Positions 1 to 64,000 of a stretch of DNA of 64,000 bases are shown piece by piece. How positions within the stretch are numbered: the stretch's first letter is position 1; every line of letters starts with the position of its first letter. The DNA lies in contig NZ_CP010310.2 of assembly GCF_000815105.2 (NCBI RefSeq), forward strand, positions 558,001 through 622,000. Reading direction: 5' to 3'. This DNA is from Pandoraea pulmonicola. GTDB taxonomy: Bacteria; Pseudomonadota; Gammaproteobacteria; Burkholderiales; Burkholderiaceae. Made by a program: the position numbers and the translations under genes. The notes under the pieces were generated by a model that did no database searches, was not told where the DNA came from, and was given only the letters and a program-made list of their open reading frames with translations.

Positions 1-374
1 CATATAGGCGTGGAAATTCCGGATTTTTCGGGGCGCCCGCCAACGGGCGCGCGCACTTTGGCGAAGTATAACCGTTTGCCCGCAGGGCGGGCATTGCCCA
101 TTCGACAGGGGCTTTTCCCGAGTGGTTCGCCGAAAAGTTCCAGCCGATGCGCCTTTTGCGAGTCCCTTCGTCGGGGCGTCGCCCGATGACGCGTGGATTT
201 TTCCCGGCCAATGCGCTTGGACAAGGCGGTCCGCGGCGTTTATGGGCCGCTCTCAGGCGAGCGCGATGCGGGAGCGGACGCGTATTACCACGTATTACGA
301 ACGGGGGGAGGTAACGGTGTCACGCGGCGACGCGACGTATTGCGCGGCGGCGCCAGCCGGCGCCGCCTTCGAGA
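1..374. other. Left-edge region without a recognisable gene
   Basis: I see no convincing coding sequence here. The open frames in it are short, have no recognisable family signature and run into gpmA on the wrong strand. A GC-rich hairpin (arms at 33-39 and 44-50) has no U-run on either side, so it is not a clear terminator. The stretch may be the upstream region of a leftward gene beyond the window edge. Confidence 0.5.
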
Positions 375-1121
375 TTACTTCGACTTGCCTTGTGCGGCCA
401 CGGCGGCCAGCGCGCCGGCGATTTTCTCCTGATCGCCAAGATAGTAGTGGCGGATCGGCTTGAGGTCGGCGTCCAGTTCATACACGAGCGGCGTGCCGTT
501 CGGGATGTTCAGGCCGGCGATGTCGTCGTCCGAAATGTTGTCGAGATGCTTGATGAGTGCACGCAGCGAGTTGCCATGCGCGGCCACGAGCACCTGCTTG
601 CCGGCACGCACGGCCGGCGCGATCGACTCGTTCCACAGCGGCAGCACGCGCGCGACGGTGTCCTTGAGGCACTCGGTGAGCGGAATCTCTTCACGCTTGA
701 GCTTGGCGTAGCGCGGGTCGTTGAACGAACTGCGCTCGTCGTCGGTGGCGAGCGGCGGCGGCGGCGTATCGTAGCTGCGGCGCCAGACGTGCACCTGCTC
801 GTCGCCATACTTCGCGGCGGTCTCGGCCTTGTTCAGGCCGGCGAGTGCGCCGTAGTGGCGCTCGTTCAGACGCCAGCTGTGCACCACGGGGATCCACATC
901 TGGTCCATGGCGTCCTGGACGTGCCACAGCGTACGGATCGCGCGCTTGAGAACCGACGTGTAGGCCAGATCGAACTGATAGCCGGCATCGGCGAGCAGCT
1001 TGCCGGCCTGACTGGCTTCGGAGACCCCCTTTTCGGTCAGGTCGACATCGACCCAGCCGGTAAAACGGTTTTCCTTGTTCCACGTCGATTCGCCGTGGCG
1101 GATGAGAACGAGCTTGTACAT
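375..1121 (-). CDS. gpmA: 2,3-bisphosphoglycerate-dependent phosphoglycerate mutase
   Basis: Interconverts 3- and 2-phosphoglycerate in cytosolic glycolysis and gluconeogenesis through a phosphohistidine. The N-terminal LIRHGES motif carries the phosphorylated histidine (about residue 9). ERHYGALAG holds the acid/base glutamate, and [10 protein letters not shown] gives the second catalytic histidine near the C-terminus. The 248 residues match the usual cofactor-dependent enzyme length. I chose the MYKLV start rather than the ATG two codons upstream because family members begin there. It is transcribed divergently from the rhodanese gene. Confidence 0.96.
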
Positions 1122-1316
1122 GAGCAAACTTCAAACAGAGTTGGGAAAGCGGGGGCTGCCGACGGGTCGGACGTCACTCGCCGCACACCGCCGAGCCGCG
1201 CCCGGCAAGGACTTGGCGGCAGCGATCCATGGACGTCAGGGGGAGCGGCGGGACAGCCGCCGGCGTCCGGCACAGCGATTGCCAACGCGACCCGTCGGCG
1301 CAATCACGGAATATTT

Positions 1317-1322
1317 TATAAT
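1317..1322 (+). promoter_or_regulatory. Possible -10 box upstream of the rhodanese gene
   Basis: A perfect TATAAT hexamer lies 34 bases before the GTG start of the rhodanese gene, in the divergent gpmA/rhodanese spacer. No good -35 hexamer stands 16-18 bases upstream (TTGCCA at 1279 is too far), so the promoter call is tentative. Confidence 0.35.
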
Positions 1323-1355
1323 GATCGGATTCTTTTGATATTTTTCAGGTGGTTT

Positions 1356-1763
1356 GTGAAGTTCTTTGCCGATTACACCAACCTCGCGCTCATCGCCATC
1401 GCCCTCGTCTCGGGCGGCATGCTGGCCTGGCCGGTATTCAAACGTGGCGGTCGCGGTCTGTCGACCATCGAAGCGACCCAACTCATCAACCGTAAGGGCG
1501 CGGTGGTTCTCGACGTGCGCTCGGCAGAGGAATTCGCCGGCGGGCACCTGCCGTCCGCGCGCAATGTGCCGCTCGAAGAGGTCGAACAAAAAGTCGGACA
1601 GGTCATCAAGAACAAGGCAGCGCCCGTGCTGATCGTGTGCAAGAGCGGCCAGCGCTCGGCGCGCGCGCAGACGCTGCTGCGCAATCTGGGTTACGCTGAC
1701 TCGTTCAGCCTGCAAGGCGGCGTCGCCGCATGGCAGGAAGCCGGTCTGCCGGTCGTCAAGTAA
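1356..1763 (+). CDS. Membrane-anchored rhodanese-like protein
   Basis: A single N-terminal membrane segment (about residues 8-24) is followed by a rhodanese domain with the active-site loop CKSGQRS, whose cysteine would carry a persulfide. A thiosulfate or persulfide sulfurtransferase role is likely, but the substrate is unknown. The start is a GTG preceded by AGGTGG; the open frame extends upstream into the gpmA spacer but lacks a credible start there. The product is 135 residues. It lies 17 bases before grxC and ahead of secB and gpsA, a common betaproteobacterial order, suggesting co-transcription. Confidence 0.88.
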   Translation: MKFFADYTNLALIAIALVSGGMLAWPVFKRGGRGLSTIEATQLINRKGAVVLDVRSAEEFAGGHLPSARNVPLEEVEQKVGQVIKNKAAPVLIVCKSGQRSARAQTLLRNLGYADSFSLQGGVAAWQEAGLPVVK

Positions 1764-1780
1764 TCCAGGAGTTGCCAGCC

Positions 1781-2041
1781 ATGCCCAAGATCGTGATGTA
1801 CAGCACGCAAGTGTGCCCGTACTGCCAGATGGCCGAACGTCTGCTGCGTCGGCGCGGCGTTCAGGACATCGAGAAGATCCTCATCGACAGGGAGCCGGGC
1901 CGCCGCGAAGAAATGATGAAGCGCACGGGGCGCCGCACGGTGCCGCAGATCTACATCGACGAGCGCCATATCGGTGGCTACGACGACCTGTCGGCCCTCG
2001 ATCGGGCGGGCGGTCTCGTGCCGCTCTTGCAAGCTGCCTGA
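1781..2041 (+). CDS. grxC: Glutaredoxin 3
   Basis: Small dithiol glutaredoxin of 86 residues. The redox motif CPYC lies near the N-terminus (VCPYCQM), and the cis-proline loop TVPQIYID plus the GGYDDL glutathione-binding segment follow. It would reduce protein and mixed disulfides with glutathione in the cytosol. The start at MPKIV is the family-typical one; the longer frame upstream overlaps the rhodanese gene. It sits between the rhodanese and secB genes, and the redox gene next to secB is the usual context. Confidence 0.95.
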   Translation: MPKIVMYSTQVCPYCQMAERLLRRRGVQDIEKILIDREPGRREEMMKRTGRRTVPQIYIDERHIGGYDDLSALDRAGGLVPLLQAA

Positions 2042-2106
2042 TACCGCCGTCACAATAGTGCGCCCAGCCGCGTACCACGCGGCTGTCTTACACCCAAGGA
2101 AACGAA

Positions 2107-2613
2107 ATGTCCGACCAGAATCAGCCGTTTTTCAGCATCCAGCGCGCTTACCTGAAAGATCTGTCTCTCGAGCAGCCCAACTCGCCGGCGATCTTCCTCG
2201 AACAGGAAATGCCGACCGTTGAAGTGCAACTCGACGTCGCCGCCGAGCGTCTGGCCGAAGAGATCTTCGAAGTCGCCGTGATCGCTACCGTGACGGCCAA
2301 GATCAAGGACAAGGTCGCGTTCCTGGTCGAGGGCAAGCAAGCCGGGATCTTCGAAATCCGCAACGTGCCGGTCGAGCAGCTCGACCCGCTCATCGGCATC
2401 GCATGCCCGACCATCGTCTATCCGTACTTGCGTGCGAACGTGGCCGACGCGATCAGCCGTGCCGGCTTCCAGCCGATCCATCTGGCCGAAGTGAACTTCC
2501 AGGCGCTGTACGAGCAGCGTCTGGCGCAACTGGCCGAGCAACAAGCGGCCAACGGCGAGGCGCCGGCATCGGGCATCGTGATGCCTGACGGCTCGTCCGC
2601 CCAGACTCACTAA
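2107..2613 (+). CDS. secB: Protein-export chaperone SecB
   Basis: Homotetrameric cytosolic chaperone that keeps preproteins unfolded and passes them to SecA. The 168-residue length and the conserved core ([19 protein letters not shown], then the [19 protein letters not shown] segment) are diagnostic. The C-terminus is less conserved and polar. It has a purine-rich AAGGAAACGAA upstream of the ATG. It lies between grxC and gpsA, a conserved arrangement in proteobacteria. Confidence 0.97.
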
Positions 2614-2676
2614 GCGCTTGCGCTCGACCGACGCGCAGGCCGGCACGTCGCCGGCCCGCGCGTCGAGGCCCCCTTC

Positions 2677-3696
2677 ATGAAGATTGCCGTATTCGGTGCA
2701 GGTGCCTGGGGCACCGCGATGGCGAGTCACATGGCCGCACGCCATGACGTCGTCCTTTGGGCGCGCGACGCCGCGCTCGTGAAGGCGCTGGCCGACTCCC
2801 ACGAGAATTCCACCTATCTCCCCGGTTCTCCGCTGTCCTCCCGTCTGCGATTCGAAGCCGATTTCGCGACGGCGTTGGCTCATGGTGCGGGCGAGCATGC
2901 CCTGTGCGTTGCCGCCGTCCCGGTCGCGGGATTGCGGGCGCTGGCGGGCCACCTGGCGCAAGCTGCCGAGCCGCCGCGAAATCTCATCTGGCTGTGCAAG
3001 GGCTTCGAGGCCGACACCGGCTTGCTGCCGCATCAGATCGTCGCCGACGTGTTTCCACAGGCGGCGGGGGGGGCGCTGTCAGGGCCGAGCTTTGCGCGTG
3101 AAATGGCGCAGGGACTGCCCGCCGCGCTGACCATCGCGAGCCCCGTACGCTCGCTGTGCGATCTGACCATTGCCGCCTGCCACTTCGGCGCACTGCGCAT
3201 TTATTCGAGCGACGACGTCGTCGGCGTGGAAGTCGGTGGCGCCGTGAAGAACGTGCTCGCGATCGCAACGGGCGTCAGCGACGGCCTGGGGTTGGGCTTG
3301 AATGCCCGTGCGGCGCTCGTCACACGCGGGCTGGCCGAGATGACGCGCCTCGGTGTCGCGCTCGGCGGCAAGCCCGAGACGTTCATGGGCCTGACGGGCA
3401 TGGGCGACCTGATCCTGACGGCGACCGGCGACCTGTCGCGTAACCGCACCGTCGGGCTGCAACTCGCGTCCGGCAAGACGCTCGACGAAGTCCTCGCGTC
3501 GCTCGGGCACGTGGCGGAAGGCGTACGATGTGCGCGTGCGGTACGCGATCTGGCGCGGGCTCATGGGATCGAAATGCCGATCACCGACGCCGTCTGCGGC
3601 ACCCTGTTTGACGGCCTGCCCGCCCGTGCGGCGGTGGAAGCCCTGCTGCGGCGCGATGCCCGCGCGGAACGTGAGGACGACGCCCCGGCGGGGTGA
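2677..3696 (+). CDS. gpsA: NAD(P)H-dependent glycerol-3-phosphate dehydrogenase
   Basis: Reduces dihydroxyacetone phosphate to sn-glycerol 3-phosphate for phospholipid synthesis. The Rossmann motif GAGAWGTA lies at residues 7-14. The [15 protein letters not shown] segment and [13 protein letters not shown], carrying the catalytic lysine, are present, as is the C-terminal [11 protein letters not shown]. It is 339 residues, the usual length. A GC hairpin lies in the secB-gpsA gap (2638-2656) without a U-run, so read-through from secB seems likely. Confidence 0.96.
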
Positions 3697-3864
3697 CGCG
3701 CGGAGAGGTCAGGAGCCGACGTGCCGCGTAGCGGGCTGCGCGTCCTGTATCGCTTGACGTGCTGACGTGCCGACATGCGGATTCAATTCCGGGTTCGCGG
3801 GCACGTCGATCTCCGATGGGGGGCCGCGTCCACCATCGACACTCGCCACAAGGGAGCCGAACCC

Positions 3865-4395
3865 ATGTCGCAAGCTGTCCATCTCCACGCCTTTCAGGGC
3901 GACATCACACAATCTGCGGTCGACGCCATCGTGAACGCTGCAAACGAGTCGCTGCTGGGCGGTGGCGGCGTTGACGGCGCCATACATCGCGCGGCAGGGC
4001 CCGAACTGCTCGAGGCGTGTCGAAAACTGCACGGATGCCCGACGGGGTACGCGAAGATCACGCCGGGGTTTCGCCTGAAGGCGAAGTACGTGATTCACAC
4101 GGTCGGTCCGGTCTGGCGCGGCGGCAGCGGTGACGAACCGGCGCTGCTTGCGAGCTGCTATCGCGAGAGTTTGCGTCTGGCCTCGGAATACGGTTGCCGG
4201 AGCGTGGCTTTTCCGGCGATCAGTTGCGGCGTGTACGGCTATCCGTCGGAGTTGGCGGTGCCGCTGGCCGTCTTCACGGTGCGCGATGCGCTGCCGCATT
4301 TCCCCGGCATCGAGCGAGTGGAATTCGTTTGCTTCGACGCGGCGATGCTGCGCCGCTATCAGGACGAACTTGCCAATCAGGATCCGCCGGCATAG
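3865..4395 (+). CDS. Macrodomain protein, probable O-acetyl-ADP-ribose deacetylase
   Basis: A stand-alone macrodomain of 176 residues. The ADP-ribose-binding loops are visible as [17 protein letters not shown] followed by [11 protein letters not shown], with later [10 protein letters not shown]. This is the YmdB/MacroD-type pattern, whose members hydrolyse O-acetyl-ADP-ribose or mono-ADP-ribosyl groups. I chose the ATG preceded by AGGGAGCC at 3851-3858; an in-frame ATG at 3775 adds 30 residues without homology. It converges on trmL, with stop codons overlapping by 19 bases. Confidence 0.9.
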
Positions 4396-4847
4396 CCCTG
4401 CTGGCGCCACGCCTCGAAAACCACGACCGCGACCGTGTTCGACAGATTCAGGCTGCGATTGTCGGGACGCATCGGCAGGCGCACGCGCTGCGTTGTCGCG
4501 AACGTATCGAGCAATTCCGGCGCGAGGCCGCGCGTTTCCGAGCCGAAGACGAACCAGTCGCCCGGTGCGAACGAGAGCTCGCCGAAGGGGCGCGAGCCGC
4601 GTGTCGTCAACGCGAACATACGCGAGGGATCAGGCGATTCCGCCGCCAGGAACGCCGTCCAGTCACGATGAACCTTCATTTTCGCGTACTCGTGATAGTC
4701 GAGCCCGGCGCGGCGCATGCGGGCGTCGTCGAGCGGGAAGCCGAGCGGCTCGATCAGATGCAGACGCGCTCCTGTATTGGCGCACAGGCGGATAACGTTA
4801 CCGGTGTTGGGCGGGATTTCAGGCGAGACGAGAACGACGTTGAACAT
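4377..4847 (-). CDS. trmL: tRNA (cytidine/uridine-2'-O-)-methyltransferase TrmL
   Basis: SPOUT-fold methyltransferase that 2'-O-methylates the wobble nucleotide 34 of certain leucine tRNAs. The 156 residues show the N-terminal [18 protein letters not shown] and the knot-forming C-terminal motifs FGSETRGL and [10 protein letters not shown] that bind S-adenosylmethionine. The start at MFNVVLV matches the family; the frame stays open far upstream but that part shadows comF. It is 17 bases downstream of comF and probably co-transcribed. Confidence 0.94.
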
Positions 4848-4864
4848 GAGTGTCGGGGGCGGAG

Positions 4865-5809
4865 TTATCGAGAGGGTGGCGTTCGCAGGGCCACGGCGGC
4901 GAGTACATGCGACGCCCCGGCATCCTTGAGCGCGCGGGCGGCGGCGTCGCAGGTCGCGCGGGTCGTCATCACGTCGTCGACGAGAATGATGCGGCGTCCA
5001 CGCACGCGGTCGCTTGCAACGAAGGCATCGCGCAGATTGCGCATACGGGCGTCGCGCGAGAGACGCCGCTGCGGAGTTGTCGTACGCTCTCGGCGTAGTC
5101 CTTGCGCGGTCGCCGGCAGGTTGGCACGGCGAGCGGCGACACGCGCGAGCTCCCACGCCTGGTTGAAGCCGCGTGCGGCCAGCCGCGAGGGCGCCAACGG
5201 TACGGGCACCAGCAGCGGCGTCTCGTCGCCCTGCTGCGGCAATAGCGCATCGCCGAGGCGTTCGCCGAATTCGCGCGCGAGGGGCAGGGCGCCGTGGTAT
5301 TTCAGACGGATCATCAAGGTATCGAGCGGTGCGACGTAGTCTGCGAGGGCCAGCGTGGCGTCGAACGATGGCGGTTGTCGCAGGCATTCCCCGCAGATCG
5401 CTGTAGCCGTGGACATCGAAATGCGACAAATTGTCGCACTTTCCGGGGCGGCAACCTCGTGCTCGGGCGGGCTCCCCGCGCCGTGTGGCAGGGCGATGGC
5501 GCAACGTCCACAGCGCAGCGGCGCATCGATCCGGTTCGCGTCGAATATCCGCGCGCAATCGGCACAGAGCTGCCGTGCCCCTCGTCGATGGCAGACGGCA
5601 CAGTGATCCGGCAACGCCACGCTCAGCAGGGGGCCGGCGAGCCGGGCGAGCGTCGGAAGCGTATTGCGCAGGATGGACAAGGTGGTAACCGGAATGTGAG
5701 GAGGGCGACGAACGGGCGCGAATGCCGTACAGCGGCCGCGCAATGGCGGTGCCCGATGCGTTCGGACAGCTGCGAGTATACTGCCGACTCGCCTTTTCGC
5801 CCGCCCCAT
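4865..5809 (-). CDS. ComF family phosphoribosyltransferase-like protein
   Basis: N-terminal zinc-type cysteines (HCAVCHRRG and LCADCARIF, then CGRCAIALP and CGECLRQ) precede a phosphoribosyltransferase fold ending in the PRPP motif ILVDDVMTT. ComF proteins act in DNA uptake or processing in competent bacteria; the biochemical role is poorly defined. The start is uncertain. The only ATG in frame overlaps the bioC ATG on the other strand (palindromic CATG), and the first 40 or so residues look non-conserved. A TTG at 5680 giving 271 residues is the alternative. Confidence 0.85.
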   Translation of the reverse strand: MGRAKRRVGSILAAVRTHRAPPLRGRCTAFAPVRRPPHIPVTTLSILRNTLPTLARLAGPLLSVALPDHCAVCHRRGARQLCADCARIFDANRIDAPLRCGRCAIALPHGAGSPPEHEVAAPESATICRISMSTATAICGECLRQPPSFDATLALADYVAPLDTLMIRLKYHGALPLAREFGERLGDALLPQQGDETPLLVPVPLAPSRLAARGFNQAWELARVAARRANLPATAQGLRRERTTTPQRRLSRDARMRNLRDAFVASDRVRGRRIILVDDVMTTRATCDAAARALKDAGASHVLAAVALRTPPSR

Positions 5810-6728
5810 GAAGCCTTCCGCCGCTCCCTCCGCCCCGTCGTCCGCGTTCTCGTCTCGCTTTCTGCGTACGGCATTCGACCGTCGCGCGTCCCAATGGGCG
5901 GAAGCCGATTTTCTGATGCGCGAAGTGGCGTCCAGGCTCGCGAGCCGGCTCGACTACATCAAGCTTCAGCCCAGGCGCGTGCTCGATGTCGGATGTGGCA
6001 CGGGCAGCGACTTGCAGAACTTCGGCGCGCGCTATCCAGACGCTTATCGCGTGGGTGTCGACGCGTCGTTCGCGATGGCTCGGGCCGCGGCCGCCGCCGG
6101 GGCGACGACCGGATGGCGTCGCCTGCTTCGCAGTGCGCCGTCATATGGTGTGGCACAGGCCGACTTCTCGGCGTTGCCGTTCGCTCCACGCGCCTTCGAT
6201 CTCGTGTGGTCGAATCTTGCGCTTCATTGGTATCGTGAACCGCATCGCGTCATTCCCGAGTGGCACCGCGTGCTGAGTACCGATGGCCTGCTGATGTTCT
6301 CGGCATATGGGCCGGATACGCTGCGCGAACTGCGTGCCGCATGGGCGGAAGTCGATGAGCTCCCTCATGCACTCGAGCCGACCGACATGCACGATCTCGG
6401 TGACATGATGGTCGCGAGCGGCTTCGATACACCGGTCACCGATATGGAGCGGCTCACGTTGACCTTCGAGTCGCCGGACACGCTGCTGCGCGACGTGCGT
6501 CTGCTCGGCGTGAATCCGTTGCCGGAGCGTCGGATGGGGCTCACCGGACGGGCGCGGATTGCGGCCTTGCGCGAGGCGCTCGAGCGTCAGCGCGGCGAGG
6601 ACGGCACGATCGCACTGACCTTCGAGCTCGTCTACGGCCACGCCTGGAAGATTCCCGAAAAAACCGATGCGGCGGGCAATGCCGTGGTCCGAATTCAAGA
6701 CATCGGGCGCGGCGGCCGCCCGCGCTGA
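5808..6728 (+). CDS. bioC: BioC-like methyltransferase (malonyl-ACP O-methyltransferase)
   Basis: Class I SAM-dependent methyltransferase with motif I VLDVGCGTGSD at about residues 58-68. The FDLVWSNLALHWY segment, typical of BioC, and the ELRAAWAEVD region follow. BioC methylates malonyl-ACP to start pimeloyl synthesis in the biotin pathway. The length (306) suits the family. No other biotin gene is in the window, so the specific role rests on family resemblance. It diverges from comF and is the last gene before the accessory cluster. Confidence 0.8.
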   Translation: MKPSAAPSAPSSAFSSRFLRTAFDRRASQWAEADFLMREVASRLASRLDYIKLQPRRVLDVGCGTGSDLQNFGARYPDAYRVGVDASFAMARAAAAAGATTGWRRLLRSAPSYGVAQADFSALPFAPRAFDLVWSNLALHWYREPHRVIPEWHRVLSTDGLLMFSAYGPDTLRELRAAWAEVDELPHALEPTDMHDLGDMMVASGFDTPVTDMERLTLTFESPDTLLRDVRLLGVNPLPERRMGLTGRARIAALREALERQRGEDGTIALTFELVYGHAWKIPEKTDAAGNAVVRIQDIGRGGRPR

Positions 6729-7041
6729 TCGCACGCGACGCTGGCCCGGCGGCGGTCCAGCGTCTTCCCTTCGCATCATCGGCATCGCGCCGACGTTTTT
6801 CTTTTCGCATCGCACCGGCCATCGTGCCGGACGATGCGTTGTCTGTGCCGCAGCCTGCGTCCTACACGACTTTGCAGGTGTTCCGCTCGCTTCCCATTCG
6901 CTTAAATGACGCTTCACGGCGTGCATGAACGAAGGGCATCGCGAAAGGCACCTCCCTCGTTCAGCCACGCCATTCCATTGCCTTAGGGTGTGCTTAAGCG
7001 CGCTTACAGCGTGCTTAAGGCGTGATTTCGGGAGGTTGACC
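6729..7041. other. Spacer and probable promoter region before the biosynthetic cluster
   Basis: No gene is visible. The region holds a strong hairpin at 6807-6837 (GCATCG and CCGGC arms), a 25-base CCTGC-N15-GCAGG dyad at 6854-6878, and the CTTAAG-type repeats at 6991-7020. A clear sigma-70 promoter is not evident, which would fit activator-dependent expression. This is where the conserved core chromosome gives way to the accessory cluster. Confidence 0.45.
6991..7020. repeat. Triple GTGCTTAAG-type repeat with a 12-base palindrome
   Basis: Three near-copies of GYGCTTAMR occur at 6991, 7001 and 7012, spaced 10-11 bases, about one helical turn. Between the first and second lies the perfect palindrome TAAGCGCGCTTA at 6996-7007. 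It sits 22-51 bases before the first biosynthetic gene, where a regulator could bind. It does not match a standard lux box, so the binding protein is unknown. Confidence 0.4.
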
Positions 7042-8124
7042 GTGGGGCATCAACACCAGACGTTGGCAGCGCTGTCGCGGACTTCTCCCGCGACACGAGA
7101 CGGATCGGAAGATGGTCCGGCGCTGCGCGTGGACGGCGATTTCCTGCGGCCGGCCACGCCGGTCTTCGCGACGATCGACGGGCTGTGTGCCGCACCGGTC
7201 CGTCTGAAGCTCGAAGGACTGAATCCGGCGGGGTCGATCAAGCTCAAGACGGCGCTGCAGTTGATCGAGGACCTGGAGGCGGCCGGTCGCATTCAGCGCG
7301 ATACGCATATCGTTGAATCGTCGTCGGGCAACCTGGGCGTTGCGCTTGCGTTGGTGTGCGCCAATCGTGGCTATCGCTTCACCTGCGTCACCGATCCGAA
7401 TACCCCGCGGCATGCCGTGCGGATCATGCAGTCGTCGGGCGCCCATGTCGTCCGCGTGGAACGACGTGATGCACAAGGCGGTTTCCTCGGCACACGCATT
7501 GCGTGGGTGCGAGCGCAGGTGCAGAAGGACGCGCGCTGGCTCTGGCTCAACCAGTATGCCAATCCGGCCAATTGGCGAGCGCACTATCGATGGACCGCGC
7601 CGGAAATCTTCGCGGCCTTTCCCCGCGTCGACCATCTGTTCGTTGGCGCGGGTACGACCGGAACGTTGCTCGGATGCTTGCGATATGTGCGTGCATATCG
7701 ATTGTCCACGCGCGTCGTCGCGGTGGATGCCGTGGGGTCCGTGACGTTCGGCGGCCCACCCGGGACGCGTCGAATTCCCGGACTCGGCACCAGTTGCCGG
7801 CCGCCGCTGTGCGAGCCGCCACACGCCGAACCGCCCGACGCCATCATCCACGTCCCCGAGCCGGAGACATTGCGAATGTGCTGCGCCTTGGCGCAGCGAG
7901 GGCTGTTGGCGGGCGGTTCCTCCGGCAGCGTGTTGCGTGCCGTGCAGATGTCGGGTGCGGACATCGCGTCGGGCGAGACAGTCGTCGCCATCGCGCCGGA
8001 CATGGGCGACAAGTATCTGGATACCGTCTACGACCCCGATTGGGCCGCGACGTACTTCGCGGATATGCCGACTCACTGCGCCACGTCGCCGGTCGTCCAA
8101 ACCGGGAGTCCCGCATGGACATGA
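7042..8124 (+). CDS. sbnA: SbnA-like PLP enzyme (diaminopropionate precursor synthase)
   Basis: Cysteine-synthase-fold PLP enzyme of 360 residues. NPAGSIKLK places the Schiff-base lysine at about K67. The SSSGNLGV loop (about 93-100) and GAGTTGTLLG bind substrate carboxylate and phosphate. SbnA of staphyloferrin B synthesis joins O-phosphoserine and glutamate to N-(2-amino-2-carboxyethyl)-glutamate, and the immediate SbnB neighbour supports the same reaction here. The start is GTG, with GGGAGG six bases upstream at 7030-7035. An ATG at 6925 adds 39 unconserved residues. It overlaps the next gene by 10 bases. Confidence 0.87.
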   Translation: MGHQHQTLAALSRTSPATRDGSEDGPALRVDGDFLRPATPVFATIDGLCAAPVRLKLEGLNPAGSIKLKTALQLIEDLEAAGRIQRDTHIVESSSGNLGVALALVCANRGYRFTCVTDPNTPRHAVRIMQSSGAHVVRVERRDAQGGFLGTRIAWVRAQVQKDARWLWLNQYANPANWRAHYRWTAPEIFAAFPRVDHLFVGAGTTGTLLGCLRYVRAYRLSTRVVAVDAVGSVTFGGPPGTRRIPGLGTSCRPPLCEPPHAEPPDAIIHVPEPETLRMCCALAQRGLLAGGSSGSVLRAVQMSGADIASGETVVAIAPDMGDKYLDTVYDPDWAATYFADMPTHCATSPVVQTGSPAWT

Positions 8125-9146
8125 ATTTTCCACAACCTCAATTTCGCGTTTTCACCGCCGAGCAGGTCGACACTGCGATCCGCGACGAGCGGCACGCCGT
8201 GCTCGATATCGTCGAAGCGGCGTATCGGGCCCATCACGCGGGGCGAACGGTCAATCCGGAGAGTCAGTTTCTGCGTTTTCCCGAGGGTGAACGCAATCGC
8301 ATCATCGCGTTGCCGGCGCATATCCGTGACCGCGGCGGCGACGGTGTGACAGGCATCAAGTGGATATCGAGTTTTCCGGAGAACATCGAACGCGGCATGC
8401 CTCGCGCGTCGGCCGTCCTCATCCTGAATGATCTGGCGACGGGCTACCCGATGGCATGCATGGAAGCGAGCCACATCAGCGCGGCGCGAACCGCTGCGAG
8501 CGCGATCAGCGCGTTGCGCTGTCTGGCGAGGGGAAGCTCGGCGGGGACCGTGCGCGTCGCATTCATCGGGGCGGGGGTCATTGCCCGGCATGTGGCGGAG
8601 TGGCTGCCATTGGCGGCGCTGCCGATCGATCGGGTGACGGTGCACGACATCAATCCGGAATATGCCGATGGGCTCGCGCGTAGGATAGGTGCTGCACTGT
8701 GCTCCGCATGTTCGACCGAAGCCTCACTCGAGACCGCTATTCGAAGCGCGGACGTTGTCGTGTTCACCACGACGGCATCGACGCCCTACGTTGTGAACCC
8801 GGGATGGTTTTCGCATTGTCCACTCGTCTTGCATCTTTCGCTGCGCGATCTGGCGCCGGCGATCATTCTGACCTCTCACAACGTGGTCGATGACGTCGAT
8901 CACTGTCTGCGTGCGCAGACCTCGCTCCATCTCGCCGAAGCGCAAGCCGGTCATCGCCGCTTCGTGATCACCTCGCTACCCGATCTGTTGTGCGGCGGCG
9001 AATCGCCACCACGCGACAGGCCCGTGGTGTTCTCGCCTTTCGGCATGGGGATTCTCGACATTGCCGTCGGGCGCTGGATCTACGAACGGCTTGCCGCGCA
9101 ACAGCCGCCCATCCCCCGTTTTTTCAACGATATGCAACGCGCATGA
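8115..9146 (+). CDS. sbnB: SbnB-like dehydrogenase (2,3-diaminopropionate synthase)
   Basis: Ornithine cyclodeaminase/mu-crystallin family protein of 343 residues with the NAD-binding motif GAGVIAR at about 152-158. In the staphyloferrin B pathway SbnB oxidatively cleaves the SbnA product into L-2,3-diaminopropionate and 2-oxoglutarate. The SbnA-SbnB pair is a strong marker of that amino acid, also seen in zwittermicin- and viomycin-type pathways. A second ATG two codons downstream is possible. Its stop overlaps the next start as ATGA (9143-9146). Confidence 0.87.
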   Translation: MDMNFPQPQFRVFTAEQVDTAIRDERHAVLDIVEAAYRAHHAGRTVNPESQFLRFPEGERNRIIALPAHIRDRGGDGVTGIKWISSFPENIERGMPRASAVLILNDLATGYPMACMEASHISAARTAASAISALRCLARGSSAGTVRVAFIGAGVIARHVAEWLPLAALPIDRVTVHDINPEYADGLARRIGAALCSACSTEASLETAIRSADVVVFTTTASTPYVVNPGWFSHCPLVLHLSLRDLAPAIILTSHNVVDDVDHCLRAQTSLHLAEAQAGHRRFVITSLPDLLCGGESPPRDRPVVFSPFGMGILDIAVGRWIYERLAAQQPPIPRFFNDMQRA

Positions 9147-10618
9147 CCTTAGCTTCCACCAGCCCCTCGTCTCACCATATCGCTTCGCCTGGCGCCGAAG
9201 GTTTCGCCGACGTGCTCGTCGGTCTCCAGTACGGCGACGAAGGCAAGGCAAAAATCATCGACGCGCTCGCCCCCGGATACGATGTGATCGCCCGGTTCAA
9301 CGGCGGCGCCAACGCCGGGCATACCATCGACACGCCACTGGGACGCATCTCCCTGAAGCAGTTGCCCTCAGGCGTGTTCCACCCGCACGCAGCGCTCTAC
9401 ATCGGTTCCGGTTGTGCGATCAATCTCTGGAAGCTTGCCGAGGAGATCGAGCAACTGCGCGACATGGGTGTGTGTCTCGAAGGGCGTCTTCGCATCAGCG
9501 CGCGTGCGGCGTTGGTGCAGCCGCATCACATCGCGCTTGATCGCCGCGGCAGCAGTGCTATCGGTACCACTGGCAATGGCATCGGTCCGTGCTACGCCGA
9601 TCGCGCTCTGCGCGTGCGCAACGACGCACGTGTCAATCTGATGATCGGCGATTTGCTGGAGAACGAGGCGAACGCCGTATCGTCAATGCGCGTTGCATTC
9701 ACGCGGATGGTCAATGCGGACGGCGGCACGTCGCCGTGGATTGCCGAAATGTCGGACCTTTTAATGTCGCTGCCCGCCGTCGCGAAAACACTGCACGCGT
9801 ACATCGAACCGGATCGAAGCTGGCTTACGAGTCGTGTGCAGGAAGGCGCGCGCGTATTGTTCGAAGGCGCGCAATCGGTGTTGCTCGATGTGGTGGATGG
9901 TAGTCAGCCGTATGTCACATCGAGCCACACGGTCCCCGCCTACGCCTATGTGGGCGGCGATCTCGCGCCGAAGTACCACCGCCGCACGATTGGGGTGGCC
10001 AAAGCCATCATGTCGCGGGTCGGGCGCGGGCCGTTTCCTTCGGAGTTGGGGGGCGAGCGTTCTGCAACGTACTGCCATGACGCCGCGCAGAAGCAAGTCA
10101 GCGCAGCGCACGAACGGGAGCAGCACGCCCCTGACGAGCTGCTGCGCTCACGAGATCCATTCGACATTGGCACCGCGCTGCGCATGCTGACCGGCGAATA
10201 CGGCACCGGAACCGGACGGCCCAGGCGCATTGGCATGCTGGATCTGGCGCAATTGCGGGAAGTCGTCCGCGCTCACGCCGTGGACTGCGTCTATCTCAAC
10301 AAGGTCGATTGCCTGTCGCACTACCAGCAGACCGCCTACCAGGGCGTGCCGATGCGGGTGCCGTGCGATGTGCTGCCGAGCGAAGCCATGCCGGATGTGC
10401 TGATCTACCCCGGCCTCACGGAGCGGTCGATCTCGCTCGGACGGGGAGGCACGCTGGATTCCGCCATGAACGGCTTCGTCGATTTCGTCGAACGGCATAT
10501 CGGCGCACCACTCGCCGGTATCGGTCTGGGGCCCGAACGCGCCAGTCTGGTGACGCTGTCGGCACATGAGACGGCGTCGGTCGCCAGTGCGCCGAAGGGG
10601 ATGTCGACGCATGCCTGA
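9143..10618 (+). CDS. Divergent adenylosuccinate synthetase homologue
   Basis: PurA-family GTP-dependent ligase; the canonical enzyme joins IMP and aspartate. P-loop GDEGKAK (31-37), catalytic D32 and H60 (NAGHT), FEGAQ (240-244) and GTP-base motif NKVD (386-389) remain. Unusual points: 491 residues against about 430, with roughly 35 extra residues between GPFPSEL and the aspartate loop. That loop reads GTGTGRPRR where common enzymes have (A/T)TTGR, and the GGVATGSG-type segment is AYAYVGGD (266-273). These changes lie in the aspartate/hadacidin pocket. It may be a resistant target copy or a repurposed ligase. Confidence 0.85.
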   Translation: MTLASTSPSSHHIASPGAEGFADVLVGLQYGDEGKAKIIDALAPGYDVIARFNGGANAGHTIDTPLGRISLKQLPSGVFHPHAALYIGSGCAINLWKLAEEIEQLRDMGVCLEGRLRISARAALVQPHHIALDRRGSSAIGTTGNGIGPCYADRALRVRNDARVNLMIGDLLENEANAVSSMRVAFTRMVNADGGTSPWIAEMSDLLMSLPAVAKTLHAYIEPDRSWLTSRVQEGARVLFEGAQSVLLDVVDGSQPYVTSSHTVPAYAYVGGDLAPKYHRRTIGVAKAIMSRVGRGPFPSELGGERSATYCHDAAQKQVSAAHEREQHAPDELLRSRDPFDIGTALRMLTGEYGTGTGRPRRIGMLDLAQLREVVRAHAVDCVYLNKVDCLSHYQQTAYQGVPMRVPCDVLPSEAMPDVLIYPGLTERSISLGRGGTLDSAMNGFVDFVERHIGAPLAGIGLGPERASLVTLSAHETASVASAPKGMSTHA

Positions 10619-11576
10619 CGCGCGGCAACCGGTTGCCGACCTAGGGGGGGCCTCCGAGGGGCGGGGCGTCCCCGCCGCATCGGCTCGACCATGGCCCGAG
10701 GGCGCTGCCGTGGTTCGATGCCGCACGGAGGCGCCGTTCCCGCCGCTGCAGTCGAGCCATCTGTTCTTCAATGCATCGCTGATGCCATACGTCGCGCATC
10801 GGCTGGTTCGCGAACGCGGAAAGACGGCGAGGCAGCAACTGAGCGCCCGGCGTCTCGCGGACTATCTGAACAAGACGGAGCGGGTGGAGCTGCATATCGT
10901 GAATCGCGCAGTGGAGCAGATGCTCGACCTCGAACCGGGCGTGTCGGTGGGGCGTGACGATTTGCTCGCCGTCTATACCGATGAGGGATTCCACACGTGG
11001 ATGATGGCGCGCTTTCGCGAGCGTCTGCACGCGACCACCGGCGTTACGTTGCCGCAAGCGCCTTCGCCGAGCGTCGCGCGCGTGCTGGCGCTGTGCGAGG
11101 CGGTGCCACCGGCACGTCGCGGACTCGCGATGATCGCGGCGGCGACCGTGACCGAGACGCTGATCACCGGAACGCTGCGACGAGCCGGTGCCAGCGATGA
11201 AATCTATCCACCGGTGGGCGTACTGTTGGCCGAGCACGCCGCGGACGAGATGCGTCACCAGGCGGCCTTCGTCCGTTTCGCCAGCGCATGGGTGCCGTCG
11301 TTGTCTTCGGAGGAGCGGGAATGCCTGGACGACCTTCTGCCCGAACTGATGAGCGCGTTTCTCGCACCGGAGCTGGCTTTGTGGCGCGACCATCTTTGTG
11401 CGATCGGTCTTGATGGAGACGAGGTGGATCGTGTGCTTCGCGAGAGCGTCGATCCGCTCGAGGTCGCGGCGCAGATGATGGCGGCGGCGCTTGTGCCGCG
11501 TCGCCTCTTCGAACGGCTGGGGCTGTCGTGCGCCGATCGCTTCGCACGGCTCGCCAATCGGTGGCGGCCGCCATGA
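10611..11576 (+). CDS. AurF-like di-iron N-oxygenase
   Basis: The 321-residue protein carries the full set of AurF metal ligands at matching spacing: E90, E125-x2-H128 (DEGFH), E182, and H209-x3-E213-x2-H216 (DEMRH). AurF oxidises p-aminobenzoate to the nitro compound, and relatives act in other N-oxidised products. Here the substrate could be diaminopropionate or a derivative. The first 45 or so residues look disordered and poorly conserved, so a later start is possible. It overlaps the upstream gene by 8 bases. The flavin reductase further downstream could feed electrons. Confidence 0.85.
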   Translation: MPDARQPVADLGGASEGRGVPAASARPWPEGAAVVRCRTEAPFPPLQSSHLFFNASLMPYVAHRLVRERGKTARQQLSARRLADYLNKTERVELHIVNRAVEQMLDLEPGVSVGRDDLLAVYTDEGFHTWMMARFRERLHATTGVTLPQAPSPSVARVLALCEAVPPARRGLAMIAAATVTETLITGTLRRAGASDEIYPPVGVLLAEHAADEMRHQAAFVRFASAWVPSLSSEERECLDDLLPELMSAFLAPELALWRDHLCAIGLDGDEVDRVLRESVDPLEVAAQMMAAALVPRRLFERLGLSCADRFARLANRWRPP

Positions 11577-11700
11577 CACCTGCGGACACAGAGGCGCGAC
11601 GCAGCAACACGGCGACGCCACGACACAGTGAAACGACGGGGCGACCCGGTGTCGACAGCGGACGCATTGATCAACCCAGAGAGATCGACCAGGAGGCAAC
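11577..11700 (+). promoter_or_regulatory. Gap between the two blocks of the cluster
   Basis: This 124-base gap is the only real break in the cluster. It ends in a strong AGGAGG ribosome-binding site (11691-11696) four bases before the GTG start of the carbamoyltransferase gene. I see no terminator hairpin and no convincing promoter, so read-through is the default reading, but an internal regulated promoter cannot be excluded. Confidence 0.4.
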
Positions 11701-12747
11701 GTGAAGCATCACTGGTTAGCCCCGGACATGACCATGAGCGCGCCGGACTATCGTGCGCTGCTGAGATCCGCGCTCGCTTTCAAACGACGCTATCCCTCGC
11801 ATACGGAGACGGCGTTGCATGGCAAGACGATCTACTTCCTTTTCTACAACGCGTCGCTACGCACTCGCAGCAGTTTCCAGACCGGGCTGGCACGTATGGG
11901 CGGCAATGCCATCGTGCTCGACCCGCACCACGCGATCTATACGCCAGCCTTGCCGGAGGCGGAAATCCCATACACGACGGAGCGTATCGCCGACGTGGCG
12001 CGAGTCCTGTCGTCGTATGGAGATGCGATAGCGATCCGGATGTACGGCGAACCCGCAGGATGGGTCTATGGCGCGGCCCACCGGCATCTCGAGGCGTTCG
12101 CGCAATGGAGTCAGGTGCCGGTGATCAACATGGAGTGCGATCGATTCCATCCCTGCCAGGCGCTCGCGGACATGATGACGCTGCACGAAAAATTGCACGA
12201 CCTCGCCGGGCGACGGCTGTGCATCAGTTGGGCATATTCCGGAAGCTGGCACAAGCCGGTGGCGGTGCCGCAAAGCCTGCTGCTCGCAGCGGTCAAGGCC
12301 GGTATGGACGTCACGTTAGCCCACCCCGAGCCGCTGGGCCTCGACCCCGAAGTCATGCAAAGCGCAATGCAGTTCGCGGGGCAGACCGGCGCGCGCGTGC
12401 GCGTCACGCACGATCTGCGCGACGGGGTGGAGGGGGCACACGCCGTGTACGCGAAATCGTGGTGCAGTCTCGCGCATCTGCCTTTGCGCCATGGAGACCC
12501 GCTCGACGAGCGGGCAATGCGGGAGACGTTCGACCGTCATCGCGACTGGTGCGTCGATGGCGATGTCATGCGCCTCGCCGCCCCCAATGCCGGATACCTC
12601 CATTGTCTACCGGCGGACCGGGGGCAGGAGGTCGCCGATGAAGTGATCGACGGTGTGTCGTCCTGGGTTTTTCGACAGGCCGCGAATCGCCTGCATGCGC
12701 AAAACACGGTCATGGCACAGCTTCTGAATCCGGAGTGCCTCGCATGA
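11701..12747 (+). CDS. Aspartate/ornithine carbamoyltransferase family enzyme
   Basis: Transfers a carbamoyl group from carbamoyl phosphate to an amine. SLRTR (52-56) binds carbamoyl phosphate. HPCQ (150-153) and HCLPADR (301-307) are the other family motifs; HPCQ resembles N-acetylornithine carbamoyltransferase more than the HPTQ of ornithine enzymes. With SbnA/SbnB beside it, diaminopropionate is a likely acceptor, giving a ureidoalanine (albizziine) unit as proposed for zwittermicin and viomycin pathways. It is 348 residues, starts with GTG behind AGGAGG, and overlaps the next gene by ATGA (12744-12747). The real substrate is unproven. Confidence 0.85.
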   Translation: MKHHWLAPDMTMSAPDYRALLRSALAFKRRYPSHTETALHGKTIYFLFYNASLRTRSSFQTGLARMGGNAIVLDPHHAIYTPALPEAEIPYTTERIADVARVLSSYGDAIAIRMYGEPAGWVYGAAHRHLEAFAQWSQVPVINMECDRFHPCQALADMMTLHEKLHDLAGRRLCISWAYSGSWHKPVAVPQSLLLAAVKAGMDVTLAHPEPLGLDPEVMQSAMQFAGQTGARVRVTHDLRDGVEGAHAVYAKSWCSLAHLPLRHGDPLDERAMRETFDRHRDWCVDGDVMRLAAPNAGYLHCLPADRGQEVADEVIDGVSSWVFRQAANRLHAQNTVMAQLLNPECLA

Positions 12748-14015
12748 GCCCCGCTTTCTCTCATCGATATTCGTGCGTGTGCTGCGCGGCGCCGCAGCCA
12801 TGGGGCGGCATCCGCTATCGATGCAACATCTGCGGACAGAATCTTCGCATCGAGCGGCTGCTCGACGCCCAATCGCCGCGCGGCGAGGACATCGTCCGCA
12901 CGTTCCACGGTAGGGGGATGTGGCGCTACGCGTCGCTGCTGCCCGTGGAGCCGAGTTGGGGGAGCCGTCTGGCCGTCGGCGACACACCGCTGATCGACTG
13001 CGGCGACGATGAAGGCGTCCATCTCCAGGTGAAGGACGAGGCACGCAATCCGAGCGGATCGCTCAAGGACCGTGCGACGGAAATGGTGCTCGCGGCCGCC
13101 AGATTCGCCGGCTGCACGCAGACGATTGCGGCTTCCACGGGCAATGCGGGTGCGTCGCTCGCGTGCATCGCGGCGTCGCAGCGAATGCCGGCGACGGTTA
13201 TCGTGCCCGCCGGCACCCCGCCCGCCAAGCTGGCACAGATCCACGCGTACGGCGCGAAGGTCGTCGAAATCGACGGCAGCTACGACGATGCCTTCGAGAT
13301 CGCCGAACGGATATCCGCAGATGTCGATGTGTGTTGTCGCAATACCGGGATCAATCCCTTCACGCGTGAGGGCAAGAAGACGTGCGCGTTCGAGATCGCG
13401 GAGGCATTCGAATGGTGCGTCCCGGACTGGGTCGTCGTGCCTACAGGGGACGGGAATATTCTCTCCGGCATCGCCGCCGGTTTTTTCGACCTGTTCTCGC
13501 TTGGCATCACGTGCGCCATGCCGCGTCTGCTCGCCGCGCAAGCCGTGACGTCCGACAGCATTACGCGCGACTGGGAGAGCGGCGCCGATCGCACGGGGAC
13601 GCTCGCGTTTCCGGCGTCGCCGGCGGTTGTCCGTCCGGAGACGGTGGCTGACAGCCTGTCGGTGAGCCGTCCTCGCGACCATCTCGCTGCGTTGCAGGCG
13701 TTGCGCGCCACGCAAGGCGCGTGTGTGGCAGTCGACGATGGCGCGATCATGGAGGCCTCCTGCGTGCTCGCTCGGCGCTTCGGTCTGTGGTTCGAGCCGT
13801 CGACGGCAACCGGATACGCCGCGCTGCGTGAAAGTCTGGTGAGCGGACGCATTCGCGCGGGTGAGACGGTTGTCCTGCTCGGCACTGGCAGCGGCCTCAA
13901 GTCGCCGAACGCGTTTGATGGGGCGATGTCTTGCGCGCCACAACGTTTCACGGAGCGCTCGCCGCAGCCTGCGCCAGGGGTGTATCACCAGGGCCTGGAG
14001 GAGCGACGTCGATGA
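12744..14015 (+). CDS. Threonine-synthase-like PLP enzyme with zinc ribbon
   Basis: Fold-type II PLP enzyme of 423 residues. An N-terminal CxxC...CxxC ribbon (C11/C14, C27/C30) is followed by NPSGSLKDR with the Schiff-base lysine at about K108, ASTGNAGAS for the phosphate of the cofactor, and a C-terminal GTGSGLKSP. Threonine synthase itself makes threonine from phosphohomoserine; inside this cluster a related beta- or gamma-elimination/replacement on a pathway intermediate is more likely. It is coupled by ATGA to both neighbours. The exact reaction cannot be read from sequence. Confidence 0.82.
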   Translation: MSPAFSHRYSCVCCAAPQPWGGIRYRCNICGQNLRIERLLDAQSPRGEDIVRTFHGRGMWRYASLLPVEPSWGSRLAVGDTPLIDCGDDEGVHLQVKDEARNPSGSLKDRATEMVLAAARFAGCTQTIAASTGNAGASLACIAASQRMPATVIVPAGTPPAKLAQIHAYGAKVVEIDGSYDDAFEIAERISADVDVCCRNTGINPFTREGKKTCAFEIAEAFEWCVPDWVVVPTGDGNILSGIAAGFFDLFSLGITCAMPRLLAAQAVTSDSITRDWESGADRTGTLAFPASPAVVRPETVADSLSVSRPRDHLAALQALRATQGACVAVDDGAIMEASCVLARRFGLWFEPSTATGYAALRESLVSGRIRAGETVVLLGTGSGLKSPNAFDGAMSCAPQRFTERSPQPAPGVYHQGLEERRR

Positions 14016-15028
14016 CGCGCCCCAGGATCATCGTCCTCGGCGCGGGCGTGAGCGGACTCACCACGGCGGTGACGATGTCGCTCGCCGGGAGCGATGTGAC
14101 GCTCCACTCGGCAGAAGGGCCTGCGCAAACCACGTCGGCGTTGGCGGCGGCTATCTGGCATCCGTTCTATCAGGCGCCGGACCTCGTCTACCTCGCACGC
14201 GCACGTCTGACCTACGACACGATGTGCCGACTTTCCGCCGACGTGTCGTCCGGCGTGAGCATGCGGCCGTTGACCGAGTACTTTCAGCACGATGCCGGCG
14301 CACCATGGTGGGCCGACTGCGTCGAGGGACTTGCGCGGGAATCGAAGGCGGCGGTGCCATCGCGCTTCGCGTGTGCCTACCGGATGAACGTCCCCGTAGC
14401 CGAACCGGCGCGCTATCTCCGGTATCTCATGGGCATGTTCCTCGACCTTGGGGGCAAGTGCGTATTGCGACACGTCGTTGATCCCGTGCCATTGCTCGAC
14501 GAAGCGGACTTCGTTGTGAACTGCTGTGGCTATGGCAGCCGGCGGTTCGGCGATCCCGCTGTGTCGCTCTCCCGCGCCGTCGTGCTGCGCGCCGCGCCCG
14601 ACAACGCCGTACGCGGCTGTTTCATCGACGACTCGGATCCGCAAGCGCCTACGTACATCGTCGAGCGCGACGAGGATATCGTGCTCGGCGGCACAGCGGA
14701 CCCGGAGCTCACGTCCACCGTCGTTGGCGAGCACCAGATCGAGAGCATCGTGCGGCGTTGCACGGACCTGTGCGAGGGCGTCGGCGCGCTGCGCGTCATC
14801 GAGGCGAGGGTGGGCTTCCGGCCGATGCGGTCTTCGGCGCGTGTTGCTCGCGACGATATCCACTCGCGTCTGCTGCACAACTACGGCCACGGCGGCGGCG
14901 GTTTCACGCTGTCATGGGGCTGCGCAACGCATGTGCTGCGCCTGGCGGGCATGGAGGCGGCAACGGCATCGCCGATCGTGCCCTCAACCGTCGGTGGCTC
15001 ACGAGCGGAAGTGGAAAGCGGTGCGTGA
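14012..15028 (+). CDS. D-amino-acid oxidase family flavoenzyme
   Basis: FAD-dependent oxidase of 338 residues. The dinucleotide motif GAGVSG lies at residues 10-15. The C-terminal GFRPMR, which in this family holds the substrate-carboxylate arginine, is followed by HNYGHGGGGFTLSWGCA, a close match to the classical D-amino-acid oxidase signature. It would oxidise an amino group to an imine and release peroxide. In the cluster it may act on a pathway intermediate rather than on free D-amino acids. It starts within the ATGA overlap with the previous gene. Confidence 0.85.
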   Translation: MTRPRIIVLGAGVSGLTTAVTMSLAGSDVTLHSAEGPAQTTSALAAAIWHPFYQAPDLVYLARARLTYDTMCRLSADVSSGVSMRPLTEYFQHDAGAPWWADCVEGLARESKAAVPSRFACAYRMNVPVAEPARYLRYLMGMFLDLGGKCVLRHVVDPVPLLDEADFVVNCCGYGSRRFGDPAVSLSRAVVLRAAPDNAVRGCFIDDSDPQAPTYIVERDEDIVLGGTADPELTSTVVGEHQIESIVRRCTDLCEGVGALRVIEARVGFRPMRSSARVARDDIHSRLLHNYGHGGGGFTLSWGCATHVLRLAGMEAATASPIVPSTVGGSRAEVESGA

Positions 15029-15045
15029 CGACTTCGGGAGACACC

Positions 15046-15690
15046 ATGGAACTGGATCCGGCAACCCTCGACGAAACGAGCATTTACAACTTCATGATGA
15101 GTACGATCCTGCCGCGCCCGATCGCGTGGATCAGTACCATCGATGCGCAGGGACGCACGAACCTTGCCCCGTACGCCTACTTCATGGGCGTGTGCTGCGT
15201 GCCGATGACAGTGCTGTTCTGTCCCGTCGTGCCGCCGCCGCCGTTGCGCAAGAAGGACACGCTGCGCAACATCGAAGCGGTGCCGGAATTCGTCGTGAAC
15301 GTGGCGAGTGCCTCGTGCATCGACGCCGTGAATCTCTCGGCTGCACCGTTGCCGCCCGGGGAGTCCGAGTTCGATCTGACGGGCGCGACACCGGTGCCGT
15401 CGTCGCGTGTGAGGCCGCCGCGCGTGCAGGAGGCGGCCGTGGCGTTCGAGTGTCGCGTGCGCGACATCATCGAGGTGAGCGCGGCGCCAGGCGGCGGATG
15501 GGTCGTGCTCGGTACGGTCCTCGCCGCCCACGTGGACGACGCCTTGCTCGATCCCGCCACGTACCAGGTCGATCTACAGGCGTTAAACCCCGTCGGGCGC
15601 CTGGGCGGCGGCACTTTCGTGAACGCGGCGAGCGATACCTTCACGTTGACGCGTTACAAGACGCTCGCCGATCTGGTGCGGCGCACTTGA
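15046..15690 (+). CDS. Flavin reductase domain protein
   Basis: FMN-binding split-barrel protein of the flavin reductase family (214 residues), recognisable from TILPRPIAWISTIDAQG near the N-terminus and the NLAPYAYFMG segment. Members reduce flavin with NAD(P)H or bind FMN as an oxidoreductase. It could supply electrons to the N-oxygenase. The ATG at 15046 has GGGAG at 15036-15040. A GTG at 15025 overlapping the previous stop (GTGA) would fit the coupling pattern of this cluster. The 3' end overlaps the convergent luxR-type gene by 50 bases. Confidence 0.82.
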   Translation: MELDPATLDETSIYNFMMSTILPRPIAWISTIDAQGRTNLAPYAYFMGVCCVPMTVLFCPVVPPPPLRKKDTLRNIEAVPEFVVNVASASCIDAVNLSAAPLPPGESEFDLTGATPVPSSRVRPPRVQEAAVAFECRVRDIIEVSAAPGGGWVVLGTVLAAHVDDALLDPATYQVDLQALNPVGRLGGGTFVNAASDTFTLTRYKTLADLVRRT

Positions 15691-16456
15691 CGGCAGGGGC
15701 TGCCGCGCACGCCTCGTCGTCGAGCAACCCATAGTCGCTCGCAAGCTTGGCGGCGCGGTGGCGGCTGGAGACGTCGAATTTGCGCATGACGCTGCGCAGA
15801 TGAAAGACGACGCCGTGCTCCGAAATAGTGAGAATCCGGCCGATCTCCCACGACGTCTTGCCGCGCGCGACCCACCGCAGGCATTCCCGTTCTCGCGGCG
15901 TAAGGACAGGGGCGGCGCGCTGCGCGCCGTCGCGTTGCACGATGCGCCAAACGGCCTCGTGCACATGCGTCGCCAGCACAGCGCCCGCGTGCTGCGTCCA
16001 CGTGCGGACGCCCGGCGGCCGATGGCGATGGGGCGACGCCAGACTCAACAGTCCCCACGCGCCGGAGGGCGCGAACACCGGATAGGTCACGCCCGAGCGC
16101 AACCCGGCAGCCCGTTGCTCATGGAGCAGTTGTCGGGCGTCGGGCGACGCATATATCGAGGGGGCCCATTCGACTGGGGTGATCTGCTGGCATGCCCGCA
16201 AGGTGACGGGATCGATGGCGGCGTAGCGCTGCGCCTCGTAGCGCGCTCGCCATGCGGACGGCAGATTGTCGAGCTGGGGTGTCGCCAGTTGTCCGCCGGG
16301 CAGCGGAAACTGGCCGCGATAGCTGAAGTACCGCTGCCTGAGCGCGCCGCACAACGATTGCAGGCGGGCCCGCAAGGTATCGAAGTCGGCGGCGGACTGC
16401 AGGGAGAGGAGGCCGTCGGCAAACGCGCGGGGTGTGGCGCAACGCATGGCATGCAT
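15641..16456 (-). CDS. LuxR-type quorum-sensing regulator (no LuxI partner seen)
   Basis: Two-domain transcription factor of 271 residues. The N-terminal autoinducer-binding domain keeps the residues that contact acyl-homoserine lactones: W69, Y73, D82-P83, W97 and a glycine near 118-122. The C-terminal HTH (about 186-245) reads LTPRERECLRWVARGKTSWEIG. It converges on the cluster and is its likely regulator. No LuxI-type synthase is in the window, so it may be a solo or use a distant synthase. The start is uncertain: M at 16456 or 16447 fits; the open frame extends to 16603. Confidence 0.85.
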   Translation of the reverse strand: MHAMRCATPRAFADGLLSLQSAADFDTLRARLQSLCGALRQRYFSYRGQFPLPGGQLATPQLDNLPSAWRARYEAQRYAAIDPVTLRACQQITPVEWAPSIYASPDARQLLHEQRAAGLRSGVTYPVFAPSGAWGLLSLASPHRHRPPGVRTWTQHAGAVLATHVHEAVWRIVQRDGAQRAAPVLTPRERECLRWVARGKTSWEIGRILTISEHGVVFHLRSVMRKFDVSSRHRAAKLASDYGLLDDEACAAAPAVKCAAPDRRASCNAST

Positions 16457-16830
16457 GGCAGGACGATGTAGGGAACATGTCCCGCTTTTAGCATGGGCAA
16501 TCCGCGAATGCGCGCGCATGAACGCTGTGACGCACGTGCCGAACGCCGCGACAGACGAGGCCGCAGGGCCGCGACATAACGTCGCACGCGAAATCCCGTA
16601 CAACGTCTACTGTGAATGCATATCGGACGAATCCCGCAACGCAACGAAAAAATGACGAAGCACGCATGCGGGACACAAAGGAGGCGCGTGTCGATGTCAT
16701 CCATCGGTCCCACACCCGAACGCAGACGGTATTCAGGACACCACAACGAGTCGTGCTGTATTGCAACGTACCCGTCCCGTCACGCATAGGGAGTATCCCG
16801 TAGTTGCGCCACCGATGAAATTTCCAGCTA

Positions 16831-16850
16831 GGGGAATTACCGGATTTCCC
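16831..16850. promoter_or_regulatory. Imperfect 20-base inverted repeat
   Basis: A 20-base element with arms GGGGAAT and ATTTCCC pairs at six of the seven outer positions. The size equals a lux box, but the arms do not match known lux consensus sequences. It lies 58 bases before the -35 box of the cox promoter, so it may equally be an operator for the respiratory operon. Confidence 0.3.
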
Positions 16851-16907
16851 TTTTGCATCAATGAGTTCAGGAGAATGCTATCGCGCATCAAATACTCGGT
16901 ATCAATG

Positions 16908-16937
16908 TTGTCGCTTCGAGAATGCGCGTTCTATAAT
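16908..16937 (+). promoter_or_regulatory. Probable sigma-70 promoter for the cox operon
   Basis: TTGTCG (16908-16913) and a perfect TATAAT (16932-16937) are separated by 18 bases. They lie about 75 bases before the first gene of the cox operon. The -35 matches four of six consensus positions. Confidence 0.5.
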
Positions 16938-17010
16938 GCGGCAGTTTGTCGCGGCCCGGACGTAACAAGTTCCCGGCCGTCGGACATGAACGACCCAAAA
17001 TGCCCCATGG

Positions 17011-17493
17011 GTGACGGCGATGCTCGCAGCCTCTTCTTCCGACGCCGAAACGGCGACGAAGGAATGGACGCACAAGCGCAACTGCGCGATATCGCCGCGC
17101 CAGTTTGTCCTGTTCTACCTGTCGTTGGCCGCCGTGTCGCTGGGTGTTGCCTTGATTGCGGCGTGGCGCGGTGGGTGGTTGGTCTTGCCGTTCACAGGCC
17201 TGGACTTGCTCGTGGTGGGCATCGCGTTCGTCATTCATGCCCGGCATGCCACAGATTACGAGGTCATTCGGTTGTCGCCCGTGAGCCTTGTGGTCGAGCA
17301 ACGTTCAGCACAGAGGTTGACGCAGTACGAGTTCAATCCCCGCTGGGTACGCATCGACATCGAGAAGCCGCCGCGAACGCGCATCGTCCTGCGCTCGGGC
17401 AGTCGCTCGGTCACCGTCGGAGCCTATCTTGCGCCGCATCGCCGCGAAACGTTTGCGCGCGAGCTGCGCCGTTGTCTTGCCCAACAGGCCTGA
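17011..17493 (+). CDS. DUF2244 family membrane protein
   Basis: A 160-residue integral membrane protein with two adjacent hydrophobic segments (about residues 32-50 and 55-75) followed by a soluble beta-rich region. It belongs to DUF2244, commonly encoded directly upstream of cytochrome oxidase subunit II in proteobacteria. An assembly or accessory role is inferred from location only. The GTG at 17011 or the ATG three codons later (17020) may be the start. It is the first gene of the cox operon. Confidence 0.8.
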   Translation: MTAMLAASSSDAETATKEWTHKRNCAISPRQFVLFYLSLAAVSLGVALIAAWRGGWLVLPFTGLDLLVVGIAFVIHARHATDYEVIRLSPVSLVVEQRSAQRLTQYEFNPRWVRIDIEKPPRTRIVLRSGSRSVTVGAYLAPHRRETFARELRRCLAQQA

Positions 17494-17536
17494 GAGAGAT
17501 GGAGACGATCTCGGGCGACCGCCAGGGAGGATTTGG

Positions 17537-18766
17537 ATGGTAATTTTGGGTAAGGAAGCTATGAAAAAAACGAAACACGCCTTGGCGGCTTTCCTTGCGG
17601 GCGCCTCACTGCTCGCCGGCGCTCCGGCACTGGCGGCGGTCACCGATATGCCGGGGGGGCCGGCCGTCAACGAACTCAACTTCCAGCCGCCGGTCACGAA
17701 ACTCGCGGAAGAGCTCCACAGCCTCCACACCATGATGCTGATCATCTGCCTGGTGATCTTCATCGGCGTGTTCGGCGTGATGTTCTACTCGATCTTCAAG
17801 CACCGCAAATCCAAGGGCCATCAACCCGCGAATTTCCATGAAAGCACCACGGTCGAGGTGATCTGGACGGTCGTGCCGTTCATCATCGTGATCCTGATGG
17901 CGCTGCCCGCGACCAAGACCGTCGTGGCCATGAAGGACACGACCAACGCCGACATCACCATCAAGGTGACCGGCTATCAATGGAAGTGGGGCTACGACTA
18001 CCTGAAGGGCGACGGCGAGGGCATCAAGTTCCTCTCCACGCTCACCACGCCGCGCAGCCAGATCGACGGACAGGAGCCGAAGAGCAACACGTACCTCCAG
18101 GAAGTCGATAACCCGATGGTCGTGCCGGTCAACAAGAAGGTGCGTCTGATCACCACGGCCAACGACGTCATCCACTCGTTCTATGTGCCGGCGTTCGGCA
18201 TCAAGCAGGATGCCATTCCCGGCTTCGTGCGCGACACCTGGTTCAAGGCCGAGAAGGTCGGCGAGTACCGCGGCTTCTGCACCGAACTGTGCGGCAAGGA
18301 GCACGCGTTCATGCCGGTGGTGGTCAAGGTCGTCTCGCAAGAGGACTACGACAAGTGGGTCGCATCGCAGAAGAAGCTGATGGCGGCGTCCGCCGACGAT
18401 CCGAACAAGACCTATACCGTGCAGGAACTGATGGAGCGCGGCCAGAAGGTTTACAGCGCGAACTGCGCGGTCTGTCACCAGCCCAACGGCAAGGGCGGCG
18501 GCGCGTTCCCGGCGCTCGACGGCGGCAAGATCGTGACGGGCCCGGTGGCCGACCACATCAGCATCGTGCTCCACGGCAAGAACGCCATGCCCAACTGGTC
18601 GCATCTGAACGATGTGGAGTTGGCCGCGGTGATTACGTTCGAGCGTAATTCGTGGAGCAACAAGACCGGTGACGTGGTTCAGCCGGCGCAGGTGCGCGAG
18701 GCGCGCGGCAACAAGTCGGCAAACGCCGGCGGGGCCGTCGACGCGGACGCGGCGAAGAACAGTTAA
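17537..18766 (+). CDS. coxB: Cytochrome c oxidase subunit II with fused cytochrome c domain
   Basis: Periplasmic electron-entry subunit of the aa3/caa3 oxidase. A signal-like N-terminus is followed by two membrane segments, then the CuA cupredoxin domain with the ligand string CTELCGKEHAFMP. A C-terminal CAVCH heme c site makes it a caa3-type subunit, with NAMPNW probably providing the axial methionine. The start at 17537 has GGGAGG seven bases upstream; the ATG eight codons later (17561, behind AAGGAAG) starts a cleaner signal peptide and is the alternative. Confidence 0.95.
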   Translation: MVILGKEAMKKTKHALAAFLAGASLLAGAPALAAVTDMPGGPAVNELNFQPPVTKLAEELHSLHTMMLIICLVIFIGVFGVMFYSIFKHRKSKGHQPANFHESTTVEVIWTVVPFIIVILMALPATKTVVAMKDTTNADITIKVTGYQWKWGYDYLKGDGEGIKFLSTLTTPRSQIDGQEPKSNTYLQEVDNPMVVPVNKKVRLITTANDVIHSFYVPAFGIKQDAIPGFVRDTWFKAEKVGEYRGFCTELCGKEHAFMPVVVKVVSQEDYDKWVASQKKLMAASADDPNKTYTVQELMERGQKVYSANCAVCHQPNGKGGGAFPALDGGKIVTGPVADHISIVLHGKNAMPNWSHLNDVELAAVITFERNSWSNKTGDVVQPAQVREARGNKSANAGGAVDADAAKNS

Positions 18767-18800
18767 GTCGTTCGACCAGTTCGAAGCAAGGAGATTGGGT

Positions 18801-20393
18801 ATGAGTTCCATCGCTCACGATCACGTGGCGGGTCACGACGATCACGCGCACGACCATCCGCACGGGTGGCGTCGCTGGCTGTTCGCGACGAATCACAAGG
18901 ACATCGGCACGATGTACATGATCTTCTCGTTCGTCATGCTGCTCTCGGGCGGTGTGATGGCGCTGATGATCCGTGCGGAGTTGTTCGAGCCGGGCTTGCA
19001 GTTCATTCGTCCGGAGTTCTTCAATCAGCTCACCACCATGCACGGCCTGGTGATGATTTTCGGCGCGATCATGCCGGCGTTCGTGGGCTTCGCGAACTGG
19101 ATGATCCCGCTGCAGATCGGCGCCTCGGACATGGCGTTCGCGCGCATGAACAACTTCAGCTTCTGGCTGCTGCCGGTCGGCGGCCTGCTGCTGATCTCGT
19201 CGTTCCTCGTGCCGGGCGGCGCCACCGCCGCGGGCTGGACGATGTACGCGCCGCTGTCGGTGCAGATGGGCCCGGGCCAGGATCTGGCGATCTTCGGCGC
19301 GCACATTCTGGGGGCGTCGTCGATCATGGGCGCCATCAACATCATCGTGACGATCCTGAACATGCGCGCACCGGGCATGACGCTCATGAAGATGCCGATG
19401 TTCGTGTGGACGTGGCTCATCACCGCCTATCTGCTGATCGCCGTGATGCCGGTGCTCGCCGGTGCGATCACGATGCTGCTCACGGATCGTCACTTCGGCA
19501 CGTCGTTCTTCAACGCGGCCGGCGGCGGCGACCCGGTCATGTACCAGCACATCTTCTGGTTCTTCGGACACCCGGAGGTGTACATCATGATTCTGCCGGC
19601 GTTCGGCATCGTCTCGCAGGTGATTCCGGCGTTCTCGCGCAAGCCGCTGTTCGGCTATAGCTCGATGGTGTACGCCACGGCGTCGATCGCGATCCTGTCG
19701 TTCATGGTGTGGGCGCACCACATGTTCGTGACGGGCATGCCGGTCACGGGCCAGTTGTTCTTCATGTACGCCACGATGCTGATTTCCGTGCCCACGGGCG
19801 TGAAGGTCTTCAACTGGGTGGCCACGATGTGGAAGGGCTCGCTCACGTTCGAGACGCCGATGCTCTTCGCCGTCGGCTTCCTCTTCGTGTTCACGATGGG
19901 CGGCTTCACGGGGCTGATGCTCTCGCTCGCACCGCTCGACATTCAGATGCACGGCACTTACTACGTGGTGGCGCACTTCCACTACGTGCTGGTGGCCGGG
20001 TCGCTCTTCGCGTTGTTCTCAGGGTTCTATTACTGGGTACCGAAGTGGACCGGCCACATGTACAACGAGTGGCGCGGCAAGTTCCACTTCTGGGGCTCGC
20101 TCATCACGTTCAACGTGACGTTCTTCCCGATGCACTTCCTGGGCCTGGCCGGCATGCCGCGTCGCTATGCCGACTATCCGGCGCAGTTCACGGACTTCAA
20201 CCAACTGGCCACGATCGGCGCCTTCGGCTTCGGCCTGATGCAGGTGTACTTCCTGTTCTTCGTGGCGCTGCCCGCATGGCGCGGCGGCCCGGCTGCGGAA
20301 GCCAAGCCGTGGGATGGCGCGGAAGGTCTGGAGTGGACCGTGCCGAGCCCGGCGCCGTTCCACACGTTCGAGACGCCGCCGAAGGTGCATTGA
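18801..20393 (+). CDS. ctaD: Cytochrome c oxidase subunit I
   Basis: Catalytic heme-copper subunit of 530 residues and about twelve membrane helices. TTMHGLVMIF supplies the low-spin heme a histidine. FGHPEVYIM has the CuB histidine cross-linked to tyrosine, WAHHMF provides two more CuB ligands, and VAHFHYVLV holds the heme a3 and second heme a histidines. It pumps protons while reducing oxygen. The N-terminus is unusually histidine-rich (HDHVAGHDDHAHDH), possibly metal-binding. AAGGAG lies at 18787-18792. Confidence 0.97.
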   Translation: MSSIAHDHVAGHDDHAHDHPHGWRRWLFATNHKDIGTMYMIFSFVMLLSGGVMALMIRAELFEPGLQFIRPEFFNQLTTMHGLVMIFGAIMPAFVGFANWMIPLQIGASDMAFARMNNFSFWLLPVGGLLLISSFLVPGGATAAGWTMYAPLSVQMGPGQDLAIFGAHILGASSIMGAINIIVTILNMRAPGMTLMKMPMFVWTWLITAYLLIAVMPVLAGAITMLLTDRHFGTSFFNAAGGGDPVMYQHIFWFFGHPEVYIMILPAFGIVSQVIPAFSRKPLFGYSSMVYATASIAILSFMVWAHHMFVTGMPVTGQLFFMYATMLISVPTGVKVFNWVATMWKGSLTFETPMLFAVGFLFVFTMGGFTGLMLSLAPLDIQMHGTYYVVAHFHYVLVAGSLFALFSGFYYWVPKWTGHMYNEWRGKFHFWGSLITFNVTFFPMHFLGLAGMPRRYADYPAQFTDFNQLATIGAFGFGLMQVYFLFFVALPAWRGGPAAEAKPWDGAEGLEWTVPSPAPFHTFETPPKVH

Positions 20394-20395
20394 AC

Positions 20396-20515
20396 ATGGC
20401 ATTGAGTCGGGAGCAGCGCGCGAGGAATTTGCGCACGGGGCTGATTCTGGCCTCGGTGGTGGCGGTCTTCTTCATCGGTGTGATGATCAAGACCAAGCTG
20501 TTGGGCGGTATCTGA
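20396..20515 (+). CDS. Cytochrome oxidase small assembly protein
   Basis: A 39-residue protein with one membrane helix (about 15-31) flanked by a basic N-terminus MALSREQRARN. It begins two bases after the ctaD stop and precedes ctaG, the usual place of the tiny cox-operon protein in betaproteobacteria. Its role is taken to be oxidase assembly or stability, by family and location. No catalytic motif is visible. Confidence 0.8.
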   Translation: MALSREQRARNLRTGLILASVVAVFFIGVMIKTKLLGGI

Positions 20516-20560
20516 GCCGCGTGCTCCGCGTTGGGCGTGGAGCGTGCTGACAAGGCGAAT

Positions 20561-21184
20561 ATGGGCATGGGCGGGTTGCGACGGATCAATGCGAGCACCT
20601 TCGGCAAGCTGTTGCTGCTGGTCGCGGTGATGTTCGGTTTCGGGTACGCGATGGTGCCGTTCTACCGCGCGTTCTGCGATCTCGTGGGCATCAACCAGTT
20701 GGGGCATCGCACGAGCGAGGTCGCCGCCCGCAATTCGCAGGTCGACGAGAGCCGCACCATTACCGTGGAGTTCGACGCGAACGCGCAGGGCCCGCTGCGG
20801 TTCAAGCCGGCGAAGAGCAGTCTGACGGTGCACCCCGGGCAGATCGCCACCATCGAATACGAGGTGGCGAATCAACAGCCGCACGAGGTGCGCGCGCAGG
20901 CGATTCCGAGCTACGCCCCGGCGCAGGCCGCGAGCTACTTCAAGAAGATCGAGTGTTTCTGTTTCACGCAGCAGACGCTGCAGGCCGGCGAGGCCAAGGA
21001 GTTTCCGGTGGTGTTCGTGGTCGACACGAAACTGCCCAAGGATGTGAATACGATTACGCTGTCCTATACTTTTTTCGATCTCGGCAAGAACGACGCGAAC
21101 CAACGCGCCGACGTGTCCACGCCGGCACAACCAGGCGAGGTGACGGGAAATGCAACAGGAGGGGGCAAGGGCAGCAATGGATGA
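20561..21184 (+). CDS. ctaG: Cytochrome c oxidase assembly protein CtaG/Cox11
   Basis: Copper chaperone that delivers Cu(I) to the CuB site of subunit I. It has an N-terminal membrane anchor (about 11-30) and a periplasmic immunoglobulin-like domain with the copper-binding motif ECFCF. The product is 207 residues. An upstream TTG at 20531 is possible, but the ATG preceded by AAGGCG is preferred. Its last bases overlap the next start. Confidence 0.94.
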   Translation: MGMGGLRRINASTFGKLLLLVAVMFGFGYAMVPFYRAFCDLVGINQLGHRTSEVAARNSQVDESRTITVEFDANAQGPLRFKPAKSSLTVHPGQIATIEYEVANQQPHEVRAQAIPSYAPAQAASYFKKIECFCFTQQTLQAGEAKEFPVVFVVDTKLPKDVNTITLSYTFFDLGKNDANQRADVSTPAQPGEVTGNATGGGKGSNG

Positions 21185-21398
21185 CCTGAAGGAGGCGACC
21201 CGGCGCAAGCTGTCATTCGTCCAGACCGTCAAAGCGGTGTTCTGGTCGTTTTTCGGTGTGCGCAAGGGGCGCGATCATGACCGCGACATGGCACAGCTCA
21301 ACCCTGTGCATCTGATCCTGGCGGGACTGATCGGGGGCATCCTGTTTGTCGTGGCGCTGGTGTTTCTGGCGAGACTCGCCATCCGGCTCGCGACGTAA
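21177..21398 (+). CDS. DUF2970 family small membrane protein
   Basis: A 73-residue protein with an amphipathic N-terminal half (KLSFVQTVKAVFWSFFGVRKG) and one C-terminal membrane helix. DUF2970 members sit between ctaG and ctaE in many betaproteobacteria. Function is unknown; oxidase assembly is inferred from context. It overlaps the end of ctaG by eight bases, behind a GGGGGCAAGG ribosome-binding region. Confidence 0.82.
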   Translation: MDDLKEATRRKLSFVQTVKAVFWSFFGVRKGRDHDRDMAQLNPVHLILAGLIGGILFVVALVFLARLAIRLAT

Positions 21399-21488
21399 GC
21401 GGCATTGTCCGGCGGCCGCGCAGCACAACGAGGTGCGGGGCGCCGGCAGTCGGCAAAGACAAAGAGAACCAAGCCTGGAGAGATAAGA

Positions 21489-22349
21489 ATGAGTGGTCAA
21501 CACCAAACGGCGCCTTACTACTTCGTGCCGGCCCCATCGCGCCATCCGGTGAGCTGCAGCGTCGGCCTGCTGGTGGTGCTCGGCTCGGCCGCCGCCTGGG
21601 TCAACGGACAGTCGTGGGCACCCTGGACGGCACTCGCCGGCCTGCTGTGGGTGCTCTGGGTGCTGCGCAGCTGGTTCGGCGACTCGATCGCCGAATCGGA
21701 AGGCGGCCTGTATGGCAAGCGCATCGACGTGTCCTACCGCTGGGGCATGAGCTGGTTCATCTTCTCCGAAGTGATGTTCTTCGCGGCCTTCTTCGGCGCG
21801 CTGTTCTACGCACGCACGCTGGCCATGCCGTGGCTCGGCGACCTCGACAACAAGCTGCTGTGGCCCGACTTCACGGCCGTGTGGCCGAACACCGGCCCGG
21901 CGGGGGTCGTCGACGCATTCGAGACGATGGGCCCGTGGCCGATCCCGACGCTCAACACGGCGCTGCTGCTGACCTCCGGCGTCACGCTCACGATCTCGCA
22001 CCATGCGCTGCGCGCCAACCATCGCGGCAGCGCGATCTTCTGGCTGTTCGCGACCGTCGTGCTGGGCTTCGTGTTCCTCGGCTTCCAGGCCTACGAATAT
22101 CACCACGCCTACACTGAGCTGAACCTGAAGCTGACCTCGGGCGTGTACGGCTCGACGTTCTTCCTGCTCACCGGCTTTCACGGCTTCCACGTGATGATGG
22201 GCGCGATCATGCTCACCGTCATGATGATCCGTCTGATGAAGGGGCACTTCACGCCGGAGCACCACTTCGGCTTCGAAGGCGCCGCCTGGTACTGGCACTT
22301 CGTGGATGTGGTGTGGCTGGGTCTGTACGTGGTGGTCTACTGGCTCTGA
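21489..22349 (+). CDS. ctaE: Cytochrome c oxidase subunit III
   Basis: Core, metal-free subunit of the aa3 oxidase, 286 residues and about seven membrane helices. The conserved FIFSEVMFFAAFFGA and FHGFHVMMGAIMLTVM motifs and the terminal WYWHFVDVVWL signature are all present. It stabilises subunit I. It is followed by a strong terminator, so the first transcription unit of the cox locus ends here. Confidence 0.96.
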   Translation: MSGQHQTAPYYFVPAPSRHPVSCSVGLLVVLGSAAAWVNGQSWAPWTALAGLLWVLWVLRSWFGDSIAESEGGLYGKRIDVSYRWGMSWFIFSEVMFFAAFFGALFYARTLAMPWLGDLDNKLLWPDFTAVWPNTGPAGVVDAFETMGPWPIPTLNTALLLTSGVTLTISHHALRANHRGSAIFWLFATVVLGFVFLGFQAYEYHHAYTELNLKLTSGVYGSTFFLLTGFHGFHVMMGAIMLTVMMIRLMKGHFTPEHHFGFEGAAWYWHFVDVVWLGLYVVVYWL

Positions 22350-22375
22350 CGCCGTAGCCCACACACATTCAGGGG

Positions 22376-22399
22376 CGCCGCCGGAATCCGGCGGCGTTT
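22376..22399 (+). terminator. Rho-independent terminator after ctaE
   Basis: A perfect 9-base stem (CGCCGCCGG / CCGGCGGCG) with an AAT loop is followed by TTTCC, 27 bases after the ctaE stop. Confidence 0.7.
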
Positions 22400-22707
22400 C
22401 CATTTGAGGCGCCGTGAGAGGTGGGATCGGGCGGGAACCGGGAAGTGCCGACGGGCGGTGGCGAATGGTGACGAGTGGTGGTGCGGACGATTGGCCGATC
22501 GGCCCATTGGTCATTCGCTATCGGTCGTCAGGCCATCGGGCCACCGAGCCATCAGGTCTTGATGGCAGTGGAATGCGGCCTTATGTCGCAGCGGGCCGCG
22601 TCATGGGGAAGTCGCGGCGCGATGCGTCGGTCATCGACGCCACGTCGGCCTGGGGAAGGCGGTTGCGATGCGGTGCGGCGATTTGCCGCAGGTGCGCGGC
22701 GCGGGAC
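22400..22707. other. Gap between ctaE terminator and the twin-helix protein gene
   Basis: I see no gene here. The stretch is rich in short GGCC/CATC runs around 22490-22560, giving low sequence complexity but no clean repeat unit or operator. Confidence 0.4.
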
Positions 22708-22911
22708 TCAGTATCTTATGCCCGTGCTGTGGATCCAGCCCATCCAGTTCGCGAACAGGATGAGCAGGAACAGCGTCACCGACAGGCCGACGCGCACCAT
22801 GAGCGAATGCACGGTGCGATTCGATCGACCTTTGTCCCGCATCATGAAGAACAATGCGGACGCCAGACTGCCGAGAATCAGGACGAAGGCGATGGCAACG
22901 ATGATGCGCAT
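22708..22911 (-). CDS. Twin transmembrane protein (DUF2909-like)
   Basis: A 67-residue protein with two membrane helices (about residues 3-22 and 41-60) joined by a short basic loop (MRDKGRSNRT). Such twin-helix proteins are encoded opposite the SURF1 gene in betaproteobacterial cox loci. Function is unknown. It is the only gene on the - strand within the cox locus. Confidence 0.75.
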   Translation of the reverse strand: MRIIVAIAFVLILGSLASALFFMMRDKGRSNRTVHSLMVRVGLSVTLFLLILFANWMGWIHSTGIRY

Positions 22912-23022
22912 GATGTGTCCGATGACGGGAATTCCTCATTATCGGGCAACGGGCACTCGCTGGCACGCTGCAATGCGGTGTGAAGCGTTGCGGTCCGACG
23001 CGCCGTCAGACAAGGAACGTAC

Positions 23023-23772
23023 GTGTTGAAAACCCTTTTGCGCGGCATGCGTCCCGTGCCGGCGCTGCTGATCGTGCTGGGTGTGCTGCTCACCGCGGCG
23101 CTGGGCGTGTGGCAGTACCAGCGCGCGCAGATGCGACTCGCGCGTCAGGCGCAGATCGAACACGCCGAACGGGCGCCGGTGATCACGCTCGACGCGCGCG
23201 CGCGTGCCTTGGGCGACGTGGAGAATCGGCGCGTGCGCGTCACCGGTCGCTTTCTGCGCAACCGCGTGGTGTATCTGGATAATCGTCCGCGCAACGAGCT
23301 GCCGGGCTTCTACGTGGTGATGGCGCTGCAGGTGGCGTCCGAGCGCGTGGTGTTGATCAATCGCGGTTGGCTGCCGCGCGATCTGCGCGATCGCACGGCC
23401 ATCATGCCGTACTCGACCCCCGAGGGCGACGTGACCATCGAAGGCATCGCGCAGCCCGATCCGTCGCGCGCGTTCGAGCTCGGCCGCGGGGGGTCGGCCG
23501 CAGGCATGCCGATCCGGCAGAATCTGGATGTGGCGGAATATGCGCGCGAGACGTCGCTGCCGCTACAACCGTTCGTGATCATGCAGACGAACGACACGGG
23601 CGATCACCTGCTGCGCGACTGGCCGGCGCCGGCGAGCGGCGCGGATCGCAACTATGGTTATATGGCGCAATGGTTCGGCATGTCGCTGATCCTGGCGCTG
23701 TTGGGGCTGCGTCTGGCCTACCGGCGCGGCCGGCAGTTGGCGCTGGCCGGTGACAACTTGACGCGGACATGA
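23023..23772 (+). CDS. SURF1 family oxidase assembly protein
   Basis: Two membrane helices, one N-terminal (about residues 12-30) and one at the C-terminus (about 213-232), enclose a periplasmic domain with the SURF1 features RVTGRF and VLINRGWLP. SURF1 (Shy1) helps insert heme a into subunit I. It starts with GTG behind AAGGAA. The 249 residues fit the family. Eight bases separate it from the next gene. Confidence 0.92.
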   Translation: MLKTLLRGMRPVPALLIVLGVLLTAALGVWQYQRAQMRLARQAQIEHAERAPVITLDARARALGDVENRRVRVTGRFLRNRVVYLDNRPRNELPGFYVVMALQVASERVVLINRGWLPRDLRDRTAIMPYSTPEGDVTIEGIAQPDPSRAFELGRGGSAAGMPIRQNLDVAEYARETSLPLQPFVIMQTNDTGDHLLRDWPAPASGADRNYGYMAQWFGMSLILALLGLRLAYRRGRQLALAGDNLTRT

Positions 23773-23779
23773 GGCGAGC

Positions 23780-24418
23780 ATGAGGGCAGAGGTGAGTACC
23801 GGACGCACGGCGGAGGCCGCTGATCCGACAGACCCGGCGCAGCGGCGTCGCGCGCGGCGCATGCTGGTGTTGCTGTTCGCGGTGTGCGCCGCACCGGCCG
23901 TCGCGGCTTACTTGATGTATTACGTGTTCAAGCCGCAGGGTGGCACGTCGGCCTACGGCAGGCTGATCGAGCCGCAGCGGCCGCTGCCCGCGCTGGTGGT
24001 GCGCGACGACGAAACCGGCGAGACGCTGCCGCTCTCGTCGCTCAAGGGCAAATGGCTGATGATCAGCGCGGACACCGCCGCTTGCGACGAGAACTGCGTG
24101 AGCAAGCTTTTCTATATGCGGCAAATCCGCGTATTGCAGGGCAACGAGCGCACGCGCGTGGAAACGCTCTGGCTCGTGACCGACGATGCCGCCGTGTCCG
24201 ACAGGATCGATAACGCGTACGAAGACACGCGCCGCCTGCGGGCCGATCCGGTGGCGCTGGCGAGTTGGCTGCCGACGCAGGAGGGCACCGGCCTGCGCGA
24301 CCATATCTATCTGGTCGACCCGTTGGGCAACCTGATGATGGCGTTCCCGAAGAACGCCGATCCGGGCAGGATCAAGAGCGACCTGTCGCGACTGCTCAAG
24401 TGGTCCGGGACGGGTTGA
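23780..24418 (+). CDS. Membrane-anchored Sco-like thioredoxin-fold protein
   Basis: A 212-residue protein with one N-terminal membrane helix (about 28-50). It would commonly be annotated as hypothetical, but SADTAACDENC keeps a CxxxC pair (C102, C106) in the Sco position and H175 in RDHIYLVDP matches the Sco copper-ligand histidine. It may therefore bind copper and help mature the CuA site, alongside the true sco gene downstream. It lies between the SURF1 and ctaA genes. The sequence is otherwise far from Sco, so the call is moderate. Confidence 0.65.
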   Translation: MRAEVSTGRTAEAADPTDPAQRRRARRMLVLLFAVCAAPAVAAYLMYYVFKPQGGTSAYGRLIEPQRPLPALVVRDDETGETLPLSSLKGKWLMISADTAACDENCVSKLFYMRQIRVLQGNERTRVETLWLVTDDAAVSDRIDNAYEDTRRLRADPVALASWLPTQEGTGLRDHIYLVDPLGNLMMAFPKNADPGRIKSDLSRLLKWSGTG

Positions 24419-24534
24419 GTCCCGACGGCCGTAGGCGACATGAGGGGGTGCGAGATGGCGCCCGGACGGGCAACCGATGAGCAACGCCGCGCGCCACCGG
24501 CCGCGCGAAATGACGAAGAACTGACGCAAAACGC

Positions 24535-25731
24535 ATGCTTTACCTTCTGGAACTGGGCTTCATCGGCCTGTGCATTGCGGTGCTGCCGCTCGCCTGGGTG
24601 CTGCTGCGCCGGGACGCGAACAAGTACCGCAAGCTGGCCTGGGTGACGACCTTTCTCACGCTCGACCTGATCATGTTCGGCGGCTTCACGCGTCTCACGG
24701 ACTCGGGGTTGGGCTGTCCCGACTGGCCGGGGTGCTACGGCACATCGTCGCCGTTCGCCGCGCACGCGGACATCCATGCCGCACAGTCGCTGCTGCCCAC
24801 GGGGCCGGTCACGTTCGTCAAGGCGTGGATCGAGATGATCCACCGCTACTTCGCCATGGCCGTGGGCGTGCTCATCATCGCCCTGATGGTGACGGCCTGG
24901 GTCAAGCGCCGCGAGCTGAAGCAGTCGCCGTGGCTCGCGACGTGGCTGTTCGTTCTCGTGTGTGTGCAGGGCGCGTTCGGCGCGTGGACCGTCACCATGA
25001 AACTGCAGCCGGTCATCGTCACGACGCACTTGATGTTGGCGCTCACTCTGTTGGGTTCGCTCGTCTGGCTGGCATCCCGCCAGATGCCGCTCGCGAGTGT
25101 GGCGGCCGATCCGGGCGCCCTGCGCTGGCGTTGGGCGGCGCTGATCGGGCTGGCGCTGCTGGTCTTCCAGATCGCCCTCGGTGGCTGGGTGAGCACCAAC
25201 TACGCCGTGCTGGCGTGCACGGATTTCCCGACGTGCCAGGGCCAATGGGTGCCTTCGATGGATTTCCACAACGGCTTCAAGCTGTGGCGCGAGCTCGGCA
25301 GGACAGCCGGCGGCGAGGTGATTCCGATGGAGGCGCTGGTCGCGATTCACTGGGTGCACCGGACCTTTGCCGTCCTGGTGGTGATGTACCTGGCGTGGCT
25401 GGCGAGTCGGCTGCGACGTCATGCCGCGCTGCGCCGCCCGTCGATTCTGGTATTGATACTGGTGTTCGTGCAGTTCGCGACCGGACTGTCGAACATCGTT
25501 TTTCAATGGCCGCTGCTCAATGCCATCGCCCACAACGGCGGGGCGGCGATCCTGCTGCTGTTACTCGTTATGTTAAACTACCGCATTCGCGCCGCCAGGA
25601 CAGCGTCTGTTGCGGCGCCCCTTGCGGCCGGCCCGAACGATCGGGCAGATCTTCCCGCCCGCCAGAAGCCCCTCCCCGCCGCGGAGCCGGCTGCCGCATC
25701 ACTCGCTGGCGCCCCGACTGGCTCGGCGTAG
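24535..25731 (+). CDS. ctaA: Heme A synthase (COX15/CtaA family)
   Basis: Converts heme O to heme A by oxidising the C8 methyl group. The 398-residue protein has about eight membrane helices. Conserved features include GGFTRLTDSGLGCPDWPGCYG, EMIHRYFA and the IHWVHRTFAV histidine pair of the second half. The C-terminal 40 or so residues are alanine/proline-rich and likely disordered. It lies ahead of ctaB, the preceding step of heme A synthesis. Confidence 0.95.
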   Translation: MLYLLELGFIGLCIAVLPLAWVLLRRDANKYRKLAWVTTFLTLDLIMFGGFTRLTDSGLGCPDWPGCYGTSSPFAAHADIHAAQSLLPTGPVTFVKAWIEMIHRYFAMAVGVLIIALMVTAWVKRRELKQSPWLATWLFVLVCVQGAFGAWTVTMKLQPVIVTTHLMLALTLLGSLVWLASRQMPLASVAADPGALRWRWAALIGLALLVFQIALGGWVSTNYAVLACTDFPTCQGQWVPSMDFHNGFKLWRELGRTAGGEVIPMEALVAIHWVHRTFAVLVVMYLAWLASRLRRHAALRRPSILVLILVFVQFATGLSNIVFQWPLLNAIAHNGGAAILLLLLVMLNYRIRAARTASVAAPLAAGPNDRADLPARQKPLPAAEPAAASLAGAPTGSA

Positions 25732-25749
25732 CGCATTGCCTCTGAGTGT

Positions 25750-26655
25750 ATGAAAAGCACGACCCTTCCCCATCCGCCCGCCAACCGCATCGCACAGTAC
25801 TGGGCTCTGACCAAGCCCCGTGTGACGCAGCTTGCCGTGTTCTGTGCCGTCATCGGCATGTTCCTGTCCACGCGCGGCATGGTGCCGTGGCAGGTGCTGA
25901 TCGGCGGCACCATCGGCATCTGGCTGCTGGCCGGTTCGGCGTTCGCGGTCAATTGCCTGATCGAGCAGCGTGTCGACGCCCTGATGCGCCGCACCGCATG
26001 GCGTCCGTCCGCACGCGGCGAGATCGCGCCGTGGCAGATCATCGTCTTCTCGACGATCCTGGGCGCCGCCGGCATGGCGGTGCTCTACACGTTCACCAAC
26101 GCGCTCACGATGTGGCTCACGCTCGCCACCTTCGTCGGCTACGCGCTCATCTACACCATCATCCTCAAGCCTTCCACGCCGCAGAACATCGTGATCGGCG
26201 GCGCCTCGGGCGCCATGCCGCCGGCGCTCGGCTGGGCGGCCGCGACCGGCGCCGTGCCGGCCGACGCTTGGATCCTGGTGCTGATCATTTTCGTCTGGAC
26301 GCCGCCGCACTTCTGGGCGCTCGCGCTCTATCGGCGTCAGGACTACGTGAATTCGGGCCTGCCGATGCTGCCGATCACCCACGGCGAGAAGTACACGCGT
26401 CTGCAGATCCTGCTCTACAGCGTGGTGCTGTTTGCCGTGTCGCTGCTGCCGTTCGCGCATCGCATGAGCGGCTACCTGTATCTCGTCTCGGCCGTGGTGC
26501 TCTCGGGCATCTTCCTGGGCTATGCAGTGAAGCTCTGGCGCAACTATTCGGATGCGCTCTCGCGTTCCATGTTCCGCTATTCGATCGTCTACCTGTCGCT
26601 GCTGTTCGCGGCGCTGCTGATCGATCACTACGTTCAGATTTTCCTGCTCGGCTAA
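25750..26655 (+). CDS. ctaB: Protoheme IX farnesyltransferase (heme O synthase)
   Basis: UbiA-family membrane prenyltransferase of 301 residues that adds a farnesyl group to heme B. The first polyprenyl-binding motif is [15 protein letters not shown], and [20 protein letters not shown] and [11 protein letters not shown] mark later conserved loops. Its product is the substrate of CtaA encoded just upstream. It probably belongs to the same transcript and is followed by a terminator-like hairpin. Confidence 0.96.
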
Positions 26656-26710
26656 GGCCGAACTTGTCGTGGTCGCGTGCGCCTACCGCACAGCGCTCAC
26701 GTGAAGCATG

Positions 26711-26758
26711 ACGACAGGCGCGTTACGGTATTTCTGGCCGGCGCGCCTGTTGTCTTTT
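26711..26758 (+). terminator. Probable terminator after ctaB
   Basis: A stem of about 12 base pairs (core CAGGCGCG / CGCGCCTG at 26715-26722 and 26742-26749, one G-U pair) with a 19-base loop is followed by CTTTT. Confidence 0.5.
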
Positions 26759-26798
26759 CGTCAACGTGTTTTCTCTCACCGTTCGGGGTCATTCGTCC

Positions 26799-27401
26799 AT
26801 GAAGCTGGCTGTCATCTGGTTGCGTCGCGTAATGTTGCTGATGGGGCTTTCTCTTGTGCTGGCTGCGTGCAGCAAGGAGGGCCCGTCGTTCCAGAGTCTC
26901 GATATCACAGGCAACAAGGAGTTCGCCCAGGACTTCTCGCTGCAGGACCCGCAGGGCAAGACGCGCACGCTTGCCGACTACAAGGGCAAGGCCGTGGTGA
27001 TGTTCTTCGGCTACACGCATTGCCCGGACGTTTGCCCGACCACCATGGCGGAACTCAACCAGGTCATGCAGAAGCTCGGTGACGACGCGCAGCGCGTGCA
27101 GGTCGTTTTCGTGACGGTCGATCCGCAGCGTGACACCGCCGAGCTCATGGGGCAGTACGTGCCGGCGTTCAACCCGGCGTTCGTGGGGCTGCGTCCGGCC
27201 GACGACGCGGCGCTCAAGGAAGTGACGAAGTCGTTCCGCGTGGTCGTGAACAAGGTCGAAGGCTCCACGCCGAACAACTACACCATCGACCATACGGCTG
27301 GCATCTATGTCTTCGATCCGAAGGGGCAACTGCGCCTTTTCATGCGTCCGGACGAACCGGTCGATGCCATGGCCAAGGATCTGAAGACGCTGCTGAGCTG
27401 A
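26799..27401 (+). CDS. SCO1/SenC copper-binding lipoprotein
   Basis: Thioredoxin-fold copper chaperone that metallates the CuA site of oxidase subunit II. The CxxxC motif is HCPDVCP, and the third copper ligand is the histidine in TIDHTAGIYVFDP. An N-terminal lipobox LVLAAC predicts a lipoprotein anchored at the outer face of the inner membrane. The chosen ATG at 26799 leaves a full signal segment; M at 26832 is an alternative. A strong terminator follows. Confidence 0.93.
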   Translation: MKLAVIWLRRVMLLMGLSLVLAACSKEGPSFQSLDITGNKEFAQDFSLQDPQGKTRTLADYKGKAVVMFFGYTHCPDVCPTTMAELNQVMQKLGDDAQRVQVVFVTVDPQRDTAELMGQYVPAFNPAFVGLRPADDAALKEVTKSFRVVVNKVEGSTPNNYTIDHTAGIYVFDPKGQLRLFMRPDEPVDAMAKDLKTLLS

Positions 27402-27435
27402 CGCCGGCATTCCCGTCGCGCACCGCGCCGAAATG

Positions 27436-27465
27436 AAAAAACGCGCCCCGAGAGGCGCGTTTTTT
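27436..27465. terminator. Bidirectional terminator between sco and cydX
   Basis: AAAAAACGCGCC and GGCGCGTTTTTT arms form a 12-base stem with a 6-base loop. The symmetric A and T runs allow termination from both sides: the sco gene on + and the cyd operon on -. Confidence 0.85.
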
Positions 27466-27507
27466 CATGGGCCACCGCCAGGGTGGCCCGTCGAGCGAAG
27501 CCGCCGC

Positions 27508-27624
27508 TCAGTTGTCTTCCTGGCTGCGACGTTCGAGGTCGTCATGCGCTTCGAACCACATCACGTTGATGATGCCGAACGCGAGCGCGAGGCCGAGGCC
27601 GAGAATCCAAGAGAAGTACCACAT
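27508..27624 (-). CDS. cydX: Cytochrome bd oxidase small subunit CydX
   Basis: A 38-residue single-helix protein starting MWYFSWILGLGLALAFGI and ending with a charged tail rich in E, D and R. CydX binds the CydAB core and stabilises its hemes. The Trp/Tyr-rich start, the invariant glutamate (WFEAHDD) and the position 15 bases after cydB are all characteristic. It was found by reading the - strand after cydB, since it is too short for usual gene finders. Confidence 0.9.
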   Translation of the reverse strand: MWYFSWILGLGLALAFGIINVMWFEAHDDLERRSQEDN

Positions 27625-27639
27625 GTCGCGACTCCTTGA

Positions 27640-28782
27640 TCAGTACATCGTGTGCGGGTTGTCGTTGACCGTCTCGATCGTCACGCGGCCGCGAATCACG
27701 CGATACACCCAGCCGGTGTAAAGCAGGATTATGGGCAGGAAGACGACCACGGCGATCAGCATGATTTGCAGTGTGAGCTGGCTCGAGCTCGCGTCCCATA
27801 GCGTAAGGCTGCTGCCCGGCGCGGTGGCCGACGGCATCACGAACGGGAACATCGAGAAGCCGGCCGTCAGGATGATGCCGGCCATCATCAGCCCCGTGAC
27901 GACGAACGTCCACGCGTAGGCGCGGCTCGTGGCGAGCAGGGCGGCGAGCAACGCACACAGGCAGGCGACGACGGGCGCGGCGATCATCCACGGATGCGTC
28001 TGATAGTTCGTGAGCCACAGGCCCGGACCGGTGACGACCTGCTTGAGCAGCGGGTTGGCCGGCGCGTCGGTGGCGGGCGCCTGCGTGATGGCGAAGCCGT
28101 CCACGTGCGTGGCGACGAGCACCCCGGCAACGAGGAACAGCAGCAGCGTGCCGAGCGCCGTGAGGCGCATGATGCGTCCCGCGCGCTCCGCGACCACCGG
28201 GTCGGCCTTCATGCGCAGGTGTGCGGCGCCGTGCGTGAGCAGCATGAGCAGGCTCACCAGTCCGCACAGCAGCGCGAACGGGTTGAGCAGCGCCCAGAAC
28301 GAGCCCGTGTAAGTCGAGCGCATGGTGTTGTCGAACGAGAACGGCAGGCCGAGCAGAAGGTTGCCGAACGCCACGCCGAACACCAGCGACGGCACCACGC
28401 TGCCGACGAACAGCGCCCAGTCCCACGAATTGCGCCAGCGCGCGCTGGGCAGCTTGTTGCGGTAGTCGAAGCCGACCGGCCGCAGGAACAGTGCGAAGAG
28501 CACGAGCAGCAGCGCCCAGTACAGACCCGAGAAGGCGGCGGCGTAGACTAGCGGCCACGCGGCGAACATGGCGCCGCCGGCGGTCACGAACCAGACCTGG
28601 TTGCCTTCCCACGTGGGAGCGACGGTGTTGATGATGACGCGGCGCTCCGCGTCGGTCTTGCCGAGGAAGGGCAGCAGCGTGCCGGTGCCCATGTCGAAGC
28701 CGTCGAAGAAGGCGAACCCGATCAGCAGCACGCCGATGAGTACCCACCAGATCAGTTTGAGGACGGTGTAATCGATCATCAT
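27640..28782 (-). CDS. cydB: Cytochrome bd ubiquinol oxidase subunit II
   Basis: Integral membrane subunit, 380 residues, about nine helices, partner of CydA in the high-affinity, non-proton-pumping bd oxidase. The N-terminal [23 protein letters not shown] and the following [19 protein letters not shown] are the family signature. A second ATG one codon downstream is an equally good start. It sits between cydA and cydX on the same strand. Confidence 0.96.
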
Positions 28783-28802
28783 GATGTGTGTCTCCCTGAC
28801 GA

Positions 28803-30416
28803 TCAGACCGAGGTCGCCGTACGGTCGGCCGCGAGCGCGGCGCCGTTGGTGACTTCTGTCTCGAAGTGATAGCGGCCGGTGTGCAGCGACGACGGGCCGA
28901 GCTTGACGTACTTCACCATCAGGAACATTTCAATGATGAGCAGCGCGGTGTAGAAGACGATGAAACCCGCGAGGCTCAGGTACAGGTCGCCGGCGGAAAG
29001 CGACGACGTCGAGAGGTGCGTCGGCAGAATGCCTGCGATGGTCCACGGCTGACGGCCCACTTCGGCGACGATCCAGCCGAACTCCGCCGCGAGCCACGGC
29101 AGCGGGATCGCCCATACCGTCCAGCGCAGGAACCAGGCCGAGCGCGGCTTGAGCAGGCGACGGCGCGCGCACAGCCAGAAGGCCCACAGGAACGTGAACA
29201 GGAACAGGAAGCCCAGGCCGACCATGATCCGGAACGACCAGAACACGGGGGCGACCGGCGGGATGGTGTCGTTCGCGGCCATGTGGATCTGTTCCGGCGT
29301 GGCGTCGACGACGTTCGCCGTGTACTTCTTGAGCAGCAGGCCGTAGCCGAGATCGTCCTTGTACTTGTCGAACTCGGCGCGCACGGCCGGCGACTTGTCG
29401 CCGCTGCGCAGCTTCTCGAGCGCGGCGAAGGCGAGCATGCCGCGCTTGATGTTCTCCTTGTGCTCGTCACGCAACTGCGTGAGACCGATCACGGGCGTGT
29501 CGACCGAGCGCGTGGCGATCAGCCCCATCGCCCAGGGAATCTTCACCGCGAAGTCGGTGCGCTCTTCCTTCTGGTTCGGGAAGCCGAACAGCGTGAACGA
29601 TGCGGGCGGCTTGGCCGTCTCCCACTCGGCTTCGATGGCCGCGAGCTTGACCTTCTGCGCTTCGCCCGTGGTGTAGCCCGATTCGTCGCCCAGCACGATG
29701 ACCGAGAGCGTCGAGGCGAGGCCGAAGCCGGCCGCGACCGCGAACGAGCGCAGCGCGAACGGCACGTCGCGACGCTTGAGCAGATACCAGGCGGAAATGC
29801 CGAGCACGAACATGGCGGCGGTCACGTAGCCGGCGGAGAGCGTATGCACGAACTTCACCTGCGACACGGGGTTGAAGACCACGTCCCAGATGCTGTCGAG
29901 TTCCATGCGCATGGTCTCGTAGTTGAAGTGCGCGCCGACCGGATTGTTCATCCAGCCGTTGGCCACGAGAATCCACAACGCCGAGAGGTTCGAGCCGAGC
30001 GCCACGGCGAAGGTGGTCGCCAGGTGGCCGATGCGCGAGAGCTTGTTCCAGCCGAAGAAGAACAAACCCACGAAGGTGGCTTCCAGGAAGAACGCCATCA
30101 GGCCCTCGATCGCAAGCGGCACACCGAAGATGTCGCCGACGTAGTGCGAGTAGTAGGCCCAGTTGGTGCCGAACTGGAATTCGAGCGTGAGACCAGTGGT
30201 CACGCCCATCGCGAAGTTGATCAGGAAGAGCTTGCCCCAGAACTGGGTCATGTCCTTGTAGACCTGCTTGCCGGTCATCACATAGACCGACTCCATGATG
30301 ACAAGCAGCCACGACAGGCCCAGCGTGAGCGGGACGAACAGGAAGTGATACAGCGCCGTTATGGCGAATTGCAGGCGCGAGAGGTCGACGACTTCGCTAC
30401 TGATCATGGCGGACAC
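28803..30416 (-). CDS. cydA: Cytochrome bd ubiquinol oxidase subunit I
   Basis: Heme-bearing subunit of 537 residues. [13 protein letters not shown] carries the heme b595 axial histidine (about H24), and the GRQPW motif typical of the quinol-oxidising region is present. The length and the extended soluble segment between helices 6 and 7 point to the long-Q-loop type, like the Escherichia coli enzyme. It oxidises quinol and reduces oxygen without proton pumping. The start codon overlaps the cydP stop region; ATG at 30407 is an alternative start. Confidence 0.96.
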
Positions 30417-30717
30417 CTTGACTTGGGGTGGGGGATGGCGTTTCGACGGCTTGCGGCCCGATCAGGGCGCGGGCCACGACGTCCGGCGGCAATTGCATGT
30501 GCTTGGCCATCGGTGCATCGAAGAACGCATGTTTCAGAATGAACAGGAGTACTACCTTGATCGCGAGAACGATCAGGATTTCTGCCATGAAACGGGAAGG
30601 GCGCGTGCGCCAGCGGTTGATCAGCCAGGCGAGAGGGCCGGAGGCGGCGGAGCGTGGCGCCCCGGCGGATGCCGCCGTGGCGGGAGGCTTCAGACTGCTA
30701 GGAGAGTGGGTGTCCAT
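30397..30717 (-). CDS. cydP: CydP-like small membrane protein
   Basis: A 106-residue protein with one membrane helix (residues about 40-58, EILIVLAIKVVLLFILKHAFF). The basic RTRPSRFMAE before the helix and the location immediately upstream of cydA match the putative oxidase subunit CydP. The N-terminus is alanine/proline-rich. The ATG at 30717 has AGGAG upstream; the frame stays open for 75 more codons with no credible start. It overlaps cydA by 20 bases. Confidence 0.78.
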   Translation of the reverse strand: MDTHSPSSLKPPATAASAGAPRSAASGPLAWLINRWRTRPSRFMAEILIVLAIKVVLLFILKHAFFDAPMAKHMQLPPDVVARALIGPQAVETPSPTPSQGVRHDQ

Positions 30718-30776
30718 CCGTGACGGCTCCTGGCGTCGAAAGTCGTTTTGTTGGGAACAGCGTCGACTCCCGGCGC

Positions 30777-30804
30777 ATTTTGCCCTATCGCTTGAAATTG
30801 TCAA
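30777..30804 (-). promoter_or_regulatory. Probable promoter of the cyd operon
   Basis: On the - strand, a perfect TTGACA (30804-30799) and CAAAAT (30782-30777, four of six matches) are 16 bases apart, about 60 bases before the cydP start. Confidence 0.5.
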
Positions 30805-31118
30805 ACCGCGGCACGCGGGGGCGGATGACACGCACACAACGCCAGTTCGATGCAGAGCCGGCGCCATTGACGGCGATCGGCGAGGAGCGGATTCGAGACA
30901 CGGATTCGGCGCGGCGAACGGCCCCCGGGCCGTCCTTCGCACGCGGCATGGCCACGTACGAACTGATTCTATCGACGAGCGAGTCGGCTCACCTTGCGAT
31001 GCATCAAGTCAGGCACAGATGGTCCGTGAACTTTGGATGTCCGCAATGCGAGGGGGCGATGGGTGAAGTGGTGGAGTGCCGGGCGGGAACCGGCGCCCGG
31101 CATGCGAGGGCGGCCGCC

Positions 31119-31149
31119 AAACAAAGGCCCCGCGAATCTCGCGGGGCCT
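31119..31149 (-). terminator. Terminator downstream of rpoH
   Basis: A perfect 11-base stem (AGGCCCCGCGA at 31125-31135 with its complement at 31139-31149) and a 3-base loop. On the - strand it is followed by TTTGTTTGG. Confidence 0.75.
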
Positions 31150-31236
31150 CGGGGGATGTGTTGCATCGCCGCGCCGCGGCGTTACCGAACTGCGTCGGCG
31201 GCGTGCGGCATTTTGTCGCGTGACTTGCGCGTGACG

Positions 31237-32175
31237 TCAGGCATACGCTTGCAGCGCGCCCTTCATCTTCTTCATCGCGGCCACTTCGATCTGACGGATA
31301 CGTTCGGCGGACACGCCGAATTCTTCCGCCAGCTCGTGCAGCGTGGCGCCGCCACTGCCGTCATCGTCGACCGCCAGCCAGCGCGCTTCGATGATGCGGC
31401 GGCTGCGCGAGTCAAGGCGGGCGAGCGCCGTTTGCAGACCGTCGCTTTGCAGATGGTCGCGCTCGCGCGCGGCGATCACGGCGGTCGGTTCCTGATGCGT
31501 ATCGGCCAGGTAGGCGATCGGGGCGAAGCTCGCGCTGTCGCTGTCGTCGCCATGACCTTCGAGCGCGATGTCGCCGCCGGACATGCGCGTTTCCATCTCG
31601 ATGACGTCTTCGCGCTTGACGTTCAGATCGCGCGCGACCTGATCGATCTCTTCCGGCGTGAAAGCCTGCAAGCCCTGCTTCTGGCTGCGCAGGTTGAAGA
31701 AGAGCTTGCGCTGGGCCTTGGTCGTGGCAACCTTGACCGTACGCCAGTTGCGCAGCACGTACTCGTGAATCTCGGCCTTGATCCAGTGCATGGCATACGA
31801 CACGAGTCGCACGCCCTGCGAGGGATCGAAGCGCTTGACGGCCTTCATCAGACCGATGTTGCCTTCCTGGATCAGGTCGGCATGCGGCAGGCCGTAGCCG
31901 AGGTAGTTACGCGCGATCGACACCACCAGGCGCAGGTGCGAGAGCACCAGCTTGCGGGCGGCTTCGAGATCGTCGTGTTCCCGCAGGCGCTTGGCGAGCG
32001 TCTGCTCTTCCTCGGCGGAAAGCATGGGGATGCGGTGAACAGCCTGAATATAGCTGTCGATATTGCCCAGACTGCCCGGCAGCATCAATGCCGACGGGGC
32101 AAGAGCAAGGGCACGCGAAGTCGGCGCCGTGCCGGTGGCCGGCGTCGTCGGATGCAATGTGGCGGCAGTACTCAA
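31237..32175 (-). CDS. rpoH: RNA polymerase sigma-32 (heat-shock sigma factor)
   Basis: Group 3 sigma factor of 312 residues. Region 2 (LVLSHLRLVVSIARNYLGYGLPHADL) and the region 4 helix-turn-helix (LHELAEEFGVSAERIRQIEVAAM) are clear. The RpoH box QRKLFFNLR distinguishes it from the housekeeping factor. The start appears to be TTG, behind AGGAG nine bases upstream; no ATG gives a complete N-terminus. A perfect CIRCE element lies 36 bases upstream, so HrcA control is likely in addition to any sigma-factor response. Confidence 0.96.
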   Translation of the reverse strand: MSTAATLHPTTPATGTAPTSRALALAPSALMLPGSLGNIDSYIQAVHRIPMLSAEEEQTLAKRLREHDDLEAARKLVLSHLRLVVSIARNYLGYGLPHADLIQEGNIGLMKAVKRFDPSQGVRLVSYAMHWIKAEIHEYVLRNWRTVKVATTKAQRKLFFNLRSQKQGLQAFTPEEIDQVARDLNVKREDVIEMETRMSGGDIALEGHGDDSDSASFAPIAYLADTHQEPTAVIAARERDHLQSDGLQTALARLDSRSRRIIEARWLAVDDDGSGGATLHELAEEFGVSAERIRQIEVAAMKKMKGALQAYA

Positions 32176-32210
32176 GTGGTGGACTCCTGATTAGCCTTTG
32201 GGAAAGCATT

Positions 32211-32237
32211 TTAGCACTCTATCCAGATGAGTGCTAA
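32211..32237. promoter_or_regulatory. CIRCE element (HrcA operator) upstream of rpoH
   Basis: TTAGCACTC and GAGTGCTAA are separated by nine bases, an exact match to the CIRCE consensus bound by the heat-shock repressor HrcA. It ends 36 bases before the rpoH start, where repressor binding would block transcription. Confidence 0.93.
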
Positions 32238-32397
32238 AGACGTTAGAACCCTTACAGGACGGGAAGTTTCCGACCTCTCGGGGTTTTCCAGCACCCCCCG
32301 TCAAACGAGGAAACTCACTGGCGCAAACGTCACGCGGATGGTGTAAATTGCAACCCAAGCCGGGGGCGTTCGGTGCCGGCGAAGATGGGAGATCAGC

Positions 32398-32781
32398 ATG
32401 GCTGGTAAGCATATCGACGCGGTGCGTGCGCTCGAGACTGCGCGGTTTGGCGCGATGGTCGAGGGCGACGTCGAACAACTGGACTCACTCCTGGCAGACG
32501 GCATGCACTACGTGCATTCCAACGGCAAACGCGAAACCAAACGCGAATTCCTCGACGCGCTTACGTCGGGCCGCCGCCGATACCTCGATATCGACATCCG
32601 GGCGCAGGAACTGCGCCAGTTCGGCGACACCGTGGTCGTGACGGGCAAGGTCTGGGTCGAGCTGGAAACGGCCACGGGCTCGCTCGAGTCGCAGATGGCC
32701 TATACGGCGGTGCACGTGCGCGAAGCCGAGGAATGGCGGCTCATCTCCTGGCAGGCGACCCGTTTGGCGTCGGCGGACTGA
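32398..32781 (+). CDS. NTF2-like/SnoaL-type small protein
   Basis: A 127-residue single-domain protein of the nuclear-transport-factor-2 fold, related to DUF4440/SnoaL-like families. The features are an N-terminal helix pair (HIDAVRALETARFGAMVEGD), the LLADGMHYVHSNGKRETKREFLDAL segment and a C-terminal WRLISWQATRL strand. Members are enzymes or ligand-binding proteins of varied function, so none can be assigned. It is transcribed divergently from rpoH, across the CIRCE element, and could share its control. Confidence 0.75.
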   Translation: MAGKHIDAVRALETARFGAMVEGDVEQLDSLLADGMHYVHSNGKRETKREFLDALTSGRRRYLDIDIRAQELRQFGDTVVVTGKVWVELETATGSLESQMAYTAVHVREAEEWRLISWQATRLASAD

Positions 32782-33092
32782 GGCCTGGCTTTCGGCGGCT
32801 TGCCCGTCCGTTCGCCTCTGCCTTCGTCACCCATCGAGCGTGATCTCTAAAATCTGAAGATTGGATTTATTTCGGGACAAAATGTTCCGAATAATTGATA
32901 TTTTTCTGATTTGACGGCCACTCGGACGGCTTTCGAGCGAATGCCGTGGTTTTGGCTCGATATAGGCAGAATCGGCGACTGGGGGCGCTTCGTGCATTCT
33001 TGACGAAGCGGACACGGCATGAAACCCATCTCTGGCCTCTGGCCTCTGGCGTCAGCCCCGCCTACACGTCTCCACCCCGTCAAGCGCCTTCG
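32782..33092. other. AT-rich spacer between the NTF2-like gene and ybiB
   Basis: No gene is seen. The part around 32840-32915 is strongly AT-rich compared with its surroundings and holds an imperfect dyad TTCGG-N11-CCGAA (32871-32891). I cannot assign it to a regulator, and no terminator hairpin with a U-run is evident. Confidence 0.4.
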
Positions 33093-34046
33093 TCAGTCGA
33101 GCCCCAGCGCTCCACGAATGACGCCGAGCTGGCGCGCGATCGGCCCGGGAATCCTGGCGTCTCCCGCCAGTACCGCCTCGATCCAGCGGGCGGTGGCCGC
33201 AGCGTCGGCCGCGGGCAGCACGGGCGGTGCGCCTGTCGCACCGTCTTCCGCCTCCTGCCAGAGCCGGAGCGTGCCGTCGCTAAAGCCCTCGATGGCGGCC
33301 TGACGGCGGGCGTCCGCGACGGGTTCGCCTTCCGTGCCTCGTGAGAGAAGGACGCCGGGGGCGGGACTGTTGCCCGCATCGCGGAACATCTCGCCGAGCG
33401 TGTCCCGATATTCCGGATGGGTGTAGTTGATCAGCCGCAGCGCCGGCCCCGCAAACGGTTGCAGCAGCTTGACCACCGTGTGCCCTGAATTGCGCACGCC
33501 CAGCGCGGCGCGCATTTCGAGCAGGCGCTCCAGCGCGGGGGAGAGCGCCGCGATCGGCAAGTAGGCGACGCGCCGAGCCTGCAAGGCCGCTTCGGCCTGC
33601 GCGCCCGACTGGCAAGCCTCGTAGCCCAGTTCCGCGAAGATCGCCTGCGTGCCGACCCGATTCGCGCCGCTGTGATGCTGGCCGTGAACGAGCACCGGGA
33701 TGCCTTCGCGCGCGAGCAGAAGGGCGAGCAGCGGCGTCAGATTGGGTTGTTTGCGCGCCCCGTTGTAGCTGGGCAGCAGCACGGGTGGCGGGGCGTCGGC
33801 GGGCGCCGTGAGCGGCGTGAAGGTGGCGTGCGCGGCGTCGAGCATGGCGCGCAGTTCGACCGGTGTCTCGCCTTTGATCCGGTACGCGATCAGCACGCCG
33901 CCGAGCTCGGCCGGGGCCACCTGGTCGGCCAGAATCGCGTCGAACAGCGTACGTGTTTCGTCGGCGCTGAGCGCGCGTGCGCCCTTGGCCCCCCGGGCGA
34001 TGATCTTGAGCAACGGCGCACAGGCAAAGGGAGCGGCAGGGGTCAT
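33093..34046 (-). CDS. ybiB: YbiB family protein (TrpD2-like nucleic-acid-binding)
   Basis: A 317-residue protein with the anthranilate-phosphoribosyltransferase fold but without the GTGGD signature needed for the TrpD reaction. The diagnostic YbiB strings are LLPSYNGARKQPNLTPLLALL and VLVHGQHHSGANRVGTQ. YbiB of Escherichia coli binds nucleic acids and is damage-regulated; a catalytic role is not established. I chose the ATG at 34046, where similarity begins, rather than the longer frame. Confidence 0.85.
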   Translation of the reverse strand: MTPAAPFACAPLLKIIARGAKGARALSADETRTLFDAILADQVAPAELGGVLIAYRIKGETPVELRAMLDAAHATFTPLTAPADAPPPVLLPSYNGARKQPNLTPLLALLLAREGIPVLVHGQHHSGANRVGTQAIFAELGYEACQSGAQAEAALQARRVAYLPIAALSPALERLLEMRAALGVRNSGHTVVKLLQPFAGPALRLINYTHPEYRDTLGEMFRDAGNSPAPGVLLSRGTEGEPVADARRQAAIEGFSDGTLRLWQEAEDGATGAPPVLPAADAAATARWIEAVLAGDARIPGPIARQLGVIRGALGLD

Positions 34047-34238
34047 GACACGTCGGGATCGGTTCGGAGGACGGCGCGGGTCGCGAGTGCGCCGGTGAGC
34101 ACCCATCATACGCAATCAAGTGTCCTCGGGGCCAGCGCTTGAAGTACCATCTCGGGTTCCGACGCGTTGCCCACCGCCCTCCGTCGCGCTCCCGGGTACC
34201 CGCCCGCGTCTCCCCATTTGCATTGAACGAGGTTTGCC

Positions 34239-34886
34239 ATGCCCACGCTGTACAGCTATTTCCGCAGTTCCGCCGCGTATCGCGTGCGAATCGCCCTCAA
34301 CCTCAAGGGAATCGACTACGAGACGATGCCGGTGCATCTGGTTCGCGACGGCGGCGAGCAGCTCAAGCCGGCGTACCGGGCGCTGAACGTCAACGGCCTG
34401 GTGCCGACGTACGTCGACGGCGACGTGAACATTCATCAATCGCTGGCGATCATCGAATATCTGGAAGAGACGCACCCCACGCCCGCGTTGCTGCCCGCCG
34501 ATCCGGCGGCGCGCGCGCAGGTACGGGCGCTGGCGCTCGACATCGCGGCCGACATCCATCCGATCGACAACCTGCGCGTACTGCGGTACCTCAAGCACGA
34601 CTTGAGCGTCACCGAGGAGCAGAAGAATGCGTGGTACGTGCATTGGATCGTCGAGGGCTTCAAGGCGCTGGAGGCGCGGCTTGCCGCTCAGTCGCCGCAA
34701 GGCAGGTTCGTGTTCGGCGACACGCCGACGCTGGCCGATTGCTGCCTCGTGCCGCAGGTCTACAACGCCAACCGGTTCAAGGTGGACATGGCGCCGTTCC
34801 CGCGCATTGCCGCCATCAACGCACATTGCGCGACGCTCGACGCGTTCCGGCGCGCCGCGCCTGAAGCGCAACCCGACGCCGAGTAG
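34239..34886 (+). CDS. maiA: Maleylacetoacetate isomerase (zeta-class glutathione transferase)
   Basis: Isomerises maleylacetoacetate to fumarylacetoacetate with glutathione in aromatic amino-acid breakdown. The N-terminal glutathione-binding motif YSYFRSSAAYRVRIALNLKG is the zeta-class signature, followed by the SLAIIEYLEE segment and a helical C-terminal domain. The product is 215 residues. It is followed nine bases later by the LysE-type exporter gene, perhaps in the same transcript. No other homogentisate gene lies nearby. Confidence 0.92.
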   Translation: MPTLYSYFRSSAAYRVRIALNLKGIDYETMPVHLVRDGGEQLKPAYRALNVNGLVPTYVDGDVNIHQSLAIIEYLEETHPTPALLPADPAARAQVRALALDIAADIHPIDNLRVLRYLKHDLSVTEEQKNAWYVHWIVEGFKALEARLAAQSPQGRFVFGDTPTLADCCLVPQVYNANRFKVDMAPFPRIAAINAHCATLDAFRRAAPEAQPDAE

Positions 34887-34894
34887 GCCGGGCG

Positions 34895-35521
34895 ATGTTC
34901 GATCCGGCTTTCTGGCGAGGCATGGCGCTTGGCGCGAGCCTCATCGTGGCGATCGGTGCGCAGAACGCGTTCGTGCTGCGGCAGGGGATTCTGCGACGCC
35001 ACGTCGGCGTGGTCGTCGCCGTCTGCACGTTGTGCGACATGACGCTCATCGCGGCGGGCGTGGCCGGCATGGGGGGACTGATCCAAGCCTATCCGAGCTT
35101 TCTGACGGCCGTGACGTGGGGCGGCGCCGCGTTCCTGTTCTGGTATGGGCTGCGCGCCTGGCGCGCGGCGTTTCGCGGCACGGGTGCGCTGCAGGCCGAC
35201 GGCAGCCGCGCCGCCACGCAGGACATGACCTGGCAGCGCGCCTTCCTGCTCGTGTCGATGCTTTCGCTGCTCAATCCGCACGTCTACCTCGATACGGTGA
35301 TTCTGCTGGGCGGCATCGGCGCGCGCGAGGCGTATCCGGGCAACGTCTGGTTCGCCGCGGGCGCGATGCTGGCATCGGTGCTGTGGTTCACCACGCTCGG
35401 ATACGGGGCGCGCCTGCTCGCGCCGCTGTTCTCGCGAGCGCGCGCGTGGCAGATCCTCGATGGCGTCGTCGGCACGATGATGTGGGGACTCTGCGCAGGG
35501 CTTGTCGCGCAGCAGTTGTGA
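34895..35521 (+). CDS. LysE/ArgO family amino-acid exporter
   Basis: A 208-residue membrane protein with six predicted helices, of the LysE superfamily. The N-terminal GASLIVAIGAQNAFVLRQGI and the central LLNPHVYLDTVILLGGIG are the signature of LysE/ArgO exporters of lysine and arginine. The substrate cannot be fixed from sequence. It is close behind maiA and is followed by a convergent terminator. Confidence 0.9.
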   Translation: MFDPAFWRGMALGASLIVAIGAQNAFVLRQGILRRHVGVVVAVCTLCDMTLIAAGVAGMGGLIQAYPSFLTAVTWGGAAFLFWYGLRAWRAAFRGTGALQADGSRAATQDMTWQRAFLLVSMLSLLNPHVYLDTVILLGGIGAREAYPGNVWFAAGAMLASVLWFTTLGYGARLLAPLFSRARAWQILDGVVGTMMWGLCAGLVAQQL

Positions 35522-35610
35522 CGTTCCGGTAAACGGCAGAGGGTCCGCGGCGGAGGCGCCACGCTCGCTGAGCCGCCGAAACGCCGAGTCCCCGAGTTCC
35601 CGAAATGCAA

Positions 35611-35639
35611 ACGGCCCGCACACGGAAGTGGCGGGCCGT
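35611..35639. terminator. Convergent terminator between the exporter gene and ftsY
   Basis: A perfect 9-base stem (ACGGCCCGC / GCGGGCCGT) with an 11-base loop. A weak T-rich run (TCTCGTTTC) follows on the + strand, and TTGCATTT on the - strand. Confidence 0.55.
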
Positions 35640-35668
35640 CTCGTTTCATCGGGTCCGACGCGAGGCGC

Positions 35669-36988
35669 TTATCCCAGCAAGGCGTCTGCGAACTCGCGTG
35701 CGGAGAACGGTTGCAGATCCTCGACCTTCTCGCCCACGCCGATGAAGTACACCGGCACCGGACGCTGGCGTGCGATCGCGGCAAGAATGCCGCCCTTGGC
35801 CGTGCCGTCGAGCTTGGTCACGATGAGGCCGGTGAGTTGCAGCGCGTCGTCGAACGCCTTGACCTGCGCGAGCGCGTTCTGGCCGGTGTTGGCGTCGATC
35901 ACGAGCAGCACCTCGTGCGGCGCGCCCTCGGCGGCCTTGCCAAGCACGCGCCTGATCTTCTTGAGCTCCTCCATCAGATGCAACTGCGTCGGCAGGCGGC
36001 CTGCCGTGTCGGCCATCACGATATCGATCCTGCGCGCCCGTGCCGCGTTGACGGCGTCGAAGACGACCGCCGCCGGATCGCCGCTTTCCTGCGAGACGAC
36101 CGCCACGTTGTTACGCTCGCCCCAGATCGTCAACTGCTCGCGAGCCGCCGCGCGGAACGTGTCGCCGGCGGCGAGCAGCACCGACTGCCCGTAATGCTGA
36201 AAGTGCTTGGCCAGCTTGCCGATGCTCGTCGTCTTGCCGGCGCCGTTCACGCCCGCGATCATCACGACCAGCGGCGCTTCGCGGCCGAGCACGAGGCTCT
36301 GCTCGAGCGGTTGCAGCAGTTCGACCAGCAGATCGTGCAACGCGCGCTTGACCTGTTCGCCTTCGGTCAGGCGTTCGGCCTTGACCTTCTTGCGCAGCGC
36401 GTCGAGGAGGAAGGTGGTGGCTTCGACGCCCGCGTCGCTCATCAGCAGGGCGCCTTCGAGTTCCTCGAAGAGATTCTCGTCGACCTTCACGCCGACGAAG
36501 ATGCCCGTGAGGCCGGCGCTGGTCTTCGACAGACCGGTCTTCAGGCGCGTGAGCCACGAGCGCTTGGCGGCCGGCGCGGGGGCCGGGGCGGCGACGATTT
36601 CGCCGATGGTTTCACCTTGCGCGTCCTTCACGACGACGGGCGCGGGCGGTGGTGCGACGTCCACCGGTTCTGACGTGGTCGATGCGTCCGGCGTTGGGAT
36701 TTGGGCCGAAATGGAGTCGGACGCTTCCGTGTTTTCGGCGGCGCTTTGCACCGGCTCGCTCACCGTCGGCGTCGCAGGTGTGGCGGGGGCGGTGGGCGCG
36801 GTGGATTGATGGGACGCGGGCGATGCGACGTTCGCCTTTGCGTCGCCCGCGGTGGCAGCAGGCGCCGTCGGTTCGGTGGCCTGGGCCGGCTGAGCCGAGT
36901 CGGTCGACTCGACGGATTCTGGCGATGCGGGACTCGTCTCGGCGGCCTTGTTGCCGCCCGACTTGAAGCGCTTGAAGAAACTGAACAT
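35669..36988 (-). CDS. ftsY: Signal recognition particle receptor FtsY
   Basis: SRP-type GTPase that docks ribosome-SRP complexes at the membrane. An alanine/proline/threonine-rich, acidic N-terminal region (about residues 12-125) precedes the four-helix N domain and the G domain with [21 protein letters not shown] and TKLDGTAKGG. MFSFFKRFKSGGNK forms a basic lipid-binding start. It has 439 residues. The open frame runs on upstream without conserved residues. It is divergent from the M16 peptidase pair, the common betaproteobacterial arrangement. Confidence 0.96.
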   Translation of the reverse strand: MFSFFKRFKSGGNKAAETSPASPESVESTDSAQPAQATEPTAPAATAGDAKANVASPASHQSTAPTAPATPATPTVSEPVQSAAENTEASDSISAQIPTPDASTTSEPVDVAPPPAPVVVKDAQGETIGEIVAAPAPAPAAKRSWLTRLKTGLSKTSAGLTGIFVGVKVDENLFEELEGALLMSDAGVEATTFLLDALRKKVKAERLTEGEQVKRALHDLLVELLQPLEQSLVLGREAPLVVMIAGVNGAGKTTSIGKLAKHFQHYGQSVLLAAGDTFRAAAREQLTIWGERNNVAVVSQESGDPAAVVFDAVNAARARRIDIVMADTAGRLPTQLHLMEELKKIRRVLGKAAEGAPHEVLLVIDANTGQNALAQVKAFDDALQLTGLIVTKLDGTAKGGILAAIARQRPVPVYFIGVGEKVEDLQPFSAREFADALLG

Positions 36989-37159
36989 GGGGTGAGGAAC
37001 TCGACGTGGGGGCGCGCGGTCGGCGTGCGTCTCTGATTTGCCTTGCCATTCGCGTCGTACAAAACCCCCTACAATGGGCGAGTCGTTGTTTCCGACGCGG
37101 GAAATGCGACGTATTTTATCAGACGCGTATCGACGTCCATGACGGGCGAAAGGGGATCC

Positions 37160-38578
37160 ATGACGGCAACCATGCGCTGGCGACACGCCTTGGTCGGACT
37201 GACCTTGGCCGGGCTGATGGGCCTGAGCCATGCGGCCGACACCGGCGGCAGCAAAACCACGGACAACACTTCGGAATTCACGCTATCGAACGGCCTGCGG
37301 CTGATCGTGCGCGAAGATCACCGCGCGCCCACGGTCGCTCACGTGGTCTGGTATCGCGCCGGCTCGCTCGACGAGTTCAACGGCACCACGGGCGTCGCCC
37401 ACGCGCTCGAACACATGATGTTCAAGGGCACGAAGTCCGTCGGCGCCGGGCAGTTTTCGCGCCAGGTCGCCGCGCTGGGCGGCCGTGAGAACGCCTTCAC
37501 CAGCAAGGACTACACCGGCTACTTCGAGCAGACGGAGAAGTCGCGCCTGCCGGAGATGATGCGTCTCGAGGCCGACCGCATGGCCAATCTGACGCTCTCC
37601 GCCGACGAATTCGCGAAGGAGATCCAGGTGGTCATGGAGGAGCGCCGTCTGCGCACCGACGATCAGCCGCGCGCACTGCTCTACGAACAATTGATGGCCA
37701 CGGCGCTCGTGGCCAATCCGTACCGCCGCCCGATCGTCGGCTGGATGGACGACCTGCAGCACATGACCGTGCAGGACACACGCGACTGGTACGAGCGCTG
37801 GTATGCGCCGAACAACGCCGTCGTGGTCGTGAGCGGCGACGTCGATCCGGCGCAGGTCAGGCAGTTCGCCGAAAAGTACTATGGGGCGCTCAAGCCGCGC
37901 GCGTTGCCCGAGCGCCGTCCGCAGAACGAGCCGGCACAACTGGGCGTGAGGCGCGTCTTCGTGAAGGCGCCGGCCGAGAATCCGAACGTGATGCTGGCGT
38001 GGCGTGCGCCGCGCCTGACCGACGTCGAGAAGGACGACGACGTCTATGCGCTGCAGGTGCTTGCCGCCGTGCTCGACGGCTACGGCAACGCTCGGCTGAC
38101 GAGTCGTCTGGTGCGCGAGCAACGCATCGCCAACGATGTCGGAGCGAGCTATGACGGCGTGGGCCGGGGCCCGCAGTTCTTCCTCCTCGACGGCACGCCG
38201 GCGCAAGGCAAGACGCCCGAGCAGATCGAGAAGGCCTTGCGCGCGCAGATCGCCGACGTCGCAGCACACGGCGTGACCGAGGCGGAACTCAAGCGCGTGA
38301 AGGCGCAGGTGGTCGCGTCGCAGATCTACAAGCGCGACTCGGTGTTCGGGCAGGCCATGGAGATCGGCCTGAACGAAATGTCGGGCATTTCGTGGCGGCA
38401 GATCGATCGCATGCTCGAAAAGGTGAAGGCGGTAACGCCCGCGCAAGTGCAGGCGGTGGCCGGCAAGTACTTCGGCGACGATTCGCTGACGGTGGCCACG
38501 CTGGTGCCGCAGCCGATCGACGAAGCGACACGCAAGCGCCGCGCCCAAGGGGCGGAAGACCTGAAGAACATGCGCTGA
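37160..38578 (+). CDS. M16 family zinc metallopeptidase, catalytic subunit
   Basis: Insulinase/pitrilysin-type peptidase of 472 residues. A signal peptide (about 1-26, ending SHAA) exports it to the periplasm. The inverted zinc motif HALEH (H81-x2-E84-H85) binds the metal, and a downstream glutamate provides the third ligand. The ATG at 37160 has AAAGGGG upstream; ATGs at 37139 and 37172 are alternatives. It works with the following gene, which lacks the zinc motif, as a two-subunit enzyme like those of mitochondria. Substrates are unknown. Confidence 0.93.
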   Translation: MTATMRWRHALVGLTLAGLMGLSHAADTGGSKTTDNTSEFTLSNGLRLIVREDHRAPTVAHVVWYRAGSLDEFNGTTGVAHALEHMMFKGTKSVGAGQFSRQVAALGGRENAFTSKDYTGYFEQTEKSRLPEMMRLEADRMANLTLSADEFAKEIQVVMEERRLRTDDQPRALLYEQLMATALVANPYRRPIVGWMDDLQHMTVQDTRDWYERWYAPNNAVVVVSGDVDPAQVRQFAEKYYGALKPRALPERRPQNEPAQLGVRRVFVKAPAENPNVMLAWRAPRLTDVEKDDDVYALQVLAAVLDGYGNARLTSRLVREQRIANDVGASYDGVGRGPQFFLLDGTPAQGKTPEQIEKALRAQIADVAAHGVTEAELKRVKAQVVASQIYKRDSVFGQAMEIGLNEMSGISWRQIDRMLEKVKAVTPAQVQAVAGKYFGDDSLTVATLVPQPIDEATRKRRAQGAEDLKNMR

Positions 38579-38590
38579 GAGGGCCACACG

Positions 38591-40015
38591 ATGATGAAGA
38601 TTTCCGCACTGATGCGTGCGCTTTCCCCTGTGCGCACGAGTCTGCTGGTGTGCGCGGCTGCGCTCGCCTCCACCGCCGCGCAGGCGGCATTGCCGATTCA
38701 GACCTGGACCGCGCCGTCCGGCGCCAAGGTGCTACTCGTCGAGAGCCGGTCGATTCCGATGATCGACCTGAACATCGATTTCGATGCGGGCAGCCGCTAC
38801 GATCCGCCGGGCAAGGCCGGCCTGGCGCTGCTCACGGCGGGCCTGCTCGACGCCGGCGCAATGGCGGCCGGTGGGCGTCCCGCGTTGACCGAAGCGCAGA
38901 TCGCCGACCGCTTCGCCGATGTCGGCGCGATGGCGGGCACGCAGGCCGGCCGCGACGCCGCGACCGTCACCATGCGCACGCTGTCCTCGGCTGCCGAGCG
39001 CGACGCGGCGGTGAGCACCATGGCGCAGTTCCTCCAGCATCCGACGTTCCCCGAGGCCGTACTCAAGCGCGAATCGGCGCGGCTGTCGGCTGCGATCGCC
39101 GAAGCCGACACGAAACCCGAGGCCATCGCCGAGAAGGCGTTTCTCCATGCGATCTATGGCAGCCATCCGTACGGTGTGACGGCAACGGTGGCGAGCGTCA
39201 ACGCCGTCAAGCGCGACGATCTCGTGCGCTTCTATCGCGACATGTACAGCCCGAAGCGGGCGGTCGTCACGATCGTCGGCGACATCGACCGCGCGCAGGC
39301 GGAGAAGGTCGTCGCCACGCTGACGGATGCGATGCCGGCCGGCGTCACGCCGCCCGCCATGCCTGCCGTGGCCCCGCTGCGCAGTGCCGTGCAGATCGAT
39401 CTGCCGCACCCGGCGGAGCAGGCGCACATCGTGACGGGGCAGGCCTCGATGGCACGTAGCGATCCCGACTACTTCCCGTTGCTCGTGGGCAATTACGTGC
39501 TGGGCAGCGGCGGGTTCGTGTCGCGGCTCACGGCCGAAGTGCGCGAGAAGCGCGGTCTCACGTACGGCGTGTCGAGCGCCTTCGTGCCGCAGTTGCAGGA
39601 AGGGCCGTTCGAGATCAGCCTGCAGACGCGTCGCGAGCAGGCGCGCGACGCGCTCAAGGTCGTGCGCGAGACGCTCGGCAAGTTCGTGCAGGACGGACCG
39701 ACCGATGCGGAAATGCAAGCCGCGAAGGACAACCTCGTCAACGGTTTCCCGCTGCGTCTGGACAGCAACCGCAAGCTGCTGGCGAACGTGGCGGCCATCG
39801 GCTTCTACAATCTGCCGCTCGACTATCTCGACACGTGGACCGAGAAGGTCAAGGCCGTCACGGCGGCGCAGGTCAAGGAAGCCTTCGCGCGCCACGTGCA
39901 GCCGGATCGTCTGGCCACGATCGTCGTCGGACCGGGTGACGTGTTCGGCGCCGCAAGCAAGGGTGCCACCGCCCCCGCCGCCGGCAAGTCCGGTACCGGC
40001 ACGAAGGCGAAGTAA
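38591..40015 (+). CDS. M16 family peptidase-like subunit without zinc motif
   Basis: A 474-residue paralogue of the preceding peptidase, with a signal peptide (ending TAAQA). The HxxEH position reads GLALLTAGLLDAGA, so the zinc site is missing. The C-terminal GGFVSRLTAEVREKRGLTYGV segment with the arginine/tyrosine substrate-binding pair is kept. This is the usual division of labour in M16 heterodimers: one catalytic, one substrate-binding subunit. Twelve bases separate the two genes. The C-terminus is alanine- and lysine-rich and probably disordered. Confidence 0.92.
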   Translation: MMKISALMRALSPVRTSLLVCAAALASTAAQAALPIQTWTAPSGAKVLLVESRSIPMIDLNIDFDAGSRYDPPGKAGLALLTAGLLDAGAMAAGGRPALTEAQIADRFADVGAMAGTQAGRDAATVTMRTLSSAAERDAAVSTMAQFLQHPTFPEAVLKRESARLSAAIAEADTKPEAIAEKAFLHAIYGSHPYGVTATVASVNAVKRDDLVRFYRDMYSPKRAVVTIVGDIDRAQAEKVVATLTDAMPAGVTPPAMPAVAPLRSAVQIDLPHPAEQAHIVTGQASMARSDPDYFPLLVGNYVLGSGGFVSRLTAEVREKRGLTYGVSSAFVPQLQEGPFEISLQTRREQARDALKVVRETLGKFVQDGPTDAEMQAAKDNLVNGFPLRLDSNRKLLANVAAIGFYNLPLDYLDTWTEKVKAVTAAQVKEAFARHVQPDRLATIVVGPGDVFGAASKGATAPAAGKSGTGTKAK

Positions 40016-40054
40016 TCGTCCGTAGCGATGCCGTATCGCTGTGTCGCTGCTGCG

Positions 40055-40843
40055 TCACCGGAGAATCCGGCGGCGCAGCAGTACCAGTGCGACGGCGAAA
40101 CCCACGATGGCGTAGACGGCGAGCGCACCGGCATGCAGCCACGGCTGGTCGAGGGAGCGTCCGAGCATGGCGGGGCGGATCAGGGCCACGGCATGCGCGA
40201 GCGGCAGCCACTCGGTGATGTGGCGAGCGGCGGACGGCAATTGCGACAACGGGAAGAACACGCCGGAGAGCAGCAGCATTGGCGTCATGACGAGCGTCTG
40301 GTAGAACATGAAGAAGTCGTAGCTCGGCGCGAGCGACGTCATGACCATCGCCAGACTCGCGAACGCTAGGCCGGCAAGCAGGACCACCGGGAAGACGATC
40401 GCGAGGCTGTCGAGGCGCGCATAGCCCAGCACGCTGGCCACGATGAGGATGGCCAGCCCCGAGAGCACCGCCTTGCTCGCCGCCCACACCACCTCCCCCA
40501 GAACCACGTCGCCCAGCGTGAGCGGCGTGTGCATGAGGGCCTCCCAAGTGCGCTGCACGTGCATGCGGGAGAAGCCCGAGTACATCGACTCGAAGCTCGC
40601 GGAGAACATCACGCTCGAGCCGACGGTACCCGCGGCGAGGAATGCGATGTAGGACGTGCCGTCCACGTTGCCGACCATCATCCCCAGTCCGAAACCCAGC
40701 CCGAACAGGTAGATCATCGGATCGGCCAGATTGCCGAACATCGACGCGATGGCGAGCTTGCGCCAGACGAGGAAGTTGCGCCGCCAGACGCCGATCCACG
40801 CCGCGGCCCCCGGAAGATAACGCGGTGCATGGGGCTTATTCAT
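40055..40843 (-). CDS. ABC-2 type exporter permease (NodJ-like)
   Basis: A 262-residue membrane protein with about six helices of the ABC-2/NodJ permease family. The [16 protein letters not shown] and [20 protein letters not shown] regions are characteristic. With the upstream NodI-like ATPase it forms an exporter. NodIJ in rhizobia export lipo-chitin signals; homologues are common in Burkholderiales with unknown cargo. Its start overlaps the ATPase stop by eight bases, so the two are translationally coupled. Confidence 0.88.
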
Positions 40844-41753
40844 CGCGCATCTCCCGTCCCGTGAGTTTGAGGAAAACGTCCTCGAGGTTCGCGCGGCGAT
40901 GGAGGTAGCGGACGCCGGGCTGGTGCTGCAGCGCGGCCACGAGAGGCGCCGCATCGCGCACGTAGCAGAAATGCGTCTCGCCGCTCGTCTCGATGCGCTC
41001 GGCCAACGGTGAGATCTGTGCGAGCAACGCCCGCGGCACGTCGCCGAAGAGCTCCACCACGTCGCAACCGATTTCGCGTGCGACGAGTTCTGGCGGTGTG
41101 CCCTCGGCAATCTTGCGCCCAGCATCTATCACGCACAGGCGATGGCACAGCCGCTCGGCCTCCTCCATGAAATGCGTCGTCAGCAGAATCGTCTTGCCTT
41201 CGTTCATCAACGATTTGAGACGTTCCCAGATCAGATGCCGCGCTTGCGGATCGAGGCCGGTGGTCGGCTCGTCGAGTACGAGCAGGTCGGGATTGTTGAT
41301 GAGCGCGCGGGCGAGTGTGAGGCGGCGCTTCATGCCGCCGGAGAGCTGGCCGACGCGGGCGTCGGCCTTGGCTTCGAGCCGCGCGAAGGCCAGCAGGGCC
41401 GGCACGCGCTCACGAATCTCGGCGCGCGAGAGGCCGAAATACCGGCCGAAGACGGCAAGGTTCTCGCGCACGGTGAAGTCGGGATCGAGATTGTCGAACT
41501 GCGGCACCACGCCGATGCGTCGCCGAGCCTCGGGCGCCGACTGCGGCACGGGCATGCCGCCGAGCCGGATGTCGCCGGCGTCGGGCGTCACCAGGCCCAG
41601 CAGCATGCGCAACGTGGTCGTCTTGCCCGCGCCGTTGGGCCCCAGCAGGCCGAAACACTCGCCGGGGGCGACGCGAAGGGAGAGATGATCGACGACGGGA
41701 CGGTCGTCATAGGTCTTGCAGAGCTCTGTTACCTCGATGGCGGCAGCGGTCAT
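40836..41753 (-). CDS. ABC exporter ATP-binding protein (NodI-like)
   Basis: A 305-residue ATPase with Walker [10 protein letters not shown], the signature [15 protein letters not shown] and Walker [14 protein letters not shown], then the NodI/DrrA-type C-terminal domain. [12 protein letters not shown] is the family end signature. It powers the permease encoded just downstream. I chose the MTAAAIEV start at 41753; the frame is open 84 codons further with no homology. It is transcribed divergently from rsmD. Confidence 0.9.
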
Positions 41754-42061
41754 GACGAATCGGGCGGACTCCTGTTGAGCGACAGTCGGGGACGGCTGGG
41801 GCTTGGCCGCGCCTGGCGCTTCGCCGCACCGGGGACGCGTGTGCCGGTCCGGCATTGCGTATCCCGATGGGGCTGGGGGGACGGGCGATGTGGTATGTTT
41901 CGCCTCAACAATGTAGCGTGGTTTGCCATGAATTTGGATTTCCTGCGTGCGAATCGCCGCGCGCGACCTCTTTTTTGCATCGAAGCGGACCCTCGCGTCA
42001 CGCACACCGGTGCATTCGGCCCGGCTGTTTTGACTGCCGCGGCGATCTCCCGGAGCGCATC

Positions 42062-43526
<1,465 letters not shown>

Positions 43527-43646
43527 TTTCACGTCAGGCCGCGTTCCGCTTCACATCCCCGGAAACCACGCGAGAGATCTGCGGGCGGCCGAAGGCACCC
43601 TGCGGCGCCTTGGCCATGCATCGAGCCGCACATCCGCGCGACTTGC

Positions 43647-44243
43647 TTACTTCCCGGGCGCGGCGTGCAGACGCATCATCGCCTTTTCCATCTCGCCCTT
43701 GACGATCAGGTCGACGACGTCGAGCGAGCGCGACATCGCGTCGTCGATTAGCACCTGCTCTTCCTTGCGCGGCGGCTTGAGCACGAAATCGACCACCTGC
43801 TGCTGGCTGCCGGCTGGCTGGAGCGTGCGCGGATGCCCGATGCCCAGGCGCAGACGCCAGAATTCCTGCGTGGTCAGGTGCGCGGCAATGTCCTTCAGGC
43901 CGTTGTGTCCACCGCTGCCGCCGCCTCGCTTGAGTTTCACGGCGCCGGGCAGGAGGTCGAGTTCGTCGTGCACGACAAGGATCTCGTCGGGCAGGATCTT
44001 ATAGAAGCGGGCCAGTGCGACGACGGACTGGCCGGAGCGGTTCATGAACGTCTGCGGCTCGAGTAGCCAGACTTCCTGACCGGCCACGCGCGCACGCGCA
44101 GCGAAGCCGTGGAAGTTTTTCTGGTTGGAGAGCGATGCGCCGCATTGCTGTGCCAGTGCGTCGACAAACCAGAAGCCCGCGTTGTGACGCGTCGCTGTGT
44201 ATTCGGCACCCGGATTGCCGAGCCCTACGATCAGCTTGATCAT
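43647..44243 (-). CDS. pth: Peptidyl-tRNA hydrolase
   Basis: Releases tRNA from prematurely terminated peptidyl-tRNA. The 198-residue protein has [15 protein letters not shown] with the catalytic histidine, MNRSGQSV, and HDELDLLPG with the catalytic aspartate. The start [12 protein letters not shown] matches the family; upstream codons are open but not conserved. It follows rplY and prs on the - strand, the standard order. Confidence 0.96.
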
Positions 44244-44293
44244 TTCGGTGTCGGAGGTGTTGGTGCAGGTGTTGGTACGCCATGCACCGCAAT

Positions 44294-44327
44294 AAAAAAA
44301 CCCGCCGGACATGATGTCGCGGCGGGT
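44294..44327 (-). terminator. Terminator after rplY
   Basis: CCCGCC and GGCGGG arms plus an inner GACAT/ATGTC stem form a long hairpin. On the - strand it is followed by a run of seven T. It lies between rplY and pth, so pth may depend on partial read-through or its own promoter. Confidence 0.75.
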
Positions 44328-44367
44328 CTTGCGTCCAGCGTCGCCGCTGAAGGCTGGCGCGCGTGGC

Positions 44368-44988
44368 TTAGGCAGCCGGCGTTTCGCCTTCGGCAGCCGA
44401 GGCAGCGGCTTCATCGGCAGCAGCGCCAGCCGGTTGGACGGCTTGCGCCACCACCGGGTTTTCCTGCTCGACGTGCAGCGTCAACGTCACGCCGGCGGGC
44501 AGCTTGACGTCCTTGGCGTGCACGGTCTGGCCGGCTTCCAGCTTCGACAGGTCGACTTCCAGGAATTCCGGCAGCTTGCCCGGCAGGCAGCTGATGTCCA
44601 GTTCGTTCAGCGTGTGGCTGATCACGTTCGAAGCCAGCTTCACGGCCGGGGCGTTCTCGGCGTTCAGGAAGTGCAGGGGCACCTTCACGTGAATCGACTT
44701 GTTCGGATCGACACGTTGGAAATCCACGTGCAGAACGAGTTGCTTGAACGGGTGGTACTGCACATCGCGCAGCAGCACTTGTTCGGTCTTGCCGGCAACT
44801 TCCAGGTCGAGAATCGACGAGTGGAAAGCTTCCTTGCGGAGGGCGTGCCACAGTGCGTTGTGATCGAGTTCGATCATTTTGGCTTCAACGTTACCACCGT
44901 ACACGATGCCCGTAGTCTTACCGGCATTGCGCAGGCGGCGGCTCGCACCCGTACCTTGCTGATTGCGCTCAAAAGCGACGACTTTCAT
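44368..44988 (-). CDS. rplY: 50S ribosomal protein L25, Ctc form
   Basis: 5S rRNA-binding ribosomal protein in its two-domain Ctc (TL5-like) form. The N-terminal L25 domain ([24 protein letters not shown]) is followed by the TL5-type beta domain ([20 protein letters not shown]), then an alanine/glutamate-rich tail. It has 206 residues. The frame continues upstream without homology; MKVVAFER is the usual start. It lies between prs and pth. Confidence 0.95.
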
Positions 44989-45103
44989 AACAACTCCTTG
45001 TACTGCCCGCGACCAGGCAGTGATTTCTTCCCGAAATACCCGCTGAAAAACGCGGGTTTCAGGAACGACAAAGGCGAGGAAACGCTCCTCGCCGACATAA
45101 CAA

Positions 45104-45122
45104 CGGCGCCACACCGGCGCCG
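45104..45122. repeat. Hairpin between prs and rplY
   Basis: A 7-base stem CGGCGCC / GGCGCCG (5-base loop), 23 bases after the prs stop on the - strand; a second stem GGCGAGGA / TCCTCGCC lies at 45073-45093. Neither has a U-run, so attenuation or mRNA stabilisation is more likely than full termination. Confidence 0.45.
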
Positions 45123-45144
45123 CTGCAAAAACTTTACCGAACGC

Positions 45145-46092
45145 TTATTCCGCGAACAGCGACATCACCGAGTCGCCGCGTCGGATGCGCGAGAACGTCT
45201 CGGCGAGCAGGTTCGCGCAGCTCAACTGGCGAATCTTGCCGCCCTTCGAGTCGTCGCGCAGCGGAATCGTGTCCGTCACGACCACTTCGTCGAGCTCCGA
45301 GGCGTTGATTCGCGCCGCGGCGCCGCCCGAGAGCACCGGATGCGTACAGTAGGCGTAGACCTTCTGTGCACCGCGTTCCTTCAACACCTGTGCTGCCTTG
45401 CAGAGCGTGCCAGCGGTGTCGACCATGTCGTCCATGATGACGCAGGTACGACCTTCGACTTCACCGATGATGTTCATCACTTCGGCCACGTTGGCCTTCG
45501 GACGGCGCTTGTCGATGATGGCCAGATCGCAATGCAGCTGCTTGGCCAGCGCACGGGCGCGCACCACACCGCCGACGTCCGGCGACACCACCAGCAGGTT
45601 TTCGTGGTTCTGCTCGCGCACATCCGCCAGCAGCAGCGGCGACGCATAGATGTTGTCGACCGGGATATCGAAGAAGCCCTGAATCTGGTCGGCGTGCAGG
45701 TCCATCGTGATGATGCGCTCGACGCCTGCGATTTGCAGCATGTTGGCCACGACCTTCGCCGAGATCGCCACGCGCGCCGAACGGGGGCGGCGATCCTGAC
45801 GGGCATAGCCGAAATACGGGATGGCAGCGGTGATCCGGCCGGCGGAAGCGCGCTTGAGCGCGTCGACCATGATCATCAGTTCCATCAGGTTGTCGTTGGT
45901 CGGAGCACACGTCGACTGGAGGACGAAGACGTCCTTGCCGCGCACGTTTTCCTGAATTTCGACCTGAATCTCGCCATCCGAGAAGCGGCTGGCCATGGCC
46001 TTGCCGAGAGGGATACCGAGCGTGTCGACGACCGCTTGGGCCAGGGCGGGATTGGCGTTCCCGGTGAATACCATTAGGTTATCACTACTCAT
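45145..46092 (-). CDS. prs: Ribose-phosphate pyrophosphokinase
   Basis: Makes PRPP from ribose 5-phosphate and ATP for nucleotide, histidine, tryptophan and NAD synthesis. The 315 residues hold the flexible-loop motif ARQDRRPRS, the [15 protein letters not shown] region and the PRPP-binding [11 protein letters not shown]. The start at MSSDNLMVF is the family one; an upstream ATG at 46131 adds 13 residues. It follows the tRNA-Gln and ispE genes in the common ispE-tRNA-prs-rplY-pth array. Confidence 0.96.
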
Positions 46093-46140
46093 CTGGCTAC
46101 CTGCGGAACGTTGGATGCTGAGACTCGACAACAGAGAAAT

Positions 46141-46217
46141 TGGCAGGGGAGGAAGGACTCGAACCCTCGTATGCCGGAATCAAAATCCGGTGCCTTAACC
46201 AACTTGGCGACTCCCCT
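46141..46217 (-). tRNA. tRNA-Gln (anticodon TTG)
   Basis: A 77-base cloverleaf with encoded CCA (46141-46143). The acceptor stem pairs AGGGGAG with CTCCCCT, and the anticodon stem pairs CCGGA with TCCGG around the loop TTTTGAT, giving anticodon TTG at 46183-46181. The T-loop TTCGAGT is standard. It lies between ispE and prs, as usual in Burkholderiales. Confidence 0.95.
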
Positions 46218-46270
46218 ACACTAACCGGTACCTTCGCTGCGCCGTAGGAAACGCAACAAAGCAAAACTTT

Positions 46271-47140
46271 TCACGCGAAGGCGAACAGCGGGTGTTCGGC
46301 CAGGCTAGTGGTCACTTGACCGAGCCAGCGCTCCGGCAATCGCTTGCATGCGGCTTCCGCTTCCGCCTTCGTGTCGAATACCGCAAACACGCTGGCGCCG
46401 GATCCTGTCATGCGTGCCGTGGTGAAGGTTCTGAACCAGTCAATCACAGCAGCGACTTCCGCGTATTCCCGAGTGACTACCGCCTGCATGTCGTTACGGA
46501 AGATTTCATCCGTTTCGAACACGTTTTTGTTGGCGTGCTCAAGAAAGAACGCCATTGTGACGATCTTCGAATCCCTTGTCAACAGGGGGTCGCGAAATAT
46601 TTTGTCCGTCGCGACGTGCACGCGCGGGTTGACGACGAGAAAGTGCCATTGCGGCAGATTCACCGCGTGCAATGATTCGCCCAGCCCCTCGGCGAAGGCA
46701 TTGCGGCCGAACACGAAAAACGGCACGTCCGCGCCGAGCTTGAGGGCCAGCGTCTGCAGTTCCGCGCGCGGCAGATCGAGCTGCCACATCCGGTTCAGGG
46801 CGAGCAGCGTGGTGGCGGCGTCCGAGCTGCCGCCGCCGATGCCGCCGCCGGCCGGCAAACGCTTCTCGATGGCGATGTCCACGCCGAAACGCACGCCGCA
46901 GTGTTCCTGCAGAAGTCGGGCCGCCCGCACGGTGAGGTCCGTCTCCGGCGGCACGCCCGGCAGCGGATTCGTGTGGACGATGCGCGCGTCGTCGCGGCGT
47001 TCGAAATGCAGCGTGTCGGCCCAGTCGATCAGTTGGAAGACGGTTTGCAGTTCGTGATAGCCGTTGGGCCGGCGTCCCACGATATGCAGGAACAGGTTCA
47101 GCTTGGCCGGAGCCGGGCAGTCACGCAGGATTTCGTACAT
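46271..47140 (-). CDS. ispE: 4-diphosphocytidyl-2-C-methyl-D-erythritol kinase
   Basis: GHMP-family kinase of the MEP isoprenoid pathway, phosphorylating CDP-methylerythritol. The 289 residues show [23 protein letters not shown] at the start and the ATP-binding glycine loop [14 protein letters not shown]. The C-terminal MTGSGASVF is typical. It is encoded between lolB and the tRNA-Gln gene on the same strand. Confidence 0.95.
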
Positions 47141-47373
47141 GGCGATGCGAAACGAGAGCTATCGGAGTGCGCGGCGGTGGCGCCGGCATCCGGAGGCGGG
47201 GAGTCGTCCCCGGGAAATTCGCTGACGGCGGGCATTGCAGGGCGCAGGCGTTGATCCGCGCCAGCAGTTGCATCGGCATCGTCGGCATCGGTGACGACGT
47301 GCACCCGAGTCAGGCGGCGCCAAGGATAGCACCGCCGGCGCAAGCGTGCCGAAGTGGCCCGCTGAGTCTCGTC

Positions 47374-48087
47374 TTACTCGTCGATGACCAGTCGCACCGC
47401 GAGAGGCGAGCCGTCGAGATCGCGCGACAGATCGATGCGTTTGACGCGCAGCGGCGTGCCATCGAAAAACGCCTGATAGTCGATGGTCCAGCCGTCCTGC
47501 TTCAGATGCGTGGGCCGTTGCGTCCGCGGGTCATGCTCGATGCTCCCCCGCGATCCGGGAGCGCTCTGCATGCGCAACCAGTAACGAAGGCCGCCGACCG
47601 GCAGCGCGAAGCCAAGCGCATCGTGCATCACATCTTCCAGGCGCGGCCCCGTGAGCGGTGCCTTGCCCGGCAACTCGAGCGACGCGCCGCGCGGATTCTC
47701 GCGCACGATCGCCTGCGTTTGGCCGAGCGGATCCAGCAACTGGACGACGGCGTTCTCGCCGCTTTGCTGCCAGTCGAAATTGCCGTACGTGTTGCGTGGC
47801 TCGCCATTCTGTTCGTAGCGCACGGAGAAGCGGCCGCGATAGTGTTCTGTGCTTGCATCGGCCGACTGAGCGATGGGCGTCGGCGGCGCGAGGCTTGCGC
47901 AGCCGCTCGCGAGCAGCGCGAACGATCCGGCCAGCGCGAGCGCTGCGCCGCGACGGGAAACGCGGCGAGTGGCACGCGAAACGGAGTGGCCGGCGTGGTC
48001 GGCACGGTTGACGAAGCGGGCCGCCAAGCGAGCGGCGGCGTGCGCCAACCGCGAGCGCCCCGTTGACATCGGAAACCTCTGCAACAT
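47374..48087 (-). CDS. lolB: Outer membrane lipoprotein LolB
   Basis: Receives lipoproteins from LolA and inserts them into the outer membrane. An N-terminal hydrophobic segment ends in the lipobox LLASGC, so LolB is itself a lipoprotein. The mature part has the LolB features RGRFSVRYEQNG, NFDWQQ and WTIDYQAF. There are several possible starts; the ATG at 48087 with AGGGA upstream gives a 50-residue leader, and one at 48069 a shorter one. It lies between the TPR gene and ispE. Confidence 0.88.
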   Translation of the reverse strand: MLQRFPMSTGRSRLAHAAARLAARFVNRADHAGHSVSRATRRVSRRGAALALAGSFALLASGCASLAPPTPIAQSADASTEHYRGRFSVRYEQNGEPRNTYGNFDWQQSGENAVVQLLDPLGQTQAIVRENPRGASLELPGKAPLTGPRLEDVMHDALGFALPVGGLRYWLRMQSAPGSRGSIEHDPRTQRPTHLKQDGWTIDYQAFFDGTPLRVKRIDLSRDLDGSPLAVRLVIDE

Positions 48088-48101
48088 CGGCAATCCCTGT
48101 A

Positions 48102-50078
48102 TTACGGCGCCACGTTGTAGCGCTTCATCGTCGAGCGCAGCGTATCGTCGTCGCCGTCGAGCTTGAGCGCTTCACGCCAGGTCTTGCGCGCCTCATCCTG
48201 CTGGCCCGACTCCCACAGCACCTCGCCCAGGTGTGCGCCGATTTCCGCCTGTGCCTGAATGCCGTACGCGCGACGCAGCAGTTCGAGCGCCTGCTGTTTG
48301 TCGCCGAGGCGATATTTCACCCAGCCCAGGCTGTCCATGATGTACGGATCTTCGGGCGAGAGCGCCGACGCCTTTTGCAGCAGCTTGAGCGCCTCGGGCA
48401 GGCGCGTGTTGCGTTCGGTCAGCGAGTAGCCGAGTGCGTTGTAGGCCTGCGCGTTCTCGGGCTGCGCCGTCATCACGCGCCGCATCGCCTTTTCCATGAC
48501 GTCGTAGTGCTTGTTCAACTCGGCGACCATGCCGTACTGATAGAGCAGGTCCGCGTCGTCCGGATGGTCCTTGACCTCGGCCGCGAGCAGCTTTTCCGCG
48601 TCGTCATAACGCTTGGCCTTCACGAGCAGGTCGGACTCGGCGCGCTTGAGCGCCAGTTGTTCGCGCGGATCGCTCGATTTGATACCGTGCAGCAGCGCGC
48701 GGCCCTCATCGACCTTGCCCTGATCGGCGAGCAATTGTGCGCGACCGATTTGCGCGGGCAGATAGGCATTGCTGTCCTCGCGAATCTTCGAGAGCCACTT
48801 GTCCGCTGCCGGGTAGTCCTTACGATCCTGCGCGATCTGCGCGAGATAGACGTAGGCCTGGGCGCCGTCGGTATTCTGCTCCTCGGCCTCCGCCGCATAC
48901 TTCTGCAGATACTGCTCGGCCTTGTCCGGATGCTTCGCGTGCAGGCTGAGCAACGCAAGCGCCATCAGCGTCGAGAGCTCGTGCGGATAGCGCTTCTCGA
49001 GCGTTTCGAACTGCTTCTGCGCGCCGTCGAGCTGGTTGTCGGCGAGCAGCAGCTTGGCGTAGGCGAAGCGGGCTTCCTTGGCGTTCGGGTTGCGATCGAG
49101 GAAGGTTTTCAGTCCGGCGATGGCGCTGGTGCGCTCCGACGGGCCCATCTGGCCGTAGAGCAGCGCCGCAGCCTCGTAATCCGGCTTGATCCTGAGGGCG
49201 TTTTCGAGCGACGCGCGTGCGCCGGCGGTATCCCCGGCGTCGAGCTGCGAGCGCGCGATGGCCAACTGCGCTTCGGGGCGCTGCATGTCGTTCGCCAGCA
49301 TGCGCTTGAGCGAGTCGATGCCCGTGGCCCGCTCGGGGCTGCGCGCAATCATCTGCTGCAATTCGAGAATGGCCTGACCGCGACGCGCTTCCGGCACCTT
49401 GTTCAGCTCTTCGACGAGCAGCGGCTCGGCTTCGGCCAGGTGGCCGGTGCCGACCTGCAGGCTTGCGAGCAACTGCGACGCCGGGCGCCACGTCGGATCG
49501 AGTTGATGCCACAGGCGGGCGGCGATCAGCGCGTCGCCGAGCTGGCGCGCGCCCAACGCGATTTCGACCGCACGGCGCGCCATGCGCGGATCCTTGGTGC
49601 GATTCGCCAGCGCGATGTAGGTGTTGTAGGCGGGAGCGAGATTGCCGCGCTGCAGACTCAGTTCCGCGGCCATTACTTCGAAGACGATCTCGCTCGACAG
49701 CGCGACGTTCGGCAGCTTTTCCTTCGGGGTGGCGGCCGCGGCATCCTCGGCATCGACACCGCCATTTGCCCCCGGCGCGGACGCCTTGGCGGGCGCGGCT
49801 GCCGGACCGCTTGCCGATGAAGCCGGTGAAGCGGGCGTGGCAGGGGCCTTCGGTGTGTTCTGGGCCAATGGGTGACGCGTGCCGCCCTGGACCGTTTGCG
49901 CGAAGGCGCTCGAAGCTGGCAAAAATGCCATGATTGCGCTGGCGCAGGTCACGCCAAGCGCCGTGGCGCCGGCCCACGCCCCGCGTGCCAGTGCGCCGCG
50001 CAGGCGCAAGGCCACGGGTGCCACGGTTACCGCAGTCTCGGAAGCGGTGGGGATGGACTGGATTCGGGTGTTCGGCAT
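48102..50078 (-). CDS. Tetratricopeptide repeat protein
   Basis: A 658-residue secreted or periplasmic protein. A signal-like segment (about 35-60, ending SAFA) and a proline/alanine-rich linker precede an extended array of TPR units to the C-terminus, for example AYNALGYSLTERNTRLPEALKLL and DSLGWVKYRLGDKQQALELL. Such proteins next to lolB-ispE in betaproteobacteria are uncharacterised and are thought to scaffold envelope complexes. It diverges from mutM and shares no operon with it. Confidence 0.85.
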   Translation of the reverse strand: MPNTRIQSIPTASETAVTVAPVALRLRGALARGAWAGATALGVTCASAIMAFLPASSAFAQTVQGGTRHPLAQNTPKAPATPASPASSASGPAAAPAKASAPGANGGVDAEDAAAATPKEKLPNVALSSEIVFEVMAAELSLQRGNLAPAYNTYIALANRTKDPRMARRAVEIALGARQLGDALIAARLWHQLDPTWRPASQLLASLQVGTGHLAEAEPLLVEELNKVPEARRGQAILELQQMIARSPERATGIDSLKRMLANDMQRPEAQLAIARSQLDAGDTAGARASLENALRIKPDYEAAALLYGQMGPSERTSAIAGLKTFLDRNPNAKEARFAYAKLLLADNQLDGAQKQFETLEKRYPHELSTLMALALLSLHAKHPDKAEQYLQKYAAEAEEQNTDGAQAYVYLAQIAQDRKDYPAADKWLSKIREDSNAYLPAQIGRAQLLADQGKVDEGRALLHGIKSSDPREQLALKRAESDLLVKAKRYDDAEKLLAAEVKDHPDDADLLYQYGMVAELNKHYDVMEKAMRRVMTAQPENAQAYNALGYSLTERNTRLPEALKLLQKASALSPEDPYIMDSLGWVKYRLGDKQQALELLRRAYGIQAQAEIGAHLGEVLWESGQQDEARKTWREALKLDGDDDTLRSTMKRYNVAP

Positions 50079-50157
50079 AGGGTTCCACGGCAGGTTTCGA
50101 GCGATTGTAGCGCGCCCGATACAATAGAGTCTAAATCCTCAGCAAACGTTCGCCGGC

Positions 50158-50988
50158 ATGCCTGAACTCCCGGAAGTCGAAGTCACCCGCCGCGGTATTG
50201 CGCCGCACGTGGCGGGCACGCGCGTCGCACGTATCGACGTGCGCAACGCCGCATTGCGCTGGCCTGTGCCCGATGGTCTCGACACGCTGCTGCGGGGCGA
50301 GACGCTCGTCGGCGTCGAGCGTCGCGGCAAATACCTGCTGCTCGAATATGCGCCTGGCTGGCTGCTGGTGCACCTCGGCATGACCGGTACGCTGCGCGTG
50401 ATGCCCGAGCCGCTGGCGCTGCCGGCGGCCGGCGTGCACGATCACATCGATCTCGTATTCGAGCGCTGCGCGCTTCGCTATCGCGACCCGCGCCGCTTCG
50501 GCGCGATGCTGTTCCATCCCCGCTCGGCGGGCGACGTCCTCTCGCACCCGCTGCTCGCGAGTCTCGGCGTCGAGCCGTTGTCGGATGCTTTCGACGGCAA
50601 CCACCTCCATGCCGGCACGCGTGGGCGCACCGTGGCGATCAAGCAGGCATTGCTCGCCGGCACCATCGTGGTCGGCGTGGGTAACATCTACGCCTCCGAG
50701 AGTCTGTTTCGCGCCGGTATCCACCCGCGGCTGGCCGCGGGCAAGCTGTCCCGCCCACGCGCAGAAAGGCTCGCGCAGGCCATCAAGGTCGTGCTTGCCG
50801 CCGCGATCGAGAAGGGGGGCAGCACGTTGCGCGACTTTGTCGGCAGCGACGGTAAAAGCGGCTATTTCCAGCAGGAGTATTTCGTCTACGATCGCACCGG
50901 GCAGCCGTGTCGCGTGTGCGGCACGCCGATTCGCCAGATCGTGCAGCAGCAGCGCTCGACGTTCTTCTGTCCGCACTGCCAGAAATGA
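50158..50988 (+). CDS. mutM: Formamidopyrimidine-DNA glycosylase
   Basis: Bifunctional glycosylase/AP lyase that removes 8-oxoguanine. The N-terminal proline nucleophile and glutamate ([13 protein letters not shown], after the initiator methionine) are intact. [19 protein letters not shown] and the C-terminal zinc finger (CRVCGTP ... FFCPHCQ) complete the family features. The 276 residues are typical. It is followed 82 bases later by mutY, so the two repair enzymes of the oxidised-guanine system are adjacent. Confidence 0.97.
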
Positions 50989-51070
50989 CGCACGCGCGGC
51001 GGTTCACCGGGATACCTGAAGGCACCCCCGACCGCGCGGCACAGTCCACGACGCTCCCCCCGACATTTCC

Positions 51071-52237
51071 ATGAACGCATCGTCCTCCGATTTCTCCGCC
51101 GGCTCGTTGGCCGACACTTTCGCCGAGCGGCTGATCGCCTGGCAGGCCGAGCACGGCCGTCACGATCTGCCGTGGCAGAACACGCGCGACGCATACCGCA
51201 TCTGGCTGTCCGAAATCATGCTGCAGCAGACGCAGGTCGCCACGGTGATTCCGTATTACGGCCGCTTTCTCGAGCGCTTTCCCGACGTCGCCGCGCTCGC
51301 CAACGCCCCGCAGGACGACGTGATGGCGCTATGGAGCGGCCTTGGCTACTACTCCCGTGCACGCAATCTGCATCGCTGTGCACAGGTCGTGGTGGCCGAG
51401 CACGGTGGACGTTTTCCGTCGGATCCCGAGACGCTTGCCACGCTGCCCGGTATCGGCCGCTCGACGGCCGCCGCGATTGCGGCGTTCGCCTACGACGCGC
51501 ACGCCGCGATTCTCGACGGCAACGTCAAGCGGGTGCTGGCGCGCGTATTCGGCATCGAAGGATTTCCGGGCACACCCAGGATCGAGCGCGAGATGTGGGC
51601 GCTGGCCGAGTCGCTGCTGCCCGAACGCGATCTGCCCGCCTACACGCAGGGCATGATGGACCTCGGCGCCACACTGTGCGGGCGCGGCAAGCCGCGTTGC
51701 GGCGAATGTCCGTTCGACAGCGATTGCGTGGCCCATGCGACGGGGCGCGAGCGTACGTTGCCCACCGCCAAGCCAAAGAAGGCGCAGCCGGAGCGCTATG
51801 TCGATGTGCTGGTGATTCGTGCGGGCGAACGCGTGCTGTTCGAGCGGCGTCCGGACAGCGGAATATGGGGCGGCCTGTGGAGCCTGCCGGAACTCACTCC
51901 CCCCACGGACGTGCCCGATGCGGACGGCGCCTCGCTGCGAGAGCGTCTGTGTGCACACGCGGCGGCGCTCGGTGCGGAGCAGGGAGCGGTACAGTCGCTC
52001 ACGCCGCTGCATGGTCTCACGCACGTCTTCACGCATTTCAGATTGCATTTGCGACCATGGCTGGTGACGCTGTCGCCAACTTCGCAGGCTTCGCGCGATC
52101 GCCAATCGCCGCAGGGCGACGCGCGTCGCGCCTGGCTCGACGCCGCAGGCACGTCTGCCGCCGGGCTGCCGTCGCCCATCCGGAAAATCGCCGACGCATT
52201 GTCGCCGGGCGACGGTCAGTTGTCGCTGCCGACCTGA
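51071..52237 (+). CDS. mutY: Adenine DNA glycosylase
   Basis: Removes adenine mispaired with 8-oxoguanine. It has the helix-hairpin-helix LPGIGRSTAAAIAAFAYD, LSEIMLQQTQV with the catalytic glutamate, and the [4Fe-4S] motif C-x6-C-x2-C-x5-C (LCGRGKPRCGECPFDSDC). A C-terminal MutT-like domain follows, which recognises 8-oxoguanine. The 388 residues fit. It acts together with mutM, encoded immediately upstream. Confidence 0.96.
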   Translation: MNASSSDFSAGSLADTFAERLIAWQAEHGRHDLPWQNTRDAYRIWLSEIMLQQTQVATVIPYYGRFLERFPDVAALANAPQDDVMALWSGLGYYSRARNLHRCAQVVVAEHGGRFPSDPETLATLPGIGRSTAAAIAAFAYDAHAAILDGNVKRVLARVFGIEGFPGTPRIEREMWALAESLLPERDLPAYTQGMMDLGATLCGRGKPRCGECPFDSDCVAHATGRERTLPTAKPKKAQPERYVDVLVIRAGERVLFERRPDSGIWGGLWSLPELTPPTDVPDADGASLRERLCAHAAALGAEQGAVQSLTPLHGLTHVFTHFRLHLRPWLVTLSPTSQASRDRQSPQGDARRAWLDAAGTSAAGLPSPIRKIADALSPGDGQLSLPT

Positions 52238-52259
52238 ACCCGATGCCGACGCCCGCCGC

Positions 52260-53129
52260 TCAGGTTGTCTCGAGCGGTGCGAGCTCGCGATGGCGCACGA
52301 GTACGCTCGCTTCCTGGCGGAAGCGCTCTCCCAACGTCTCGGCGATGAAGACTGAACGGTGCTGCCCTCCCGTGCAACCGATGGCGACCGTCAGGTAGCT
52401 GCGGTTATCGCGCATGAAGCTCGGCAGCCACTTCTGCAGATATGCACCGATGTCGTCGATCATTTCGTAGACCTCGGGAATGGCCGACAGGAAGTCGATG
52501 ACCGGCTGATCGCGGCCGGTGAGCGGCCGGAGTTGCGTGTCGTAGTACGGGTTGGGCAGCGAGCGCACGTCGAAGACGAGATCGGCGTCGAGCGGCACGC
52601 CGTGCTTGAAGCCGAACGATTCGAACATCAGCGTGAGTCCCGTGTGATCGTGCTGCACGAACTCACGGATCCAGCGGCGCAGCGCACTCGCGCGCAGATT
52701 ACTGGTGTCGATCTGATGACCGAGTTCGGTCACGCTGTTGAGCATTTCGCGCTCTTTCTCGATGGCTTCCACCAGTGAGCCATTGGCCGACAGCGTGTTG
52801 TCGCCGACCGAGAGCGGATGGCGGCGGCGCGTCTCGGAGAAGCGCTGCACCAGGGTTTGCGTGTTCGCGTTCAGGAACAGCACGCGAACATCGTGGCCGA
52901 AGCGGCGCAGACCGCCGATGATCGGCGGCAGATCGGCGAGCGAGCCGCCGCTGCGAGCATCGATGGCGACGGCCAGTCGCGTGTAGTTCTGCGTTTCGAG
53001 GTACTCGGCAAGCTCAGGCAGAAAGCGCGACGGCAGGTTGTCGACGCAGTAATACCCGGCATCTTCCAGAACATTCAAGGCGAGCGATTTGCCGGAGCCC
53101 GATACGCCGGTAATGAGTACGATCTTCAT
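52260..53129 (-). CDS. rapZ: RNase adapter protein RapZ
   Basis: P-loop protein that in enterobacteria binds GlmZ/GlmY small RNAs and glucosamine-6-phosphate to control amino-sugar synthesis. Walker A is GVSGSGKS (residues 8-15), followed by the RRRHPLS region and the conserved C-terminal [14 protein letters not shown]. It has 289 residues. Unlike in enterobacteria, where rapZ follows ptsN, here psiF and hprK separate it from ptsN. Confidence 0.94.
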
Positions 53130-53232
53130 GGCATTTCCCGAATACAACCCTCATGGTAAGCGATTGCGTCTTGCGGGTGTGGTGTTCGGCGCGTTCTTGG
53201 CATTCCGGCGCAAATCGAGCGTCACAAACGAA

Positions 53233-53257
53233 AACGGCGCCCGGAGAGGGCGCCGTT
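53233..53257 (-). terminator. Terminator after psiF
   Basis: A perfect 9-base stem AACGGCGCC / GGCGCCGTT with a 7-base loop. On the - strand it is followed by TTCGTTTG, giving a U-rich tail, 25 bases after the psiF stop. Confidence 0.75.
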
Positions 53258-53281
53258 CGGCTGATATCGGCGTGGATGGCC

Positions 53282-53608
53282 TCAGGCTGCGGGCTTGTTC
53301 GACAGGCAGGACTTCATGAACGCCTTGCGGTCGTCGCCCTTCTTGTCGCCAGCTTGCGCGTTGCAGGTCTTCATCTTTTCCTGCTGGGTCTGCTTGGCCG
53401 ATGCTGCGGGCTTGTTCGACAGGCAGGACTTCATGAACGCCTTGCGATCGTCGCCTTTCTTGTCGCCGGCCTGTGCGTTACAGGCGCTCATCTTGTTTTG
53501 CTGCGAGTTGGCCTTGTGAGCCGCTTCGGGGGCCGCGGCGGTCTGGGCGAACACGGGCGATGCGAGCAGCGGGGATACCAGGAGCAGTGCAGCGAATGCT
53601 TTCTTCAT
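53282..53608 (-). CDS. psiF: PsiF repeat protein
   Basis: A 108-residue secreted protein with a clear signal peptide (about 1-21, ending VFA). It holds two near-identical PsiF units of the pattern CNAQAGDKKGDDRKAFMKSC, repeated with a 39-residue period, each with two cysteines. PsiF is induced by phosphate starvation in Escherichia coli; its function is unknown. It lies between hprK and rapZ on the same strand and ends in a terminator. Confidence 0.9.
   Translation of the reverse strand: MKKAFAALLLVSPLLASPVFAQTAAAPEAAHKANSQQNKMSACNAQAGDKKGDDRKAFMKSCLSNKPAASAKQTQQEKMKTCNAQAGDKKGDDRKAFMKSCLSNKPAA
53286..53468. repeat. Tandem internal duplication in psiF
   Basis: Two copies about 65 bases long begin at 53286 and 53403, a period of 117 bases (39 codons), and differ at only a few silent positions. 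The DNA identity is higher than protein selection alone requires, so the duplication is recent or maintained by recombination. Confidence 0.8.
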
Positions 53609-53741
53609 GATTGTCTCTCCATTAGGTCGACACGCACGGGGAAGAACCGCGTGGCGATTACAACATGAAAGAAAACGCGCCGCAATCGCGCTGCGTTGAC
53701 AGAATGTCGCGTGGAATGCGGTAAACCCCGAGCCGCGAGGC

Positions 53742-54707
53742 TCAGAGCAGCTTGCCCTGCATGCCGTCGGGATCCTGCATGGCCTGGCGCTGGCGCTCCA
53801 TGAAGTCCTTGAGCGTGTCGATGCCGCGCAACTGAAGGATCGTGTTGCGCACGGCGGCTTCCACGAGCACGGCGAGGTTTCGCCCTGCCGCCACCTGCAG
53901 AATCACCTTGTTGATGGGCAGGCCAAGCACGTCCACCGTCTGGGCTTCGAGCGGCAGGCGCTGGAATTCGCCGTCCGGGCGGCGCACCAACTGGACGATC
54001 AGCTTGAGCTTCATCTTCCGGCGCACGGCAGTCTCACCGAAGATCGTCTTGATGTCGAGCAGGCCCAGCCCGCGCACCTCCAGCAGATTTTGCAGCAGCG
54101 GCGGGCAGCGGCCTTCCACGAAATCCGGCCCGAGTCGCACGAAATCTACCGCGTCGTCCGCCACCAGGCCGTGCCCGCGGCTGATCAATTCCAGGCCGAG
54201 TTCGCTCTTGCCGAGGCCGGAATCGCCGGTGAGCAGCACACCCATGCCCAAAATGTCGATAAAAACGCCGTGCATCGTGCATCGTGGGGCGAACACACGC
54301 GAAATGTACAGGCGCAGGCTATCGATGACCGAAGCGGTCGAGAGCGGGGTGGTGAACAGCGGCGTGGACGAGCGGGTGCACCGCAGCACCAGATCGGGCG
54401 GAGCTTCGAGCCCGTCGGCGACCACCAGGAACGGCGGTTCCAGGGCGATGACTTCGCCCATGTGGCGTTTGCGGTTCTCGTCGCTCAGGCGCTGGTAATA
54501 GCGCAGTTCGGCCTCGCCGAGCACCTGGATGCGGTTCGGGTGGATGAGGTTCAGGTGACCCACGAGGTCGGCGCTCGAGGTGGCGGTCGCCACGCTCTCG
54601 GGCGTGAAACCACGCTCCCAGCCCTCGTGGCCGGTCAACCACGACAGACGCAGCGTCGCGGCGTTGTCGTCGAAAATGCTCTGCGCGTTGATGCCGGTCA
54701 GTTCCAC
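53742..54707 (-). CDS. hprK: HPr kinase/phosphorylase
   Basis: Bifunctional sensor that phosphorylates HPr on serine and reverses it. The 321 residues include the N-terminal domain, Walker [20 protein letters not shown], the VADDAVDF catalytic segment, [15 protein letters not shown] and the C-terminal signature [17 protein letters not shown]. In Gram-negative bacteria HprK often sits by nitrogen-PTS genes, as here with ptsN. No HPr gene is in the window. Confidence 0.96.
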
Positions 54708-54764
54708 CGCGTCGCCTCGTTCGGTTGGGTATGGGGAGCTACGGGACTCGAATTTGGCGGTGGC

Positions 54765-55220
54765 TCAGGGCTGCCAGTTCGCCAGTGCCGCGTGGATGTC
54801 CTCGGCGCTGGGCGCGTTGCTCAATGTCTCGCGCATCGAGCGATCGGAGAGCAACTGCGCGATTTCGGACAGAATTTCGAGGTGCTGCTGCGTGGCCTGT
54901 TCCGGCACGAGCAGGAAGAAGAGCAGGGAAACGGGCTGGCCGTCGGGGGCCTCGAACGGAATCGGGTCGTCCAGACGCACAAAGGCCGCCATCGGGTGCT
55001 TGAGCCCCTTGATGCGGCCGTGCGGAATGGCGACGCCCTCTCCCAGACCGGTCGAACCCAGCCGCTCGCGTGCGAACAGATTGTCGGTGACGAGCGCGCG
55101 CGACAGGCCGGCGTTGTTCTCGAACAGGAGCCCTGCCTGCTCGAAGACGCGCTTCTTGCTTGTGACGGACAGTCCAAGCAGGATATTGGACGCAGGTAAG
55201 AGTTTGACTAAACGGTTCAT
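54765..55220 (-). CDS. ptsN: Nitrogen-regulatory PTS enzyme IIA
   Basis: EIIA-Ntr of 151 residues, a phosphorylatable regulator of potassium and nitrogen homeostasis. The phosphohistidine is H67 in AIPHGRIKGL. The FFLLVPEQATQQHLEILSEIAQLL region is typical. The ATG at 55220 (MNRLVK) is the family start. It is flanked by hprK and hpf, upstream of which lies rpoN, the usual betaproteobacterial order. Confidence 0.95.
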   Translation of the reverse strand: MNRLVKLLPASNILLGLSVTSKKRVFEQAGLLFENNAGLSRALVTDNLFARERLGSTGLGEGVAIPHGRIKGLKHPMAAFVRLDDPIPFEAPDGQPVSLLFFLLVPEQATQQHLEILSEIAQLLSDRSMRETLSNAPSAEDIHAALANWQP

Positions 55221-55320
55221 CTTGTAATGCGGGCGCACGCGTAGTCGCCCTCCAACCCCCGATTTGACCTCGCATTATAGACCACCCGTAGCCGCGTCAA
55301 GCCAGATGCGTCGCCCCATA

Positions 55321-55344
55321 CAAAAGGGGCCGTTCAACGGCCCC
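55321..55344 (-). terminator. Terminator after hpf
   Basis: GGGGCCGTT and AACGGCCCC arms close a tight hairpin (best read as 7 pairs with a 5-base loop). On the - strand the right arm is followed by TTTTG. It separates hpf from ptsN. Confidence 0.7.
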
Positions 55345-55447
55345 GCGGTGGGTGATGCCAGATTTATGACAGACGTAGATTCGCTCGTGTGGTTCCGTGC
55401 GGGTTTGCGTCAGTGCCAGTCGATGCGACTACCACGCCGGAAAGGAG

Positions 55448-55801
55448 TTACTGGAGCGGTTCCGCCTCCGGCGGCTGTTGATGCTTGAGGGCTTCGCGGC
55501 CATGATCCTGCACCTTGTCCTTGTATTGCATAACCTTGCGGTCGAGCATGTCGATCAGCTTGTCGATGGCGGCATACATGTTCTCGTCACACTTCTCGAC
55601 GAAAATCTCCTTACCCTTGAGATACACGGTGACGCTGGCAATCTGGCGTCCGGTCTTCTCCTTGGTCTTGTCGACAGAGAGGATCACCTCGGCGCCGATA
55701 AGCTGGTCGAAATGCCGCAACACGCGTTCAAGCTTGTTGACGACGAATTCGCGCAGGGACGGCGTGAGCTCGAGATGGTGTCCACTGATCTTCAGATTCA
55801 T
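55448..55801 (-). CDS. hpf: Ribosome hibernation promoting factor
   Basis: Short-form HPF/YfiA protein of 117 residues that inactivates ribosomes in stationary phase. [27 protein letters not shown] and the basic [27 protein letters not shown] helix match the family. The C-terminus is polar and Gln/Pro-rich. The start at 55801 is chosen over an upstream ATG at 55834 that adds unconserved residues. It follows rpoN, as in most proteobacteria. Confidence 0.93.
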
Positions 55802-55943
55802 AGCTGCTCTCCTTGCTGAAATGCCGAAGTGCAAGCCGCGTCACGAGCGACGCTGGCTGGCGGGAGTGCGAGCCATTGACGTGACGCAATGTCGCACTGC
55901 GGCGTGATGCCCCAGCGAGCCAACATGGCGCACCAGGACTGTC

Positions 55944-57428
55944 CTACAAAGATTTGCGCAAGTTCACTGCGGGGATTCGCATGGCCTCGCGGTACTTCGC
56001 GACGGTGCGCCGCGCAACCACGAATCCTTGCTCTGCCAGCAGTTCCGCGATACGGCTGTCGGAAAGGGGGCTCTGGGGGTCTTCTGCTCCTATCAGTTGC
56101 TTGATGAGGGCGCGGATGGCTGTGGACGACGCAGCCCCTCCGGCTTCCGTGGCCACGTGCGACCCGAAGAAGTACTTGAGCTCGAAGGTTCCAAATGGAG
56201 TGAGCATGTACTTACTCGTTGTCACCCGTGAAATCGTGGATTCATGTAAACCCAGCGTATCAGCAATCTCTCGCAAAACCAAGGGCCGCATGCCGATTTC
56301 GCCATGCGTGAAGAAGTTCTTTTGACGCTCGACAATAGCCTGCGCGACGCGCAGGATCGTGTCGAACCGCTGCTGGATGTTCTTGATGAGCCAGCGCGCT
56401 TCCTGGAGCTGCTGCTGGAGGTTGCCGGTGCCCGGGTCGTTGCGGTTGTTGCGCAGGATGCGCGCATACATTTCGTTGATGCGCAGACGCGGCATGACTT
56501 CGGGATTGAGCTCGGCGGTCCAGCCGCTGCCCTGCCTGCGCACCAGCACGTCCGGCACCACGTAGTCGGCGGGTGGCGAGCCGTAGGCGGCTCCCGGGAA
56601 CGGATCGAGCGAGCGGATCAGTTGATGCGCGGCGCGCAGCGCGTCCTCGCTCACGCCCAGCAGGCGGCGCAGACGCGTGTAATCGCGCGCGGCAAGCAGT
56701 TCCAGATGGTCGCAGACGATGCGCAGCGAAAGCGTGCGCACGCCGCTGGCCGGCAAGCGCTGCAGTTGCAGGCGCAGACACTCGGCGGGGCTGCGGGCGC
56801 CCACGCCGGCCGGATCGAAGCTCTGCAGCAGTGCGAGCGCGGCGTTGATCTCCTCGGTCTCCAGCGCCAGTTCTTCGGGCATTTCCGCCTGAATTTCGTC
56901 CAGCGTGGTCCCGAGATAGCCGTCTTCGTCGAGCGATTCGATGAGGAATTCCACCAGCGCGCGATCACGCGGGCTGGCCTTGGTCAGGCGCAACTGGGCC
57001 AGCAGGTGCTCGCGCAGGTTGGGATGGTCGACGTGCAGTTGCGGACGCGCGTTGTCATCGTCATCCGAAGCGCTGCCCGTGCGGGCGAAGTCGTTCAGGC
57101 TCCAGTCGCTGCCATTGTCGCCCGCGTTGTCGTCGAAGCGCGTTTCGCCGTCGAGTTCGCGGGCGTCGTCGTGACCATTGGCGGCTTCGGAACGATCGTT
57201 GCTGCTGACCGAGGTGCTCCGTTCGTTGCGCAGCGACCCGTCCGTGCCCACGCGCACCGAGCCCGCGAGCCAGTCGTCTTCTCGCTCGAGCATCGGGTTC
57301 TGGGTGAGGGCGTGCTCGACTTCCTGCTGGAGTTCGAGCGTCGACAGTTGCAACAACCGGATCGATTGCTGCAACTGCGGTGTGAGGGTCAGGTGCTGCG
57401 AGGTGCGAAGTTGGAGGGTCGGTTTCAT
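55944..57428 (-). CDS. rpoN: RNA polymerase sigma-54 factor
   Basis: Alternative sigma factor for -24/-12 promoters, 494 residues. The glutamine- and leucine-rich region I ([22 protein letters not shown]), an acidic region II (about 80-135), the core-binding domain and the C-terminal RpoN box [10 protein letters not shown] are all visible. It requires enhancer-binding ATPases. It is upstream of hpf and downstream of lptB on the same strand, the conserved order. Confidence 0.97.
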
Positions 57429-57522
57429 AGCGTGTCTCGCCTTCATTGTAGAGGCTTTGTCACGTCAACGGAACCGGCCCGGCGCCCTATCGAGGGCAGG
57501 GTTTACATGCGAAAAATTTCCT

Positions 57523-58326
57523 TTACATCCGGAAATTTTCACCGAGATAGACACGGCGAACGCTTTCGTCGGCCACGATCTGGTCGGGCGTGCCTGCGGC
57601 GAGCACGGAGCCTTCGCTGATGATGTAGGCGTGATCGCAGATGCCGAGCGTCTCGCGCACGTTGTGGTCGGTAATCAGGACACCGATGCCACGGTCTTTC
57701 AGAAAGCGCACAATGCGCTGAATTTCCAGCACGGCGATCGGGTCCACGCCGGCGAACGGTTCATCGAGCAGGATGAAGCGCGGTTGCGTGGCCAGCGCGC
57801 GGGCGATTTCCACGCGACGGCGTTCGCCGCCCGAGAGCGACATGGCCGGATTCTCGCGCAGATGGCTCACCTGCAGTTCGTCGAGCAGCGCCTCGATGCG
57901 TCGCTCGATCTCCTCGCGCTTGAGCGGCTTGCCGTTGGCGTCGAGTTGCAGTTCGAGCACGGCGCGGATGTTGTCCTCGACCGTGAGTTTGCGGAAAACC
58001 GACGCTTCCTGCGGCAGATACGAGACCCCCATGCGGGCGCGCTCGTGAATCGGGAGTTCGCTGATGAGGCTGCCGTCGAGCTGGATTTCACCGTCGTCGG
58101 CGGGCACGAGACCCACGATCATGTAGAACGACGTCGTTTTGCCCGCGCCGTTCGGCCCGAGCAGACCGACGACTTCACCGCTCTTCACGTCGAGCGAGAC
58201 GTCCTTGACGACGGTACGCGCGCCATATTGCTTCTTGAGCGAGCGCACGACGAGCGCGCTCGGCTTGCCCGACGGACCGGCGCCCGGATTGATGCCGCTG
58301 GAGGCGTTGTTGGCAGGATTACTCAC
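57523..58326 (-). CDS. lptB: LPS export ABC transporter ATP-binding protein LptB
   Basis: Cytoplasmic ATPase driving lipopolysaccharide extraction from the inner membrane together with LptF/LptG. Walker A is GPNGAGKTT, the signature [15 protein letters not shown] and Walker [10 protein letters not shown], with C-terminal RRVYLGENF. The start is probably GTG at 58326, overlapping the lptA stop by eight bases, which leaves a short Pro/Asn/Ser-rich leader. It lies between lptA and rpoN. Confidence 0.95.
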
Positions 58327-59026
58327 GCGGATTCCCGATGCTTTTGGAGGGAGACAGCGGCGGCAGATCGCCTTTCGGCGCCGCGGCGGGCTTGCTTGCA
58401 CCGCCCGGCTGCGCCTGGTTGGCTCCGGTGGCATTGCGCGGCGCGAGCGTGGCGCGCACCCGGCCGTTCGGATTGTTGGCGTTGACCTGATCGGTGCCGC
58501 TGTTGGCAGTGTAGACCTCGTTGTACGTGTCGTACGTGATCACGCTGCCGTGGATCTCGTCGAGCACGCGCGTGCCGCCGGCCAGACGCTTGAGCGTGGC
58601 CTGCGTGGTGAGCGTGGCGACTTCGGTCTTGCCGTTGTAATAGATCGTCTGGCCCCAGCCGTCGATGTACTCGTCCACGCCGTCGCGCTTCTGACGCATG
58701 TAGGCGAGCGGGCCGCCCGGCTTGTAGTACGCGGTGGCGTACTGATAGCCCTCCGGATCCTGACTCACTTCGACGCGATCGGCCTTGAGGAGGATCGTCC
58801 CCTTGGTCATCGTCACGTTGCCGGTGAAGATGTTGACCTGCTTGAGGTCGTCATAGCTCATGTGTTCCGACTCGACGTTGATCGGCTTGTCGCGGTCGGC
58901 GCGCTCGGCGTGTGCGAGCGGCGCGGTCAGCGCACCGAACACGGCGAGCGCGGCGAAAGCGGCGGCCGCCGCGCGCAGGGCACGCAGCGATAGGGATGCA
59001 GGTCGCAGGTTGCGGCGATCGATCAT
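58319..59026 (-). CDS. lptA: Lipopolysaccharide transport periplasmic protein LptA
   Basis: Periplasmic bridge protein, 235 residues with a signal peptide (ending PLAHA) and an OstA/LptA beta-jellyroll ([23 protein letters not shown]). The C-terminus is Pro/Ala/Gly-rich and probably disordered. It carries lipopolysaccharide from LptBFGC to the outer-membrane LptDE. It overlaps lptC by four bases (59023-59026) and lptB by eight, so the three are translationally coupled. Confidence 0.95.
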
Positions 59027-59685
59027 GGGGTCTTGGGGCCCTGTTTGGTCTGGGGAGCCGCGCCTGGCGCGGCGGCGGGCGGTGCCGGGCGTTTGTTGCT
59101 CAATTCCGCCGGCTGGATGGTGCCGTGGACATTGCCGAGCAATTGTACGGCCCGCGTGATGTTATTGAAAATCATGCCGTCGCCATACATGACGGAGGCG
59201 CCACGATAGAGCTGGACGGGCTTCTCCGTGCGCACGATGTCCTCGTTCACGAGCACCTGGAAGTGCTCGGACAGCGCGCGCATTTCCGGATCGCGGGGGC
59301 CCGGCTGACGCACCACGACAGCGTCGTCGTACAGGTCGACGACGGACATGTCGGCATTGAGCGTGCCGCGCTTGCCCGTGGCCGTCACCTCCGGCTGCTC
59401 GGGCGTGAACGCGCGCACGGCGGGCAGCGTCATGGCAGTGGTCTGATCGTCCTCGAAGTGCGTCATGTGCACGGCGTTGACGCGGTACTGCGTCTGTCCG
59501 CTCGCCGAGAGCATGGAGATCACCATGTCGTCGGCGTAGTAGTCGGGGATGTGCTGCTTCACGTACGGCGTACGGTCGGCGCCCGACGGCAGCGTGCGTT
59601 GCACGAGCCAGTACGTGCCGGCCGCGAGGCAGGCGAGCAGGGCGATCGCGATCAGGGAGGCGGGGGAGACGCGTTGAATGGCCAT
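59023..59685 (-). CDS. lptC: LPS export protein LptC
   Basis: Bitopic inner-membrane protein of 220 residues. One N-terminal helix (about 10-28, LIAIALLACLAAGTYWLVQ) and a periplasmic jellyroll (IPDYYADDMVISMLSASGQ) that hands lipopolysaccharide to LptA. The C-terminal tail is Pro/Ala-rich. It lies between kdsC and lptA. Confidence 0.92.
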   Translation of the reverse strand: MAIQRVSPASLIAIALLACLAAGTYWLVQRTLPSGADRTPYVKQHIPDYYADDMVISMLSASGQTQYRVNAVHMTHFEDDQTTAMTLPAVRAFTPEQPEVTATGKRGTLNADMSVVDLYDDAVVVRQPGPRDPEMRALSEHFQVLVNEDIVRTEKPVQLYRGASVMYGDGMIFNNITRAVQLLGNVHGTIQPAELSNKRPAPPAAAPGAAPQTKQGPKTP

Positions 59686-59709
59686 GAGCGGGTCGGCTAC
59701 CTCGTGGCG

Positions 59710-60273
59710 TCAGGCAAGGGCTTCGGCGAGCAGGGCGTCGTAACGTCCCTGCGCACGCAGGACGAAGTCGCACAGTTCGCGCACGGCGCCTTCGCCGCCG
59801 CGTGCCGCGGCGATCCAGTGGGCGCGGGCCTTCACTTCGACGTGGGCGTTGGCCGGGCAGGCCGCGAAGCCGACGCGCGTGAGCACGGGCAGATCGGGCC
59901 AGTCGTCGCCGATGTGGCCGCACTCCTCGGCCGACGCCGAGACCTTGGCGCGGAGATCCTCGAACGCTTCGCGCTTGTCATGCACGCCCTGATACACGTG
60001 GGCGACGCGCAGATCGGCCGCGCGCTTGGCGACGATATCGGACTGACGCCCGGTAATGATCGCCGTGACGATGCCCACCTCGGCGAGCAGCTTCAGGCCG
60101 TGGCCGTCGAGCGAATCGAACGTCTTGATGAGTTCGCCGGCGGGGCCGTAACGCAGGCCGCCGTCGGTGAGCACGCCGTCGACGTCGAAAATCATCACGC
60201 GCAGACGTGCGGCGCGCGCCATCGCGTCGGCGACATCGAAGTGAGCGAATGGGGTGTTGCTGGGCTGACTCAT
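59710..60273 (-). CDS. kdsC: 3-deoxy-D-manno-octulosonate 8-phosphate phosphatase
   Basis: HAD-type phosphatase that makes KDO for lipopolysaccharide. The catalytic motif is FDVDGVLTDG, followed by the IITGRQSDIV threonine motif and the HIGDDWPDLPVL metal-binding motif. The family has no cap domain and is about 180 residues, as here (187). ATG at 60273 or 60279 are both possible. It is downstream of kdsD. Confidence 0.95.
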   Translation of the reverse strand: MSQPSNTPFAHFDVADAMARAARLRVMIFDVDGVLTDGGLRYGPAGELIKTFDSLDGHGLKLLAEVGIVTAIITGRQSDIVAKRAADLRVAHVYQGVHDKREAFEDLRAKVSASAEECGHIGDDWPDLPVLTRVGFAACPANAHVEVKARAHWIAAARGGEGAVRELCDFVLRAQGRYDALLAEALA

Positions 60274-60304
60274 CGGCAAGAAGCAGGGGGCAAGGGGCGG
60301 GGAC

Positions 60305-61285
60305 TCACACGACCTTCGCGGCGAACAGGTCGTGGACGTTCAGCGCACCGACGAGACGGCCGTTCTCGGTGACGAGCAGTTGTGTGATGCCGAAGCGCTC
60401 CATCAACTCGGCGGCCTCTGCCGCGAGGTGGTCGGGGCCGATGGTGCGAGGGCCGACCTTCATCACCTCGGCCAGCGTGAGCGTGCTGAAATCGAGCGTG
60501 CGCTTGAACAGGCGGCGCAGGTCGCCGTCGGTGAAGATGCCCACGACCTGATCGTCGGCATCGACGATCGCCGTCATGCCGAGTCCCTTGGCGGTCATCT
60601 CGAGCAGGGCCTCGGAGAGGGTCGCATTCGAGCGCACGCGCGGAATCCGCTCGCCGGTGCGCATCACGTCGCGCACGAAAGTCAGCAGGCGGCGTCCGAG
60701 CGCACCGCCCGGGTGCGAGCGGGCGAAGTCCTCGGCGCCGAAGCCGCGGGCGTCGAGCAGGGCGACGGCCAGCGCATCGCCAAGCGCGAGGGCGGCCGTG
60801 GTGCTGGCCGTCGGCGCGAGGCCGAGCGGGCAGGCTTCCCTGTCGACGCGCGCGTCCAGGTGCACGTCGGACAGACGTCCGAGGCTCGACGCGGCGTTGC
60901 CGGTCATGGCGATGAGCTTCGCGCCGAGGCGCTTGATCATCGGCAGAATGCTGACGATTTCACCGGTTTCGCCGGAGTTGGACAGGGCGACGACGATGTC
61001 GTCGGCCGTGATCATGCCCAGATCGCCGTGGCTGGCTTCGGCGGGGTGAACGAAGAACGACGGCGTGCCGGTGCTGGCGAACGTGGCAGCCAGTTTGCGG
61101 CCGATGTGGCCCGATTTGCCCATCCCGGTGACGACGACGCGTCCGCGGCAGCCGAGCAGCAGCGAGACGGCTTCGAAGAAGCTATCGTCGAGGTGCGCGG
61201 AGACGCGTTCGATGGCGTCGGCTTCCGTGCGCAACACCTCCCGGGCGACCTCGAGTGCCCGGCCTGGATTGATTTTCGCTATCAT
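60305..61285 (-). CDS. kdsD: Arabinose-5-phosphate isomerase (KdsD/KpsF)
   Basis: Converts ribulose 5-phosphate to arabinose 5-phosphate, the first step of KDO synthesis. The N-terminal SIS domain shows GMGKSGHIGRKLAATFASTGTP and HGDLGMI; two C-terminal CBS domains follow (from about residue 205). The 326 residues match. It heads the kdsD-kdsC-lptC-lptA-lptB-rpoN-hpf-ptsN-hprK array and is transcribed divergently from the antiporter gene. Confidence 0.95.
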   Translation of the reverse strand: MIAKINPGRALEVAREVLRTEADAIERVSAHLDDSFFEAVSLLLGCRGRVVVTGMGKSGHIGRKLAATFASTGTPSFFVHPAEASHGDLGMITADDIVVALSNSGETGEIVSILPMIKRLGAKLIAMTGNAASSLGRLSDVHLDARVDREACPLGLAPTASTTAALALGDALAVALLDARGFGAEDFARSHPGGALGRRLLTFVRDVMRTGERIPRVRSNATLSEALLEMTAKGLGMTAIVDADDQVVGIFTDGDLRRLFKRTLDFSTLTLAEVMKVGPRTIGPDHLAAEAAELMERFGITQLLVTENGRLVGALNVHDLFAAKVV

Positions 61286-61492
61286 GCGCGGAGTATATCA
61301 AAACAGCTGCGGCGCCGAGGTGCAGCCGCGCCAGGCCTGGCCCCGCGCGCATCGGACGCGGTCCCCGCAGGTTCGGATAGCGCCCGGTTTCCCAACGGAG
61401 GCCGTCGCTCGGACGCAAACTGGCACGGCACTTGCGTGACATCCGGTCATGACAGGTTTCGCGCTTCTCTTTCTGGAAAACCACCTTAGCTG

Positions 61493-63475
61493 ATGGCATC
61501 GCCGCTCGAACTCACTCTCGTCCTGCTGTTTGCCGCCTGCCTCGGGGTGGTGCTGTTCCGCATGCTGCACCTGCCGCCGATGCTCGGCTACCTGAGCGTC
61601 GGCATCGTGATCGGCCCGCACGCGCTGGGTCTGGCCGCCGACTCGCAACGCGTGCAGTACCTGGCGGAATTCGGCGTCGTGTTCCTGATGTTCTCGATCG
61701 GCATCGAGTTCTCGCTACCCAAATTGAAGAGCATGCGACGCATCGTGCTCGGGCTGGGCGTGTCCCAGGTGCTGGGAACCCTGCTCGTCGCGGTCGGGCT
61801 GGGGGCGTTCGCCAACCTGTTCTGGGCGTTCTCGTGGCAGGCGTCGGTGGCGCTCGGCGGCGCGCTCGCGATGTCCTCCACCGCGATCGTCACCAAGATG
61901 CTCGCCGAGCGGCTCGAACTGGAGACCGAGCACGGCCGCAACATCATGGGCGTGCTGTTGTTCCAGGATCTCGCGGTGGTGCCGCTGCTCATCGTGATCT
62001 CCGCGTTGGGTGGCAACTCGAAGGCGCTCGTGCTGGCGCTGTCGCTGGCGGCGCTCAAGATCACCGGCGCGCTCGCGCTCCTGCTCTGGCTCGGGCAGAA
62101 GCTCGTCGGACGATGGTTCCACGTGGTCGCGGCACGGCGCTCGCAAGAGCTCTTCATGCTCAACCTGCTGCTGCTCACGCTGGGGCTCGCCTACATCACC
62201 GAACACCTCGGCCTGTCGATGGCGCTCGGCGCGTTCATCGCCGGCATGCTGATCGCCGAGACCCCGTACCGGCACCAGGTGGAAGACGACATCAAGCCGT
62301 TTCGCGACGTGCTGCTCGGCCTCTTCTTCATCACCACGGGCATGCTGCTCGACCCGGCCATCGTGATGAAGCAGCCGCTGCTCGTGCTGCTCTTCTTCGT
62401 CGGCCCGCTGCTGGTCAAGTTCACGCTCATCGCCGGTCTGGCGCGCGTGTTCGGCAGTCCGCCGGGCACGGCCATCCGTACCGGGTTGGGCCTCGCGCAG
62501 GCCGGCGAATTCGGTTTCGTGCTGCTCAATCTGGTCATCGACCGGCATCTGCTGGACCCGTCGCTGTCGCAGGCGGTGCTCGCGGGCATGCTGCTGTCGA
62601 TGCTGTGCGCGCCGTTCCTGATCATCAATGCCGATCGCATCGCGCTGCGCTTCGTCGCGAACGAATGGATGATGCAGTCGTTGCAGATGACCAGGATCGC
62701 CACGCAGAGCATCAAGACTTCCGGCCACGTCATCATCTGCGGCTACGGCCGATGCGGTCAGAACCTCGCGCGCATGCTCGAGCAGGAGGGCATCGGTTAC
62801 GTGGCGCTCGACCTCGACCCCGACCGTGTGATGGAGGCGGCCCGCTCCGGCGAGACTGTCGTGTTCGGCGACGCGGCCCGGCGCGAGGCGTTGGTCGCGG
62901 CGGGCATCCATCGTGCGGCGGGCATCGTGGTGACGTACGACAGCACGCCGGCGGCGCTCAAGGTACTGGCGCAGGTGCAGGCGCTGGAGCCGACGCTGCC
63001 GGTGGTCGTGCGTACCGTCGACGACGCGCATATCGACGACCTGATTGCCGCCGGCGCGACCGAAGTGGTGCCCGAGATCGTCGAGGGCAGCCTGATGCTC
63101 GCTTCGCACGCGCTGGTGCTCATGGGCGTGCCGATGCGCCGGGTGCTGCGCCGCGTGGCACAGGCGCGCAACGAGCGCTACAGCCTGTTGCGTGGCTATT
63201 TCCATGGCGCCGACGACGAAGACGAGGACGGCGAGCGCGAGCAGGTGCGTCTGCAGTCGGTGCCGCTCACACTGAATTCGGATGCCGTCGGCCGTACGCT
63301 GGGCGAACTGCGGCTCGACAAGCTCGGCGTGACGGTCACGGCGATCCGGCGCCACGGCATTCGCGGCGTGGAGCCCGTGGCCGAGACGCGGCTCATGGCG
63401 GAGGACATCGTCGTGCTGCGCGGCCTGCCCGACAAGCTCGTGCTCGCGGAGCAGCGCTTGCTGGGCAGCGAGTAG
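61493..63475 (+). CDS. KefB/YbaL-type cation:proton antiporter
   Basis: CPA2 family antiporter of 660 residues. An N-terminal domain of about 12 helices (PPMLGYLSVGIVIGPHALG, ALGGALAMSSTAIVTKML) is followed by a cytosolic RCK/TrkA-N domain with GYGRCGQNLARML at about 412-424 and a C-terminal TrkA-C domain. Such proteins exchange potassium for protons and are gated by nucleotides or glutathione adducts. Whether it is KefB, KefC or YbaL cannot be decided. It diverges from kdsD. Confidence 0.9.
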   Translation: MASPLELTLVLLFAACLGVVLFRMLHLPPMLGYLSVGIVIGPHALGLAADSQRVQYLAEFGVVFLMFSIGIEFSLPKLKSMRRIVLGLGVSQVLGTLLVAVGLGAFANLFWAFSWQASVALGGALAMSSTAIVTKMLAERLELETEHGRNIMGVLLFQDLAVVPLLIVISALGGNSKALVLALSLAALKITGALALLLWLGQKLVGRWFHVVAARRSQELFMLNLLLLTLGLAYITEHLGLSMALGAFIAGMLIAETPYRHQVEDDIKPFRDVLLGLFFITTGMLLDPAIVMKQPLLVLLFFVGPLLVKFTLIAGLARVFGSPPGTAIRTGLGLAQAGEFGFVLLNLVIDRHLLDPSLSQAVLAGMLLSMLCAPFLIINADRIALRFVANEWMMQSLQMTRIATQSIKTSGHVIICGYGRCGQNLARMLEQEGIGYVALDLDPDRVMEAARSGETVVFGDAARREALVAAGIHRAAGIVVTYDSTPAALKVLAQVQALEPTLPVVVRTVDDAHIDDLIAAGATEVVPEIVEGSLMLASHALVLMGVPMRRVLRRVAQARNERYSLLRGYFHGADDEDEDGEREQVRLQSVPLTLNSDAVGRTLGELRLDKLGVTVTAIRRHGIRGVEPVAETRLMAEDIVVLRGLPDKLVLAEQRLLGSE

Positions 63476-63522
63476 GGGCATAATGTGGCGTGTTCCCCAT
63501 CCGTACCGAAACAAGGATCCCC

Positions 63523-64000
63523 GTGCAGATCGACGAGTCCCCTGCCGCCTACATCAAGAGCCAGATTCGCACCGTGCCGGACTGGCCCGCACCGGGCGTG
63601 CAGTTCCGCGACATCACGCCGTTGCTCAAGAACCCGCGCACCCTGCGCGTGCTGATCGACGTGTTCGTGCATCGCTACATGGATCAGCGCCCGGACTACA
63701 TCGCCGGTCTCGACGCGCGCGGCTTCATTCTCGGCTCGATCCTGGCCTACGAGCTGAACATCGGCTTCATCCCCATCCGCAAGAAGGGCAAGCTGCCCTA
63801 TCAGACCGTTGCCGAGGAGTACGAACTCGAGTACGGCAGCGCGACGGTCGAAATCCACGCCGACGCCTGCGGCCCGGGCGATCGCGTATTGCTCATCGAC
63901 GATCTGGTCGCCACCGGCGGCACGATGCTCGCGGGCAAGAAACTGCTCGAACGCCTTGGGGCGACGGTCATCGAAGGCGCGGCCATCGTCGATCTGCCGG
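63523..64000 (+). CDS. apt: Adenine phosphoribosyltransferase (truncated by window end)
   Basis: Starts with GTG behind AAGGAT and runs off the right edge after about 159 residues. The sequence [15 protein letters not shown] then [24 protein letters not shown] and the PRPP motif [14 protein letters not shown] identify APT, which salvages adenine to AMP with PRPP. Most of the usual 180 or so residues are present. Its stop codon lies outside the window. It was found by reading frame 1 past the antiporter stop. Confidence 0.94.

Follow-up and report, generated by a model that had tools for sequence, protein, structure and literature searches.

An operon of Pandoraea without an assembly line that may produce an N-hydroxylated, carbamoylated diaminopropionate derivative

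Diaminopropionate is made from O-phosphoserine and glutamate by SbnA/SbnB-type enzyme pairs, such as the one of the staphyloferrin B system. The L-alanosine (ala/aln) clusters combine diaminopropionate with N-oxidation and, in the available part of PMC11705231, are marked by a cupin/AraC protein, an acyl-CoA-dehydrogenase-like flavoenzyme and, in some cases, CreD/CreE homologues; the latter are missing from some aln clusters too. As far as the accessible text of PMC12144892 goes, the pandorabactins are the first characterised natural products of Pandoraea. Their pan cluster resembles the locus described here in being a conserved specialised-metabolite locus of the genus, but it encodes an NRPS siderophore pathway with other enzymes. 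The portion of PMC6691176 at hand describes the LuxR3 solo, a genus-wide Pandoraea LuxR adjoining cytochrome c oxidase genes; it names no LuxR3-regulated genes and gives no pointer to the present operon.

The window analysed is a stretch of 64,000 nucleotides from Pandoraea pulmonicola (NZ_CP010310.2, positions 558,001 to 622,000). A sequence-only reading had proposed a nine-gene set at 7042..16456, and all nine genes were indeed found there with open reading frames (Table 1), passing the Pfam cut-offs for PALP (twice), OCD, Adenylsucc_synt, AurF, OTCace, OTCace_N, DAO, Flavin_Reduct, Autoind_bind and GerE. Its description of two coupled blocks also stood, the 124-base aurF-otc gap being the only intergenic gap longer than 17 bases. 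Pfam revealed no NRPS, PKS or carrier protein among the nine genes; the corresponding claim thus holds for these genes but not, in spirit, for all relatives, two of which have an adjacent AMP-ligase. We found no published description of the gene set in the open-licence literature, in agreement with the proposal that no described cluster has exactly this set.

Table 1. Positions, within the window, of the genes and candidate promoter elements of the locus.
Feature	Position	Strand	Basis
sbnA, PLP enzyme for diaminopropionate	7042..8124	+	NCBIfam TIGR03945 above cut-off
sbnB, NAD-dependent SbnA partner	8115..9146	+	TIGR03944 above cut-off
purA-like, divergent adenylosuccinate synthetase paralogue	9143..10618	+	Pfam PF00709
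aurF, diiron N-oxygenase	10611..11576	+	Pfam PF11583, invariant ligand positions, structure model
otc, carbamoyltransferase closest to N-acetylornithine carbamoyltransferase	11701..12747	+	Pfam; PDB best 3m5c
ths, threonine-synthase-like PLP enzyme	12735..14015	+	Pfam PALP; PDB best 2d1f
dao, D-amino-acid/D-aspartate-oxidase-like flavoenzyme	14012..15028	+	Pfam DAO; PDB best 6rkf D-aspartate oxidase
flavin reductase-like protein	15046..15690	+	Pfam PF01613
luxR, taken as the described Pandoraea LuxR3 solo	15641..16456	-	Pfam Autoind_bind + GerE
lux-box-like dyad CCTACA-N6-TGCAGG, candidate LuxR3 site	6861..6878	.	conservation
TTAAAT, possible -10 element (putative role)	6902..6907	+	conserved block, 23 bases past the dyad

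The otc copy and the adjoining luxR were each present in 28 of 32 Pandoraea genomes and were both missing from the same four. Since 28 of the 32 genomes carry both and the gene order recurs in another phylum, the cluster is more than a chance assembly. Values of dN/dS ranged from 0.05 to 0.19 (54 comparisons, nine genes); two genomes had otc broken into two frames, and one LuxR3 match (in G186) contained a stop codon. Kitasatospora phosalacinea has the same gene order (43-63% identity), as does genome G296 apart from the lack of purA (36-59% identity), the succession of otc and ths being retained in all three lineages. An AMP-ligase gene adjoins the cluster in both relatives. We considered an orthologue elsewhere in Pandoraea and rejected it, there being no close match in the four genomes tried (best full-length matches, 31-35%); the products may therefore differ between lineages. 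After the AMP-ligase of G296 comes an ORF of 83 residues that contains a DSF motif; we likewise discarded it as a carrier protein, as no Pfam family matched it even at an E-value of 10.

A scan of genome contigs yielded at least 79 loci. A carbamoyltransferase lay beside AurF in 9 of 69 more distant loci, and AurF, a carbamoyltransferase and Sbn-type genes occurred together in 6 of these 69, which lends more weight to the carbamoyltransferase (ureidoalanine) branch of the sequence-only reading; the distant carbamoyltransferases are only 26-30% identical to otc. Of 14 AurF-clade proteins from beyond the main Pandoraea group, 13 apparently share their genome with a PurA-like or otc protein among those listed. 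This pairing drew on matches that lie outside that group and rank high in the lists (37 of the best 120 for PurA, 14 of 45 for AurF, 28 of the best 120 for otc), and the actinobacterial co-occurrence beyond L033 is an apparent sharing of genomes rather than of gene neighbourhoods. Plasmid relatives of AurF (six distant matches) were rejected as related clusters, since the two neighbourhoods inspected both lacked the core genes.

SbnA and SbnB both score above their NCBIfam equivalog cut-offs (374.7 versus 349.95 bits and 384.1 versus 326.9 bits, respectively) and match the expected Pfam families, in support of the proposed diaminopropionate synthesis. The sbnA gene starts with a GTG preceded by GGGAGG, in a conserved context. 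That the pair makes L-2,3-diaminopropionate is well supported by family membership. As in the staphyloferrin B system, the two genes are adjacent; unlike in that system, no siderophore synthetase is found among the nine genes, and genes for a PurA-like protein and an N-oxygenase lie next to them.

The most likely start of aurF is the ATG at 10611, which gives an 8-base overlap with the purA-like gene; the orthologue P0123 starts in the same way. Seven positions of its product (E62, E94, H97, E151, H178, E182 and H185, numbered from base 10704) were invariant in 18 of 18 sequences and align with residues of AurF chain 3chh that we take to be the diiron ligands. The predicted structure, compared by VIA-align, has an AurF-type fold resembling CmlI/AurF, so that the presence of an intact AurF-type N-oxygenase is upheld. 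Yet identity to the arylamine N-oxygenases AurF and CmlI is only 17-21% in structural alignments, and the protein scores 23.2 bits against the cut-off of 620 of the NCBIfam exception model for the 4-aminobenzoate N-oxygenase, far below it. Judged from its sequence, the enzyme is related to AurF but is not AurF itself. A homologue of the flavin reductase-like protein (56%) is present in the G296 cluster.

Our preferred reading, to which we give a probability of roughly 0.45, is that this NRPS-free operon produces a small N-hydroxylated, carbamoylated derivative of L-2,3-diaminopropionate, of the N-hydroxy-ureidoalanine type, under the control of LuxR3. SbnA and SbnB would supply the amino acid. 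AurF, whose enzyme type is established, would oxygenate one of its nitrogens, possibly with electrons from the flavin reductase, and the carbamoyltransferase would place a carbamoyl group on the same amino acid; we infer that the two enzymes act on one shared molecule. The threonine-synthase-like enzyme could then catalyze a rearrangement or an epimerisation and the oxidase could act on the amine that is left, though the order and chemistry of both steps are conjectural. The PurA-like protein would be accessory, perhaps as a product-tolerant stand-in for AMP synthesis.

We considered the possibility that the product is an alanosine-like diazeniumdiolate formed on diaminopropionate, as the encoding of both diaminopropionate synthesis and N-oxidation might suggest. 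Yet the nine genes contain, by Pfam, no cupin/AraC protein of the AlnA type, no acyl-CoA-dehydrogenase-like flavoprotein of the AlaD/AlnG type and no CreD/CreE homologues, the features named in the available part of PMC11705231, and the N-oxygenase is of another type than in the alanosine clusters. Genes for a carbamoyltransferase, a threonine-synthase-like enzyme and an oxidase are found here instead, and a diazeniumdiolate would leave the carbamoyltransferase and the oxidase unexplained. We therefore rejected alanosine or another diazeniumdiolate as the product; the alanosine-type chemistry suggested from the sequence was not borne out, and we regard it as very improbable. Clusters that carry tolerant copies of a target enzyme exist, and the carbamoyltransferase, the PurA-like protein and the threonine-synthase-like enzyme each resemble an enzyme of primary metabolism. 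Accordingly, only SbnA, SbnB, AurF and the oxidase might build the product, the carbamoyltransferase (and perhaps the PurA-like protein and ths) serving for self-protection. The constancy of the otc-ths order in three lineages and the recurrence of carbamoyltransferases next to AurF in distant loci argue against this, as does the fact that otc falls below the equivalog cut-off for N-acetylornithine carbamoyltransferase (278.8 versus 288 bits; it is 36% identical to the housekeeping enzyme of the same genome), and we deem it improbable.

The PurA-like protein belongs to the same family as PurA and keeps its catalytic and most of its ligand-contact residues, as seen in an alignment with the genome's own PurA and 12 relatives and in the invariant columns of 20 relatives; we take these residues to contact IMP, aspartate and GTP. 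It forms a subfamily of its own and differs by its 39% identity to the housekeeping PurA, by two insertions near the substrate loops (about 28 and 6 residues long) and by scores below both PurA equivalog cut-offs (297.9 versus 402 and 261.4 versus 395.55 bits), findings that led us to reject a plain duplicate of purA. The subfamily also turns up in an unrelated cassette, beside RidA, a PNPOx-like protein and a transporter, and this hints at a general ligase role. Together with the insertions and the distance from the housekeeping PurA, it would fit a biosynthetic enzyme that draws on GTP and an amino acid to alter a nucleotide or the product of the pathway, and the product would then bear an extra amino-acid or nucleotide part. 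However, the conserved contact residues, the lack of an adenylosuccinate-lyase-like gene among the nine genes and the absence of the protein from the G296 cluster, which makes it dispensable for the core, speak against such a role; we consider it possible, with a chance of about one in three. Two other purA genes are present in the G296 genome, both from outside this subfamily, and we thus rejected the PurA-like enzyme as an obligatory step. The position that presumably matches Thr300 of E. coli PurA is occupied by Val in the genome's own PurA and by Gly in several PurA-like proteins; since it varies, we base no conclusion on it. Staphylococcus epidermidis carries out 6-N-hydroxyaminopurine biosynthesis. 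A link to that pathway was rejected, as the open-licence literature yielded no paper on it and the plasmid-labelled match H14 lies among ordinary chromosomal genes.

The luxR gene runs towards the flavin reductase gene and extends into the 3' end of the latter. Its product has residues of the acyl-homoserine lactone pocket at LuxR-type spacing (W-x3-Y-x8-DP-x13-W, then GLRSG), a pattern whose meaning we assume from TraR. No luxI lies beside it; the sole PF00765 match of the genome, at 3965284, is far off, reaches 28.0 bits (Pfam cut-off 24) and covers only positions 6-103. We equate the protein with LuxR3 by position and distribution rather than by sequence comparison, both being genus-wide and next to cytochrome c oxidase genes in the available text of PMC6691176. 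The proposed quorum link has to be qualified: the regulator agrees with the LuxR3 solo, and the lone PF00765 match is of a type also given by genomes that lack the cluster. The dyad was kept in 10 of 10 aligned Pandoraea and precedes sbnA in 26 of the 28 cluster genomes, with near forms in the remaining two; in the divergent G245 it is a near-perfect palindrome. These observations, and the joint presence and absence of luxR and the cluster across 32 genomes, argue against the view that LuxR3 is a mere convergent neighbour and that the block upstream of sbnA belongs to the core promoter or is used by another regulator. Such a bystander role, which we hold to be rather unlikely, would agree with the convergent orientation, with a conserved block that extends wider than the dyad and with a reversed control pattern that is about as frequent per genome (0-4 occurrences; in the own genome, one, as for the degenerate dyad pattern), as well as with the description of LuxR3, in the part of PMC6691176 at hand, as a solo without targets. 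LuxR3 probably switches the operon on, acting at 6861-6878 in response to an acyl-homoserine lactone signal that, in this genome, would probably come from neighbours.

A broader reading, unlikely in our estimation, is that Pandoraea, Actinobacteria and a leaf-nodule symbiont share an NRPS-free family of antimetabolites, N-hydroxyureido-alanine-type mimics of an acidic amino acid, with the PurA-like protein as target marker and protection and LuxR3 eavesdropping on the acyl-homoserine lactones of neighbours. The target, as part of this joint reading and no more probable than it, would be aspartate-dependent AMP synthesis.

In cystic fibrosis, Pandoraea is emerging as a coloniser of the lung; a single natural-product family of the genus has been characterised so far, according to the accessible text of PMC12144892. 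The operon is found in 28 of 32 genomes of the genus and gives the LuxR3 solo a concrete candidate target; with no assembly line, it brings a carbamoyltransferase and an AurF-type N-oxygenase together with a supply of diaminopropionate. Should the PurA-like protein be protective, it would also indicate what the product is likely to act on. Because an actinomycete shares the core, as does a genome that bears the label of a leaf-nodule symbiont, the small-molecule pathway would seem to be transferable and useful.

The cluster lies in an ordinary setting on a single 5.87 Mb contig (the window covers positions 558001-622000): a methyltransferase gene precedes it, and genes for cytochrome c oxidase come after it. 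Where close relatives of the proteins carry a name, it is Pandoraea. Adjoining genes of the plus-strand series overlap or are at most 17 bases apart, the sole exception being aurF and otc, separated by 124 bases; for these spacing figures the aurF start was reset to ATG 10611. All nine cluster genes pass Pfam cut-offs, and SbnA and SbnB also pass NCBIfam equivalog cut-offs. The cluster noticed in the sequence-only reading is confirmed, and the proposed combination of diaminopropionate formation with N-oxidation is borne out at the level of predicted enzyme families. Of the two parallels drawn for the product, that with alanosine is unsupported by gene content and that with ureidoalanine is the better lead. 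The genome also has a second AurF-family gene, whose product shares about 23% identity with AurF of the cluster; genes similar to it occur in many Pandoraea genomes.

Coordinates of the cluster and of related features (L, loci from relatives; G000, own genome)
Feature	Location	Strand	Content or basis
Candidate LuxR3 site	window 6861-6878		CCTACA-N6-TGCAGG
Eight consecutive genes	window 7042-15690	+	sbnA, sbnB, purA-like, aurF, otc (carbamoyltransferase), ths (threonine-synthase-like), dao (D-amino-acid-oxidase-like), flavin reductase
luxR	window 15641-16456	-	overlaps end of flavin reductase gene
Second AurF-family gene	G000:C1:1674349-1675083
Dyad to aurF, G198	G198:C1:542156-547373
Split otc, G140	L127:7310-8349
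Split otc, G154	L128:8457-9499
NHL-repeat genes	L126:3618-4475; L026:15098-15946; L028:15027-15878; L137:1971-2824
AraC/RidA/PurA-like/PNPOx-like/MFS cassette	L106:6626-11483		annotation
Same cassette	L124:5330-10397		Pfam
Same cassette	L125:5293-10394		look of ORFs
Streptomyces locus	L049:9307-17688		LysE, aurF, carbamoyltransferase, sbnA, sbnB, 2OG-Fe dioxygenase, haem-oxygenase-like iron enzyme, diaminopimelate-epimerase-like, aminotransferase
Micromonospora locus	L076:8916-16225		PLP enzyme, aurF, SbnB-like, carbamoyltransferase, ATP-grasp, NodU-type carbamoyltransferase

A copy of otc (at least 67% identity) was found in 28 of 32 genus genomes, the negative ones being G010, G048, G072 and G228, and the same 28 have a luxR match (at least 45%) beside it. 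Seven of these luxR matches are broken into two segments within a single open frame, and that of G186 contains a stop codon. Among 249 genomes sampled from the family, 27 of the 31 in the genus had an aurF orthologue (at least 52%), and 11 of the 218 others gave weak matches, the best at 29%. The seven genes from sbnA to dao stand in the same order in all nine of the other 20-kb Pandoraea loci. Comparison of the window with six other Pandoraea loci gave dN/dS values of 0.05-0.19 across the nine genes (54 comparisons), indicating that they are kept functional. The otc frame is split in two in G140 and G154, both single-contig Pandoraea genomes in which the adjacent genes of the cluster align along most of their extent; this split may reflect sequencing error or decay.

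The otc subclade was matched at 1e-60 or better in 29 of 398 family genomes, namely the 28 Pandoraea and G296, a member of another genus whose otc protein matches at 100% one labelled Candidatus Burkholderia humilis. Its cluster consists of sbnA-sbnB-aurF-otc-ths-dao. In Kitasatospora phosalacinea, sbnA-sbnB-purA-aurF-otc-ths-dao follow one another as in the window (43-63% identity), with an AMP-ligase gene directly after dao and the contig end 13 bases beyond. The AMP-ligase of G296 lies in two parts, one at the end of the contig that carries the cluster and one at the start of another (45% and 56% identity to that of Kitasatospora), the first carrying an in-frame stop. After it come a homologue of the flavin reductase (56%) and an NHL-repeat protein that shares about 51% identity with its counterpart in the Pandoraea genome G245. 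NHL-repeat genes, about 51% alike, come after the flavin reductase gene in some relatives; none was found in the window. Of 14 proteins of the AurF clade that fall outside the main group of Pandoraea, 10 come from genomes whose longest contig equals in length that recorded for a PurA-like protein among the matches listed, 10 for an otc protein and 13 for either, which indirectly suggests linkage of these genes. The Streptomyces locus in the table is apparently another orphan cluster.

Since G296 has the cluster without it, the PurA-like gene is accessory. Its product is 39% identical to the housekeeping PurA of the same genome and falls under both PurA equivalog cut-offs; the subfamily is marked by two insertions, one of about 28 residues following the FPSEL motif and one of 6 following the YAD motif. 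Residues that contact the phosphate of IMP, aspartate and GTP are for the most part conserved. The subfamily also occurs in an unrelated cassette of other Burkholderiaceae, with an AraC-type regulator, RidA, a PNPOx-like flavoprotein and an MFS transporter. The protein might be a tolerant substitute enzyme that keeps AMP synthesis going and so protects the producer or, with about equal probability, a ligase that uses GTP to modify the product.

The cluster LuxR shows the W-x3-Y-x8-DP-x13-W spacing typical of acyl-homoserine-lactone (AHL) binders. On the grounds of its distribution and its location next to the genes for cytochrome c oxidase, it is taken to be the LuxR3 solo of PMC6691176. There, Chua and colleagues report LuxR solos in all studied Pandoraea genomes but P. 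thiooxydans; the sections consulted name no targets and call for further study. Two PF00765 (AHL synthase) matches were present in each of 17 genomes, and one of the two was taken as a real synthase. The P. pulmonicola genome has one match (28.0 bits, cut-off 24; over positions 6-103 only, in a 302-residue frame), and a similar single match occurs in three of the four cluster-negative genomes; LuxR3 would therefore probably listen here to the signals of others.

The block before sbnA is conserved in all ten aligned Pandoraea and holds a lux-box-like dyad 23 bases ahead of TTAAAT. In degenerate form (CCTRCAN6TGYAGG) the dyad has a single occurrence in the genome, at this site. The reversed pattern, used as a control, likewise has one, and 0-4 in other genomes; the telling feature of the dyad is its place. 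It stands 3.7-3.9 kb ahead of aurF in 24 of 27 genomes. In G198 the distance is 5.2 kb against the usual 3.8 kb, possibly through an insertion before or within the operon, and in G249 the dyad was assigned via its distance from otc, giving 26 of 28 cluster genomes. In G140 the site carries a single mismatch; at the corresponding place G245, with a LuxR3 of only 45% identity, reads CCTACAAGACCTTGTAGT, an almost perfect palindrome. Since the dyad keeps its place before sbnA across genomes, control of the operon by LuxR3 through this candidate site is likely, though unproven.

No paper describing the gene set or its product was found among open-licence papers. In the parts consulted, PMC11479980 mentions, for Streptomyces scabies, a protein with an AurF domain, a carbamoyltransferase and a homologue of SbnB without placing them in one cluster, and a term search of PMC5872303, on luxR-linked clusters in Proteobacteria, gave no mention of Pandoraea. 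PMC12144892 presents the pandorabactins as the first characterised natural products of Pandoraea. Beyond the sequence-only reading, the analysis adds the conservation across two phyla, a core of six genes to which the PurA-like gene is an accessory, the assignment of the regulator to LuxR3 and its probable DNA site.
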